Part shown: piece by piece, positions 1-49,633 of the stretch
How positions within the stretch are numbered: position 1 is the stretch's first letter
How the letters are laid out: each line of letters begins with the position of its first letter
Source of the DNA: a virus
DNA length: 49,633 nucleotides
Direction: 5' to 3' (one strand)
Virus record (IMG/VR): IMGVR_UViG_3300042890_000425
Span: 1 to 49,633 of that record
Notes under the pieces: generated by a model
What the model saw: only the letters and a program-made list of their open reading frames with translations
What the model was told of the DNA's origin: nothing
The model's database searches: none
Translations under genes and position numbers: made by a program

Positions 1-950
1 CCTGAACCAATACCTGACCTTAAACCTGATGCAGTGTTACCAAAACCTGCACCAACCAATGACATACATCCTGAAGCAGAGTTTGCATTACCTCCACCTA
101 CATGAGATTCATTACCGCCTGCTGAGTTATTATAACCACCACTTACAGAAGACCAATTACCTCCTGCGGCATTACCTCTACCACTCAACACACCTGCTGT
201 TGTTCCTGATGCTGTATTTAAACAACCACCTCCAACATGGCTGAATGCGCCACTCGCTGTAACTTGGCAACCTCCTGAAACAGAAGAACGTGCGCCTGAT
301 ACACTATTTAAAGCTCCTGAAAGAATACCTGAATAAGAGGCAGATACAGTATTAGTACCTCCAACAACTACAGCAGATTCTGTTGCGCTATTTATCAGGC
401 AGTTTCTATATCCACCACCAATAAATCCATATCCTCCTGCTGTAATACAGTTACAAATACCACCCGTGATGGTATTCCAAACACCTGTTGAAATATAGTT
501 GTAGCAACCACCTCCTATAAATGATTGGGCAGAAGATGTTGCCCTATTGTATAATCCACCCACAACAACATCATGTGTTCCTGAAGCAGTATTACAAAAA
601 CCTCCACCAATAAAAGAACATGTTCCTGATGCCGTATTAACTGTACCTCCTACAATAGTTGCAAAACTACCTGAAGCTGTATTTCCTGCACCATTACCAA
701 TAAAAGCATAATCTGCTGAAGCGATGTTGCTCCCACCTGTACCTATAAATGAAACACTGCCACTTGCCGTGTTTGTACTACCATTACCTATAAACGCATA
801 ATATGTTCCGCTTGCAGTACTGTTAAATCCACCAACTATAACGTTGTAACAGCATCCACTCATGGTGTTACTTGTACCTGCCAAGTTACCTGTGTAACCA
901 CCTGTTGCACTATTGCTAACGCCACATCTAACAGAAGAACAAGCACCTGC
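1..950 (-). repeat. YadA-head-like 45-48 bp repeats
   Basis: The translated minus strand shows at least fifteen imperfect units of about 15-16 residues around NTASG....FIGGG, for example NTASGTCSFIGGGFC followed by NTASGTHDVVVGGLY. Gly, Asn, Ser and Cys recur at fixed phases, as in left-handed beta-roll heads of trimeric autotransporter adhesins. Several units carry Cys next to the glycine turn (GGGFC, GGGCY, GGICN), which is unusual. The array continues past the window edge, so the copy number is unknown. Confidence 0.8.
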
Positions 951-3575
951 ACCAAGTACAATTACAGCACTTGATCCAACGTTTATACCACTAGATCCAG
1001 AAGAACCTGAGGTTCCACTGGTACCTGTCGTACCGCTTGTACCACTAGATCCACTTGATCCACTTGTGCCAGAGGTTCCTGGACTACCATTAGTACCTGC
1101 TGTACCTGATGTTCCACTAGTACCAGATGAACCTGCTGTACCGCTAGACCCAGATGTTCCACTGCTTCCAGAGGTGCCAGATGTTCCACCTGTACCGTTT
1201 GTACCACTAGTTCCAGAGGTTCCAGATACACCACTAGTACCACTGGTACCTGTTGTTCCAGAAGTTCCAGATGTACCTGTGGTTCCTGACGATCCTGCTG
1301 TTCCAGAACTACCACTAGTTCCAGACGTACCAGGACTACCTGCTGTACCACTTGTTCCAGCACTACCGCTTGATCCTGAGGACCCACTAGTTCCACTAGT
1401 GCCCCCTGTACCATCTGTAGCTGATGTACCAGAAGTTCCAGAAGTGGCAGATGTTCCACTAGAACCACTGCTTCCTGAAGATCCACTACTACCGCTTGAG
1501 CCAGATGTGCCTGTGGTGCCGCTGGTTCCACTTGTACCGTCAGTTCCACTAGTTCCTGTAGTACCTGAGCTACCTGACGTAGCAGACGTACCACTTGAAC
1601 CTGATGTACCTGTCGTACCAGAGGTACCAGCTGTTGCAGATGTACCACTAGTTCCTGATGATCCACTAGAACCATCACCACCTGTAGCACCATCCAAGTT
1701 TACTTGCCATGAACTATATGTACCAGACCCTGTAAGTCTAAATACAGTGAAGCTCAATACGCCAGTTGCTGGATTGTATGAAGTCACCTCAGCTTCTACG
1801 TGATTATTAGCATCGTAGGCAACAATGATAGACTGACCCACTGTGTAGGCTAGTCCTGTCCCCACTGTGATAGTTCCTGAGGAACCAACACCTCCTAATG
1901 TATATGTTGTACTTGATGTTGTAGCAAATCTATCTCCACTCAAACCAGAGCTACCAGATGTACCAGTAGTTCCGCTTGTTCCAGACGTGCCTGATGTAGC
2001 ACTTGTACCACTTGTTCCACTCGTTGCACTTGTACCTGATGTACCTGCAGAACCATCTGTTCCACTTGTACCAGCGGTCCCACTCGTACCAGACGTACCA
2101 GTTGTACCACTACTACCTGAGGTTCCTGTAGTTCCAGACGTACCACTGGTCGCACTGGTTCCACTGGTACCTGATGTGCCTCCTGTTCCATCAGTTCCAG
2201 AAGAGCCTGATGATCCAGAGGTGGCAGATGTACCTGACGTACCACTAGTTCCTCCTGTTCCGTCAGTACCTGACGTACCAGAAGTACCTGTAGTTCCACT
2301 AGTTGCAGAGGTTCCTGATGTTCCAGAAGAACCAGAAGTTCCTGATGTTGCACTAGTTCCATCTGTACCAGATGTACCCGATGTGCCAGAAGTACCTCCT
2401 GAGCCATCAGTTCCTGATGTTCCAGAGGTTCCACTGGTGCCACTTGACCCACTAGTTCCTGTTGTACCACTAGTTCCACTAGTGGCTGATGTACCAGATG
2501 TACCGCTCGTACCTCCTGTTCCATCTGTACCACTGGTTCCGCTCGTACCACTCGTTGCAGAAGTGCCTGAGGTACCAGACGTACCTGTAGTGCCTGAGGT
2601 TCCAGAAGTTCCAGTTGTCCCAGACGTACCGCTAGTACCAGTTGTACCTGATGTACCATGGGTGCCTGATGTACCTGAGGTACCAGTTGTCCCACTAGTG
2701 CCACTAGTTCCTGTGGTTCCGCTTGTACCTGAGGTGCCAGCTGTACCACTGGTTCCAGATGTACCCGAAGTGCCTGATGTGCCACCACTACCATCTGTAC
2801 CTGATGTGCCACTTGTACCCGTAGTACCAGAGGTGCCACTGGTTCCAGCAGTGCCACTAGTACCAGATGTTCCAGACGTCCCAGAGGTTCCAGAGGTTCC
2901 TCCACTACCGTCAGTACCACTCGTACCGCTTGTTCCTGTTGTACCAGATGTGCCAGAGCTACCTGAGGTGCCACTAGTACCTGCTGTAGCACTTGTGCCT
3001 GAAGTTCCGCTGGTGCCAGTGGTACCTGAAGTACCTGCTGTACCAGACGTTCCTGAGGTGCCAGAAGTGCCACTCGTACCAGAGCTTCCTGCAAGTTCGT
3101 CAGCAATAGCTGCCTCTATCTTCTCAAGAGCTGTCTGGAGGTTGTCATTTGTGTTGATCTTTGTATAGATCAAATTGGGTCCTTCATAGAACACACAGGT
3201 GGCGTTCAATGTGATAGGACAAGGATTAGCAGCACATACTACTGGGCTGCTTGTGAAAGCTGTATTGTTATTTGCATTAGCAAATAGCTTAGACATGAAC
3301 GATTGGTTGTCTGCTGGATCCACTGGATCAGGAGCAGCAACGTAAATAAGTGGCTCGCTAGTAATAATAGGGGTCTCCTGAACAAGAGTCCTACCATAGA
3401 GCTTGGACAAAAAGGAGGGCTGACTAGATGATAATTCACTAGGTGGTGGCTCCACAGGAACCACTGGATCTATATAAACTGGGAAATTATTTACGTAGTC
3501 AGAAGTCTGTGATTCACCTGATGTACCAGATGTACCACTACTTCCATACTGTAGTATGTTAGGAAGTACGTTCAT
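1..3575 (-). CDS. Giant fibre protein with Gly-X-Y repeats and YadA-head-like beta-roll, 3' end outside window
   Basis: One open frame runs from the ATG at 3575 to the left edge without a stop, giving more than 1,190 residues with the C-terminus missing. Residues 1-162 are an N-terminal part with a Cys-rich anchor-like segment (CVFYEG, then DNLQTALEKI). Residues 163-547 are (Gly/Ala)-X-Y triplets built from Gly, Thr and Ser. Residues 548-628 form a compact beta-type domain (GTGLAYTVGQSIIVAYDAN). Residues 629-863 are a second triplet tract. From 864 on, repeats of about 15-16 residues of the type NTASG....FIGGG resemble the head beta-roll of trimeric autotransporter adhesins. I infer a long trimeric, probably host-binding fibre. 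It follows a small fibre-related gene by 8 nt. Proline and charged residues are nearly absent from the triplets, so a true collagen helix is uncertain. The receptor is unknown. Confidence 0.85.
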   Translation of the reverse strand, partial: MNVLPNILQYGSSGTSGTSGESQTSDYVNNFPVYIDPVVPVEPPPSELSSSQPSFLSKLYGRTLVQETPIITSEPLIYVAAPDPVDPADNQSFMSKLFANANNNTAFTSSPVVCAANPCPITLNATCVFYEGPNLIYTKINTNDNLQTALEKIEAAIADELAGSSGTSGTSGTSGTSGTAGTSGTTGTSGTSGTSATAGTSGTSGSSGTSGTTGTSGTSGTDGSGGTSGTSGTSGTSGTSGTAGTSGTSGTTGTSGTSGTDGSGGTSGTSGTSGTSGTAGTSGTSGTTGTSGTSGTTGTSGTSGTHGTSGTTGTSGTSGTTGTSGTSGTTGTSGTSGTSATSGTSGTSGTDGTGGTSGTSGTSATSGTSGTTGTSGSSGTSGTSGTSGTDGSGGTSGTSGTSGTDGTSATSGTSGSSGTSGTSATSGTTGTSGTSGTDGTGGTSGTSGTSATSGSSGSSGTDGTGGTSGTSGTSATSGTSGTTGTSGSSGTTGTSGTSGTAGTSGTDGSAGTSGTSATSGTSGTSATSGTSGTSGTTGTSGSSGLSGDRFATTSSTTYTLGGVGSSGTITVGTGLAYTVGQSIIVAYDANNHVEAEVTSYNPATGVLSFTVFRLTGSGTYSSWQVNLDGATGGDGSSGSSGTSGTSATAGTSGTTGTSGSSGTSATSGSSGTTGTSGTDGTSGTSGTTGTSGSSGSSGSSGSSGSSGTSATSGTSGTSATDGTGGTSGTSGSSGSSGSAGTSGTAGSPGTSGTSGSSGTAGSSGTTGTSGTSGTTGTSGTSGVSGTSGTSGTNGTGGTSGTSGSSGTSGSSGTAGSSGTSGTSGTAGTNGSPGTSGTSGSSGSSGTSGTTGTSGTSGSSGSSGINVGSSAVIVLGAGACSSVRCGVSNSATGGYTGNLAGTSNTMSGCCYNVIVGGFNSTASGTYYAFIGNGSTNTASGSVSFIGTGGSNIASADYAFIGNGAGNTASGSFATIVGGTVNTASGTCSFIGGGFCNTASGTHDVVVGGLYNRATSSAQSFIGGGCYNYISTGVWNTITGGICNCITAGGYGFIGGGYRNCLINSATESAVVVGGTNTVSASYSGILSGALNSVSGARSSVSGGCQVTASGAFSHVGGGCLNTASGTTAGVLSGRGNAAGGNWSSVSGGYNNSAGGNESHVGGGNANSASGCMSLVGAGFGNTASGLRSGIGS
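987..1691 (-). repeat. Gly-X-Y triplet-repeat tract 2 of the giant fibre
   Basis: This is 235 codons of the same Gly-Thr-Ser type as tract 1, separated from it by an 81-residue non-repetitive domain. It is somewhat richer in GSS triplets, with occasional GSP, GTN and GVS units. It ends just before the beta-roll head. Confidence 0.88.
1935..3089 (-). repeat. Gly-X-Y triplet-repeat tract 1 of the giant fibre
   Basis: This is 385 codons of nearly uninterrupted nine-base coding units for Gly-Thr-Ser and close variants (GTS, GSS, GTA, GTT, GTD). Ala sometimes replaces the first Gly (for example GTSATAGTS). Synonymous codons are mixed freely (GGT/GGA/GGC/GGG, ACT/ACA/ACC/ACG, TCT/TCA/AGT/AGC), so the repeat is regular in protein but irregular in DNA. 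The opposite strand reads as a long Pro/Val-rich open frame only because of this repeat. Confidence 0.9.
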
Positions 3576-3583
3576 GTCTTAGA

Positions 3584-3979
3584 TTAATGTACGATTTTCA
3601 ACACGTCACCTGTACGGTAAACTTGACCATTTGTTAAACCACCAGCAATAGCAGCTGCATTGTCAGCATACTCAGGGGCTCCTGTGTAAGGAATAGAAAG
3701 AAGAATCCTCCAATCCAAGGCACCTGTACCCACTGACTTAGCAAAATACAGGTTTGGAGATACAGAAGTTCTCACGTAAAGTTGTCCAAGATAGATGGCT
3801 CCAGCTGTAGGAGCACCAGATCCTGTTACAGGAACTAGATTGTCATTTATCTTTTCCAATGCCACCTCTAGAGAGTCTAGGGGGTTTACGTCAATATTGG
3901 GCAAATATTCACCGTTATAGAGGATGCACAAAGCATTCTCAAAAACAGCACATGTTGGGCAAATTGCAGCGGTACGCAT
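3584..3979 (-). CDS. Small fibre-associated structural protein (131 aa)
   Basis: The N-terminus (CPTC, then CILYNGEYLP, I, and DSLEVALEKI) matches the anchor-like segment of the giant fibre encoded immediately downstream and, more weakly, the collar protein at 38.5-39.6 kb. The middle (GAIYLGQLYVRT, LYFAKSVGTGALDWRIL) reads like a short beta-structured fibre domain. The end (GGLTNGQVYRTGDVLKIV) is a motif I recall from other phage structural proteins. The ATG at 3979 lies 5 nt after a TAATTTTG promoter element, and the gene ends 8 nt before the fibre start. It probably joins the fibre to the virion or forms a short fibre of its own. No enzyme motif is visible. Confidence 0.8.
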   Translation of the reverse strand: MRTAAICPTCAVFENALCILYNGEYLPNIDVNPLDSLEVALEKINDNLVPVTGSGAPTAGAIYLGQLYVRTSVSPNLYFAKSVGTGALDWRILLSIPYTGAPEYADNAAAIAGGLTNGQVYRTGDVLKIVH

Positions 3980-3984
3980 ATTAG

Positions 3985-4014
3985 CAAAATTAGTTGTTAG
4001 TAATGTATTTTCAA
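3985..4014 (-). promoter_or_regulatory. Bacteroidota-type promoter before the fibre genes
   Basis: On the minus strand the site reads TTG (4014-4012), 19 nt, TAATTTTG (3992-3985). This is a full match to TAnnTTTG at a good spacing. Only CTAAT separates it from the ATG at 3979, so the predicted transcript is leaderless or nearly so. It is inferred from sequence alone. Confidence 0.6.
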
Positions 4015-4035
4015 TGAGTTATGAGAAAATAAGTG

Positions 4036-4047
4036 ATATAATATAGC
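4036..4047 (-). repeat. 12-mer GCTATATTATAT, copy 1
   Basis: The minus strand reads GCTATATTATAT, 22 nt upstream of the TTG of the fibre promoter. The same 12-mer occurs at 46650-46661 upstream of another promoter-like site. In both places CATAACTC follows before the promoter core. It could be an operator or activator site; an AT-rich coincidence cannot be excluded. Confidence 0.4.
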
Positions 4048-4055
4048 GTTATGTA

Positions 4056-7000
4056 CTATCTAATTCCGTAGTTAGATTGAACTCTCAAACCAAGGTCTTT
4101 AGCTAGTTCAGGATAGAACATTGGGAGATATCCAGCCATCTGATTTGTGAATGGGAATGTCTTCAGCCAGTATTTAATAACCTTGATTTCTTCAACAGCT
4201 TCATCATCCCCTGTAGCAAGAGCCCAGTTTTCTTTAAAGAAGTTCACGGTGCCCTTTTTAAAGTTGTCTACAAGTCCTAAGGATGGGAATATGCCACTAG
4301 ATACGAGGTTTTGGAAGCTAGTGGGGTCATAGAAGTATGCCAATTCATCCTTAAACTTATCAGCAGCCTTCACCATAAATCTATATCTAGCCTTAGTAGC
4401 TGCATCCTCTTCATCATCAGGCATGTTTGCCTTGAGAGAAGCTACGAGGATGAACATAGTTGTTAGGAATATAACATCGTACATTTGACTTCTGAGGTTA
4501 TTTCTCACCAGGTCCATGAACTCAGCCTCTGTCATATCTAGAGTTTTGCCTGTATCCTTTTCATAATCAGCTCTTTTCTTTTCAAATAGCTCTCTCATGA
4601 AATCAACACCCTTCTGATTAGCTACAAGGGAGCCGTACAGATTATTAAGGCTTCCTATCAGGTCTTCTGACAACATGCGGAACACCATTCTCATCCTTCC
4701 CCACTCATAGGCATCTGAAGCATTATTATACTTAAGGTTACCCATACGTACATCTACCAGACGAGGGATCCAGTTCTTGAATATCATGAATGACTTACCG
4801 TATATAGTGAGGTTGATCTTTCTCAAATCATCCTCAGACAGGTTACCAAGAGCATCCTTTGTAAGTTGTTGTACGTTCCTTCTGAGCCTAACAACACTGT
4901 CGGATTTTCTTTCTACACCAGGTATAACAAATTCATTATCAACGATTTGTGCAACCTTTAGTATACCCTTCTCTTCTACAAGACTCTTCACTTCAGCCTC
5001 AAACTCTTGTTCAAAAGCTTTCCTATCTTCCACTGTACCAGCATATTTCTCTGCATACTTAGGTTGAGATCTCAAGAATTCTCTTGCATTCACCACCTCT
5101 CCATCTTGTACAATTGTGTTCTTGAGGAAGGAGTAGAAGTTAGCTGTCTGTACAGCCCAGTCAGACTTCCTCATGAGCACCATCAAGAAGTCCTGTAGGT
5201 TCTGTTGGTTTAACTTATTGAGAGATAGGCTGTTAGCCACATCCCTGTTGTAGTTTTCTGTCAGAGGAAGGAAGTATTCAAGAGCACCAATCAGTTTCTT
5301 TTGATCATCAACGTTAGCAAACTTGTTAACAAACAGCATTGCCTCAGAAGATAGATAGTCTGTCTTGGTAAAATACTTACCAGAATTGATTACAGACTGA
5401 GCATTACCACCAAAGAAGTTGGAGGTTGCAGACAGTACGTTCAATCCTAATGTAGTGATCTGGAAGGTGTTGTTAAGCTGATTGATTATCTTATTAACAC
5501 TCAGTTGTCTACCGTCTAGGTTTTCTGGGAACACCTTCATACCTAGTTTAGTGTTCAATGTTTCACCCCATTTACCAAGGTTACCTAGAAGCTGGTCAAA
5601 GGTTTCACTCTGTACAAACTTCTGACCATAGATGATGGATTTCATCATGTCTTCAACAAGCTTTGTGTTCTCGTTGTTGTCTGGGGTGTATTGAAGAACG
5701 CCATCTTTATATTCAGTTCTACCAAATACAGATGTAGCGATTGCCTTTTTATTTCTTTCTACAGCTACAAGTGCTCTCACCTGATCCTCAATCTCACTGA
5801 GATATTGGTATCTGATGGCAGACTCATTGTACATAGCCATAGTTCTAAACAAGTCATCACTCACTTCCCCTTCCACTTCTTTTGTGAAATACTTAGGAAG
5901 CGCATCTATAGGTTTACCTGTTAGAGGATCAATCTTTCCATATCCTATATCACCCTCATCGATTGATATATCTCTAAAGAACTGTTCGCCAAGTCTTACG
6001 TTCCCTCCTGTAATAAGTTTCTCTACAAGACTCTTTCTTACAAATGGAAGGAATGTACGAGCCTCAGCTCTTCCTATATATCCCAACTCACGGTAGATTT
6101 CGTTTCTCTCTTTGATGTAGTTGTAGAAATCTAGAGCAGGTTTATTGGCAGGATTATTAAGCTCTTTCCATTCTTTAGACTCCCAGGTCTCACGTTTAGG
6201 GAACAGTTTCACAAAGTCGTATAGCAACCATCCAGCACTTTCTGTAGTGGATGTATTGTAGAGCAACTTTGCCTGATTCTTCTCACGAGTGATTTCAGAA
6301 TTAATTTCCACTTCTGTACCCACTCTGTGCTTGTTCTCTATTCTCTCAAACTCCTCTTCTAACTTTTTCTTTAAGAACTCATTGTACTCAGACACATTGA
6401 TGTTGTCCCTAACCCACTGAGAATCTTTCTCTTCTATGTTCTTCTTAAGGGTGGAATAGAACTCAGGATTGAATTCATCAATCAGTTCGTTACTCTTCTT
6501 CTTCTTAATAATGTTAAAGTAGTCTTTCTGTGAAAGTCCTTTTGAAGCAGCCCATTTATCATAGGCCTCTTTCAGAGATTGTAGCTTTTTGCTTTCTGTT
6601 AGTGTATCATAACCTGCAAGAGCAAACGCTTTATTTGCTTTCTTGTACAACACTTCCATAGCTTTTAGCTGTATGGTGGCTGTAGATGCAAACAGTTTTG
6701 TAATACCCTTTACAATCTTTTCAGGAGACAGTAAACTATCCACCCCTTCACTCTTAGCAATAATCTCAGAAGTGTAATCATTAAGGATGTCATTCAAAGT
6801 TGATTGTATATCTCTGGCATCATCAGCAGCATCTCTTAAATCATCCTTAAGTTTTCTATCTTCCTCAGATAATTCTCCTACAAATAGACCTCTAAGGTCT
6901 GTGTCGAGATTAACGTAAGTGTTGATAGCATCCTGAGCTGTCTGTAATTCCTCAGCAAAACTGTTTATTTCTTTCTGGCTAAACTGTGAAGGATCTTGAC

Positions 7001-8744
7001 CAGCAAACTTACTGTTGTAAGTTTCTATAGTTTTCTGGATTTGCTTGTTCAATATCTTAGCCTGTCTAAGCAAAGGTTTAAGGTTGCCCTTAATTTGCAA
7101 CTGCCTGATAGCTGTAAACAGCTCATTAAGTTGCTCAGCCTTACTTAACTTCTCTGAAGGAAGCACTTTCTTCTCAGAGAACTTCTTATATACAGCATTG
7201 AGTTTCTCAATCAATGCATCAATCTTTTTATTACCAGTCTTTTCACCTTCCAGTCCTACAGGAAGCAAGTAGTCATCTGCAATGTTCTTAACATTCACAT
7301 CTCCTATCTTAACGCTAAGCAACTGAGGTAGAATGTTAATTTTGGCATTACCCTGTGAATACACAGCCTGTATAGGAATCATCCTGGTTTGTCTGAAGTC
7401 CTGAGGTTTAACACCATAGACATTTTGTAGGATGAGTTTATATTGCTCCATCTGCTGTCTCCAAGCATTCACCTTATACCAAGGAATGTCTGTATACTTG
7501 TTTACATTCAGATCCATGAACTTCCAGTCTAATATGCTAGTCTCACCTGTTGGTGTCACTGCAAGGAAGTCTATTGTACCAGCCAGTCCACGTTTAGCAT
7601 CGTACACAGTTATCTCAGACATAAATCTTGTACCCTGAGGGAAAGACTTAAGTCTAGCTTCCATATTTTCCTTTAGAGAGTTGTACATGTCTCTATTAGA
7701 TGGGTTGAGCTGAGATACATACGTAGAGTCATCCAAAGGAGTTTCTCTTAGGTAACCGTTCTCATCTACAAACACCTTGAACATGTTCTCTATATCAGCG
7801 TGTCCAGCTGTACCCTTCTCACGCTTTAAATCATCTACAGCTTTAGCATATTCACTTTTGGTAAGATCTTTATCGTTAAACCTTCTAGAATACCAATCTT
7901 TTACAATGTCTGTAACCCTTCTGTTTATCTTCTTACCATCAATGTAATAACCATCCTCCTTCTTCTCAATTCTTCCAGACACCTCTCTAATCCTATCGAA
8001 TATAGATTCTTGAGGATTCTTTGAGAAAAATATAGCGTCTTGCTCCTCTCTGATATCCTCAGCTGTACCAATCTCATTACCAGACATGATGTCTATAGCG
8101 AGTTGGTCAAATCCACTTTTAGCAAATAGATTCTTGATGGCTCTTATAATCTGTTGCCACCAGCTTTCTACATTAGCTATCTTCTGAAGGGTTTCAGTGT
8201 TACCCTCGTTCTTATCTATAACTACCTGTGTCAACACCTTAGCAATAGCTTCTTCCTTCAGTTTGACAACATCAGGTTTACCATCTATTTGGTAGTTTGG
8301 ATCTTTGCTATATGTAGCAAATACATCCTTTAGAATGCGATAGTTGTTAATTTCACCTAGTAGTTTCTTGTATAATGCTGGGTTGGTCTGTTTGATAATT
8401 GACACAGCAAAGTGCATTGCTTCCTCAGGAAGAGCTTCAGCCTCTTTACCTTCAACCACTTGTATTAGTTTCTGCATCACAAGTGCAGCACCCTTGTCAT
8501 CATACTTCACACCATTCACCTCAATCTGTTTCAACACCTTAATGTCCACACCAATGCGCTTGATGAAGTCTTTGATCAACGCAATGGTCTTAGGAGATGC
8601 TACAGGAGAATCAGGAGTGGGCACAGTTGCATCCTCAGGAATATTACCATCATACTTGTCCCACAGATAGTAGGCAAGATCCTCTCCTTTAGAAGCCACT
8701 AGTTCTTTCCAAGAGTCAAGATTTGTATTTGGACAGGTTGCCAT
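4056..8744 (-). CDS. Large virion-type protein with PD-(D/E)XK nuclease signature and degenerate zincin-like segment
   Basis: The product is 1,562 residues. Near residue 107 is PEEAMHFA, a degenerate HExxH (EEAMH, first His replaced by Glu). It is followed by an amphipathic stretch (WWQQIIRAIKNLF), as in zincin-like domains of large phage proteins. Around residues 377-430 is a clear RecB/Cas4-type nuclease pattern: E377, GTID with D392, DWK with D406 and K408, then QMEQY (the Q-x3-Y element). Long charged helical segments follow, and a hydrophobic stretch at about 1418-1435 (IFLTTMFILVASL) may be a membrane segment. The ATG overlaps the stop of the polymerase gene (TAATG), so the two are coupled; it ends in TAG. 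I infer an internal, possibly injected protein. Nuclease activity and substrate are not shown. Confidence 0.8.
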   Translation of the reverse strand: MATCPNTNLDSWKELVASKGEDLAYYLWDKYDGNIPEDATVPTPDSPVASPKTIALIKDFIKRIGVDIKVLKQIEVNGVKYDDKGAALVMQKLIQVVEGKEAEALPEEAMHFAVSIIKQTNPALYKKLLGEINNYRILKDVFATYSKDPNYQIDGKPDVVKLKEEAIAKVLTQVVIDKNEGNTETLQKIANVESWWQQIIRAIKNLFAKSGFDQLAIDIMSGNEIGTAEDIREEQDAIFFSKNPQESIFDRIREVSGRIEKKEDGYYIDGKKINRRVTDIVKDWYSRRFNDKDLTKSEYAKAVDDLKREKGTAGHADIENMFKVFVDENGYLRETPLDDSTYVSQLNPSNRDMYNSLKENMEARLKSFPQGTRFMSEITVYDAKRGLAGTIDFLAVTPTGETSILDWKFMDLNVNKYTDIPWYKVNAWRQQMEQYKLILQNVYGVKPQDFRQTRMIPIQAVYSQGNAKINILPQLLSVKIGDVNVKNIADDYLLPVGLEGEKTGNKKIDALIEKLNAVYKKFSEKKVLPSEKLSKAEQLNELFTAIRQLQIKGNLKPLLRQAKILNKQIQKTIETYNSKFAGQDPSQFSQKEINSFAEELQTAQDAINTYVNLDTDLRGLFVGELSEEDRKLKDDLRDAADDARDIQSTLNDILNDYTSEIIAKSEGVDSLLSPEKIVKGITKLFASTATIQLKAMEVLYKKANKAFALAGYDTLTESKKLQSLKEAYDKWAASKGLSQKDYFNIIKKKKSNELIDEFNPEFYSTLKKNIEEKDSQWVRDNINVSEYNEFLKKKLEEEFERIENKHRVGTEVEINSEITREKNQAKLLYNTSTTESAGWLLYDFVKLFPKRETWESKEWKELNNPANKPALDFYNYIKERNEIYRELGYIGRAEARTFLPFVRKSLVEKLITGGNVRLGEQFFRDISIDEGDIGYGKIDPLTGKPIDALPKYFTKEVEGEVSDDLFRTMAMYNESAIRYQYLSEIEDQVRALVAVERNKKAIATSVFGRTEYKDGVLQYTPDNNENTKLVEDMMKSIIYGQKFVQSETFDQLLGNLGKWGETLNTKLGMKVFPENLDGRQLSVNKIINQLNNTFQITTLGLNVLSATSNFFGGNAQSVINSGKYFTKTDYLSSEAMLFVNKFANVDDQKKLIGALEYFLPLTENYNRDVANSLSLNKLNQQNLQDFLMVLMRKSDWAVQTANFYSFLKNTIVQDGEVVNAREFLRSQPKYAEKYAGTVEDRKAFEQEFEAEVKSLVEEKGILKVAQIVDNEFVIPGVERKSDSVVRLRRNVQQLTKDALGNLSEDDLRKINLTIYGKSFMIFKNWIPRLVDVRMGNLKYNNASDAYEWGRMRMVFRMLSEDLIGSLNNLYGSLVANQKGVDFMRELFEKKRADYEKDTGKTLDMTEAEFMDLVRNNLRSQMYDVIFLTTMFILVASLKANMPDDEEDAATKARYRFMVKAADKFKDELAYFYDPTSFQNLVSSGIFPSLGLVDNFKKGTVNFFKENWALATGDDEAVEEIKVIKYWLKTFPFTNQMAGYLPMFYPELAKDLGLRVQSNYGIR

Positions 8745-11700
8745 TAACAGATTGCTTTTAAAAGTTTACCAATTTCTTTAGGTGTATACCCAATCTTCTC
8801 CAATAGTTGTGCGTTTATATCTGATATTGGATATTCGTTACCATCTTTCAGCTTTAAGTTCCCAGATGGTGTAGTCACCTTAGTATCTTGTAAAGGTACA
8901 ACAACTTCCTCAGCGCCAAAGAACTTTATCAATTCAGCATCAGGAATTTCGTTATCCACTTTTATAGTGCCGTTGTTCAGAACAGAAGGTTTGCTCTCTA
9001 GATAGTATTCAGAAACAAGCTGACCATCACCATACAGGTTTACCAGTTTGTATACATGGTCACCTTTAAATGTTACAAGAGGTTCACCGTTAGCGTATTT
9101 CACCTTTTGATAACCAAACACATCCTTCAGAGACAAATCACCTTGGGCTTTTTGTCTAGCAAACATTGCACGGGTTACAGTTTGACCAGTTACCATGTCA
9201 ATCATCTCACCAGTTTTCTTGTCCGTTACAACACGAGGTACCTTTACAAAGTCATACTTCACTTCAGCAGAATTGTATATCTCACTGAGTAACAACACTT
9301 TACGATCTGAAGATTGTATACCAAAGTATTCTATGTTAGGAAACAGAGGTGAATAGTATTGATATATCTCATTACCAGAAGGATCTTCTCCTAAAGGTGT
9401 TTCAGAAGCTGCAAAGAATTTAGGCTGTGCAAAAGGTACAATTGTATTGTCCTTCCAGTTATTTCTGTAGAACGCTCCTTTGGTAAAGTTCTTCACCTCT
9501 TCTGTAGATGTGAGAGAATCAATTACAGGTTTAATCATTGGAGACAAATCCTCTACAGGTATAATATTTCTAATAGATATAGCTGTTTGATATGTACCCT
9601 GAAGCAGAGACAGTTTAACAAGACCGTTGTACAACTCTGGTTCTACCAGTTTCAACTCTCTCATCATGTCTGTATACATGTCTGTATCAAAAGCATCCTT
9701 CAGATTAGCTCTAAGCCTTATGCTTTTAGCTCCTCCAGTTCTATCAGAACTTACCACCTGTAGCTCATTAAGAAGTTTCATCTCAGGACGTCTTTTCTTA
9801 GCTTGAGCCAATTGGTCTGCTACAGAACTGTTTGACACAACAAGAGCTTCTATCTCTGTGTTCAAAGAACTCTGTGTCTGCACAATATAGTCAATGAACG
9901 ATGTCTTAGCTTTGCTAGCCACCTTGTTAAAGTCTTCTGCACTAAGGAACTCGTTCTCTAGGAATGGTTTAATAACATCGTTTGTGATGATAGTAAAGTC
10001 ATCCTTCTCAGTTTTGATAATCTCTCCCAAGGATGACATAGCGCTGTCAATAAACTTAGCCTGGTTTCCTATAAAGGAAGAGTCTAACACCTTATCTACA
10101 GATGAGAAAATGTTTTTGTCTCTAGCTGTTGCTGTTCTGGTTTGTTTCCTACTAAACTCATCACCACTCCTAAATTTAGTAGTGTCATAGTTGGAAGCCT
10201 GTGTAAGCTTAAAGCTATACTCAGCCATTTTAGCATACTTCAGGAACTCAGTGAATATTGCTTGTTGAGTAGCATTGTCCTCATTATTGAACTGCTTATC
10301 GTAATACTTGCTGATGTTCTCTTTTAGTGTACTAGGATCAAATGTTGCATCTTTTACAGATGTTGGGAACATGCTTCTGATGTATTCACCATCCTTTTTA
10401 CCAAACAATCCTTTCTTACCAATGCTATCTAGGTAGCTTAGGTATTCTCTGATGATAGGTTGGTTAAGGAACCATATGGTGTTTTCACCAACGCCTATTC
10501 TCTCAAGGAACATGAATGTGCCTACAACAGAATTAGAACCAATGATCTTCATGATGTAAGGATCTTTGGCTACATCCACAAATGATGTGGCATATCCAGA
10601 GAGCCTATCAGATATGTACTGTGTACCATCTTCAGTCATCTTACCAGAGATAGATATGTACTCATTACCATCAACAACCACCTTGTTGTGAGGAAGCAGC
10701 ACCTTACCATCTCCAAGTATCTTCTTGTCAAAATCAGGCAATCCTTCAATTCTAGCAGGGTCAACATACACCTCAGCCTTCTGTGTAAGAGACTGACCTG
10801 TAATGTTTACAGCAGAAATACCCACCCACTTCTTAGCAGTGACAAATGCATTTCTAAGAGGAGTCATGTAGTTGCGGTTGAGCAATCTACCTGGTATGGT
10901 GGTTTCATCTTCTTTTCTAAGAGTATCAAGCTCTGTAGCTAGATCAGAAAGACCAGCATCGTTTACAGGAGCAATTAGACGACTAAAGTTTTCAGGGAGG
11001 GTGATCATTTCCTCAAGAGCATTGTAATACTCGTTCTCTAAAGAGCGCTTGTACATATCATTTACAAACCTGTTTTTCAACTTAGCTTGTAAGTTAGCGT
11101 CTCCCAGTCTTTCAAGTTCTTGCATCACCTTGTTCTCAAACTCTGAGGAGTCTTTCACATCCTCTAGAAGAACATCAAGAAGGTTTGCGTATTTGTCTAA
11201 TAAGTTATTTGAATCCTCTAGTCCAAGGGAAAGAATTTGCACAGCTTCAAGAAGTTCAGCTTTGTTCACCTTCTGCTTGTCAAGTGCAGCATCAAACACC
11301 TTACCAAAGAACTCTTTTGTACTTTCTTCAGACCCTTGGTATTTAACCAGTTTAATATCACCATTCTTGTCTATGTATGTAGACTTGAGATAGGTGTTCA
11401 TTTTATCTATATCAAAGTCAGATCCAGCTTTTGCTGTCACTTCAGAAGGAACCACTATAGTGTCACCCATAGATTGTGGCAAGAACCCTTTCACTCTAAA
11501 CACCTCAATAGAGGACATAGACTGTGTAGGAATACGGAAGCCAACACCGCTGAGGATAGACTTACCCTCTGGACTAGTGTTTAGGTATTTAAGAATAGCC
11601 TCGTCGTTAGGGAACTTCTTCTTATTGAACTTACCTCTAAACCAATGAGGAAGCAACACTTCCATATAAGGATCTTCCTTAGTGTAGAACTTCAGCTCTG

Positions 11701-14700
11701 GGTTTGGTTTGCCAGACTTTCTATTTTGTTTCTCCCATCCTGTTACAGGAACCTGCACCTTAGGAGCACCGTTCATCTTAGGACTAACAAGAGACTTGTT
11801 AACTATTGAGAACAGAATGTCCTTTATTTGTTTGTAGGCAGGAGAAGCTTCAAAAGGAATAATAAACTGACCGTTCTCATCACGCTTGATTGTGTCTTTA
11901 GCATTCTCAGCCATCTCTCTTCTAAGTAGTTCATACTCAAGAGTTTCCTGAACAGCTGCAGGATCTACAAGACGGAAACCATCACCCAAGTCCTCAATGC
12001 CAAGTTTGTCAAGAAGAGTTTTATAACCGTCCTCATGCAAAGCATTCAAAGCTTTAAGGTTACGTTCGTAAGCCTTCTTAGCTTGTTCTGTACCTTTACC
12101 ATCACTAAACAAATCAAGACTAGAAAGTTTTGTCAACTGAGAACCACGAGTTTGATCCTTAGGGTTCTCATATGCATTCTCCACCTGTATACCATATGCC
12201 TTCCAAGGCACCTTTACAATCTGTTCTTTGGTGAAAGGTTTATCGTTGATGTCTCCATTACTGTTATACAAACTGTACAATTCTGTAGCACCCAGCTTTC
12301 TACCGCTCTCAAACACAGCATACCCAATGTTCTCTTTCCACATTTTGATGTAGAGCTTCTCAAGATTTCTACCCTCAACGTCTTTATAATATAGAGGCAT
12401 TTGAGAGAACTTGTCTAGAACATTGTCAATCTTTGTCTCAGCAGCTTTTACACCAGATACGATAGGTTTGAGAACCTCTGTTACAAATGCAGGCTCAGGT
12501 TTGCTAATTAATTCAGCATCAGCCTTTTGTAATCTATCACTTGTGTATGTGTATTCACCTTTAGCAGCCAGCTTATTTCTTGTATAAGCCATTTGCCATT
12601 GATGCCAAGGTTCTGAAATCTCATCAATCCACTGACCATTCTTCAGCTTCACCTCTCTATAGGTGGTGTCCATGATGAACGAAGCAGCATCTGCTTCATT
12701 GATCTTAGGATAGAGTTCGCTAGACAGGTTGATGTCAGCCAGTGTTATAGTGTTTGTGTAAGACTTATGTAAATGATAACCAGGATCGTTAGGAGTGAGC
12801 TTAACACCACTAGCTGTATTGTAGTCATCATTAAGGAAGCTATTGTACTCAGGACTGTCAAATGTAATCCTACGTGGAGACAAGAAGCTTTTGATACGTT
12901 TGGTCTCATCAAGTTTACCGTTCTTTATAGCAAACTCATATGGGTCACCAAATATAAACTTATGCAACTCTATGTTGTTGATGACATAGTTTGCATTTAC
13001 AAACGTTAAGAGATTCTTAACGTCCTGCTCAGACATATTAAACTTATTAATATCGTTTGCTGTTGCAAACTTATCTTGTAGCCCAGGATAGCTATATTGA
13101 CCTTCCTTAACTTGAGATATCTGATTGTTGTTTATAAGAAGAGTTGTTGTTTCTTCCACTGTATTATTGATGAAGTCAGCTACAGCAGCATTGATGTCAT
13201 CAATGTTTTTATCAATATACTCATTGATCTGGTCCTGTGTAGAACCATTAGCGATCATTTTCTCAATGGCAGTAACGTTCTTTTCCTTTAAGATTTCCTT
13301 AAAGAAGCGAAGTTGTTTTGCCTTGTCTCCAACATTCTTAAGTTTCTCTCTGTTCTCATAATCAAGAGCAAGAGCCACCTCATCCTGCAGATATCCTTTA
13401 AATATACTGTAAATCTTATTCCAAGCCCTTCCGCCAGCTATGTCAACAAATGACATATGGTTACCTAGGTTTATCTTCCATTCTGTAGATCCATCAGCAG
13501 GAACCAGAATATAGTAGTCACCATTCAGGTTCTCATTAATCTCTTGTGTGAAACGATCACCAAGGGTAAGCTTGCTAGTGGTAACACCTTTATCAGTGTC
13601 CACTGTCTTTCTACCCTGGATGTATCCAACCTTGATTGTTTTGTATCTCTGTCCTTCTAGATTGTAGAAGTTGCCACCATCTTTAAGAGTGATGCTGTTT
13701 GTAGAGAATACATCGTTAAGTTCTGGTCTGAGCTGCTTCAGTTCTTCAACTGTCTCAACACTGTTGAACTCATTCTCCATTACAGAAGGAACGTTATTCT
13801 CAGCGTAAGATTGAATGCGTTGGTTCTCAACACCAAAATATGTAGTGTCCTGAGAAGGATTGGTCACTTTGATGTAGAGATTGGCTAGGTCAGACAACTG
13901 AGGATTGATTCCAAGTGTCTTACCTGTAACTGTACCCACCTCAGTGTTCTTCTGTATGTATGTGTATATTCCTCCAACAGCTTTACCAAAATCATCTTTC
14001 TGATTACGATTCAAGGATGTGTATGCACTAAGAGGGAAACTTACACCAAGATCTGCAAGGAAGTTAACCATTGCCTCAGGTTGTTTAGGAACTGCGCCAG
14101 GTAACTTACTCTTGTCCACTTCAAAGTTTTGCTTCTTCCTCTTTATAATAGATGATGGGTCATCAGCCAAAGCCTTCATGTTCTCAAACCACTCACTTTG
14201 TAAAAGTTTGCTGGCAGTGAACTGGTTAGCAGGAGCTGTATATACACTGTTGCCATCAAAGTATTGGATGTCAGCATTAGGTTTCTGCTTGGTAAATGTC
14301 TGGTAGAAATTAATAAATAGTCTCCAGTCCTCTCTACTAGAGAGTTTGAAGTCCATATTATTTAAATCACCACCTATACGTTGGAAGAAACGAACAAATG
14401 TACCATCGCTTTTAGCAAGGTCAACAAGCTTGTTCTTTACCAAATTAACATTGGTTGTATTAGAAACCTTATCCAACAATGTATTGAACACTCTACCAAA
14501 ACTTGCCAGTTTCAATCCCAACACACTTGATGTCTGACGCTCAGGAAGTTTTAGAGATGATTCAGTTTGCTGGTTTGTAGGCTTTACCTCAGGGAGGGTA
14601 GCTGCTACAAGTTTAACTGGGAAAGGAGATGTCTTCTTCCAGTCTGTAGAGAATGGCTCAGGAGCATAGTCTCTGTTAGAAACATTCTCATCATTTATAT

Positions 14701-17700
14701 CCACTGTGTCCTCATCATTAAAGTTGATACCCAGTGTACGAAGCTTTTCTTTTGTTCTGATAACCAACTGGTTGAAACGCTCTTCGCCAAGCTTTTCATA
14801 TTTGTTCTCAGCTTTACTTGCGTAAGCTTCTTTAATCTTGTCAAAGATTTCTTTGCCAGTGATTTTCTTAATATCGTAGAGAGACTTCTTGCTGTCTCCA
14901 AATATATAATTGGCTACACGAGCTGTCATATCCTGAACAAACTCATAAGCTTGAGTTTCTGTAAGTCCAGGGATGCGCATGTATTCAGGAGTGGATGCAG
15001 CAATAGAAGCAGGGAGGATGGCATCTTTAAACTTACCAGCCTCAATAGCCTTGAACAGCTCTTCCTTCATAGAAGGTTTCTGTACAAAGGACTTGAAGAA
15101 CTCTATGATGTCTTTAAAAAATCTAAGCACTCTTTCTCCCAAGCTACGTGCAGGAAGTCTACCCACTCTAAATGCACCAAAGTCATCAGCTATTCTTTCC
15201 TTAGCTTGTTGATCTGTAGCATCAGCATAGTTTATCTTCTTGCCAGAGGCTCTGTCTGTAAACTGACCAGTCTTAGACTTGAACTCATCAAGGATAAGTT
15301 GTCTTTGTTCAGGAGTGAGGAAACCTTTCCATATACCTTCAAACACTTCATGGTATGGAGTGGTGCCAGGAGCACCCTTGTAGAACTTGGCTACATTGTT
15401 CTCAAATACACCCCATGCTTTCTGGTTGTCATATGTGTTAACAATATTGTCTAACACCTCGTATGGAATACCAGGAACCTTTTCTGCAGCCCAAATCTTG
15501 AACAGTTCTATCTGTGCACCTGTAAGCATTTCAGCACCAGCCTCTTTCACTCCCACTCTCATATAGTCATCCTGAGGAGCACCTGTTCCTTCTGGATTAT
15601 AAGTTCCTTCAGCAGGTTTAGCTCCTTCTAAAGCAGCTAGTTCTGCTTCAAGTAATTTTTGAAGCCTGTCAATTTCATTTAAAGTTTCTTCTACAGCAGG
15701 GTTTTCAGGATCTTCAATATCTAATAATTCTTTTTTAGTATAATCGATTCCTTTTATTTCTACAATTATTTCAGGTTTTACTAAATTACCTTTATCATCT
15801 TCAATAACAACGCTCCACGCATCTACTGGACTTTTAAAATTATCCTCTGGATTAAATGCATCTACTATTCTATTTATATCAGCTTTAGCATCTGTAGAAA
15901 CAGGAGCTGCTTCTTTAACTTCAGCAACTGGTTGTAGAGCCTTAAGTTCAATAGCAAGCTTACCTGCTACAAACATTGTAACAAGCTCTATGTCATCTGC
16001 AGAAGCATCAAACTGATTAGCTTCTTTAAGAGCAGGAACCACTGTTTCGTTTACAAGCTTACCGTTCTTAGCAGCATTTATAATAGTGTCGTTTGACAGA
16101 ACATCCACTGATATATCACCCTTGTCATCTATTGTTCCTGTGAAATCAATAGGACCAGTCTTGAAACCTGTAAAGGTGTTCTTTGTCTCACCATCCATTA
16201 CAAAGTCACCAAGAGTTGCTTTACCCTCAGCTACAGCTTCCTTTGTAGCAGCTGCAGGAGCTGGGGCTTGTATCATTGGGAGTTCAAAGTCAATGAGTGT
16301 AGCATACTTCTGCTTGTATGAATAAGGGATGGCCTCTGTAGGTTTAGCTACAGAAGTGACAAGTGGAGTTTGATCAGCACTTCTACCCTTCTTGCTCAAA
16401 AGGTAGGACTGATAGTTAGGCCATTCTTGTTCAACCAGTTTGTCATTTTCTACGCTGTATTCATAGAAAGGTTCATAGAATCTATCTCTAAGTGTAGAGT
16501 TGTTGATTGAATGGAATGCTTCTTTGAGCATGTCCACAATCTCATCTTTCTTATTTACCAGATCTGCAGGAGTGTAATTCTTACCTCCTAATGACACTTC
16601 TCCAGAGGAGGTGTTTATAAAGATTTGGTTTCCAGAAGTGGTGGCAGTCTTTCTCCAGAATAGAACATTCTGAATATATGAAGCCAAGTTTGGATTGAGT
16701 TTCTTTGTTTGCTGAAACTCATCCATCATAGTTTTTATAGCAAGGTAGACAGCGTTGGCTTTCTTATCACCAAGGCGGTTGTTGTTTACAATCTGCAGTG
16801 TGTCACCATATTGCAACACTGTAAGACCATTGTTAAACTTAATGTTCTCACCGTTGTGAACAACGCTACCCTGTGTAACAACTTGTAACAATCCTTCCTG
16901 TGTAGCAATCTTGCTCTCAGGGATGAGGATATCTCCAATCTGGTTTCTTTCATATCTACCATCTACAACATTAAGAACAGGAATTCCTCTAGATATAGAA
17001 AAGCGATATGCTTTTACAGGGAATGCAGGAGATTCAAATATCTCCACTCTCTTAGCTGCCCAGCCTTTAGAAGCAGCTTCAGCATCTGCCATCTCATCAG
17101 CTCTAAACCTAGGCTTGCCAGATCTATCATATAAAGATGGGGTGGGCATGGTTTGGAATATAACTTGTTGAATATCAACAGGTTTACCAATCTCACCAAT
17201 ACGCTCACCGTTCTTATTTACAAAATATGTTTTACCATTCTCTTGTTCTACAAACACTTGTGCTACAAGACCAGTCTCTACGTTTGTAGCATCACTAGAA
17301 TCTTCTGTTCCATAAGATAATGCTGTAAGACCAGACAAACCTAGAGCTGCCTCTTGATTTGGTGTAACAAGAATAGCTGCAAGATTACCTTTGTTCTTAA
17401 AGTTCTTTACATTATTTAAGAACTCTCTAGAGTTTCTAATGTGTACGGGTTCATCAGCACGCTCTGTAGGAGTGGTGCCAGATATGAATAGTTTAAAAGC
17501 AGACTTCAGCTTACCCTGTGTAGCAGCTAATGTTTGAAGTTCTTCAGGAGTGGGAGGAGGAGGTGTGGCTATTGTACCAGACTTAGCTTCAAGCTCAGTC
17601 TGTTGTTTCTCAAGAGCAGCTCTGTTTTTAATAAGCTCTTCTTGTTGCTTTCTTTCCTCTTCCTTACGTTTTACAAACTCTTCTGTTCTTCTATTGAACT

Positions 17701-20356
17701 CAGCTTCTACATCATCTGTAAGAGCCTGATCTGCCAGAGAGTTTATATAACCAAGTTTACTGTCGCCATCTTTCATCTCAGGAAGATCTTTATACTCTTC
17801 CTTCTTAAGAACAGCATCTATGGATTCATCCATAATGTCTGCCAGTTCTTTTGATGTGTTATCTTCTTCTGATAGGTTGTAGCCTTTTAGATCCTCAGGA
17901 GCAATGAACTTAATCTTTCCTCCAGGCATCTTCACTTCTAGTTCACCACCAAGAGTTTGAGAAAGCACAGTTAGCTTTGGAGCCATGTAAAGCGCACTTC
18001 CCTCTTTCATCATTGACTTATCGAGAGAGTATTCTTTACCAATCTCAACCTTTTTCTCAGGCTCTCCTACGCTTACAGGAATTTCAACCTTGTCTCCTAT
18101 ATTAAACTCAGGATCGGTTTCATAGTTGAGAGGGTTTTGTTTGATGTCCTCATACTCATCCATGAATATTCTCCTACGCTCACCAAGACTAATGATGTCT
18201 TGTAAAGCAGTTTTTAAACCGTCCTTAACATCAGAGGTTGTAGAAAGGTCATTTATGTTGTTAAGTATCTCTGCTGTAGCTTGTCTTGATGGTCTTTTAC
18301 CTTTCAATACATCATCCAATAGATTACCAACAATAATACTTTTTTCTGTTAGGATGTTGTTGAGCTGTGGAATGCGAAGGTCATAGTCAGCTATCTTACT
18401 AGCTGCGTACGCCATCTTATCTAGTACATAAGGAGAGTATTTAGGATTTCCATCTTCCAATCTTTCACCAGAATACCTTATGTACAAACCGTTGTATATC
18501 TCGTTCGTGTTCTTAGCTACACGCTCATAGTTGTTTAGTCTCTTTTGGAAACTATCAACTGTATCATTAACGTTAGCAATACCTTGCGCTTTTAGTTCTG
18601 CAAGGTTAGTTTCTGAGGAAGACATTTCACGAAGTTCACTAATGTCCTCCATAACCATATCAAATCTGCCATACTTGATTCTAGGAGCCAAGTAGTTGTG
18701 CATCATGTCTGTTTTCAAGTCACGAGCTTCAAGCTCATTACCTGTAACAATAGCAGCTTCATGTTGTTGTTGAAGAACAACACCTCTGTTTACAGAACTC
18801 ATTCTGTCTTGGAATGCTTCTTTAAAAGAAGGAGCTCTACCAATTTGATCTAGAAAACGTTGTGTGTTTTCAGTTTTAGCACGTTTTTCTTGGGCTTTTG
18901 CTCTAGCTTGTAGAGGTCCACCTGTAAGACCACCAAGAAGAAAACTCTCCATACCTTCTTTAGATACAAGAGCACCTTCTCCCTTTCCTTCTTCATCTTT
19001 ACCAACAAACCCATACAGAAACCCATCTACCCAAACATCAGCATCATCAGACTCTGCTGCTTTGCTAAAGTAGTTTTGTGTACCCACTTGAAGGGCATAC
19101 TGACCTACCTCTTGTCCTGCTTCCTTAGGATCAAATACATATCTACCAACACTTGTGGCTTTTTCATACACCTTACCTAGCTTAGTGCTAGGGGTTTTTG
19201 TAAGAACATCGTCCACCTTTCCAGCAAATACACCAGCTGCCTGTCTTGTGTTTCTGTAGGATGAGCCTAACAGATATGGAAGCTGTACGTATTCTGTAGC
19301 ACCAAGAAGTGCAAGGTTACCAAAGAATGATGTTTTACCAACCTGGTCAGCTCTTTTGTTTATTTCTTCCAGAACATCACCAGCTGGTTGTTCACCATAC
19401 TTATCTACGTATTCCTGAATCAGAGAATCTCTAAACTGATTGCCTGTTTGTAAAGCTTCAAAGGAAGCTTCGCCAGCAGATGAGTAGGCAGCAATAGCTG
19501 TTCTACGAGCAGAATTACCAAACTCTGCAAAAGTGCCTGTAGTCTTTGCAATCTTTGCAAGCTCAGAACTCCTAGCAGTGACATCTGCAATAGAGGACAG
19601 TTGTTTCTCTAAAACAGCAGCAGCTTCAATGTTCTTACCAGCACTAAAAGCCCTTGATGTATTTCTCAACAAGGGTGAAAATATCTTGAATGCTTGAGAT
19701 GATTCAGCAGCAACAGCACCAGCAGATGCCACTCTCCCTAAAGCTGCACCAGCTCTAAGAAGTCCAGCATTCGCAATGTTGCCGCTAAGCATTGCTCCTA
19801 CAGCATATCCTGAGTTTTTGATTAGTTTATCAAAAAGGAAATTAGCAGTGAACCAGTTATCTGGAGAATACCAAGCTGAATCTCTTTCAGCCTTTGTATA
19901 GTAGTTTGGAAGGATTTTATCATCCACTTCTTTGTTCCACTCATCCAAACCTCTCATTACACTATTATCCCATATGTCAGCAAGTCTTCCTGAGAAGGGA
20001 GCTCTAGCTGCCCCATATAACATACCAAAGCCTCCAGCGATAGTAGTGGCTGTGAGGTTTACACCTTTCAATATACCATTAGCACCTTTATCTAGGATGC
20101 TTTGACGTTGAGCAGCAGCTTCCTCATTATCATAACCGTACATTACGGTTTTGTATCTACCAGTTCTGTCTGCAGCAGCTTCAGCCATAGTTATGCTAGA
20201 AGCATCATACCCTGATTTCTTTGGTGTTACATAGTTCAGAGATGTATCGTTCAATGGATTGTATTCACGATTAGCAACAGAAAGGTTATCAGGAGAAGCT
20301 CCTGCTGCTCTCTTGTACGTTGGTGTGCCTGAAAGATTAATAGGTAACTCTGGCAT
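8744..20356 (-). CDS. Giant virion RNA polymerase polyprotein (crAss-like, DFDID motif)
   Basis: The product is 3,870 residues. AGSDFDIDK, with D2980, D2982 and D2984, is the metal-binding signature of the double-psi beta-barrel polymerase known from the virion RNAP of the crAss-like phage phi14:2. QTRGSQLTKL at 2735-2744 is probably in the partner barrel. The N-terminal few hundred residues contain Gly/Ala-rich hydrophobic stretches (around 95-125 and 180-215) that may help membrane passage. A charged coiled coil lies near 905-940. A degenerate zincin-like element (HEVFE from H1669, then ERIADDF from E1720, then FFKDIIEFFKSF) lies mid-protein. By analogy it is packaged, injected and transcribes early genes. 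It is much longer than the roughly 2,200-residue phi14:2 protein, so it probably fuses polymerase to other cargo domains. AAGGAG lies 14 nt before the ATG, farther than a normal Shine-Dalgarno. Confidence 0.88.
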   Translation of the reverse strand: MPELPINLSGTPTYKRAAGASPDNLSVANREYNPLNDTSLNYVTPKKSGYDASSITMAEAAADRTGRYKTVMYGYDNEEAAAQRQSILDKGANGILKGVNLTATTIAGGFGMLYGAARAPFSGRLADIWDNSVMRGLDEWNKEVDDKILPNYYTKAERDSAWYSPDNWFTANFLFDKLIKNSGYAVGAMLSGNIANAGLLRAGAALGRVASAGAVAAESSQAFKIFSPLLRNTSRAFSAGKNIEAAAVLEKQLSSIADVTARSSELAKIAKTTGTFAEFGNSARRTAIAAYSSAGEASFEALQTGNQFRDSLIQEYVDKYGEQPAGDVLEEINKRADQVGKTSFFGNLALLGATEYVQLPYLLGSSYRNTRQAAGVFAGKVDDVLTKTPSTKLGKVYEKATSVGRYVFDPKEAGQEVGQYALQVGTQNYFSKAAESDDADVWVDGFLYGFVGKDEEGKGEGALVSKEGMESFLLGGLTGGPLQARAKAQEKRAKTENTQRFLDQIGRAPSFKEAFQDRMSSVNRGVVLQQQHEAAIVTGNELEARDLKTDMMHNYLAPRIKYGRFDMVMEDISELREMSSSETNLAELKAQGIANVNDTVDSFQKRLNNYERVAKNTNEIYNGLYIRYSGERLEDGNPKYSPYVLDKMAYAASKIADYDLRIPQLNNILTEKSIIVGNLLDDVLKGKRPSRQATAEILNNINDLSTTSDVKDGLKTALQDIISLGERRRIFMDEYEDIKQNPLNYETDPEFNIGDKVEIPVSVGEPEKKVEIGKEYSLDKSMMKEGSALYMAPKLTVLSQTLGGELEVKMPGGKIKFIAPEDLKGYNLSEEDNTSKELADIMDESIDAVLKKEEYKDLPEMKDGDSKLGYINSLADQALTDDVEAEFNRRTEEFVKRKEEERKQQEELIKNRAALEKQQTELEAKSGTIATPPPPTPEELQTLAATQGKLKSAFKLFISGTTPTERADEPVHIRNSREFLNNVKNFKNKGNLAAILVTPNQEAALGLSGLTALSYGTEDSSDATNVETGLVAQVFVEQENGKTYFVNKNGERIGEIGKPVDIQQVIFQTMPTPSLYDRSGKPRFRADEMADAEAASKGWAAKRVEIFESPAFPVKAYRFSISRGIPVLNVVDGRYERNQIGDILIPESKIATQEGLLQVVTQGSVVHNGENIKFNNGLTVLQYGDTLQIVNNNRLGDKKANAVYLAIKTMMDEFQQTKKLNPNLASYIQNVLFWRKTATTSGNQIFINTSSGEVSLGGKNYTPADLVNKKDEIVDMLKEAFHSINNSTLRDRFYEPFYEYSVENDKLVEQEWPNYQSYLLSKKGRSADQTPLVTSVAKPTEAIPYSYKQKYATLIDFELPMIQAPAPAAATKEAVAEGKATLGDFVMDGETKNTFTGFKTGPIDFTGTIDDKGDISVDVLSNDTIINAAKNGKLVNETVVPALKEANQFDASADDIELVTMFVAGKLAIELKALQPVAEVKEAAPVSTDAKADINRIVDAFNPEDNFKSPVDAWSVVIEDDKGNLVKPEIIVEIKGIDYTKKELLDIEDPENPAVEETLNEIDRLQKLLEAELAALEGAKPAEGTYNPEGTGAPQDDYMRVGVKEAGAEMLTGAQIELFKIWAAEKVPGIPYEVLDNIVNTYDNQKAWGVFENNVAKFYKGAPGTTPYHEVFEGIWKGFLTPEQRQLILDEFKSKTGQFTDRASGKKINYADATDQQAKERIADDFGAFRVGRLPARSLGERVLRFFKDIIEFFKSFVQKPSMKEELFKAIEAGKFKDAILPASIAASTPEYMRIPGLTETQAYEFVQDMTARVANYIFGDSKKSLYDIKKITGKEIFDKIKEAYASKAENKYEKLGEERFNQLVIRTKEKLRTLGINFNDEDTVDINDENVSNRDYAPEPFSTDWKKTSPFPVKLVAATLPEVKPTNQQTESSLKLPERQTSSVLGLKLASFGRVFNTLLDKVSNTTNVNLVKNKLVDLAKSDGTFVRFFQRIGGDLNNMDFKLSSREDWRLFINFYQTFTKQKPNADIQYFDGNSVYTAPANQFTASKLLQSEWFENMKALADDPSSIIKRKKQNFEVDKSKLPGAVPKQPEAMVNFLADLGVSFPLSAYTSLNRNQKDDFGKAVGGIYTYIQKNTEVGTVTGKTLGINPQLSDLANLYIKVTNPSQDTTYFGVENQRIQSYAENNVPSVMENEFNSVETVEELKQLRPELNDVFSTNSITLKDGGNFYNLEGQRYKTIKVGYIQGRKTVDTDKGVTTSKLTLGDRFTQEINENLNGDYYILVPADGSTEWKINLGNHMSFVDIAGGRAWNKIYSIFKGYLQDEVALALDYENREKLKNVGDKAKQLRFFKEILKEKNVTAIEKMIANGSTQDQINEYIDKNIDDINAAVADFINNTVEETTTLLINNNQISQVKEGQYSYPGLQDKFATANDINKFNMSEQDVKNLLTFVNANYVINNIELHKFIFGDPYEFAIKNGKLDETKRIKSFLSPRRITFDSPEYNSFLNDDYNTASGVKLTPNDPGYHLHKSYTNTITLADINLSSELYPKINEADAASFIMDTTYREVKLKNGQWIDEISEPWHQWQMAYTRNKLAAKGEYTYTSDRLQKADAELISKPEPAFVTEVLKPIVSGVKAAETKIDNVLDKFSQMPLYYKDVEGRNLEKLYIKMWKENIGYAVFESGRKLGATELYSLYNSNGDINDKPFTKEQIVKVPWKAYGIQVENAYENPKDQTRGSQLTKLSSLDLFSDGKGTEQAKKAYERNLKALNALHEDGYKTLLDKLGIEDLGDGFRLVDPAAVQETLEYELLRREMAENAKDTIKRDENGQFIIPFEASPAYKQIKDILFSIVNKSLVSPKMNGAPKVQVPVTGWEKQNRKSGKPNPELKFYTKEDPYMEVLLPHWFRGKFNKKKFPNDEAILKYLNTSPEGKSILSGVGFRIPTQSMSSIEVFRVKGFLPQSMGDTIVVPSEVTAKAGSDFDIDKMNTYLKSTYIDKNGDIKLVKYQGSEESTKEFFGKVFDAALDKQKVNKAELLEAVQILSLGLEDSNNLLDKYANLLDVLLEDVKDSSEFENKVMQELERLGDANLQAKLKNRFVNDMYKRSLENEYYNALEEMITLPENFSRLIAPVNDAGLSDLATELDTLRKEDETTIPGRLLNRNYMTPLRNAFVTAKKWVGISAVNITGQSLTQKAEVYVDPARIEGLPDFDKKILGDGKVLLPHNKVVVDGNEYISISGKMTEDGTQYISDRLSGYATSFVDVAKDPYIMKIIGSNSVVGTFMFLERIGVGENTIWFLNQPIIREYLSYLDSIGKKGLFGKKDGEYIRSMFPTSVKDATFDPSTLKENISKYYDKQFNNEDNATQQAIFTEFLKYAKMAEYSFKLTQASNYDTTKFRSGDEFSRKQTRTATARDKNIFSSVDKVLDSSFIGNQAKFIDSAMSSLGEIIKTEKDDFTIITNDVIKPFLENEFLSAEDFNKVASKAKTSFIDYIVQTQSSLNTEIEALVVSNSSVADQLAQAKKRRPEMKLLNELQVVSSDRTGGAKSIRLRANLKDAFDTDMYTDMMRELKLVEPELYNGLVKLSLLQGTYQTAISIRNIIPVEDLSPMIKPVIDSLTSTEEVKNFTKGAFYRNNWKDNTIVPFAQPKFFAASETPLGEDPSGNEIYQYYSPLFPNIEYFGIQSSDRKVLLLSEIYNSAEVKYDFVKVPRVVTDKKTGEMIDMVTGQTVTRAMFARQKAQGDLSLKDVFGYQKVKYANGEPLVTFKGDHVYKLVNLYGDGQLVSEYYLESKPSVLNNGTIKVDNEIPDAELIKFFGAEEVVVPLQDTKVTTPSGNLKLKDGNEYPISDINAQLLEKIGYTPKEIGKLLKAIC

Positions 20357-20361
20357 TTGTT

Positions 20362-23007
20362 TTATTTTAACTCCTTATCAAGCATAGATTCGGTAAGTAA
20401 AGCTAGGTCAGCTTGAGCCTGTTCTTCCACAGTGTATATACGACTAAACTCTGGATTTAAAATTTTACCAGTAGCCCTATCTTTAAAATAAGCTGTCACT
20501 GTATATCCACCATTAGGAAGTACATTTAGATCTGCACCTAATGGAATATATTTCTTTGAATCTTTCATTGAGACAAGACCCTCAGATCCAATAGCAGCAC
20601 TTTCCCAAGCTCTAGAGTCTGTGGTGAAAGCGCCAAGATTTGTAGATCCAAACTTACTAACTGAAGCTCTTGCTTTCAGGGGATTGAATTTATAAGGATT
20701 GAACTTAGATCCAGTGAGTTGTTCAAAATCTTTTTGAACAGGAACCTCAGCCTCAATCACTTCACCCTTGTCAGTGGTTATAATCATTGTACCTTTCCAT
20801 TGTCCACCTTCTTCAAAAGGTGCACTTGCCCTGAAAGATATTTTTGAATTAGGATCTGCTAAAGCTGTTAAAGCCTTGCTCTTATCATAATTCTTTCCTG
20901 TCAAAGATGATGCTCCTGATATAAACGCAGAAGCTTTATTCTTTGCAGACTTCATTCCTTTTTCATCATCCTCACCAAAAGAAAACATCTCATCTGTATT
21001 CACCACCTTAGCAAGATAGTCGTTCTTCGCCTTTGAAGCTTGTTTGAACTTATCCCAATCCTTTGTATAGATTGAGAACATGCCAGATAGCTTTTGTAAG
21101 TTTTTTCTAGTTTCCAACTCACTATTGGGAATTCCAGGTGCCTTGTATGTATTTAAAGGGAAGTCTTTGAGAGACCCATACTTAGCTACAATTCTATCTT
21201 CAGCACCCTTATCATCATTCTTAATAAGGAGCATGTAGTCAAGGATGTCTTCTTTACTGATTGTTACACTTCTACCATCTTTCAACTTAACGTTCACTGG
21301 ACTAAGCGTTTTGGTATAATCGTTAAGATCTATACCAGTGGCTTTAAATGCTTCATTGTCAGCAATCTTTCCAAGTGCTAGTAGAGTGGTGTAGTTGTAG
21401 TGGTTTCTTTTGAAGTTGTTAATAGACTCTGTGTCTGTGGCAGACATTTTAACACCGTTTTCTTTTGCTTTATTGTTCAGAGTCAAGATCCATCTGGTTA
21501 AGAATTGATCTGTAGTTTCATTGTTGTCTTTTGCAAACTTCTCAACTGTTTTAACAACACCAGCTTTTGTGAGAGGTTGACCGTTACTATCTTTACCATC
21601 ATTCAACTTGTACAAATAATTGTACATGAGATCCATTCCGTTTTGTCTATTGGTTTGTTCTATACCACGAATCTGGGCCTCTTGTCTTTGTACAGCGCTT
21701 CTGTTCTCTTCTCCAGGAACATCAGCAGTGAGACGAAGTAGTGAACCATCAGATGGTTTATTTGGATCTGGTTTCTTTTTCCACTTACCTGTAGACTGAT
21801 CAAACTCATAATCAGCTTCAAACTTGAACCCTTCTAGTTGAAACTTACTCTCCTCTAGTTGTTGTTTACGAACAGCCATTTTCTGGTCAAATGCTTCTTT
21901 CCTTTCTTTGAAGGCATAATCAGCTTCCCAGTTAAGTTGTTCTGTAAGAGGACTCTTTAAGTTCTTCTCGCTTCTTTCGTATTTTGTAAACTGTTCAAGA
22001 AGATTGTTCTCGTAGTTAGTTTTATAATATGCCTGTTTAAAAGCATCAGGATTGGACTGTGCAAGTTCACCAAGAGCTAAGTATTGATCTTTGTATTTCT
22101 GTTTAACGTCCTTAAGAGTCTTAAGCTTTTCATCCAGAACCATCCTCTCAGCACCATTCATCTTTCCTGTAAGAAGGGTGTTGATTTCTAACATGTCAGA
22201 ATCAGCATCTCCTATCTTCTTACTATACTCTACACGATAGTTATCTATGACAGACTGTGGAGATATACCTCTTGTATTTGCCCAACCATCGATATTAAGT
22301 TGATTCTGTACATCTCCTCTGCTAAGCACATTCTCTACAATTGACTTCACCTGCTTCATGTTGGTTGATGTCTCAATCTCAGTCATGGTTCTAGCAGGGA
22401 GGGGTTCACCGTTTTTTCCAAATATCAATCTGCCTTGATTGTCAGTTTGGTACATCTGCTGTACCACTGACTTGTCTATTCCAGCAGCCTTTATGTTCTC
22501 ACTAATCAACCCCATGATGTCGGTGTATGGAGAATACTCTCCAGTAAAAGAAGCATCAAGTGGTCCGTCTAGATAAGGTCTTACCACCTTATTCATGAAG
22601 AACTCTTCGTTGTTTTTATCAGACTTCCCCTTCTTTTTATATTCTTCCATGGAAGCAAACTCTCTTCTAAGTCTGGCTGTAGAGGTAACTGCGTTCTGGA
22701 CAATAGGGTCTTTCCCCACCTGATTAGTCATTCCAGAAACAGAATTAACCAATTGGAAGTTAGAGAAGTCACCAGCAGCCACGACTTTTAGGTTGTTTCC
22801 AAGCTCATTCAGTTTAGACTGTAGGTATGCTTTGTCCGTATCTCTGTAGAGATCTAGACCAGCAACCCTTTCAATTTGGGACTGAATTTTCTGTAAACCC
22901 TCATCATAGCGCTTCTGTTTCTCCATACCTACGGTCACCATAGCTTCCACAGGAAGCTGCTGGATGTAGGGGTTAAATTGCGGTATGAGGTCTGTAAATG
23001 AAGCCAT
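20362..23007 (-). CDS. Internal virion (cargo-type) protein, 881 aa
   Basis: The start (FNPYIQQLPVEAMVTVGMEKQ, then AYLQSKLNELGNNLK and AAGDFSNFQLVNSV) is a pattern I associate with cargo proteins of crAss-like phages; this is from memory, not a search. The first third is helical, with Gln/Lys-rich coiled-coil stretches around residues 330-400. The C-terminal part looks more beta-structured (GGQWKGTMIITTDKGEVIEAEV). No catalytic motif or signal peptide is visible. It is the first gene after the 23.03 kb promoter and ends 5 nt before the polymerase start, so it is probably made and packaged with the polymerase, perhaps lining the ejection route. Confidence 0.8.
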   Translation of the reverse strand: MASFTDLIPQFNPYIQQLPVEAMVTVGMEKQKRYDEGLQKIQSQIERVAGLDLYRDTDKAYLQSKLNELGNNLKVVAAGDFSNFQLVNSVSGMTNQVGKDPIVQNAVTSTARLRREFASMEEYKKKGKSDKNNEEFFMNKVVRPYLDGPLDASFTGEYSPYTDIMGLISENIKAAGIDKSVVQQMYQTDNQGRLIFGKNGEPLPARTMTEIETSTNMKQVKSIVENVLSRGDVQNQLNIDGWANTRGISPQSVIDNYRVEYSKKIGDADSDMLEINTLLTGKMNGAERMVLDEKLKTLKDVKQKYKDQYLALGELAQSNPDAFKQAYYKTNYENNLLEQFTKYERSEKNLKSPLTEQLNWEADYAFKERKEAFDQKMAVRKQQLEESKFQLEGFKFEADYEFDQSTGKWKKKPDPNKPSDGSLLRLTADVPGEENRSAVQRQEAQIRGIEQTNRQNGMDLMYNYLYKLNDGKDSNGQPLTKAGVVKTVEKFAKDNNETTDQFLTRWILTLNNKAKENGVKMSATDTESINNFKRNHYNYTTLLALGKIADNEAFKATGIDLNDYTKTLSPVNVKLKDGRSVTISKEDILDYMLLIKNDDKGAEDRIVAKYGSLKDFPLNTYKAPGIPNSELETRKNLQKLSGMFSIYTKDWDKFKQASKAKNDYLAKVVNTDEMFSFGEDDEKGMKSAKNKASAFISGASSLTGKNYDKSKALTALADPNSKISFRASAPFEEGGQWKGTMIITTDKGEVIEAEVPVQKDFEQLTGSKFNPYKFNPLKARASVSKFGSTNLGAFTTDSRAWESAAIGSEGLVSMKDSKKYIPLGADLNVLPNGGYTVTAYFKDRATGKILNPEFSRIYTVEEQAQADLALLTESMLDKELK

Positions 23008-23022
23008 TGTACATTAAGTTAG

Positions 23023-23053
23023 CAAATGTAATATGAATAATTATAATTTCCAA
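23023..23053 (-). promoter_or_regulatory. Bacteroidota-type promoter for the cargo/RNA polymerase operon
   Basis: The minus strand reads TTG (23053-23051), 20 nt, TACATTTG (23030-23023). The -7 element matches TAnnTTTG fully and lies 15 nt before the ATG of the 881-aa cargo gene. The six bases TTTGCTAA across its end also occur at the fibre promoter (3.99 kb). Confidence 0.6.
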
Positions 23054-23055
23054 GA

Positions 23056-23086
23056 GCTATAACGAGTTTTGGTAAATCGCTATAAC
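23056..23086 (-). repeat. Direct repeat GTTATAGC x2 upstream of cargo promoter
   Basis: GTTATAGC occurs twice in the same orientation on the minus strand (23086-23079 and 23063-23056), 23 nt apart start to start. It sits immediately upstream of the promoter core in an 87-nt spacer. The spacing of about two helical turns would suit a dimeric regulator. Function is inferred. Confidence 0.4.
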
Positions 23087-23094
23087 TGAGTTAG

Positions 23095-26000
23095 TTAGAT
23101 ATTTTTAAGAGACCTTACAATAGATCCATTTTTGGAAGACCCACTGTCAGACTTTTTAGACTTTGACTCAAGAGCTTTCTTGTATTCTGCTATCTGAGAA
23201 GGGCTAGCATTAGCAATCATTGCTTCAAAATCCACCAGAGGATTCATATTTGTAGCCCTAAATCTAGGATCAAAACGATAATTGTAAAGGTTCTCATACA
23301 CCTGTAATGTTCTGTTTTCCAACTTGTTCTGAGCATATTTGGCAGCAATAGAATTAAGAGCAGCCTGAGTGGTGGCCTTGGTCTTGCTCTTAGCTTCAGC
23401 CTGACGAAGATATTGACGGTCAAGAATCTCAAGATTCTTCAAGCCAAACTGATCAAGCTTATCCCTATTCTCTTTGTAAATCTGGTTCTTAAATGCCTGA
23501 TTCATACGGAATTGCTCACCTAGCACTCTCTGATTAGCAGCATATTCTTGTGCCCCAAGTTGACTTTGTAAAGCAGGATTGTATCCCACAAGTCTCTGTT
23601 GTGATCTCAAGGAAGCCCTGTTCTCATTTAGAATGTCTTGAAGAGAGATGTCATAAGGGATGGTTAGCTGAGGCTGAATTGTTTGTGCAGCTACAGGTTC
23701 TAACTGATTGGTAGCCAATGCATACATCTCACCAGTAAGTTGATTAGGATCTAGATCTTCTACATCCGTAGGTCTTAGATAAGGAAGCACTTCGTTTATA
23801 ACGTTTATGATACCAGGACGTTTTGGATAAACTGGTTCTTCTCCTTCTTTTTCTTTTTCTGGAACAGTTTCGCTCTTCTTGGTTGTAAGTGTAATAGGAG
23901 GAAGTCCTGATTCTTTTTCAGGGGGTGTTGGGGATTTCATGGCATCCTTTAGAGCTGACATATATTTCACTGTTCTCTTTCCAAATATCTTGTCCTCATT
24001 ACTTCTTATATCAGTTGCAGGATACCCCATTTTCTTTCCAAAGGAAGTTGTGGGTTCTTCAGAAATCACCTTTTCAGCATAAGGCTTTGCTAGTCTGTGA
24101 AACTCTTTCTGGAACTTTAGAACTGTAGGTCCTGTTTTTTCTCTTTCAGCAACATCATATAACCCTTGCAAGTATTCGTAATCCTTTTGTTCTAGCTTAG
24201 GAAGATCTTTACCTGTTTGTGCCTTTAGAATGTTTGCACCAAGTTTAGCCATGATGTTACCCTTGTCTGTGGTTTTCAGACCGAACTGTTCAATAGTGTC
24301 ATTCATAGCAGTTTGAAGAGCGGCAGCATCCATTTTCTTTTGAGCTATGTCTTTAAGTTTTAAATTACCACCCATAACGTTTGCTTGTAAAGAGTTGAAT
24401 TTCAATCTATCAAAAGGAGTTTGTACATCCATTTCGTCAATCTCTGTGATAGATTTATTAACAAGTGTGTTCTGTTTGTTTTCATTTTTTGACAAACCTT
24501 CTACATATCTCTTGAAGTTTTTACCTTCTGCCTTAGGATCACCTAGCAGCTTTGGAATCTTTAAGTTACCAAATACTACAAGGCTAGAGTCACCACCAGA
24601 CCCATCTCTCATCTTGATAGCTGGTTCACCTCTTTCCACCTCTACAGGGTTGTCACCATAAGTGATACCAATACCTGTGTTACCCTTACCATCACTCTCA
24701 TCGTGAGACTGACCTCTGAACATGATTGTTTCTCCACCATCTGGCAGGTATGGATTCTGAGACATAGACTCTGCATATCCACCCCAATGTGTCTGAAGCT
24801 CACCACCCATCTGGAAGTCAGGTCTTTCTGTAGACATAGCTCTTGCACTAGGAGGAGTGTATTCTTTTAGATGACCACCAGCTCTTAGCATATCAGCATC
24901 CTTTGGAGGTGTGAGCAGGTCTTTCACTTTGTGTTCTCCGAAGGTAGCAATCACCTGAGGTTGCCATGTATGACTCACCCATTCATATGGAGAGGTTGTT
25001 CCACCATTCTCCATGAATGATGAATTTTGTGCCTGTCCACCCTGAAACCCTGATTGAAGAGCTGTAGCTTTGATATTCTTCTCTGTAGCAGCTTTAGCCT
25101 TTTTAATTTGTTGGGGTTTTCTGTCAAGGGCTGTACCAATAAGTTGACCAGCTGCTTGACCTACCATACTTCCCACTGGTCCAAAGAACATTCCAGCAGT
25201 TTTACCAATAGTTCCACCTATGTTACCACCAGCATTCTCACCAGTGATACCAGTTAGTAGTTTACTTGCAATATCTCCACCACCAGCTTCAGCAAACATT
25301 TCTAAGCCAGTTGCAGCTTTGTGCATTTTACCACCATGCATAAACTGCTTATAGCGTTCGCTATCATTCAAAGGCTCATATCCAAGATCATCGTAAAGTG
25401 TATTTGGAGCAAACGTGTTCATGATTTCTCCACCACCAACAGAAGCTCCGTTCCTTGCAAGAACATTCGTACCTACACCATATATTGGGAAGAACTCTTC
25501 TCCTGTATTTTTAATATTCTCAGGACGAAGATATCTACGTTGTGTTTCTTCAGGACGTGTATTTGCAGCTTGTCTTACAACATCACTTACCCCTTGCATC
25601 TGCTGAGCACTTTTGAGTGCTTCTTTCTCTGCTTTTAATTGTTGGAACCCTTCTATAAGCTTACCTGCAGGACCTGCATATTTAGATGCTTGTTTAAAAA
25701 AGTCTCCACCTGGTTTCTCTTCCACTTCAATCTGATCTCCAGCTTGTGCTTTCTTAATAGTCTTACCTTTTCTAGCACCACCAGCTGCGCTAGTAAGGGC
25801 ATCTGCAAATTCTTTGCTCTGAAGAACATTGGCAATATCACCAAGTCCTCCACCACCTCCTTTGCCAGATTCTTCTTGAGCAGATTTAATCTGTGCTTTT
25901 CTGAGTTCTTCCTCCTTACGCATTTCATCTGTAGATCCTGTAATACCATAATCAACATTGTCGTAAATCTCTTGGAAGTTCATAGGTTGAAAACCTGCAC

Positions 26001-26145
26001 CTGACTCACCACCAATGTATGAACCGATCTGGGCTTTCTTTAAGGCTTTACCATGTTTAGCCATGAATGCTTCTTCTGTAGGATACTTCTTGTAGAATTC
26101 CTTCTCAGACTTAACACCAGCGATTTTGAGCATTTTTGCTTTCAT
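23095..26145 (-). CDS. Internal virion protein rich in short Gly-Gly and KAQxG motifs, 1,016 aa
   Basis: The N-terminus (KIAGVKSEKEFYKKYPTEEA) and the stretch GGETIMFRGQSHDE...VEVERGEPA...SLVVFGNLKIP are patterns I recognise from large internal proteins of Bacteroidota phages, with no assigned function. KAQ-x-G recurs three times (KKAQIG, KKAQAG, LKAQTG). Gly-Gly clusters recur throughout (FMHGGKMHKA, FMENGG, LRAGGHL, PDGGET). A Gly/Ala-rich segment with TIGKTAGMFFGPVGSMVGQA is hydrophobic enough to touch a membrane. The C-terminal third is helical and charged. It starts 1 nt after the TGA of the upstream 349-aa gene and is the last gene of the tail operon. Cargo or ejection protein is the best guess. 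Confidence 0.75.
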   Translation of the reverse strand: MKAKMLKIAGVKSEKEFYKKYPTEEAFMAKHGKALKKAQIGSYIGGESGAGFQPMNFQEIYDNVDYGITGSTDEMRKEEELRKAQIKSAQEESGKGGGGGLGDIANVLQSKEFADALTSAAGGARKGKTIKKAQAGDQIEVEEKPGGDFFKQASKYAGPAGKLIEGFQQLKAEKEALKSAQQMQGVSDVVRQAANTRPEETQRRYLRPENIKNTGEEFFPIYGVGTNVLARNGASVGGGEIMNTFAPNTLYDDLGYEPLNDSERYKQFMHGGKMHKAATGLEMFAEAGGGDIASKLLTGITGENAGGNIGGTIGKTAGMFFGPVGSMVGQAAGQLIGTALDRKPQQIKKAKAATEKNIKATALQSGFQGGQAQNSSFMENGGTTSPYEWVSHTWQPQVIATFGEHKVKDLLTPPKDADMLRAGGHLKEYTPPSARAMSTERPDFQMGGELQTHWGGYAESMSQNPYLPDGGETIMFRGQSHDESDGKGNTGIGITYGDNPVEVERGEPAIKMRDGSGGDSSLVVFGNLKIPKLLGDPKAEGKNFKRYVEGLSKNENKQNTLVNKSITEIDEMDVQTPFDRLKFNSLQANVMGGNLKLKDIAQKKMDAAALQTAMNDTIEQFGLKTTDKGNIMAKLGANILKAQTGKDLPKLEQKDYEYLQGLYDVAEREKTGPTVLKFQKEFHRLAKPYAEKVISEEPTTSFGKKMGYPATDIRSNEDKIFGKRTVKYMSALKDAMKSPTPPEKESGLPPITLTTKKSETVPEKEKEGEEPVYPKRPGIINVINEVLPYLRPTDVEDLDPNQLTGEMYALATNQLEPVAAQTIQPQLTIPYDISLQDILNENRASLRSQQRLVGYNPALQSQLGAQEYAANQRVLGEQFRMNQAFKNQIYKENRDKLDQFGLKNLEILDRQYLRQAEAKSKTKATTQAALNSIAAKYAQNKLENRTLQVYENLYNYRFDPRFRATNMNPLVDFEAMIANASPSQIAEYKKALESKSKKSDSGSSKNGSIVRSLKNI

Positions 26146-26146
26146 A

Positions 26147-27196
26147 TCAGTTATATTTATCTAACCAGCCACCCTTGGTTGGTTTGTTATAGTTTGTAAA
26201 GTTAAGTAATTGGTCTAACTTTTTAATAGGTTGAGCATCAGCATTATTCACACTAACACCATCTTTAGCAACAGGATACTCTGTTACATATTCACCATCA
26301 AATTCATAGTCTTCTCCAGGTTGCATGTATTGTACATCTCCTGTGTCAGATATACCAATCAATGGAACATCCACACCCTCCATAGTGATATCTGTGGATG
26401 GGATGATTACAGGGTTGCCCCAGTTCTCAGGGTTCCAATATCCTTCAGGATCTATCACAGTGCCATCTTGACTAATGGTCTTAGGTTTGAAATCCAAACC
26501 TTCTTGGTAGTATTTCATCTCCTTACCATTCTGTGCACTAGCCTTTGTCTTCTTAGCATAAGGACCATTGCTAGGAGCAGCTCCTGCTGTACGTGCGTAC
26601 ATGAATCCTACAGCACCAGGAAGGCTGCCTCCCATTGCAAAGTCTTTTCCCCATCTTTTTAAAGGAGCAGGAATAGACTGACCTTTCTCAACATAAGGAT
26701 GTCTCACTGTTCTTTCCCACTCATCAGCTTCTTGATATGTTTTAAATGGACCACCAAGATGTTCTCCTGTTTTTCTAAACTCAGCTACAGGATCTTTTAA
26801 TGGTTTACCATATTTAAAAGATGGTATAAGATATGCAGGTTCTCCTTGTTCACCACCTATAGACATTGCAAGTTCTGTACTAGGGGTGTTAAAAGGAATA
26901 ACATATCCCTTAGGAAGTTTCTTGCTTGTAGGTTCTAAGAATGTTAATCCGTTCTGAGCCATAGGAACAGTTTGGTTGGCTCCAGCCATAGCAGGCATCA
27001 AGTTACCACCATCTTTAAACTGTCCACCCCATGCAGGACTGTAATTACGTCCTTTGGTGTTATATGCCCATCCCTTGAACCCTGGAGGAAATGATACATC
27101 AGGATTGTTTGGGTTGGCTTTCTTCCCATAGTTATCCTTGGTCTTTTGTTTCAAGACCAATCCTCCTTGTTCATATTTGTCTAACCAATTGTTCAT
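26147..27196 (-). CDS. Internal virion protein, 349 aa, related in style to the 1,016-aa protein
   Basis: The sequence carries the same short Gly motifs as its downstream neighbour (FKDGGN, AQNG, MGGSLPG). TPSTELAMSIG...GEPAYLIPS with FRKTGEHLGGPFKTYQEADEWE resembles a segment found in internal and lytic-transglycosylase-type proteins of podoviruses, but no transglycosylase catalytic motif is visible. The tetrad WLDKY occurs near both ends (NNWLDKYEQGG and GGWLDKYN), so the termini repeat one another. The ATG overlaps the preceding stop (TAATG); it ends in TGA. Probably packaged; function unknown. Confidence 0.75.
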   Translation of the reverse strand: MNNWLDKYEQGGLVLKQKTKDNYGKKANPNNPDVSFPPGFKGWAYNTKGRNYSPAWGGQFKDGGNLMPAMAGANQTVPMAQNGLTFLEPTSKKLPKGYVIPFNTPSTELAMSIGGEQGEPAYLIPSFKYGKPLKDPVAEFRKTGEHLGGPFKTYQEADEWERTVRHPYVEKGQSIPAPLKRWGKDFAMGGSLPGAVGFMYARTAGAAPSNGPYAKKTKASAQNGKEMKYYQEGLDFKPKTISQDGTVIDPEGYWNPENWGNPVIIPSTDITMEGVDVPLIGISDTGDVQYMQPGEDYEFDGEYVTEYPVAKDGVSVNNADAQPIKKLDQLLNFTNYNKPTKGGWLDKYN

Positions 27197-28062
27197 TACT
27201 TGTAAGAGATTTGAGCAGGTGTGTAAATAAACTGAGAAACCAGGTGTGCATCGCTGCGGTTATCAAGGATGTGTCTCACCTTAAGCTCCTTAGCTCTCAG
27301 AGGTTCCTTCTTGAAAGATCTCTTTCCGTAGTCCATATTAGCCTGGTTCACCACCTTGTCCAAAGACAAGCTCTCGCACGTGCGTATGAACAGAGGTTCT
27401 TGTTTGTTCTTTACAAGACTCCAGAACGTATTGTATTGATAGAAGTTATCACTCTTTGTGAATGTAATTGTCTTACTATCAGCGTTATATATTGGATACT
27501 TTAAGTATTCCTTCAGGTTGTTGATTGGTTTAGGAACCAACTCAAGCACACCTGTACTCTGTTGACCATTGTAAAGGACAGCCTTATTAAACCAAGCATT
27601 GTCAGTTTCTATCTTGCGGTTGTCATCAGACACACCATCTGGATCAGAGAAGTATCTATATGCCTTGGTGTAATCCTGAACAGATTGTAGGATTTCATCC
27701 TGATACTGATAGGCAAATGGATACTCGATGATGTAAGGTTCTATGTTTCCATAGAAGTAGTTATACACCACTGGGTTCTTCAAGTGCCTCCAGATACAAG
27801 CTGTTGATATTTGGTTATACGTGGTAGCTGCTAAACTTACAGGATTAACTGTAGTGACAGGGAAGTTTTTCTTGCTTTTGCACTTACCTGTAGATTCTAC
27901 AGTGATGACATTAACAGCATCATCCACAACATAGCTCACCCCAGAAATCAAGTCCTCCTTGGAAACACCCGTTGCTAGAGTGTTTCCAAGTTGGTCAATG
28001 ATTGTAAAGGGTCCCGCTGTGGGTCCTGAGCTAGTTAATTTTATGATGATTGTCTTAGCCAT
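27196..28062 (-). CDS. Virion protein with shared N-terminal domain, 288 aa
   Basis: Residues 1-65 (IIIKLTSSGPTAGPF, GVSKEDLISG, STGKC) match the N-terminus of the upstream 200-aa protein (LITLTTAGTDTGPFNLYS, GVSKAALVSG, STGTC). The module is a small beta domain I recall from Bacteroidota phage structural proteins. The rest (about 80-288) is different and rich in Tyr, Asn and Lys, without recognisable enzyme motifs. Its stop overlaps the next start. The position between the muzzle-type protein and the cargo genes suggests a tail-tip or neck accessory. Confidence 0.75.
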   Translation of the reverse strand: MAKTIIIKLTSSGPTAGPFTIIDQLGNTLATGVSKEDLISGVSYVVDDAVNVITVESTGKCKSKKNFPVTTVNPVSLAATTYNQISTACIWRHLKNPVVYNYFYGNIEPYIIEYPFAYQYQDEILQSVQDYTKAYRYFSDPDGVSDDNRKIETDNAWFNKAVLYNGQQSTGVLELVPKPINNLKEYLKYPIYNADSKTITFTKSDNFYQYNTFWSLVKNKQEPLFIRTCESLSLDKVVNQANMDYGKRSFKKEPLRAKELKVRHILDNRSDAHLVSQFIYTPAQISYK

Positions 28063-28073
28063 TCTTATTTATT

Positions 28074-28676
28074 TTAACAAGCGGTAGTTCCGTCAACAGA
28101 AATGTATGCAGTTTGTGGACCAGACACTAATACAGAGTAGTTGTACGTACAGCCAAATCCACCAGGTCCTGAAGGACAAACAGATGTGCTTCCTGCAATT
28201 GCCTGACTGTTTGAGTCAGTAAACGAAATGCTATCTCCTGCAGTGATTCCACTTATTGTAAACATATAATTACAAGATGATGTTGCTATAGCACCAGCGT
28301 TGAAGTTTGGTCCTGAGTTTATACTAAATTGTAAATCACCAGGAGATGCAGCATTTATATATTTTGCATAAACAAATAGCTCAGTAGGTGGTGTAGTACT
28401 AGACGTGGTTGTTGTGGTACTAGACGTAGATGTTGTGCTTGATGTGGTGGTAGTAGTTGTAACCACTGTAACATCTATGTAGTTTACACAAGTGCCCGTA
28501 GACTTTATTCTTATGGTTGCTGTACCATTAGGAACAAGTGCAGATGAATAACCTGATACAAGTGCAGCTTTAGACACACCTGTTTCAAATGCTGAAACAT
28601 AACCATCCACATTCGAGTAGAGGTTGAAAGGACCTGTGTCTGTCCCAGCTGTTGTTAATGTTATTAATACTGTCAT
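28074..28676 (-). CDS. Virion surface protein: shared N-domain, Thr/Ser linker, Cys-containing C-domain
   Basis: The product is 200 residues in three parts. Residues 1-68 are the N-terminal domain shared with the next gene. A Thr/Ser linker follows at about 72-97. The C-terminal beta-type domain has paired Cys residues (ATSSCNYMFTISG, VCPSGPGGFGCTYNYSV, DGTTAC) that could form disulfides or bind sugar. The leader is AT-rich (ATATAAAATG) without a Shine-Dalgarno. The linker type is the same as in the preceding 1,871-aa protein. I infer a short tail-tip or decoration protein. Confidence 0.75.
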   Translation of the reverse strand: MTVLITLTTAGTDTGPFNLYSNVDGYVSAFETGVSKAALVSGYSSALVPNGTATIRIKSTGTCVNYIDVTVVTTTTTTSSTTSTSSTTTTTSSTTPPTELFVYAKYINAASPGDLQFSINSGPNFNAGAIATSSCNYMFTISGITAGDSISFTDSNSQAIAGSTSVCPSGPGGFGCTYNYSVLVSGPQTAYISVDGTTAC

Positions 28677-28695
28677 TTTATATGATATTTAAAAG

Positions 28696-31600
28696 TTATG
28701 GTAGTGATGGTTCTCCTTCAACAGCTGTTCCAGCAAGTGAACAATCAGGTGCAGCTGTGGTGGTTGTTGTGGTTGTAGATGTGCTGCTAGTTGTAGATGT
28801 TGTTGTGGTTGGTGATGTACAAGAACCAAGTTGTGTTATGTTTCCTGATCCTCCTGTCTGAGAAACACTACCTGTCTGAGCACAAATAACTATTGCGGTT
28901 GTTACTGTAGCGGAATTTGGTGTACCATCACACTCTAACCATTCAACATCTATTGATGGGGCACCTTCTATGTTGTAATTATTACAAGTAATAGGTGCTG
29001 CAGTAGTGGTAGTAGTTGTTGTACTACTAGTAGACGTAGTGCTAGTGCTACTAGTTGATGTAGTAGTGGTGCTACTAGAACTTGTAGTAGTGGTAGTTGG
29101 TGGTGGTGTACCTGTTGTTGTTGTTGTAGTTGTACTACTACTAGAAGTAGTGGTAGTGGTTACAGGTATAGCTGTAGTTGTAGTGGTTGTTGTAGATGAT
29201 GTACTAGTGGTTGTTGTACTAGTAGAGCTAGTAGTTGTAGACGTTGTACTACTAGTTGTACTGGTTGTAGATGTTGTGCTGGTTGTACTAGTAGTTGTGC
29301 TACTTGTAGAAGTTGTTGTGGTTGTACAACTAGTGATGTATACAATCTCTCCGTCTACCACTTCAAACACTACATTAAGCGATTGAGAAGCTCCTGTGAA
29401 ATACCAACCATCAGGGATTGTTGTACAATCAGTTGTACCATTGGTTACAAACACTTTAGATCCAACATACAGTCCTTGGTATTCGATAGTGAGGAATGTA
29501 GGTACAACGTTTACATATTCTTCCCCAAATGTATTCAGGTAGGCAACAGCATTACATGCATCTGATTGACTTCCTGTAGAATCTACATTGCTAGGAGGAG
29601 AGATGATGTTGTATCCTGTAAAGAACACATCTTCTATCAAACCTTCAGGTCTTTCGCAAGGAGGTATTGGTGGTGGTACTGTCACTACAGCTGTTCCTGA
29701 TATGGTACAGTTTGTTTCTCTAACAGTTCCTACAAGATTACAATTCAATGTAGTGGTTGTAGTGGTGGTAGAGCTTGTAGAAGTGGTAGATGTACTAGAA
29801 GTGGTGGTGGTGGTTGGAATAGGTCCAGGAACACCAACAATCACATCAAAGTCATCACAACATCCATTAAGACCAGAGTAGAAGAAGTTGTTCTCACCAA
29901 TATACCAGTTAGGAATGTAGCTATGGAAGCTTATCCAGCTCTTAGTATTGAAGTTGAAAGACACTGTCCAGCTCTTGTTGCAGAAGTATTTCTCATCTGT
30001 CAAATAAACTCTCTCACGAACAACACTGTAGATGAGATCTTCTGAAGGCATTCTATATTGAGTTTCAATATAAAACTCTCTCTTTACAGCATCGTATTTA
30101 ACATCCTTGCTCTTTGGAACATAGTCAAGCTTAGTGATGAGCACCCTGTCATACTTACTATCAAACACACCATGCAGACCAATTCCTGTGAAGTGGTTAT
30201 CTGTAGGCACCTCTGGGAAGTAACGCAGGATTTCAAATGCCAGATGGTCTGTAAAGAACCTATTAAGTCCTGAACCAAACCCTGACAGGTCTACAGCCTG
30301 TGTACCAGAGATTAAGAACACCTGACCACGTTTAGCATCCACAGACACTTGTCCTTGTGGAATCTTCAGCAACATCTTGTTTTGGGTTCCTACATATCCC
30401 AAATCAGTTTCTGCGAAGTCAATCGGAGGAGCTGATCTAAAGAACTGAGGATTACCCACATACGCTGCCTGAGGGTTACTTGTATCTATCGTAAGGAGGT
30501 TGTTGTACAGAAGCGTCTTGTTCTCAAAACGAGCAAGCACTGCCTTGTTCTGAATTCCATCTAGGGATATAAGATTTCCATAGTTCTGTGGGAAGTCATA
30601 ATAAGATATGGCTCTGTAAATCAACCAGCTATTCACCCTGTTATCAGAGTCGATATTCTGAGAATCAGAATAGATAGCTCTGAAAGGGTAGTATGTGAAG
30701 CAAGGTTTACCCCAGTCGATAGGTAGATTTGTAAATGTGTTTTCTCTATTCTGCTTAGAATATGTGACATTGTAGTAGTATGTATTATCCTGAACAATAG
30801 GAACATAACTTTGCTGCACCCAGTCATCAGGAATTCCTGTACTCACGTGAGGCCAGAAGTCTCCTTCTCTATTGTTGAAAGCTTGACGTAGGTCTACGTT
30901 GTAAGAGCTCTCACAATAGAAATTAGGAATACCGTATGCAAACAAATAGAAATATCCGTCGTAGAAAGTTCTTCCAGGATTGCTATCCTTAGGCTGTCCA
31001 GGAGCTACAAACTGACTGTTTGGACAATCAAAGTTGTGAGCCTTGTATGAAATAATGTTTGACAATACACCCACACCTGTGATGCTGTAGTCTCTAAGAA
31101 TAGAACGTGCTGAATGCCAGTATTTTGGATAGGCTATGTTACCTATCTCATCATAGAATATATCACTGTCATCAGGAGCATTCACACGGTTGTCAATAAA
31201 GAATGGAAGCTTGGTCTTGAATGCAAACCTGCTGATGAATGTATCACCACCAAACACTGTTTGTATGTCGGGAGTGGTATCATCCACAAGCACTTGGAAA
31301 CCAGTGTCCACCGTGCTATAAGAATAGATTTGTCCGTATTGATTAACAAATACATTCTTAAGAGATGCGTAATAAGAAACAACAGACATGTCTTCTTCCT
31401 TAGCAGGAGCTTGACATTTGCTTCTTTCTGATATAGTGAATCTTGATATGTCTGTAACTATTGGGCTTCCTGCAGACAACATGTTAGGACTTTGGTCTGG
31501 GAAAGGAAGCGCTGTCTTGTTAAGATCGGTTCTCAGGTAGACAGATGATTCTCTCTGGAAGTTGTTGATGTTGTATAGATCACCAACGTTCTGCACTCCA

Positions 31601-34311
31601 GGAATCAAATATCTAGCGATGTCAAGAGTTCTTTGCTTAATCCCTTGATTATCAGGAACTCCCACTCCATAGTTATAATCACCTATAGAGTTGAAAGAGT
31701 AGGCATAGTTCTTCCTCGTGATACCATTCACATAGATGGTTAAATACGCCTGATATGCTGTGAACATAGCAGTGGCATTAAACGGTGTGGTTACATCACC
31801 TAGTTCTTCAGCACTTTCAAGAGCATCACGCTGAGCTTCTTCTGTTAAGAGTTTATACTTGGCGTTATCTCTCACCTCAACAAAGTGACCCTTACCTCTA
31901 CCAAACATTACACTCTCAAGCTTCAGAACACCACCTAAGAATGGCTGTCCAAAAGAAGTTTCAGGAGAGTTGAATATCTGTCTGTACTTCTCTGTAAATC
32001 CAGGTTGAGGAGTTTCAGCTTTACAATTAGCTCCTGTCACTAATGTAGGTCCAGTGAAACATATTTCACCAGGGCCTTCAATCTGTACAGGACCACCTGT
32101 GCCAGGAACTACATATAATGTATACACTGGAGAAGTGGGCCATCCATTTATCCATTGTGTAGTGATGCCTGTATAGATGTCATTCCATTCAATTCTACCA
32201 CCTCTGGCAAATGCAAAAGGGCTAGGATTACAAACCTGAGCTGTCCACACTTCATATGTAGAAAGTCCCACCCTTCCTGTTGCAGGACCAAGGATTCTAG
32301 GTTTGCCAATTGAACAAAGTGGATATTGATCTATTGCAAAGTATTTCTTCTTTGTTGCTTTGTTTGTGTTACAATCAGTGTATTCCACCTCAGCAAAAGA
32401 AGGTCCACCTGCAGGGTCTACAACAAGTGTATCTATAAATACAGTGTACCCATCACAGATTTGTGAATAGGCATTGTTTGCTGTATTGAGGAATGGATCT
32501 GAGTTAAGATCGTTGTATGGGTAGTTAGGGTAGTAGTAAGTTTCTTCTTCCCTCTCATATGTGTTTACGTTCCTAAGGATGCCTTTAGCAACAATAGATT
32601 TGTTTGTACCACGATCAGCACGGATGATTTTGAATGCTACAATATCATCTTTTTGCTCTGGTGTAAGGTTGGATGTCTGAATGAGTGAGCTCACTAGTTG
32701 TACATCAATCTGTACACCAATAGGGAACACAGCATCATTACCCATCACCATACCTGAAGGTCCTGTAAATATCTTAGATTCGTAAGCAGGACTTACATTT
32801 ATATCAGGGAACTTGTGGTGTCTGATAGGTTGGCCAGCAAGATCGCCCCATACATCTTTGTTACATGGGTAGGTGTCAGCTGATTCCCAATAACCAAACT
32901 CACCATATTGATAAGCACCTCTGTAGTCAGGAGCTGGAGAATATCCAGGACTTGTACCAAGTACAGATCCTGTATTGTAGATTTTCCAATACGGGCTATA
33001 TCCCACTCCCCCAGATGTGTAATCAGGAATGCCTATAAAGTCTGGGTTGGTGTCTGGTACATCGGGTTGCAGGTTCTCTGCAGGACCTTTGATTCTACCA
33101 GGAATATGAAACCCATCAGTTTGTTTACCGTTCTTAAGTAAGAACACTATCTCAAAAGCATACACTTCATCTCTCAGATAACCTCTGAGGTTAGTGGCAT
33201 TCAATTCATCTGCATAGTTTTGGTCAGCAGGAATTCTCCAGCTTTCCCATAACAGAGGAATTTGACTAGCAATGCTTTGGTAGTTGATACGATCAATAGA
33301 TGTAAGGTTGTCCCATATCAAGACATCCTGTGCAACAGTGAGATCTTGTGCAATGTCGTAATAAGGGAACTTCTCGAATATATCATTGATGGTTAGTCTG
33401 ATTTGTGTAACGTTCTGACCAGTGTATGTGATTTCCTTCTGAACAGCATCAATGTAATAAGTGCCAACCAACTCAACAGAAGTGATGTCATTCACTGTCT
33501 TAATCACTGCTAGGTTGAAATACTGATACAATCCAGTGTCCTCAAGGTTACTTATATTGAGGATGATGGACTTTCCAACAGCATAGTTGAAGTTCACTGA
33601 TGTAATGAACTTATCAGCAATAGGTGTTGGGTTGGTAACAGAATAATAGGAAGTGTAGGGATTACCCTGAGCGTCAGAATACTGAATAGCAAACTGGTAT
33701 GTACCAGCAATCAGGTTTCCTGTGCTAGCAACATCAGTTACCTCCAGTTGAGGGATGTTAAAGTTGGGTTGAAGTTTGAGCTGGTTACAATCCAGATCAT
33801 CTGTATATTTCGGATCGCAGAAAGGAGTTCCAGATTTTAGAACTTTTGGAATGTTGTCAATGTCCAAATATCTCCTAGGATTGAATCCATCTGTCCAATA
33901 AATCTCTGTGGTGCAATTAGTTATCTTATGCGCCACCTTGTGGATGGGATAGTTGGTACTAAAGTTGAGGCAAGGAGCATTTACAACCACACGATAAATA
34001 CAGTCGTTGTTCTCCATATATCCAATCTGACTATCTCCTGTATCAGGATTGGTGATGAAGAATATATGTTTGCTCTTCTCTTGGATGAAGTGGTTACCTA
34101 TAAGCACAAAGCCAGAAGGGAACGTAACACAAAGTTCGTTCCCAGGCTCATTCTGATAGTTTACAGAATTAGCATCATAATTCTCAACAGCAGCATTTAA
34201 TGCATACGTTAATTTCCCCTTCGCAATTTGGTTAGGGGTTTGGTCCATGTTAAGACCTGTGGTAGCATTGTTATACTCCTGTCTAATATTGCCTTGTTCC
34301 TGTTCAGCCAT
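28696..34311 (-). CDS. Tail stabilization/muzzle protein (P22 gp10-like) with Thr-rich modular C-terminus
   Basis: The product is 1,871 residues. The first roughly 1,490 (for example YNNATTGLNMDQTPNQIAKG, IYWTDGFNPRRYLDID) have the character of the large crAss-like tail protein compared with P22 gp10 stabilization protein, which forms the tail hub or muzzle. The C-terminal 370 or so residues alternate Thr/Ser tracts (about 1498-1520, 1660-1775 and 1833-1855) with Cys-bearing modules (1523-1658; 1776-1832, ending ITQLGSC). The second module resembles one in the 175-aa protein at 37.9 kb. It follows the adaptor gene by 5 nt, the usual crAss order. The added surface modules are probably exposed and may bind host glycans; this is inference. 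Confidence 0.82.
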   Translation of the reverse strand: MAEQEQGNIRQEYNNATTGLNMDQTPNQIAKGKLTYALNAAVENYDANSVNYQNEPGNELCVTFPSGFVLIGNHFIQEKSKHIFFITNPDTGDSQIGYMENNDCIYRVVVNAPCLNFSTNYPIHKVAHKITNCTTEIYWTDGFNPRRYLDIDNIPKVLKSGTPFCDPKYTDDLDCNQLKLQPNFNIPQLEVTDVASTGNLIAGTYQFAIQYSDAQGNPYTSYYSVTNPTPIADKFITSVNFNYAVGKSIILNISNLEDTGLYQYFNLAVIKTVNDITSVELVGTYYIDAVQKEITYTGQNVTQIRLTINDIFEKFPYYDIAQDLTVAQDVLIWDNLTSIDRINYQSIASQIPLLWESWRIPADQNYADELNATNLRGYLRDEVYAFEIVFLLKNGKQTDGFHIPGRIKGPAENLQPDVPDTNPDFIGIPDYTSGGVGYSPYWKIYNTGSVLGTSPGYSPAPDYRGAYQYGEFGYWESADTYPCNKDVWGDLAGQPIRHHKFPDINVSPAYESKIFTGPSGMVMGNDAVFPIGVQIDVQLVSSLIQTSNLTPEQKDDIVAFKIIRADRGTNKSIVAKGILRNVNTYEREEETYYYPNYPYNDLNSDPFLNTANNAYSQICDGYTVFIDTLVVDPAGGPSFAEVEYTDCNTNKATKKKYFAIDQYPLCSIGKPRILGPATGRVGLSTYEVWTAQVCNPSPFAFARGGRIEWNDIYTGITTQWINGWPTSPVYTLYVVPGTGGPVQIEGPGEICFTGPTLVTGANCKAETPQPGFTEKYRQIFNSPETSFGQPFLGGVLKLESVMFGRGKGHFVEVRDNAKYKLLTEEAQRDALESAEELGDVTTPFNATAMFTAYQAYLTIYVNGITRKNYAYSFNSIGDYNYGVGVPDNQGIKQRTLDIARYLIPGVQNVGDLYNINNFQRESSVYLRTDLNKTALPFPDQSPNMLSAGSPIVTDISRFTISERSKCQAPAKEEDMSVVSYYASLKNVFVNQYGQIYSYSTVDTGFQVLVDDTTPDIQTVFGGDTFISRFAFKTKLPFFIDNRVNAPDDSDIFYDEIGNIAYPKYWHSARSILRDYSITGVGVLSNIISYKAHNFDCPNSQFVAPGQPKDSNPGRTFYDGYFYLFAYGIPNFYCESSYNVDLRQAFNNREGDFWPHVSTGIPDDWVQQSYVPIVQDNTYYYNVTYSKQNRENTFTNLPIDWGKPCFTYYPFRAIYSDSQNIDSDNRVNSWLIYRAISYYDFPQNYGNLISLDGIQNKAVLARFENKTLLYNNLLTIDTSNPQAAYVGNPQFFRSAPPIDFAETDLGYVGTQNKMLLKIPQGQVSVDAKRGQVFLISGTQAVDLSGFGSGLNRFFTDHLAFEILRYFPEVPTDNHFTGIGLHGVFDSKYDRVLITKLDYVPKSKDVKYDAVKREFYIETQYRMPSEDLIYSVVRERVYLTDEKYFCNKSWTVSFNFNTKSWISFHSYIPNWYIGENNFFYSGLNGCCDDFDVIVGVPGPIPTTTTTSSTSTTSTSSTTTTTTTLNCNLVGTVRETNCTISGTAVVTVPPPIPPCERPEGLIEDVFFTGYNIISPPSNVDSTGSQSDACNAVAYLNTFGEEYVNVVPTFLTIEYQGLYVGSKVFVTNGTTDCTTIPDGWYFTGASQSLNVVFEVVDGEIVYITSCTTTTTSTSSTTTSTTSTTSTTSTTSSTTSTTTSSTSTTTTSTSSTTTTTTTAIPVTTTTTSSSSTTTTTTTGTPPPTTTTTSSSSTTTTSTSSTSTTSTSSTTTTTTTAAPITCNNYNIEGAPSIDVEWLECDGTPNSATVTTAIVICAQTGSVSQTGGSGNITQLGSCTSPTTTTSTTSSTSTTTTTTTAAPDCSLAGTAVEGEPSLP
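28740..29340 (-). repeat. Thr/Ser-coding triplet tracts (ACT/ACA/AGT/TCT) in muzzle C-terminus
   Basis: The minus strand is almost only Thr and Ser codons in two blocks, 28986-29335 and about 28748-28815, separated by a Cys module of about 57 residues. A smaller tract lies at 29758-29820. The DNA is a degenerate triplet repeat prone to slippage in register, which would lengthen or shorten the linkers without breaking the frame. The antisense Val-rich open frame is a shadow. Confidence 0.85.
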
Positions 34312-34316
34312 TACTG

Positions 34317-35288
34317 TTAGTTATTACGTCTCCAACCATATCTATTGGTACGATTGGGGAGTTCATACATATTAAATCTGTTAAGGTCGTTCTTAATCCT
34401 ACGTTGCTTAGTCCAAGGATCTTGCTTCTTGATCTCAATATCAGCCATGATAAATGCCTCATCAGCCTGTTGTTTGTAGAACGCAAGCTTGGTCTGAAGC
34501 TGGTTGAACGTCTCATCGTTAGTTTGGTTAGTGAGGGTCTCAATCACTTTGTATTTGATGAAAGCCTCAATAAACTCTCTGATACGATAGTTGTCAGGAA
34601 TCAGCTGATTTCCACCAGCGTCATACTCTGTAGCGTAGAAAAGAAGATGCACCACGCCATTACGGAAGTTGGTGACAAACTTATTGTCTCTAATGTCAAA
34701 TGAGTCATACCAAGAGGAACCAGGAGTGAACTCATTAATAGGAGGTGCCTGTGCATAAAACTCCCAGTTGTTGGTATAGTCTACACCACAGTTACCTTGT
34801 GCGGATATATTACCAGGTTTTAGTAAGTATTCTCTTTGATAGAGAACAGGAGCCTGGTTGTTAGTCTTGTATACTGTCTGAACCAATTCAGGCATACAAG
34901 ATCCATCACATCCTACATTACCACAACAAGGACTAGGGATGGCACAATCTGTGGTGATAGGGCTCACCTGAATTGTTGTAGATGTAGCAGCTTGTGAGTA
35001 GAATGAATTAGCTTGCTGATAAGGGAAACCATTTACAGCTGTGCACAACCATGCTTCACGAACAGCAAAGAAGTTGTCTGGAAGTCTAGCCTGATAGTCA
35101 TTAATGTGTAGGATTTCCTGAGAAATCACATATGTGGTTCTACCCAGCTTCCTTAGACACTTATCCAAGTAGGTGGGGAACATCAAATCATCAACTGCTC
35201 CTGTATCAAAATAGCTTTTGAATTCCTCCTTTACAGTGGAATACACAGGCTCAGGGCTGATGAAATTATATTTGTAATAGTATGACAT
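34317..35288 (-). CDS. Tail adaptor / tail tubular protein (P22 gp4-like), 323 aa
   Basis: The N-terminal half (DLMFPTYLDKCLRKLGRTTY, then EILHINDYQARLPDNFFAVREAWLC) has the pattern of the crAss-like tail tubular protein compared with P22 gp4, which docks on the portal. The central part is Cys-rich (PSPCCGNVGCDGSCMPE), possibly a metal site or insertion. The C-terminal half is helical (FIEAFIKYKVIETLTNQTND) and ends in a basic tail with RRIKNDLNRF. It lies 5 nt after the ring-protein gene and 5 nt before the muzzle gene, as expected for an ordered tail-assembly operon. Confidence 0.8.
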   Translation of the reverse strand: MSYYYKYNFISPEPVYSTVKEEFKSYFDTGAVDDLMFPTYLDKCLRKLGRTTYVISQEILHINDYQARLPDNFFAVREAWLCTAVNGFPYQQANSFYSQAATSTTIQVSPITTDCAIPSPCCGNVGCDGSCMPELVQTVYKTNNQAPVLYQREYLLKPGNISAQGNCGVDYTNNWEFYAQAPPINEFTPGSSWYDSFDIRDNKFVTNFRNGVVHLLFYATEYDAGGNQLIPDNYRIREFIEAFIKYKVIETLTNQTNDETFNQLQTKLAFYKQQADEAFIMADIEIKKQDPWTKQRRIKNDLNRFNMYELPNRTNRYGWRRNN

Positions 35289-35293
35289 CTATT

Positions 35294-35770
35294 TTACTTT
35301 TTCCATTCGTGATAGAGATGCTGATATTTATCATCAGCGTTTATGTAATGTGAAAGAAGCCTAGACGTGTTTCTGGAAGGTTTAAAATACCACAGCTGAG
35401 AATGTTTGAATCTAGCTGTTGTCTTGAACCACATCCATCCAAAGAAGAAGCCTTCTGTGTGAAAGTTAAAGTTGTAGATGCGCTTGCCTTTCTCCCTTGT
35501 CTTTTTCCAATCAATAGGAAGGTTTACAAACTCTTTCCCATCAACTCCTTTTATCTTCCTGCGCTTTTTCTTGTTTATAGCAAACTCACCAAAACCAAAA
35601 GGTAGCTTTGCTCGTTCTCCTGTCTCAAGGATGTATTCTTTGAAAGCATCATTAAATGAATAGATGATGTTTCTCCATTGATCGAAAGTGAGTTTGATGG
35701 ACGGATGTTTCTTACAGAAACTGTTGTAGTTTTCTTTGCTGGCGCTTCTCCAGTCTATCTTTATTCTCAT
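35294..35770 (-). CDS. IHF-like ring protein, 158 aa
   Basis: The segment FDQWRNIIYSFNDAFKEYIL, then LPFGFGEFAINKKKRR, resembles the IHF/HU-like protein annotated in the conserved crAss structural block. The C-terminal half is very rich in Lys, Trp and Phe (FFFGWMWFKTTARF), far from ordinary HU. In crAss-like virions the homologue is thought to act as a structural ring component rather than a nucleoid protein. It sits between a 242-aa ring protein and the gp4-like adaptor, consistent with that role. DNA binding cannot be excluded from sequence. Confidence 0.75.
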   Translation of the reverse strand: MRIKIDWRSASKENYNSFCKKHPSIKLTFDQWRNIIYSFNDAFKEYILETGERAKLPFGFGEFAINKKKRRKIKGVDGKEFVNLPIDWKKTREKGKRIYNFNFHTEGFFFGWMWFKTTARFKHSQLWYFKPSRNTSRLLSHYINADDKYQHLYHEWKK

Positions 35771-35772
35771 GT

Positions 35773-36501
35773 CTATCTCAAGTTTGGAGCGTTAGGTGCT
35801 TGACCATCAACTCCATCACTTGTGATGTCTGTCTTCAATTTGAAATACGTAGAGAGAAGCTTCTGAGAAGTGAGTTCCAACACCTGCTTTTCCAGGTAGC
35901 CAGGAACAGGGGATTCTTTGTCTAATGGATTTACACACAGTTGTTCTGGTGTATAGTCTGGAGTGCCACATCCACATTCTGGATACATTATCTCATTTGG
36001 AACATCTTCCTCGAAAAGAGCAACAAATCTGATTGCTTTTAGGAGTGGATTGTTCACATACAGATACCCATTAGAAATCCAGTAGTATTCTTCCTTCTTA
36101 ATGATTGGAAGCTTGAGCAAGTTTACGTATCGGTTGATGGTTATTTCCTTAAGTTTCTTTCCCTGACCACTCATGGCGTTAATTGAATAAACACCCTGAA
36201 TGACATATTGATAATTACCCTCTGTAATCCTAGGAAGCTTGAACTTTGTTCTAGCCACTGTACAAGGATCAGCATAATCACAACACTCAGAAATAGGAAC
36301 TTCCACCATCTCCAAGCAGGGAATGGTGGTAAAAACTGTATCGGTTGCCCATAACTTCCTCAGATTAGTCTCACGCTTTATCAGGAGGAAGGCATTGTTC
36401 TTAATTTCAGACATGACAGCTCTATCCGTGATCAAGTTGTCCGTGGAGAGCAACTTGTGCATAGAGCGTACATCTGAAACTAACTTCCTAAAAGTTGACA
36501 T
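35773..36501 (-). CDS. Conserved crAss-type tail/ring structural protein, 242 aa
   Basis: The sequence begins with a helical segment (SMHKLLSTDNLITDRAVMSE), then a beta-rich middle with a Cys cluster (ISECCDYADPC) and a second Cys pair (YPECGCGTPDY). It ends in a flexible Gly/Pro/Asn tail. No enzyme motif is visible. Its place directly before the IHF-like and adaptor genes matches the uncharacterised but conserved ring protein of crAss-like phages. Its ATG overlaps the stop of the phosphoesterase gene (TAATG), so the two are translationally coupled; it ends in TAG. Confidence 0.72.
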   Translation of the reverse strand: MSTFRKLVSDVRSMHKLLSTDNLITDRAVMSEIKNNAFLLIKRETNLRKLWATDTVFTTIPCLEMVEVPISECCDYADPCTVARTKFKLPRITEGNYQYVIQGVYSINAMSGQGKKLKEITINRYVNLLKLPIIKKEEYYWISNGYLYVNNPLLKAIRFVALFEEDVPNEIMYPECGCGTPDYTPEQLCVNPLDKESPVPGYLEKQVLELTSQKLLSTYFKLKTDITSDGVDGQAPNAPNLR

Positions 36502-37751
36502 TATAAATACTGTTTGAATATATTCGTTATTCCGTCTTGTAAATCTATCAAGAACCCAGTCACCTCACCTTTAGTGATGGTGTATCCATTCTTATCATCC
36601 CAGCCACTTTTGGCTGTAGAGAATGCAGGGAGCTGATAGAACTTAATACCATTGAAATCAAGACTCATTTCATGGTGTTTATCACCTGTAAATATGTAGA
36701 AATTCTCATGATCTGACCACTCACTTTTAAATTCCATAGGGAATAAACCAGCAAGCTTTGCAGGCTTCAGAGCATCTCCATGATTGAACATTAATGCTGA
36801 GGTGCCATAGCTTACATACTTCCTATATCTTGGAGAGATGTCAAAGAACACACGCTCCTCGTTTCTGAAGTAGGTTTGTAACCAACTGGCTAAATGCCAT
36901 CCTACATATTCATCATGATTACCAGCTACAAATATAACATCCACATTTTCTCCTTTCTGAAGGAGCAGGTTTATCACGCTCACCTCATGATCACATATTG
37001 CCTGAAAAGCATCGTGGTATGAAAGGATGTTTTGTTGGGGAGTTCCCTTTGTAGTTGTGTTAGTGAATTCACTATTGAACTCATCAGAACCAATGATGTA
37101 TTTGATGTCTGTGAGATTGTTAGATAGAGAAGATTGATTTAGGATTATTTCCACCCTCTGGATGAAATCACCAAAGCGTTGGTCTATATCGTTCTCTCCT
37201 CCTATGTCTAGCTTGTTTAAATGGGAATCCTGTTTGTTAATGATTAGGCAAGCATCTTTCTTACCTTTCTCATATTTGGGAGCCATTATTTCTGGAGATG
37301 CTGGTTGATAGGTTTCTAGGAAGGATACAAAGCTGTCCTGAAACACTTGCTCATCTTTCTTCTTACCCAACCAAGCTTTCACCTGCCAGTGAGGCTGGTT
37401 ACCATTACCCCAGTAGTTCTGTACGTATTTAGTTATCTCCCACTTCTCTGTGTCAATATTGCACTTCTCGATTAACTCATCTAAGCTTTTGATTTCATCT
37501 TTAGAGTTGAACACCACCTCACCTGTTCCCTTCTGCACATCCTCCAAAAACCTTACCACATGGTCTTCTAGCTCTCCAATATAGTTTGAAATCTCAGCGT
37601 CATTCTGTATTTCTTCTGATCCTTTCAACTCCCTCAGTAACTCATCCACCTCATTTTCTGTGATGTTTAGTTTGTCTGCATAGAACTTTTTGCTCTTTTT
37701 CCAGTGAAGCATTTGCTCCAGCTGTTGCAGAAGAGATTGATTTTCAGGCAT
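36501..37751 (-). CDS. Calcineurin-like metallophosphoesterase, about 416 aa
   Basis: Numbered from the ATG at 37751, the metal-site motifs are in order: DSH (D175, H177), a GSDEF element in place of the usual GD, GNHDE (G277-E281), H324 in FNHGD, and GDKHHE (D357, H359). This is a complete calcineurin-type set with small variations. The first 160 residues contain a helix-turn-helix-like stretch (YADKLNITENEVDELLREL). The substrate could be DNA, as in Mre11/SbcD-type phage enzymes, or a phosphoester; nothing decides it. It is the first gene of the tail operon, after a terminator and a promoter-like site. An in-frame TTG two codons upstream is possible, but the ATG is better. Confidence 0.85.
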   Translation of the reverse strand: MPENQSLLQQLEQMLHWKKSKKFYADKLNITENEVDELLRELKGSEEIQNDAEISNYIGELEDHVVRFLEDVQKGTGEVVFNSKDEIKSLDELIEKCNIDTEKWEITKYVQNYWGNGNQPHWQVKAWLGKKKDEQVFQDSFVSFLETYQPASPEIMAPKYEKGKKDACLIINKQDSHLNKLDIGGENDIDQRFGDFIQRVEIILNQSSLSNNLTDIKYIIGSDEFNSEFTNTTTKGTPQQNILSYHDAFQAICDHEVSVINLLLQKGENVDVIFVAGNHDEYVGWHLASWLQTYFRNEERVFFDISPRYRKYVSYGTSALMFNHGDALKPAKLAGLFPMEFKSEWSDHENFYIFTGDKHHEMSLDFNGIKFYQLPAFSTAKSGWDDKNGYTITKGEVTGFLIDLQDGITNIFKQYL

Positions 37752-37779
37752 TTGCAACTTTTTATAATTAAAATTGCCC

Positions 37780-37812
37780 TAAAGGTACGAAGGTTTTTTG
37801 ATATTTTCCAAA
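37780..37812 (-). promoter_or_regulatory. Bacteroidota-type promoter for the tail operon
   Basis: The minus strand reads TTTG (37812-37809), 21 nt, TACCTTTA (37787-37780), one base off TAnnTTTG. It lies between the terminator of the head operon and the phosphoesterase ATG, leaving a leader of about 20-25 nt rich in A and T. Confidence 0.5.
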
Positions 37813-37851
37813 TTATTTTAACCTTTCCCGTTATCCATTCTAACCAAGTTG

Positions 37852-37892
37852 GTTATAAATAAAAAACTCCCCAGGGTAGAAACCCTAGGGAG
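37852..37892 (-). terminator. Intrinsic terminator ending the head/fibre operon
   Basis: On the minus strand CTCCCTAGGGT, a 4-nt loop and ACCCTGGGGAG form an 11-position stem with one mismatch (37892-37867). TTTTTTATTTAT follows directly. This is a classic hairpin plus U-tract, placed 39 nt after the last gene of the operon. Confidence 0.85.
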
Positions 37893-37893
37893 A

Positions 37894-37927
37894 AGCTCTG
37901 AAAACCAACAAACAGAGCTTTTTTATT
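37894..37927 (+). terminator. Second hairpin with T-tract on the opposite strand
   Basis: AGCTCTG and CAGAGCT pair across a 12-nt loop (37894-37919) and are followed on the plus strand by a run of T. Together with the adjacent minus-strand terminator this makes a two-way barrier, although no plus-strand gene is seen here. Confidence 0.55.
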
Positions 37928-37930
37928 ACT

Positions 37931-38458
37931 TTACCCTACAGTTGTTGTAGTGGTTGTTGTAGGACATGCCCCAAGATTAGCTGATGACACACCTGGTACA
38001 GGAGGCACAACTAATGTTCCTGCGCAAGCACATACATAGATGATGCTAGGACCCGCTACAGAAGTGTTTACAAGAGTTCCTCCACACTGGTAGTAGGATA
38101 TACTAACAGGTGACAACGTTGAATTAGTCACAGAATAGAACAAACAAGAAGGACAAGCGATGGTTGTTGTGGTTGTTGTTGTCGAACTTGTAGAAGTAGA
38201 TGTTGTTGTAGTGGTTGGACAGCAATTACCTAAGGCCACCTGAAGATTGTAGATCTGTTGTTTAAGACTACAGATTTGAGTGTCAATCTTTTGGAAAGCC
38301 ACGGTTGCTGTGTCATATGTTGCGATTAATGTACAAGATAAATTAGGTCCGCTGTATGTAACATTGTTAGTTGGTGTAAGGGGCGTACTACAAGGATCAC
38401 ATCCGCAGGTAACAACTGGAATCGTTGTACAGCATGGATTTTGTGGAAGGTATATCAT
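37931..38458 (-). CDS. Thr-rich, Cys-containing virion protein, 175 aa
   Basis: The N-terminal part has paired Cys (NPCCTTIPVVTCGCDPC) and a short helix (AFQKIDTQICSLKQQIYNLQ) that may trimerise. A Thr/Ser linker at about 80-98 leads to a Cys module of about 70 residues (CLFYSV...YYQCGGT...YVCACAGTL...ANLGAC). A final Thr tract closes the protein. The module resembles one near the C-terminus of the 1,871-aa muzzle protein. It is the last gene of the head/fibre operon, directly before the terminator. I infer a surface decoration or small fibre. Confidence 0.75.
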   Translation of the reverse strand: MIYLPQNPCCTTIPVVTCGCDPCSTPLTPTNNVTYSGPNLSCTLIATYDTATVAFQKIDTQICSLKQQIYNLQVALGNCCPTTTTTSTSTSSTTTTTTTIACPSCLFYSVTNSTLSPVSISYYQCGGTLVNTSVAGPSIIYVCACAGTLVVPPVPGVSSANLGACPTTTTTTTVG

Positions 38459-38479
38459 TTTATATAAAGAGTTTAACTG

Positions 38480-39583
38480 TTAAGGAATATACATAATGTA
38501 GTAACATCCCAGACCAGGCTGGTAGTTAGCGTGGGCTAATCCGCCTCCTGTAGAACCAACACTCACTGCCACAGAAACTCCTGTAACTGCTGTGTTTGTG
38601 CTAGTGGACGAACTCTTTGTGCCATTCATATCCATAAGGTCACCATATACACCAGGTTCATTCTGGTCAGCTTGTCCATGGGCGTATGCAATTGTATGCA
38701 AGTGTCCAGGATCAGATACAGTGGCTGTAGCCAAGTGAGAGTGAGCAGGAATTTCTGTAGCTGAAAGAGTTACACTATTAGAACCAGCAGTTCCTAATAA
38801 GGCATAAGCAGGATTACCAGCTACACCAGGATCCACTGCAGGATTGAAAGCTCCTCCACCCATACCTGTTGTAGCACCAACTGGTACACGTCCTCTTTTA
38901 TCAGGAGTGCCGTTGTTACCATTACACAGATAAATCTTTTCCCAATCAGTTCCAACTATACCAGCACCTGTACCATCAAACTTACCTGTCAATGTGCCAT
39001 AGTATTCTACAACAGCATAAGGAACCATGCGGTTGTAATACTTACTGCTAGTTCCAACACTAGCTAAATATGCAGCAATTAGAGAGTTGAGGTCAGCAAG
39101 CTTAACGTAGTTTGTGTCTACATCAAGAGCAAGAGCATCAAGCTCCACTTCTAAGCCACAAAGCTTTGTAATAACAGCTTGCAGGATTGCATGTGTTCCA
39201 GAGGAACCAGTTACACCTGTAAGACATCCTACACTGTAAGATGCTTCTAAAGCAGCAAAATCATCCTCTAGAGCAGTAACGCGTGTGTCTAATTCACATA
39301 CAGCTTGGATGATTGCACTAATTACGTTTGGAAGACTAAGGTCTTCACATGATACAAGATTCTTACTTACAATCTCGCAAATAATTTGAGGGTTGATGGG
39401 TAGGATTATTCCACTTCCATCAAGCGTAGATGTGAGAAATGTAATCAATGCTTGCTCAACATACGAAAGAGAGTCTCCTGTCTTGATTCCCAAAATAGGA
39501 ACATCTACACCCGTATATCTTACACATTGATCAGATGTTGTTTCTACACAACCGTTATAGCAATTTGAACAAATGTTGGACAT
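38480..39583 (-). CDS. Collar-domain short tail fibre / appendage protein, 367 aa
   Basis: The C-terminal part matches the phage tail collar pattern: WEKIYLCNGNNGTPDKRGRV, then IPAHSHLA (H281, H283) and GHLH (H294, H296), then the GGLAHANYQPGLGCYYIMYI ending. The His-x-His pairs are where T4 gp12-type fibres bind metal along the trimer axis. The N-terminal 200 residues contain a Cys-rich start (CSNCYNGCVETTSDQCVRYTG) related to the anchor segment of the fibre genes at 3.5 kb, plus a helical part. I infer a trimeric appendage, head- or tail-mounted, that touches the host surface. Confidence 0.82.
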   Translation of the reverse strand: MSNICSNCYNGCVETTSDQCVRYTGVDVPILGIKTGDSLSYVEQALITFLTSTLDGSGIILPINPQIICEIVSKNLVSCEDLSLPNVISAIIQAVCELDTRVTALEDDFAALEASYSVGCLTGVTGSSGTHAILQAVITKLCGLEVELDALALDVDTNYVKLADLNSLIAAYLASVGTSSKYYNRMVPYAVVEYYGTLTGKFDGTGAGIVGTDWEKIYLCNGNNGTPDKRGRVPVGATTGMGGGAFNPAVDPGVAGNPAYALLGTAGSNSVTLSATEIPAHSHLATATVSDPGHLHTIAYAHGQADQNEPGVYGDLMDMNGTKSSSTSTNTAVTGVSVAVSVGSTGGGLAHANYQPGLGCYYIMYIP

Positions 39584-39850
39584 TTATTTATATTTTAAAA
39601 GTTTTACTCTACTCGCAATCATGTTCACCGTGAATGGAGCAGCATAATCGGGGTTACAATACTTATAAGCAAGTATTCTTCTGTAGTTTATAAGAGCCAG
39701 CATTGCCCCTCCAGGTACAGGCTGGTTCAACATAAATACAACATTGTTGTATAAGTTGTTTGCAAGAGAAGCTAGTTTACAATCTATATCAGCAATCAGT
39801 GCTGGAATACTAGCGCATTCTGGACAACTTGTAAGCCTGGGTGATAACAT
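39584..39850 (-). CDS. Small Cys-containing conserved structural protein, 88 aa
   Basis: The short helical protein has CPEC at the N-terminus, a middle of hydrophobic helices (LANNLYNNVVFML, AMLALINYRRILAYKYC) and a basic end. Its ATG lies inside the end of the upstream 50-aa zinc-ribbon-like frame (41-nt overlap), and its stop touches the collar gene start. No signal peptide is visible. It is possibly an assembly helper or linker for the collar protein; the function is not known. Confidence 0.65.
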   Translation of the reverse strand: MLSPRLTSCPECASIPALIADIDCKLASLANNLYNNVVFMLNQPVPGGAMLALINYRRILAYKYCNPDYAAPFTVNMIASRVKLLKYK

Positions 39851-39962
39851 TTCCTATAAGTTTTCTTCCTTGTTTTATAGCACCATTACATGCTGCACAA
39901 AGACCGTTAATCAATTGACATCCACATCCAACTTTAGCTCCACAGTTTCTACACATAGCCAT
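39810..39962 (-). CDS. Tiny zinc-ribbon-like protein, 50 aa
   Basis: The ATG at 39962 sits 1 nt after the stop of the 187-aa gene. The frame reads MAMCRNCGAKVGCGCQLING, then LCAACNGAIKQGRKL and a basic end, closing with TAG. Four Cys pairs (CxxC, CGC, CxxC) suggest a small zinc-binding or disulfide-rich fold. It overlaps the following gene by 41 nt. The tight fit to the upstream stop and the Cys spacing support a real gene; its short length is the main doubt. Confidence 0.6.
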   Translation of the reverse strand: MAMCRNCGAKVGCGCQLINGLCAACNGAIKQGRKLIGNVITQAYKLSRMR

Positions 39963-39963
39963 A

Positions 39964-40527
39964 TTAGTAAAAGTTTATTACGTAGTTGGTTCCAGAGCAA
40001 CCACAATTGTTTTTTATAAAGTTATTCAGCATCATATCTGCCTGATTATAAAGCTTTGTTGCTTCAAGATCAGCACAGTTGTTTGCAGCAGCAATGGCCC
40101 CCTGCATAAAGAAGTTGATAGAGTTGAGATCCACAAATGCTTGTGTTTTGATAGCTCTATCACATTCCATCATATCAAGCTTCATAAACGCTCCATCAAA
40201 CTTCTCCTGTAATTGTTCTACACGCATGATGGACTTCTCTACGAAGTTTATGTATGCAGGAGCTACAGAATATTTTAAACGATAAACTCCATCAGGTAGA
40301 GGTTGATCTACACCTACGGGGCTTATTCCTAAGTTTGACGTGGTAAATATGTTGAAGTCGTTAACACTGAATGGTTTAAAGAACGTTCCAAATCCAGGAA
40401 CCGTAATTTCAATTGTAGCACCAGAAACAACAGGTGGATTAGTTGGGTAAACGGAAGCATCAGCAACCCCAAGAGTTGTCACATTGTATGTTGGGATTAC
40501 TAATATGTCTAGTTTTAAATCTGCCAT
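39964..40527 (-). CDS. Conserved virion protein, 187 aa
   Basis: The N-terminal half is beta-rich (ATIEITVPGFGTFFKPFSVN, PDGVYRLKYSVAPAYI). The C-terminal half is helical (VEKSIMRVEQLQEKFDGAF, then FFMQGAIAAANNCADLEATK) and ends with NNCGCSGTNYV. It follows the hairpin at 40.55 kb and leads the small Cys-protein and collar genes. A head- or fibre-attachment role fits its place; there is no catalytic motif. The leader is AT-rich without a Shine-Dalgarno. Confidence 0.7.
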   Translation of the reverse strand: MADLKLDILVIPTYNVTTLGVADASVYPTNPPVVSGATIEITVPGFGTFFKPFSVNDFNIFTTSNLGISPVGVDQPLPDGVYRLKYSVAPAYINFVEKSIMRVEQLQEKFDGAFMKLDMMECDRAIKTQAFVDLNSINFFMQGAIAAANNCADLEATKLYNQADMMLNNFIKNNCGCSGTNYVINFY

Positions 40528-40535
40528 GTTGCTTT

Positions 40536-40582
40536 AAATAAATAAGCCAGAGGATTGAGTAGTATCCTCTCACCTCTGGCTT
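40536..40582 (-). terminator. Hairpin terminator or attenuator between the 390-aa and 187-aa genes
   Basis: On the minus strand AAGCCAGAGG (40582-40573) and CCTCTGGCTT (40553-40544) form a perfect 10-bp stem over a 19-nt loop, followed by ATTTATTT. The U-tract is interrupted, and the 187-aa gene begins 17 nt past the stem, so partial termination is more likely than a full stop. Confidence 0.65.
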
Positions 40583-40613
40583 AGGTTATATAATCTATGT
40601 TACTTGCCTACTA

Positions 40614-41786
40614 TTACGGAATCAAGGTTGATGTTGTAGTAGTAGAAGGCCATACAGTGGTTGTTGTAGAAGTGGTCGTTACACACGCACCATTCTGAGA
40701 AACAACTGCACCAAGACCTGCCACAAGAACTGCCTCAAGAGCGGTTTCCATAGCGCTATCTTTTTCAACAGCAAGGATTACTGTGCTGTCTTCATAGATA
40801 TAATCGCCCCACTGATAAGCAGACTTGTCGAACTCATTAAACTTGATGTAGTAGGTGGTATAAGTTGTACCATCACTCACCCAGCTTTCAAAGTTCTCAT
40901 TGTAACCATTCATCCTGTAGAGATGCTTCAAGTAACCAGCTTGGTAGCTGTAGAAGTTTTTCTCCAATTGTGCAATCTCTGCAGAAGTACCAGAAGCGTA
41001 AGAAGAACGCTGTACTACAACAGGATCAGCAACAGTGTTACAAGGATCAGCTACAATGAAGTCAGCTGTGGTTGCAGGTCCGCTGAACACGAATGTACGG
41101 AACCACATTCTGTCATACTCGAAAGGAAATGCTGCCACATCACAAGGCTGACCATATTTGGTAAGAGGCTTACCAGTGATACGCAAGAATGCGTTTTGGT
41201 CGTTACCAATTCTCTGGAACTGATAGAAGTCAGAGAAAGTGATGTTGTCAGGGTTGTTACCAGGAGCTTGAAGATTGAAGTGATAGATAACATCATCAAT
41301 CAAAGCAGGTACATCAACGTTAGTACAAGGATCACCACCGCAATCACAACAAGGTGCGTTTACAGTTACTGAACGAGTGAAACCGTTGAAGTACAAGGTG
41401 TCAAGGTAGCTAGAGTGAGCACGAAGTGTAACAGTGATGATATCACCACACTGTGCGTTCCAGTTAACAACATCTGTAATTTGAGTGAGAGGAGTAGGAC
41501 AACCGTCCACTTTGTACCACTCAGTTACATTGCTGTTACAACCAGCACCAGAAGGACAGCCTTTAATCTTATCTGAACGCTTAGAGCCTTGCAGATAAGT
41601 GTTTGTACGGCCCTGCGCAATATAAAAGTAAGGAGCAGCAGCGATGTTAGCTGCTGTAGCCAGAGTGTAGTCATTTTTGAAAATGCCCACTTGGCCAGCG
41701 CTCAAGTTTTGCGTAGATCCAGAGCTAGGGAGCGCAGTTTGCCCTACTGGTACTACGAAGAGCGTAGTTAATGAAAAATCAGCCAT
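40614..41786 (-). CDS. Abundant head-surface (auxiliary capsid-type) protein candidate, 390 aa
   Basis: The protein is beta-rich with several Cys pairs (GCPSGAGCNSN, APCCDCGGDPC) and a Thr/Ser tail (TTTSTTTTVWPSTTTT). No enzyme motif is visible. Arg is encoded mainly by CGT, as in the major capsid gene and unlike the AGA-rich large genes, which suggests high expression. The position is two genes after the capsid gene, followed by a hairpin. These points favour an abundant capsid decoration or head-fibre protein; a tail component is possible. The leader lacks a Shine-Dalgarno. Confidence 0.72.
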   Translation of the reverse strand: MADFSLTTLFVVPVGQTALPSSGSTQNLSAGQVGIFKNDYTLATAANIAAAPYFYIAQGRTNTYLQGSKRSDKIKGCPSGAGCNSNVTEWYKVDGCPTPLTQITDVVNWNAQCGDIITVTLRAHSSYLDTLYFNGFTRSVTVNAPCCDCGGDPCTNVDVPALIDDVIYHFNLQAPGNNPDNITFSDFYQFQRIGNDQNAFLRITGKPLTKYGQPCDVAAFPFEYDRMWFRTFVFSGPATTADFIVADPCNTVADPVVVQRSSYASGTSAEIAQLEKNFYSYQAGYLKHLYRMNGYNENFESWVSDGTTYTTYYIKFNEFDKSAYQWGDYIYEDSTVILAVEKDSAMETALEAVLVAGLGAVVSQNGACVTTTSTTTTVWPSTTTTSTLIP

Positions 41787-41814
41787 TTTGCTTTATTTTA
41801 GGTGATTAAAAATA

Positions 41815-42546
41815 TTATTCGTTTGTCTGTATCCTGAACTGTGCACTTTGAACAGCAGCAGCGTTCTCTGTGTACATTGCTAGGTTTTGTACTGTCAAGT
41901 CTAACAACTCATCCTCTAGATAGAGTTCAAGTTCGCAGTCTTGATTAAATGATGGTTGGCCATCTAGCATGACATACCCTTCTGCATTTATATACACTGG
42001 ATATCTCATATAAGACATATATATCTTACTAGGAGTGAATGTACCATCTGTAAAGATGGATATTTCATCTGTCGAAAGGAAGTTGAAAGTCTCTTGGTAT
42101 TCAAAGCTTGGTTTGTAATGGGTATTATTCAGAATGAACTGAAGGTCACCATGTTTAGCCAAGTCTCTGTTTATCCAGATCTTTCTATCCTTACACACCC
42201 CTTTGTCAGCAAGTATATAACTATCGATGTAGAACATATACTTAGGAACAAGCAGGTGCAGATTAGCAAACCATTGATTTAGTTCTTTATTCTTGAGAGT
42301 GAGATCAAGAGGTTGATGGTTGTATGTTACGACCAAGCTTTGAAGGTCCTCATAACGCTTCTTAAAAGCATCAAGTCCCATTCCGCTCACTACACTAAAA
42401 CCATCAACCTTTTGTTTTATCAGCTTTATCTGAGCCTCATTGAGTGCTAAGATCTTATCTTCTAAGTTTATCTGCTGGTGAATATTGGTTGACAGTTTAT
42501 TTAGTTTTTGGTCGATCTTGTACAACAAACTGTCTACTGGTATCAT
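41815..42546 (-). CDS. Head-associated structural protein, 243 aa
   Basis: The N-terminal 90 residues are helical and likely coiled (LLYKIDQKLNKLSTNIHQQI). The rest is beta-rich with many Tyr and Asp (FTPSKIYMSYMRYPVYINAE, ELELYLEDELLDLTVQNLAM). The start overlaps the stop of the 322-aa gene by 4 nt (ATGA), so they are translationally coupled. Similar proteins sit after the capsid gene in crAss-like genomes, as far as I recall. Head completion or a portal-vertex ring are both possible. Confidence 0.7.
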   Translation of the reverse strand: MIPVDSLLYKIDQKLNKLSTNIHQQINLEDKILALNEAQIKLIKQKVDGFSVVSGMGLDAFKKRYEDLQSLVVTYNHQPLDLTLKNKELNQWFANLHLLVPKYMFYIDSYILADKGVCKDRKIWINRDLAKHGDLQFILNNTHYKPSFEYQETFNFLSTDEISIFTDGTFTPSKIYMSYMRYPVYINAEGYVMLDGQPSFNQDCELELYLEDELLDLTVQNLAMYTENAAAVQSAQFRIQTNE

Positions 42547-43511
42547 ACTGCAGCTAATTTCTTAGTTTTCAGCTTTCCTTCAAGTGTTAACAGGAGATCC
42601 TGGTTATCATCGTCAGAGAGCATCTTAATCAAATCATCTTCATCCTTAGCTACTTCAAACTCACCTTCATATATTTTACCGTTAGGTTTAGATCTATATA
42701 TGGAATGGGTGATAGCTTGCTTCACTAAGTCTTTGATATGGAGTAAGTTATCCTTCATATCTGCAAAGCGTGTGAACACTTCAACAGGATTGAGTCCTTG
42801 ATACTTACCGTTTTTAAACTCGGTTTGTTTGAGGACATTGTCTACAAGATTGTAAACTGCTTCCTCTTTAGTATCATCAGTCACAGGTAATCCCAACAAA
42901 CGTGCCACTTTTCTTTTTCTTTCAGGAGTCATTCCGTCAAACTTAACAATAGCCTTGTTAATCATTTGCTTTTTCTTGAACAGAACAGCATTCTCGATTT
43001 CATCATCAGCTACATAGAACTGAGTTTCAGCTGGATATTCACCACGCTCCCAAGCTTGATAAGAGCTTGCAATTGTTGGATGAACACGAAGCCATGAGAA
43101 GGCTAATTCCTGAAAAGGAATAGAAAGATCGAAGAAGTTATCACCATCCAAAAGTTTTACAGGCTGAACGTGCAGTGTATCACTTGTTGATGTAGACAAT
43201 CCATAGTTCCAGAAACTAGAACGAGGACCTAAGTCAACATCCCCCAATGCAGCTTGCAATTTGTCTCTAAGATTCTTAACACGCTCAGTCTCCAGTTCTC
43301 TCTCAAGAGGATCAGAGATTCTACGGATGTAACTAGCATTAGGATCAAGTCCTGTTCTGTACTGTCCATCCAATTCCTTGTAAGGATACTTAAATACCCC
43401 TGTACCAGGAATACGTGTTAGGCCTTTTAGTGAAAGACCGCCTTGCATTGTTTGAAGTTGTGAGTTGTTATACTCCTTCTTAATAGTTGAGATTTTACCT
43501 AACTTACCCAT
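42543..43511 (-). CDS. Conserved protein downstream of the major capsid gene, 322 aa
   Basis: A basic start (MGKLGKISTIKKEYNNSQ) is followed by a mixed alpha/beta body with FWNYGLSTSTSDTLHVQPVK. A helical, charged region from about 165 (VLFKKKQMINKAIVKFDGMT, PERKRKVARLLGLPV) leads to an acidic segment (DEDDLIKMLSDDDNQD) and a basic end. No catalytic motif is visible. The ATG is preceded by AAACTACAT, the same leader ending as the scaffold-type gene at 46.56 kb. It ends in TGA. Structural role inferred from place. Confidence 0.68.
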   Translation of the reverse strand: MGKLGKISTIKKEYNNSQLQTMQGGLSLKGLTRIPGTGVFKYPYKELDGQYRTGLDPNASYIRRISDPLERELETERVKNLRDKLQAALGDVDLGPRSSFWNYGLSTSTSDTLHVQPVKLLDGDNFFDLSIPFQELAFSWLRVHPTIASSYQAWERGEYPAETQFYVADDEIENAVLFKKKQMINKAIVKFDGMTPERKRKVARLLGLPVTDDTKEEAVYNLVDNVLKQTEFKNGKYQGLNPVEVFTRFADMKDNLLHIKDLVKQAITHSIYRSKPNGKIYEGEFEVAKDEDDLIKMLSDDDNQDLLLTLEGKLKTKKLAAV

Positions 43512-43539
43512 ATGTAGTTTATTTTATTTGGTTTATTCG

Positions 43540-43682
43540 CAGAGTGATTCCCACCGAAGGGACAGCGATTGGGAGACACCCCAGTCCAACCACTCTGTAA
43601 GTGAGAAGAGCTCCCCCACGGGGATGTGGGGGGCAATCTCTTCTCGATATAGGAGTCTAAGGATACTATCCTTAGAGTGGTT
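43540..43682 (-). ncRNA. Strongly structured RNA between the capsid gene and the next gene (candidate)
   Basis: The whole spacer after the capsid stop folds on paper. P1 is AACCACTCT (43588-43596 on +) with AGAGTGGTT (43674-43682). Inside it are hairpin A, CTAAGGATA with TATCCTTAG (43657-43675), and a two-step hairpin B with GAGAAGAG/CTCTTCTC (43603-43610, 43638-43645) around CCCCCAC/GTGGGGG (43613-43619, 43626-43632). A rival stem pairs CAGAGTG (43540-43546) with CACTCTG (43591-43597), using the same bases as P1. A small hairpin TCCC/GGGA lies at 43549-43562. No T-tract follows, so it is not a plain terminator. Confidence 0.6.
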
Positions 43683-43684
43683 CC

Positions 43685-45238
43685 TTAGAATTGTGGGATT
43701 TCCTCAATAAGAACTGTACGAGACAAGTCCTCAATGAATACATCACAACGATCCTTCATCCAGATTTCGTATCCTGGGAATTTGTTCGCAGAGCTCATAC
43801 CCTGAGACTTAGCAAAGCCTAAGTGGTGGCGAGTTCCATCGATATAACCCCAAGTCATAGAAGGTGCACCCTTCATACGAACTTCACGGATGTTATTAAC
43901 CAAAGAACCATCAGACATTGGAGACACGTCGAATACCATAAATACTGGAGTGCTCTTCTTGTTCTGACCGAATTCAAGGTTAGTTTGAGGAAGGTCAAGT
44001 TCTTTCAAGTGAATAAGTTCAACACGACCAGTCTCACGAGTTACCATTGCATCGAATGCAAAGTTGTAAGTGATGTGTTGTCCTTCTCCTTGCATGTAAC
44101 GGTTTCCAGAATCAGCCATGAAGGTAAGACCACTGTTCAAAGCGTCTGTCTTCAAAGCTTGTTGGAATACGTCAAAACCTGCTTCGTTAGTGTACATTTT
44201 AACACGACGGTCCTTAACATCCACACGACGATAGAACAAGTCACCAAACACTGAACGAATCAAGTTTGCAGTGAATTCTCCACGGTTGTACTGAACAAGG
44301 TTACCGTTATTACGCATTCTGTGGTAAACACCAGCAGAGGTACGCTTAAGTTCTTGCTTGCTACCGTTAGTCTTAACAGTACCAGGACGAGACCAAATCA
44401 TACGCTTAACTTTCAACTCAAGCATAGACTTACGCATCCAGAACTCAATAAATGGCTCCCATTTAACATCGTTACGAGTTAAAGGAAGTTGGTTACGACG
44501 CTGAGGTGCATATACAAGGATGTCCAAAGGACGACCTGCAGAGTCACGCATCATTTTGTCATCAGCCCACTCAGTGATTTTGTGCTCAAAACCATATGCA
44601 GAACCCAAAGATTCAAACATTGTGATTTGCTCACCCAAACGAGGAAGACCTAAAAGATCTTGATCGAACTCACCAATTGCAGCATCAACCAACTCAAGTT
44701 CAATGCCCACTTGCAAGAAGGTAGAGCTAACGAAGTCTACAGTTGGATTGTCTGTAACCAAAGTGAAGCTATAAAGGAAGCCCATGTTCCAAGGAACTGG
44801 ATCCTTAATAACGTAAAAGCGAGGACCATATTGGCGAGAACCAACAGAAACGATTGCGTTCTTAGAGAACTCGTTTGTGTCAATTACCAATTGGAACTCT
44901 TGACCATCGATACCAGGCTTGCTCAGCTCAGCTGTAGCAGCAGGGATGTCGATAATCTTAGGGAATTTGTAGGGAACAGCTACTTGCCATTTCCAAGCAT
45001 CGCTATTATTATCAATGTAATAAGGCGTGCTTTTGTTGATCATGTCAAGAAAGTCGTTGCTGTAAAGAGAGCTCTGTGTGTAGAGGCTGATGATTTTCTT
45101 ATCGTAATCAGCAGGCTCAGTTGAGTGAAAGCTCTCCAGGTGGTTAGCGTCAGTTAGCTTACCCACAGCACGCTTGTCCATAGATGCGACACGAGCATAC
45201 GTGAAGCCAGTTAGACCTGGGATTGTTTGAATTGCCAT
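43685..45238 (-). CDS. Major capsid protein (HK97 fold, crAss-like)
   Basis: The 517 residues have the length and character of the crAss-like major capsid protein: an N-terminal arm (IPGLTGFTYARVASMDKRAV), a central segment with WMRKSMLELKVKRMIWSRPG, and a C-terminal part with FDVSPMSDGSLVNNIREVRM and MKDRCDVFIEDLSRTVLIEE. It follows the acidic scaffold-type gene by 26 nt, as in many tailed phages. Arg is mostly CGT, and an AAAGGA Shine-Dalgarno lies 7 nt before the ATG, both unusual here and both fitting very high expression. The structured spacer directly after the stop may protect its mRNA. Confidence 0.88.
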   Translation of the reverse strand: MAIQTIPGLTGFTYARVASMDKRAVGKLTDANHLESFHSTEPADYDKKIISLYTQSSLYSNDFLDMINKSTPYYIDNNSDAWKWQVAVPYKFPKIIDIPAATAELSKPGIDGQEFQLVIDTNEFSKNAIVSVGSRQYGPRFYVIKDPVPWNMGFLYSFTLVTDNPTVDFVSSTFLQVGIELELVDAAIGEFDQDLLGLPRLGEQITMFESLGSAYGFEHKITEWADDKMMRDSAGRPLDILVYAPQRRNQLPLTRNDVKWEPFIEFWMRKSMLELKVKRMIWSRPGTVKTNGSKQELKRTSAGVYHRMRNNGNLVQYNRGEFTANLIRSVFGDLFYRRVDVKDRRVKMYTNEAGFDVFQQALKTDALNSGLTFMADSGNRYMQGEGQHITYNFAFDAMVTRETGRVELIHLKELDLPQTNLEFGQNKKSTPVFMVFDVSPMSDGSLVNNIREVRMKGAPSMTWGYIDGTRHHLGFAKSQGMSSANKFPGYEIWMKDRCDVFIEDLSRTVLIEEIPQF

Positions 45239-45245
45239 TTTGTTA

Positions 45246-45251
45246 TCCTTT
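45246..45251 (-). promoter_or_regulatory. Shine-Dalgarno AAAGGA before the capsid gene
   Basis: The minus strand reads AAAGGA, 7 nt, ATG. Most other starts in the window have only AT-rich leaders, so this site sets the capsid gene apart. Confidence 0.6.
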
Positions 45252-45264
45252 TATTTATTAAAAT

Positions 45265-46557
45265 TTATAAGAACCATGAATTTTGTTTGGCTGGTTGACC
45301 ACTAACACTGCTTGTCTTAGTTTTAGTCACCTGTCTAGCCACTTCCCCAAACAGCTCGTTTGATTTCTTTGAAACGCCTGTTCTTTGGATGGTAGATAGG
45401 GTGGGATCTTTTTCTAGGATTTTAAGCAGGAGGGCAACTTTCACCTTTGTTGCATGGTTCTCAGGTCTCTTCAATTCCAAGATGGTTTTGTCGAAATCAG
45501 TGAGGGTCTCACCGCTTGCTGTCTTGTATTTATCTACCAGCAGGAAGTCTTGTAGTTCGTTTGCCAACTTGGGATTGATGGGTATTCCATCAAACTCCTT
45601 AGATTTCAGTTTGTCCTGTAGGACTCCCTGAACATTCTGGATGTATTGGTTTTTTACTGCTTGTTTTTGTTGGAGCTCTTGTTCAGCTTTTTGCTCCATT
45701 TGAGCAAGTTTCTGGGCTTCCTTCTTAACAAGCACTTTATGGTGTTTTGTAGCTACGCTCTCAAGATCACCATAGTTTTTGAGTCTTTCCACCTCAGTAT
45801 CAATGTCTTCGGTTTCAAAACCCTGGTCAGCTAATGCTTGCTTGATCACTCTCACTTGATTGCTTTCTTGTGAAAGGTCCATTTCAGAAAAGCCCACCAC
45901 GTTATTATATGTACCAAAATATTCTTTTGGACTAACGCCTTTAACGAATATAGCCTCGAACGCTTGTTGATAATCCTCGCCAAACTGACCAATGAAGTTT
46001 TGCACCATCTCAACTGCTCCTTTTTTCTTCTCACTTTGGAAGCGTTCAAGGAACTCTTCAGGAGTGGAGATGTTTACATCTTCCTCATCCTCATCTTGTG
46101 AAAACACACCAAGTTTGAAAAGGTCACGAGACAAAGCTGTGAATTGACTCACTTGCTCTTCTCCTTCACCATCTTCATTCTCGTTTTCTTCTGCAGCAGG
46201 AGTAGCTTCAGCTGCTGGTGCAGCAGGAGCTTTCTTCTTAACTGGTTGAGGATCAACCTCTTCTGAATCTTCTTCTCCATCAGTGTTATCACCGAGGAAG
46301 CTTGATATGAGATCTTGACCAGTGAATTCTTCACCATCTGCTTTAGGAACAACTTCTTTTCCTTTAGGAACATCGGGTTTTGGATCTGGAGCAGGGGGCT
46401 CAGCAGTTTTTACAATCTTCTGGATATCATCAGGATTGCCTGTTGATGTCTCAGGAGACATAAGATCGTTGAGGAGCTCTGCACCTCCAGGTCCCATCTC
46501 CATAGTATTTTCAATACTAAAGTTACCGAATGACGGGGTATCTAGGTTCTCAGCCAT
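45265..46557 (-). CDS. Acidic scaffolding-type protein, 430 aa
   Basis: The N-terminal half is highly acidic with Pro/Ala/Lys linkers (EEVDPQPVKKKAPAAPAAEA, EENENEDGEGEEQ). The C-terminal half is helical and coiled (EAQKLAQMEQKAEQELQQKQ) and ends in a Lys/Ser-rich basic tail. Low complexity, an acidic N-part, a helical C-part and the place directly before the capsid gene all fit a scaffold that is removed or expelled during packaging. There is no protease motif. It opens the head operon, 32 nt from a promoter-like site. Confidence 0.75.
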   Translation of the reverse strand: MAENLDTPSFGNFSIENTMEMGPGGAELLNDLMSPETSTGNPDDIQKIVKTAEPPAPDPKPDVPKGKEVVPKADGEEFTGQDLISSFLGDNTDGEEDSEEVDPQPVKKKAPAAPAAEATPAAEENENEDGEGEEQVSQFTALSRDLFKLGVFSQDEDEEDVNISTPEEFLERFQSEKKKGAVEMVQNFIGQFGEDYQQAFEAIFVKGVSPKEYFGTYNNVVGFSEMDLSQESNQVRVIKQALADQGFETEDIDTEVERLKNYGDLESVATKHHKVLVKKEAQKLAQMEQKAEQELQQKQAVKNQYIQNVQGVLQDKLKSKEFDGIPINPKLANELQDFLLVDKYKTASGETLTDFDKTILELKRPENHATKVKVALLLKILEKDPTLSTIQRTGVSKKSNELFGEVARQVTKTKTSSVSGQPAKQNSWFL

Positions 46558-46588
46558 ATGTAGTTTGTTTAAATTGGTTTTACGCGTG

Positions 46589-46619
46589 TAAAAATAGTCA
46601 GAGATTATTGAATAGCAAA
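46589..46619 (-). promoter_or_regulatory. Bacteroidota-type promoter for the head operon
   Basis: The minus strand reads TTTG (46619-46616), exactly 19 nt, TATTTTTA (46596-46589), one base off TAnnTTTG. The ATG of the scaffold-type gene is 31 nt further on, giving a normal leader that ends in AAACTACAT. Confidence 0.55.
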
Positions 46620-46649
46620 GAGTTATGCATCTATATGAATGTTTTTCAC

Positions 46650-46661
46650 ATATAATATAGC
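46650..46661 (-). repeat. 12-mer GCTATATTATAT, copy 2
   Basis: Identical to the copy at 4036-4047 and also followed by CATAACTC before the promoter core, here 22 nt on. It lies 31 nt upstream of the TTTG of the head-operon promoter. A shared regulator is possible. Confidence 0.4.
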
Positions 46662-46677
46662 ATTAATGTAAATCACT

Positions 46678-47208
46678 CTAATCAAGTTTGTTTATCACCG
46701 TGTCGTTTATAAGTCTGTAAGAGCGGATTGGGGCTAGGTCAGTGAGGGTTACCTGTTGGATTTCCACCCCCCATTTTCTAGCTTCCACTCTAGCTTTCTT
46801 CGTGAGGGTGTTATCTATCTCAGTGTCTATGCACTCATCTAGGGTTTTGTCCATGATGATGTTCTTAATAATAGACTGTGTCATATCTGATATAGCGTCC
46901 TGAGCATCATACACTTCTAATATAAATGTCTGAATATCAGCTATTCTGTACTTAATCACCCCCTTCACCACAATGTTCTGTTTGTCTTTAGTGTAAAGAC
47001 TCTGGGGGGCTAGGCTTATGGTTGTGACCACAACGTGCTGTTCCATAGGCTGATCCACAAACGGGATGCGCCAGTGGAAACCAGGTTTAACTGTTTTGTG
47101 GAACTTACCAAAGCGTAGAACAACTGCTTCCTCAAAATCTCTAACGATAAAGAAGGGAAGCAGCTGTTCAATCCACTCTGTGATTAGGTCAATTAGCCTA
47201 TCAAACAT
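46678..47208 (-). CDS. SPFH/band-7 (stomatin/HflK-like) protein, 176 aa
   Basis: The order of elements fits the SPFH domain: an N-terminal hydrophobic/amphipathic stretch (LIDLITEWIEQLLPFFIV), EEAVVLRFGKFHKTVKPGFH with IPFVD, NIVVKGVIKYRIAD, and a C-terminal KARVEARKWGVEIQQVTLTD. Usual family members are about 280-300 residues with a coiled-coil tail; this one ends right after the SPFH core. The start overlaps the portal stop by 1 nt, so it is coupled to portal translation. SPFH proteins form rings or cages at membranes, so a role at the injection site or in countering host FtsH/HflKC is possible; both are inference. Confidence 0.82.
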   Translation of the reverse strand: MFDRLIDLITEWIEQLLPFFIVRDFEEAVVLRFGKFHKTVKPGFHWRIPFVDQPMEQHVVVTTISLAPQSLYTKDKQNIVVKGVIKYRIADIQTFILEVYDAQDAISDMTQSIIKNIIMDKTLDECIDTEIDNTLTKKARVEARKWGVEIQQVTLTDLAPIRSYRLINDTVINKLD

Positions 47209-49633
47209 TATTTAGATTTTGCACCTCGGTTCTTAGCGTTCAATTTTGCTATCTCAAGGTCGTTCTTTTGATTTTCTCTAGCCACCTTCAGCTTCTCTCT
47301 TTCAATCTCAAGCTTCTGAAGATTCTGGACATTCTTACCTTGAATGTCTGCCATTTTCATTTCATAGTCTCTTGCTGTACGAGATTGTTCAGCAACAAGT
47401 TTGTTAATCTCTAGAACATCAGGGGTGCCACTCTCATCCACATCAGAGAGAGGACCTGCTTTTGATTCAGCAGCAATAAGGGCAATTTCTTTCTTATTGA
47501 TTCTATCAAGTTCATTTTGATAGTTATCATTAGCAATCTCTTGCTCTTTCTGAAGCTGAGCCTGTTGAAGCTGAGCAGCTGCAATTTCTCTCTGCTGATC
47601 AATCTGTTGCTGTTGAGTTTGCATTTGCTGATCTTGTATTTGCATTTGTCTGTCTCTCAGGTCTTTGAACACCTTCTTCATAGCTCTCATAGACTTGGTG
47701 CTGTAAAGCTCAATAACATCGTAGAGAGAGCCACCATTCTGGATAACAGCCTGAGAAAGTCCTCTAAGCTCGTCAAACATTTGCTTATCTTCAGGACGAT
47801 TTGTCAAGAACACCTTCAGGTCACGGAATTTAAGGTCAGATCCATTCACCTGTACAAAAGCAGCTTCTCCTTCATTTGTAATGTAAGAGAGAGTGGATTG
47901 AGGCTTCTTGGATTCTACATATAGAGCAGCATCTATAATTGATTGATAGAGCTGGCCCATGATATATTCGTGTGCTACAAACAGAGGTTCTGTTTGAGAA
48001 TAAGATTGTTGAACAGCTGCATTTACACCTGTAGCAGATTCACTAGCTGCCACAGATCCCATACGTTGCTTACTCATACCCACGAGCTCCCAACATTCGT
48101 TCTTGAGTTGTTGTGCTAGTGTGTAACGAGATTGTATTTCCTGCGTACGTGTGAGGTCAATGTCTCTAAACTGGTTGAAGCTAGAAGGACTCTTCAAGTT
48201 CTCAGGGCTATCGTCAATAAAGACAACACCTCTGTTACGTGCTTCCATTTCCCAGATGTCAAGAGCATCTTGAGCATCACCATCCTTTGGAACAGGAATG
48301 TGCCTGATGGATGTCAAATACACCTTACCCACTTCCTTCTCAAGGAGTTTGTAAAGCTGGTTCATACATACGTTGTACAACACCTGGAAAGGCTTCATCA
48401 AGTCAACCAGACTCTTTGCCTCTGTATTCTTCACCTCAAATGTTGTACCAATGATTGGACAATAGTTAAGAAGCTTGAACGGTTTGATATGATAGATGTC
48501 TGGTCCAATCTTTGTACCCTGATACCACTGGTTAATCCAACCCCATTCAATAGATTCTTGTGTAGGGATGGTGCCAGATTTGTAATTCTCATCTACTAGG
48601 ACAGATTGTTCATTGCCTAGTTCATCTAGATAAATGACCTTACCAATCTTTTTCTTACTTATCCAATAAGAACGAACAACAACATACTTGTATCCAAATG
48701 AGCTTACATTAGATGTAAGTCCTAAGAAGTCTTTTAGACCATCGTTGTTCTCCTTCATTTCACTCTCGATAATCATACGGGTTTGAAGGACCAGTGGATC
48801 AAACGTATCGTACATAATTGAATCTGTACCAGGTATTGCATCAGGATTACCCAAATTTGATTCACGGACATTAATTAGTCCATAGTCTTGGAGAGAACTT
48901 CTTAGATGATCAATTTCTTCTTTGGTTAGGTCAGGAATACTCTCAATGATTTCTGAAAGTTCCATAACCTGTACCGTACCAGCAGCATAAGCACCCTGAG
49001 CTCTACCTGTAGGATCAGAGATCCATTTTCTATCAGGAGTTGTAAGAAACCAAGTGTTCTTGGGGTTAGCCACCTCAATATTAAATCCAAGTTTTGAGTT
49101 ATCTTCATAAATGTGGTAAAATTCTCTTCCAGAAATTAGCAAATCACGAAATGCATCTTCGCTCTTTTCCTTCAGGTTAAACTCAGCCTTCTGACAGGTG
49201 AGTACGTGGTTAGCCCATTTCTCAGCTACAGATGTGTAGCTGTCAAGCACATCTTTCACTTGATCCATGGTGAGCTGTTGCAACTCTTCTTCATCAATCT
49301 CTTCACCTTGCATTGCAGCCTGCTGAACAATTTTCTGTTTAGCTTGACCAATTACATATTGCTGGAGAATGTCTGTCTTAAATTGTAGCTCTTCAGCTTT
49401 ACTGTCATCATCAAACGCTTTCACCCTGAATGTGTCAGGGCGTTTTGTGATTTCACCTACCAGCTCGTTCACTGGTGTGGTCATGATGGAATACATCTTT
49501 ACATACGCAGGAAGCTGAAGATCAGCTGTCATCATATCTGTAAAGCTCTTCACCTGAGGTTCTTGATAGAAGTCTTCCATCCTCAGAATACCTTTAATTA
49601 AGTCATAGTTTTTGACAAAGGTGTCACGGTTCT
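47208..49633 (-). CDS. Portal protein, 5' end outside window
   Basis: The frame is open to the right edge. Upstream of the ATG at 49580 the same frame continues (NRDTFVKNYDLIKGILR), so the true start is probably outside the window. The body has portal character: VKMYSIMTTPVNELVGEITK, WISDPTGRAQGAYA, and LVGMSKQRMGSVAASESATG in the C-terminal core. From about residue 630 (counted from that ATG) a long Gln-rich coiled coil (QMQIQDQQMQTQQQQIDQQR) leads to a Lys/Asn-rich helix, probably the barrel. It forms the DNA channel at the head-tail joint and is the docking site for the adaptor and ring proteins. It is translationally coupled to the SPFH gene. Confidence 0.85.
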   Translation of the reverse strand, partial: NRDTFVKNYDLIKGILRMEDFYQEPQVKSFTDMMTADLQLPAYVKMYSIMTTPVNELVGEITKRPDTFRVKAFDDDSKAEELQFKTDILQQYVIGQAKQKIVQQAAMQGEEIDEEELQQLTMDQVKDVLDSYTSVAEKWANHVLTCQKAEFNLKEKSEDAFRDLLISGREFYHIYEDNSKLGFNIEVANPKNTWFLTTPDRKWISDPTGRAQGAYAAGTVQVMELSEIIESIPDLTKEEIDHLRSSLQDYGLINVRESNLGNPDAIPGTDSIMYDTFDPLVLQTRMIIESEMKENNDGLKDFLGLTSNVSSFGYKYVVVRSYWISKKKIGKVIYLDELGNEQSVLVDENYKSGTIPTQESIEWGWINQWYQGTKIGPDIYHIKPFKLLNYCPIIGTTFEVKNTEAKSLVDLMKPFQVLYNVCMNQLYKLLEKEVGKVYLTSIRHIPVPKDGDAQDALDIWEMEARNRGVVFIDDSPENLKSPSSFNQFRDIDLTRTQEIQSRYTLAQQLKNECWELVGMSKQRMGSVAASESATGVNAAVQQSYSQTEPLFVAHEYIMGQLYQSIIDAALYVESKKPQSTLSYITNEGEAAFVQVNGSDLKFRDLKVFLTNRPEDKQMFDELRGLSQAVIQNGGSLYDVIELYSTKSMRAMKKVFKDLRDRQMQIQDQQMQTQQQQIDQQREIAAAQLQQAQLQKEQEIANDNYQNELDRINKKEIALIAAESKAGPLSDVDESGTPDVLEINKLVAEQSRTARDYEMKMADIQGKNVQNLQKLEIEREKLKVARENQKNDLEIAKLNAKNRGAKSK

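Follow-up and report, generated by a model that had tools for sequence, protein, structure and literature searches.

A conserved structured RNA behind the capsid gene of crAss-like phages with a module resembling half of a tRNA

Results

The stretch of DNA analyzed here (the window, 49,633 nt) is IMG/VR virus record IMGVR_UViG_3300042890_000425 and comes from a crAss-like phage, one of an abundant group. Its minus strand carries a P22-type portal gene (47208–49580, identified by Pfam search), the gene for a crAss-like major capsid protein of 517 aa (43685–45238; Pfam PF23898 Crass_capsid, E 7.1e-27; PHROG 11589, major head protein) and, behind the capsid gene, a gene for a 322-aa protein of PHROG 16383 with no assigned function (42543–43511), referred to below as the downstream gene. 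A homologue of the latter lies behind the capsid gene in all 310 loci kept. The two genes are separated by a spacer of 173 nt (43512–43684), in which the initial annotation had seen a candidate structured RNA with a GC-rich hairpin in an otherwise AT-rich genome; the GC content is 0.53 at 43540–43682 versus 0.41 across the window.

The capsid-sense (minus) strand of the spacer carries three modules, H1, H2 and H3. H1 (43656–43676) is an inverted repeat just 3′ of the capsid stop codon with perfect arms of 10 nt each (43656–43665/43667–43676). H2 (43603–43645) is a two-step GC-rich hairpin without a U-tract, the arms of which (43603–43617/43631–43645) are 80% paired. H3 (43540–43597) is a three-way junction with a tRNA-like (acceptor/T-arm) layout. 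Its acceptor-like P1 stem is formed by a 5′ strand at 43591–43597 and a 3′ strand at 43540–43546, the P2 arm (43565–43587) contains an invariant bulged G at 43566 that is present in 50/50 rows of the alignment A2 described below, and the P3 arm (43550–43561) ends in the loop UUCGGU (43553–43558), which belongs to a T-loop-like UUYRNU family in the same alignment. All pairings proposed in the initial annotation were found to be present, namely the perfect H1 hairpin, the two-step GC-rich hairpin, a long-range stem (43540–43549/43588–43597, 90% paired) and a rival stem, with 43591–43596 common to the last two. The long-range stem is real, but the structure to which it belongs had been seen only in part: 43540–43546/43591–43597 is the P1 base of a three-way junction from which the arms P2 and P3 emerge. 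The spacer is also more stable than its shuffled versions (z −4.22 over its full length, −4.54 over 43540–43682; 0/200 shuffles as stable), and 43540–43682 surpasses in stability all 1238 minus-strand windows of 143 nt sampled every 40 nt. In the free fold of the window, P1 has a pair probability of about 0.84.

The rival stem joins 43588–43596 to a 5′ partner at 43674–43682 (minus strand; 100% complementary over 9 nt), and the initial annotation had read it and the long-range stem as two mutually exclusive folds. Its pair probability in the window is about 0.05–0.13, corresponding to roughly 5–13% of the ensemble, and enforcing it costs 2.3 kcal/mol (−58.7 vs −61.0). The partner is not conserved. 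Across 132 distinct spacers, the longest complement between the 5′ part and the P1 strand has a mean length of 5.3 nt, no different from that in shuffles, whereas P1, P2 and P3 covary; a complement of at least 7 nt occurs in 18 of the 132, and one of 9 nt in six near relatives of the window and in locus L076. Moreover, the partner strand overlaps H1, and relatives have unrelated hairpins in place of H1. With the complement at chance level and H1 exchanged in this way, a switch is not supported, and bistability was discarded as a general feature of the spacer.

Relatives were collected by three capsid-based scans (the best 80 of each), two scans with RNA patterns and one match to an annotated phage. 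The resulting sample of relatives comprised at least 310 loci with a capsid gene and the downstream gene, among them many repeats of one and the same contig, and was reduced to 150 distinct spacers. The annotated phage collection gave no DNA match to the window, and records very near the window may be missing from it. A pattern for H3 alone matched 54 stretches, of which 52 lie between a capsid gene and the downstream gene, the remaining two beginning near a contig edge and being followed by the downstream gene only. An H3 parser, which required a T[TC][TC][AG] loop of 6 or 7 nt and thereby partly selected the first four loop positions, succeeded on 133 of 149 spacers. Usable plus-strand loci accounted for 115 of these; 66 were kept below 93% identity, and the H2+H3 cores of 50 were aligned with MAFFT (alignment A2) and built into a covariance model, R1. 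Excessive divergence or poor trimming led to the omission of 16 (L073, L172, L174, L175, L176, L179, L182, L184, L198, L202, L208, L219, L224, L238, L239 and L307, with L202 and L224 cut off-register by the parser), and most of them re-enter through R1 in a second alignment, A4, which has 61 rows (56 distinct) fitted to the model. A further MAFFT alignment of H3 alone (A3) had the 3′ strand of P1 out of register and was left out.

Model R1 matches the window at 43537–43648 (E 4.6e-18) and, at E≤0.001, 74/75 plus 61/75 or 135/150 of the distinct spacers, 50 of which are rows of the model and match by construction. The 15 spacers that it misses are L137, L167–L171, L179, L182, L187, L198, L200, L207, L213, L237 and L242. 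On the other hand, L044 and L067, which the parser had missed, were recovered; the capsid tree, made by a quick method, used the parser labels, and the entries marked "no" for L044, L220, L258 and L302 are not true absences. Among 24 whole phage records, R1 finds a single strong place (E≤1.1e-4) in 20, weak matches only in two and none in two. Several records show additional weak matches (E 0.02–0.5), the majority of them in the same position on the other strand. A second copy of the RNA elsewhere in the phage was considered for L332, and the extra weak match there, lying mostly within an open frame, was taken as chance.

The base pairs of the RNA are maintained by compensatory changes. RNAalifold reported such changes in 23/28 pairs of A2, and when P1 and P2 were extended, both-side changes were found in 26/32 pairs with 92.9% of the cells paired. 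None of 500 shuffles reached any of five measures for this extended structure, and slid versions were only 42–53% paired. Counts of G-U/U-G versus A-C/C-A cells at the consensus pairs of A2 (91 vs 28) identify the minus strand as the structured one. Phylogenetic nulls were simulated with our own R-scape-like scripts, not R-scape itself, in which columns evolve independently on a tree from the same alignment. For A2 (60 simulations), 5/28 pairs reached E<0.05 over all 8256 column pairs; for A4 (100 simulations), 7/32 pairs passed over all column pairs and 19/32 when the pairs of the structure alone were tested. Support is strongest in P1, P2 and P3 of H3, and H2 is less variable, with both-side changes in 8/11 pairs. 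Neither null gave a significant pair outside the helices, so that no tertiary contact, including one of the D-loop/T-loop type, is supported. The RNA is thus a conserved structured RNA with covariation beyond phylogeny. The initial annotation had called for exactly this comparison of relatives, and its proposal of a structured RNA was borne out by conservation, covariation and stability relative to shuffles; that the RNA in the capsid spacer is genuine and evolutionarily conserved is nearly certain.

The 5′ part of the spacer behaves differently in that the sequence of H1 is swapped among relatives, most of which nevertheless retain some hairpin there. These upstream segments fold well (mean z −2.8, 72/99 below −2; a few of the 99 hold H2, not H1). 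A second type of H1 was noticed by eye in the 5′ spacer part of L043, L058, L073, L140, L202 and L212, which have a GCNNNCCRYAAGAWCNGC-like sequence in common; it is a large-looped hairpin and possibly a separate conserved motif. Some spacers have also received small genes. One is inserted before the RNA in L214 (4051–4506; Pfam HNH at 20.8 bits, cut-off 21.4) and another after the RNA in L076 (4746–5063), where a Cys/His pattern is visible by eye without a Pfam match. Long capsid spacers were also seen in L080, L081, L219, L282, L286 and L304. In Leptolyngbya phage Lbo-JY46 (L137, PP438436.1), the spacer is short and plain and lies behind a gene annotated as hypothetical, the product of which is 25% identical to the crAss-type capsid protein of the window.

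The initial annotation had noted the missing U-tract behind H2, and in agreement with this, no intrinsic terminator (a GC-rich hairpin followed immediately by a U-tract) was called at H2 in the window. Hairpins with a U-tract were called at the place of H2 in L200, L191 and L167, the only relatives scanned. Distant relatives (capsid about 40% identical) and the clade without H3 have a terminator-like hairpin, the stem of which is followed by 4–8 T within 10 nt; in the H3-less loci L200, L207, L213 and L242, which form one supported clade, 7–8 T follow the best GC hairpin within 10 nt, and the mean for spacers bearing H3 is 3.9 T (n=133). These observations suggest that H2 is probably derived from an intrinsic terminator. 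The exchange of H3 for a U-tract is not strict, because L191 has a terminator together with H3 and L237 has neither. Elsewhere in the window, the segment 30000–49633 contains 13 terminator-like sites versus 12.5 expected by chance; the one that stands out is a strong canonical terminator-like site on the minus strand at 37867–37892, with an 11-bp stem and a TTTTTTATTT tail.

In sequence and predicted fold, H3 is reminiscent of that half of a tRNA which comprises the acceptor stem and the T-arm. The 3′ strand of P3 continues into that of P1 as the T-arm of tRNA continues into the acceptor stem, and among the 133 parsed spacers the 3′ side formed by P3, J31 and P1 has a length of 13 nt in 66 cases and of 12 nt, as in tRNA, in another 53. 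P1 has 6–10 bp and P3 3–5 bp, limits that were partly set by the parser. The P3 loop of A2 reads U (50/50), U (50/50), C (49/50), R (50/50), A (35) or G (13) and U (48/50). Since A2 rows had been pre-filtered on T[TC][TC][AG], the first of these positions are partly circular, which does not apply to position 6 or to the bulged G. The loop stays UUYRNU across 22 different versions of the P3 stem among the 50 rows, and the outer P1 pairs CAGA/UCUG are nearly invariant in A2. UUYRA is the core of the T-loop. Dimerization of P3 loops through a palindromic UCGA was considered and rejected, the loops UUCAAU and UUCGGU not being palindromic.

Several features of tRNA were not found in H3. Its loop has 6 nt in 130/133 parsed spacers (128 of them UUYRNU) and 7 nt in L179, L198 and L261, and is not the 7-nt T-loop UUCRANN; position 5 is G in 13/50 rows of A2, weakening the T-loop U-A pair. 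There is no anticodon arm with a 7-nt loop, and a single P2 region of 13–31 nt takes up the space in all parsed spacers except L198 (38 nt). A 3′ CCA is absent, P1 being followed by C and then mostly by A, and the first P1 pair is C-G. The Rfam tRNA model RF00005 gave no match in the window (at gathering, and at E≤5 in 43450–43750), in L179 and L323 (E≤10) or in L198 (E≤5). The model works on this material, as it finds a true tRNA-Met (CAT anticodon, 63.6 bits) at 4150–4224 of L307, between an intact H3 and the leader. Searches with ARAGORN called tRNAs in only 2/150 spacers. In L198, it places a tRNA with a 2-nt anticodon, by our reading a 6-nt loop, at the position of H3, 8 nt before AAACCA and with extra sequence between H2 and the tRNA; the only Rfam match to this element is to a tmRNA fragment, with 8.3 bits at the T-arm (E 0.11). 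Two further spacers were inspected by eye. L179 was seen to have an acceptor and a T-arm only, and L323 an acceptor, a possible D-arm-like hairpin and a T-arm without an anticodon arm. The L323 spacer is no more stable than its shuffles (z −0.86, 43/200), and its predicted P2 differs from the D-arm-like hairpin seen by eye.

The 3′ end of H3 coincides with the beginning of the 5′ leader of the downstream gene (43512–43539, minus strand), a sequence in common with a second leader in the window at 46558–46580. The latter belongs to the gene upstream of the capsid gene and follows a conserved promoter-like element, TTTG-N19-TAnnTTT (46590–46619, minus strand). In relatives, a TTTG-N16-21-TAnnTTT box, which we take to resemble the Bacteroidota promoter, is present in 97 of 105 distinct upstream regions (taken from 233 loci), versus 2/105 after one mononucleotide shuffle per row. 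The box is followed by the leader AAACCA...ACTACAT-ATG, which is present in 98/105 of these regions, and both motifs of the leader recur in front of the gene behind H3 in 125/150 spacers. The box itself was found in only 1/150 capsid spacers, and no sigma-70 promoter was called in the spacer of the window. The spacings of the two leader copies are alike. Within 20 nt of the P1 3′ end, AAACCA is present in 118 of 132 spacers, at a distance of 4–8 nt in 113 and 2–10 nt in all 118; in the promoter copy, 5–12 nt separate the end of the −7-like box from AAACCA among the 94 rows listed. With the leader common to both genes, the promoter box all but confined to the upstream side of the capsid gene and the spacings alike, H3 appears to replace the transcription start, and judging by position, cleavage at the 3′ base of H3 would leave an almost identical leader. 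A host hint of another kind comes from L323 (JACIXZ010000023.1), an 88%-identical capsid gene on a contig of a MAG labelled Tissierellales, which may reflect mis-binning or the host; as a host, Tissierellales would conflict with Bacteroidota-like promoters.

Discussion

The structure of the RNA, its conservation, strand and single fixed site, the tRNA-like layout of H3 and the matching leaders are directly supported by the data presented here. From them we infer cleavage, recognition by tRNA enzymes, coaxial stacking and an effect on expression, and our preferred reading, which we put forward tentatively, is that the spacer marks an mRNA boundary in the capsid operon, at which H3 would be processed like a tRNA. 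H1 and H2 would make up the 3′ terminus of the capsid mRNA, and H2, which looks like a terminator without its former U-tract, would either terminate leakily or block 3′ exonucleases. H3 would be a stripped-down tRNA-like structure in which the acceptor-like P1 lies beside a T-arm-like P3 with its T-loop-like hexaloop and P2 takes the position of the D and anticodon arms. In transcripts that continue past H2, host RNase P on the 5′ side and tRNase Z on the 3′ side would cut at H3, freeing a stable capsid mRNA and leaving the downstream mRNA with a leader equal to the promoter-derived one. Protection of the capsid mRNA and tuning of the genes behind it, both suggested in the initial annotation, are compatible with this boundary model and have been taken into it. 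For its third suggestion, a separate RNA that acts in packaging or assembly, no evidence emerged from the sequence comparisons.

What a review describes of RNase P (PMC4919913) is consistent with such a role: the enzyme fits the T-arm/acceptor stack, the D-loop appears dispensable while the T-loop or a similar loop is needed, and non-tRNA RNAs that offer the stack are cut. The length requirement for the stack comes from the same review, and the 3′ strand of P1 and P3 measures 12–13 nt in 119/133 parsed spacers. The phage M3 and C4 RNAs and the T4 gene 32 mRNA are listed as RNase P substrates in PMC11143913; like these and like tmRNA and 4.5S RNA (PMC11143913 and PMC4919913), H3 has a T-loop-like element, and it lies in a phage message. 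H3 is similar to tRNA (RF00005) and to tRNA-like RNase P substrates in the acceptor-like stem beside a T-arm-like hairpin and the 3′ strand of 12–13 nt. Unlike tRNA, however, it has no anticodon arm, no CCA and no Rfam match, its loop is of 6 nt and its cleavage is only putative.

Processing at H3 has to be weighed against the lack of RF00005 matches, the ARAGORN tRNAs in 2/150 spacers only, the 6-nt loop and the missing CCA. The absence of H3 from L237, which has no U-tract either, the presence of a terminator and H3 together in L191, and the L323 fold that is no better than shuffles also count against it. We regard as doubtful the broader proposition that in one crAss-like lineage a tRNA (or tRNA-like) gene has become non-decoding late-operon punctuation, cut by host tRNA-processing enzymes and separating the capsid from the connector mRNAs. 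Possible intermediates among the relatives are a true tRNA beside H3, a degenerate tRNA replacing H3 and versions without an anticodon arm.

An explanation without any tRNA enzyme, in which H2 sets the level of read-through as a leaky terminator, in the manner of the terminator behind gene 10 of T7, and H1 and H3 merely block exonucleases on either side, seems unlikely to us. The U-tract hairpins at the place of H2 in distant or H3-less relatives (L167, L200 and the T counts given above) speak in its favor, as do the strong canonical site of the window, though it is one of 13 where 12.5 are expected, and the widely differing quantities in which phages require capsid and connector proteins. H2 of the window, however, has no U-tract and was not called, and this explanation does not account for H3 with its conserved loop, invariant bulged G and covarying three-way junction.

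The invariant P1 base (CAGA/UCUG) and the bulged G suggest sequence-specific recognition of a kind that RNase P does not need, which argues against reading by tRNA enzymes. Together with the loop, these positions would suit a protein-binding site for capsid autoregulation or assembly, or a stable small RNA with a function of its own, and the one strong match at a fixed place in 20/24 phage records is also consistent with this. Even so, we consider such a function quite improbable, given that one supported clade and L237 lack H3 and keep the capsid and downstream genes, and that a tRNA-shaped element can take the place of H3 in L198. Very unlikely is control of the downstream gene in cis by a riboswitch or a self-cleaving ribozyme: the three-way junction, the T-loop-like arm, the invariant unpaired bases and a position 25–36 nt before the start codon in most spacers would be in keeping with it, but these unpaired bases are few, the start region is unpaired in the fold of the window and Rfam gave no match. 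As for the bistable switch of P1 against the 43588–43596/43674–43682 stem, the exact 9-nt complement and the two folds within 2.3 kcal/mol of the window are outweighed by the chance-level complement (at least 7 nt in 18/132 spacers) and the swapped H1 of its relatives, and we find it extremely improbable.

The RNA has counterparts among known systems. The terminator Tφ of phage T7 is an intrinsic terminator behind gene 10, likewise a GC-rich hairpin directly behind the capsid gene, to which the terminator-like hairpins at the place of H2 in relatives may be compared; unlike Tφ, H2 of the window has no U-tract and is followed by H3. The Mu-gpT-DE RNA (RF03012), which lies behind the major-head gene of Mu-like phages, is likewise a conserved RNA element at that position, but it belongs to other phages and its model has no match in the window or in 43450–43750. 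In mitochondrial tRNA punctuation, tRNA-shaped elements also stand between messages of one transcript; H3 differs from those in being non-decoding and at a single phage-operon boundary, with processing only proposed. Two aspects of the element therefore have precedents: Mu-like phages carry a conserved RNA behind a capsid gene, and some tRNA-like substrates of RNase P are phage RNAs. The initial annotation knew of no such element at this site in crAss-like phages, and none turned up in Rfam 15 (the window at gathering, 43450–43750 at E≤5) or in the titles and abstract openings of the mostly non-subscription literature. Permissive Rfam searches for a known family gave sub-threshold matches only (two in 43450–43750 on the other strand, eight in L179, three in L198 and three in L323), which were taken as chance.

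We know of no account of how crAss-like phages make capsid protein in large excess over connector protein from one row of genes. A conserved RNA located exactly at the capsid/connector boundary provides a direct, testable handle on this unequal expression, and the alignment and covariance model can be used as a new RNA family for annotation. If it is true that tRNA-processing enzymes read H3, the element would be a form of tRNA-like punctuation in a phage late operon and would join viral tRNA mimicry to mRNA processing.
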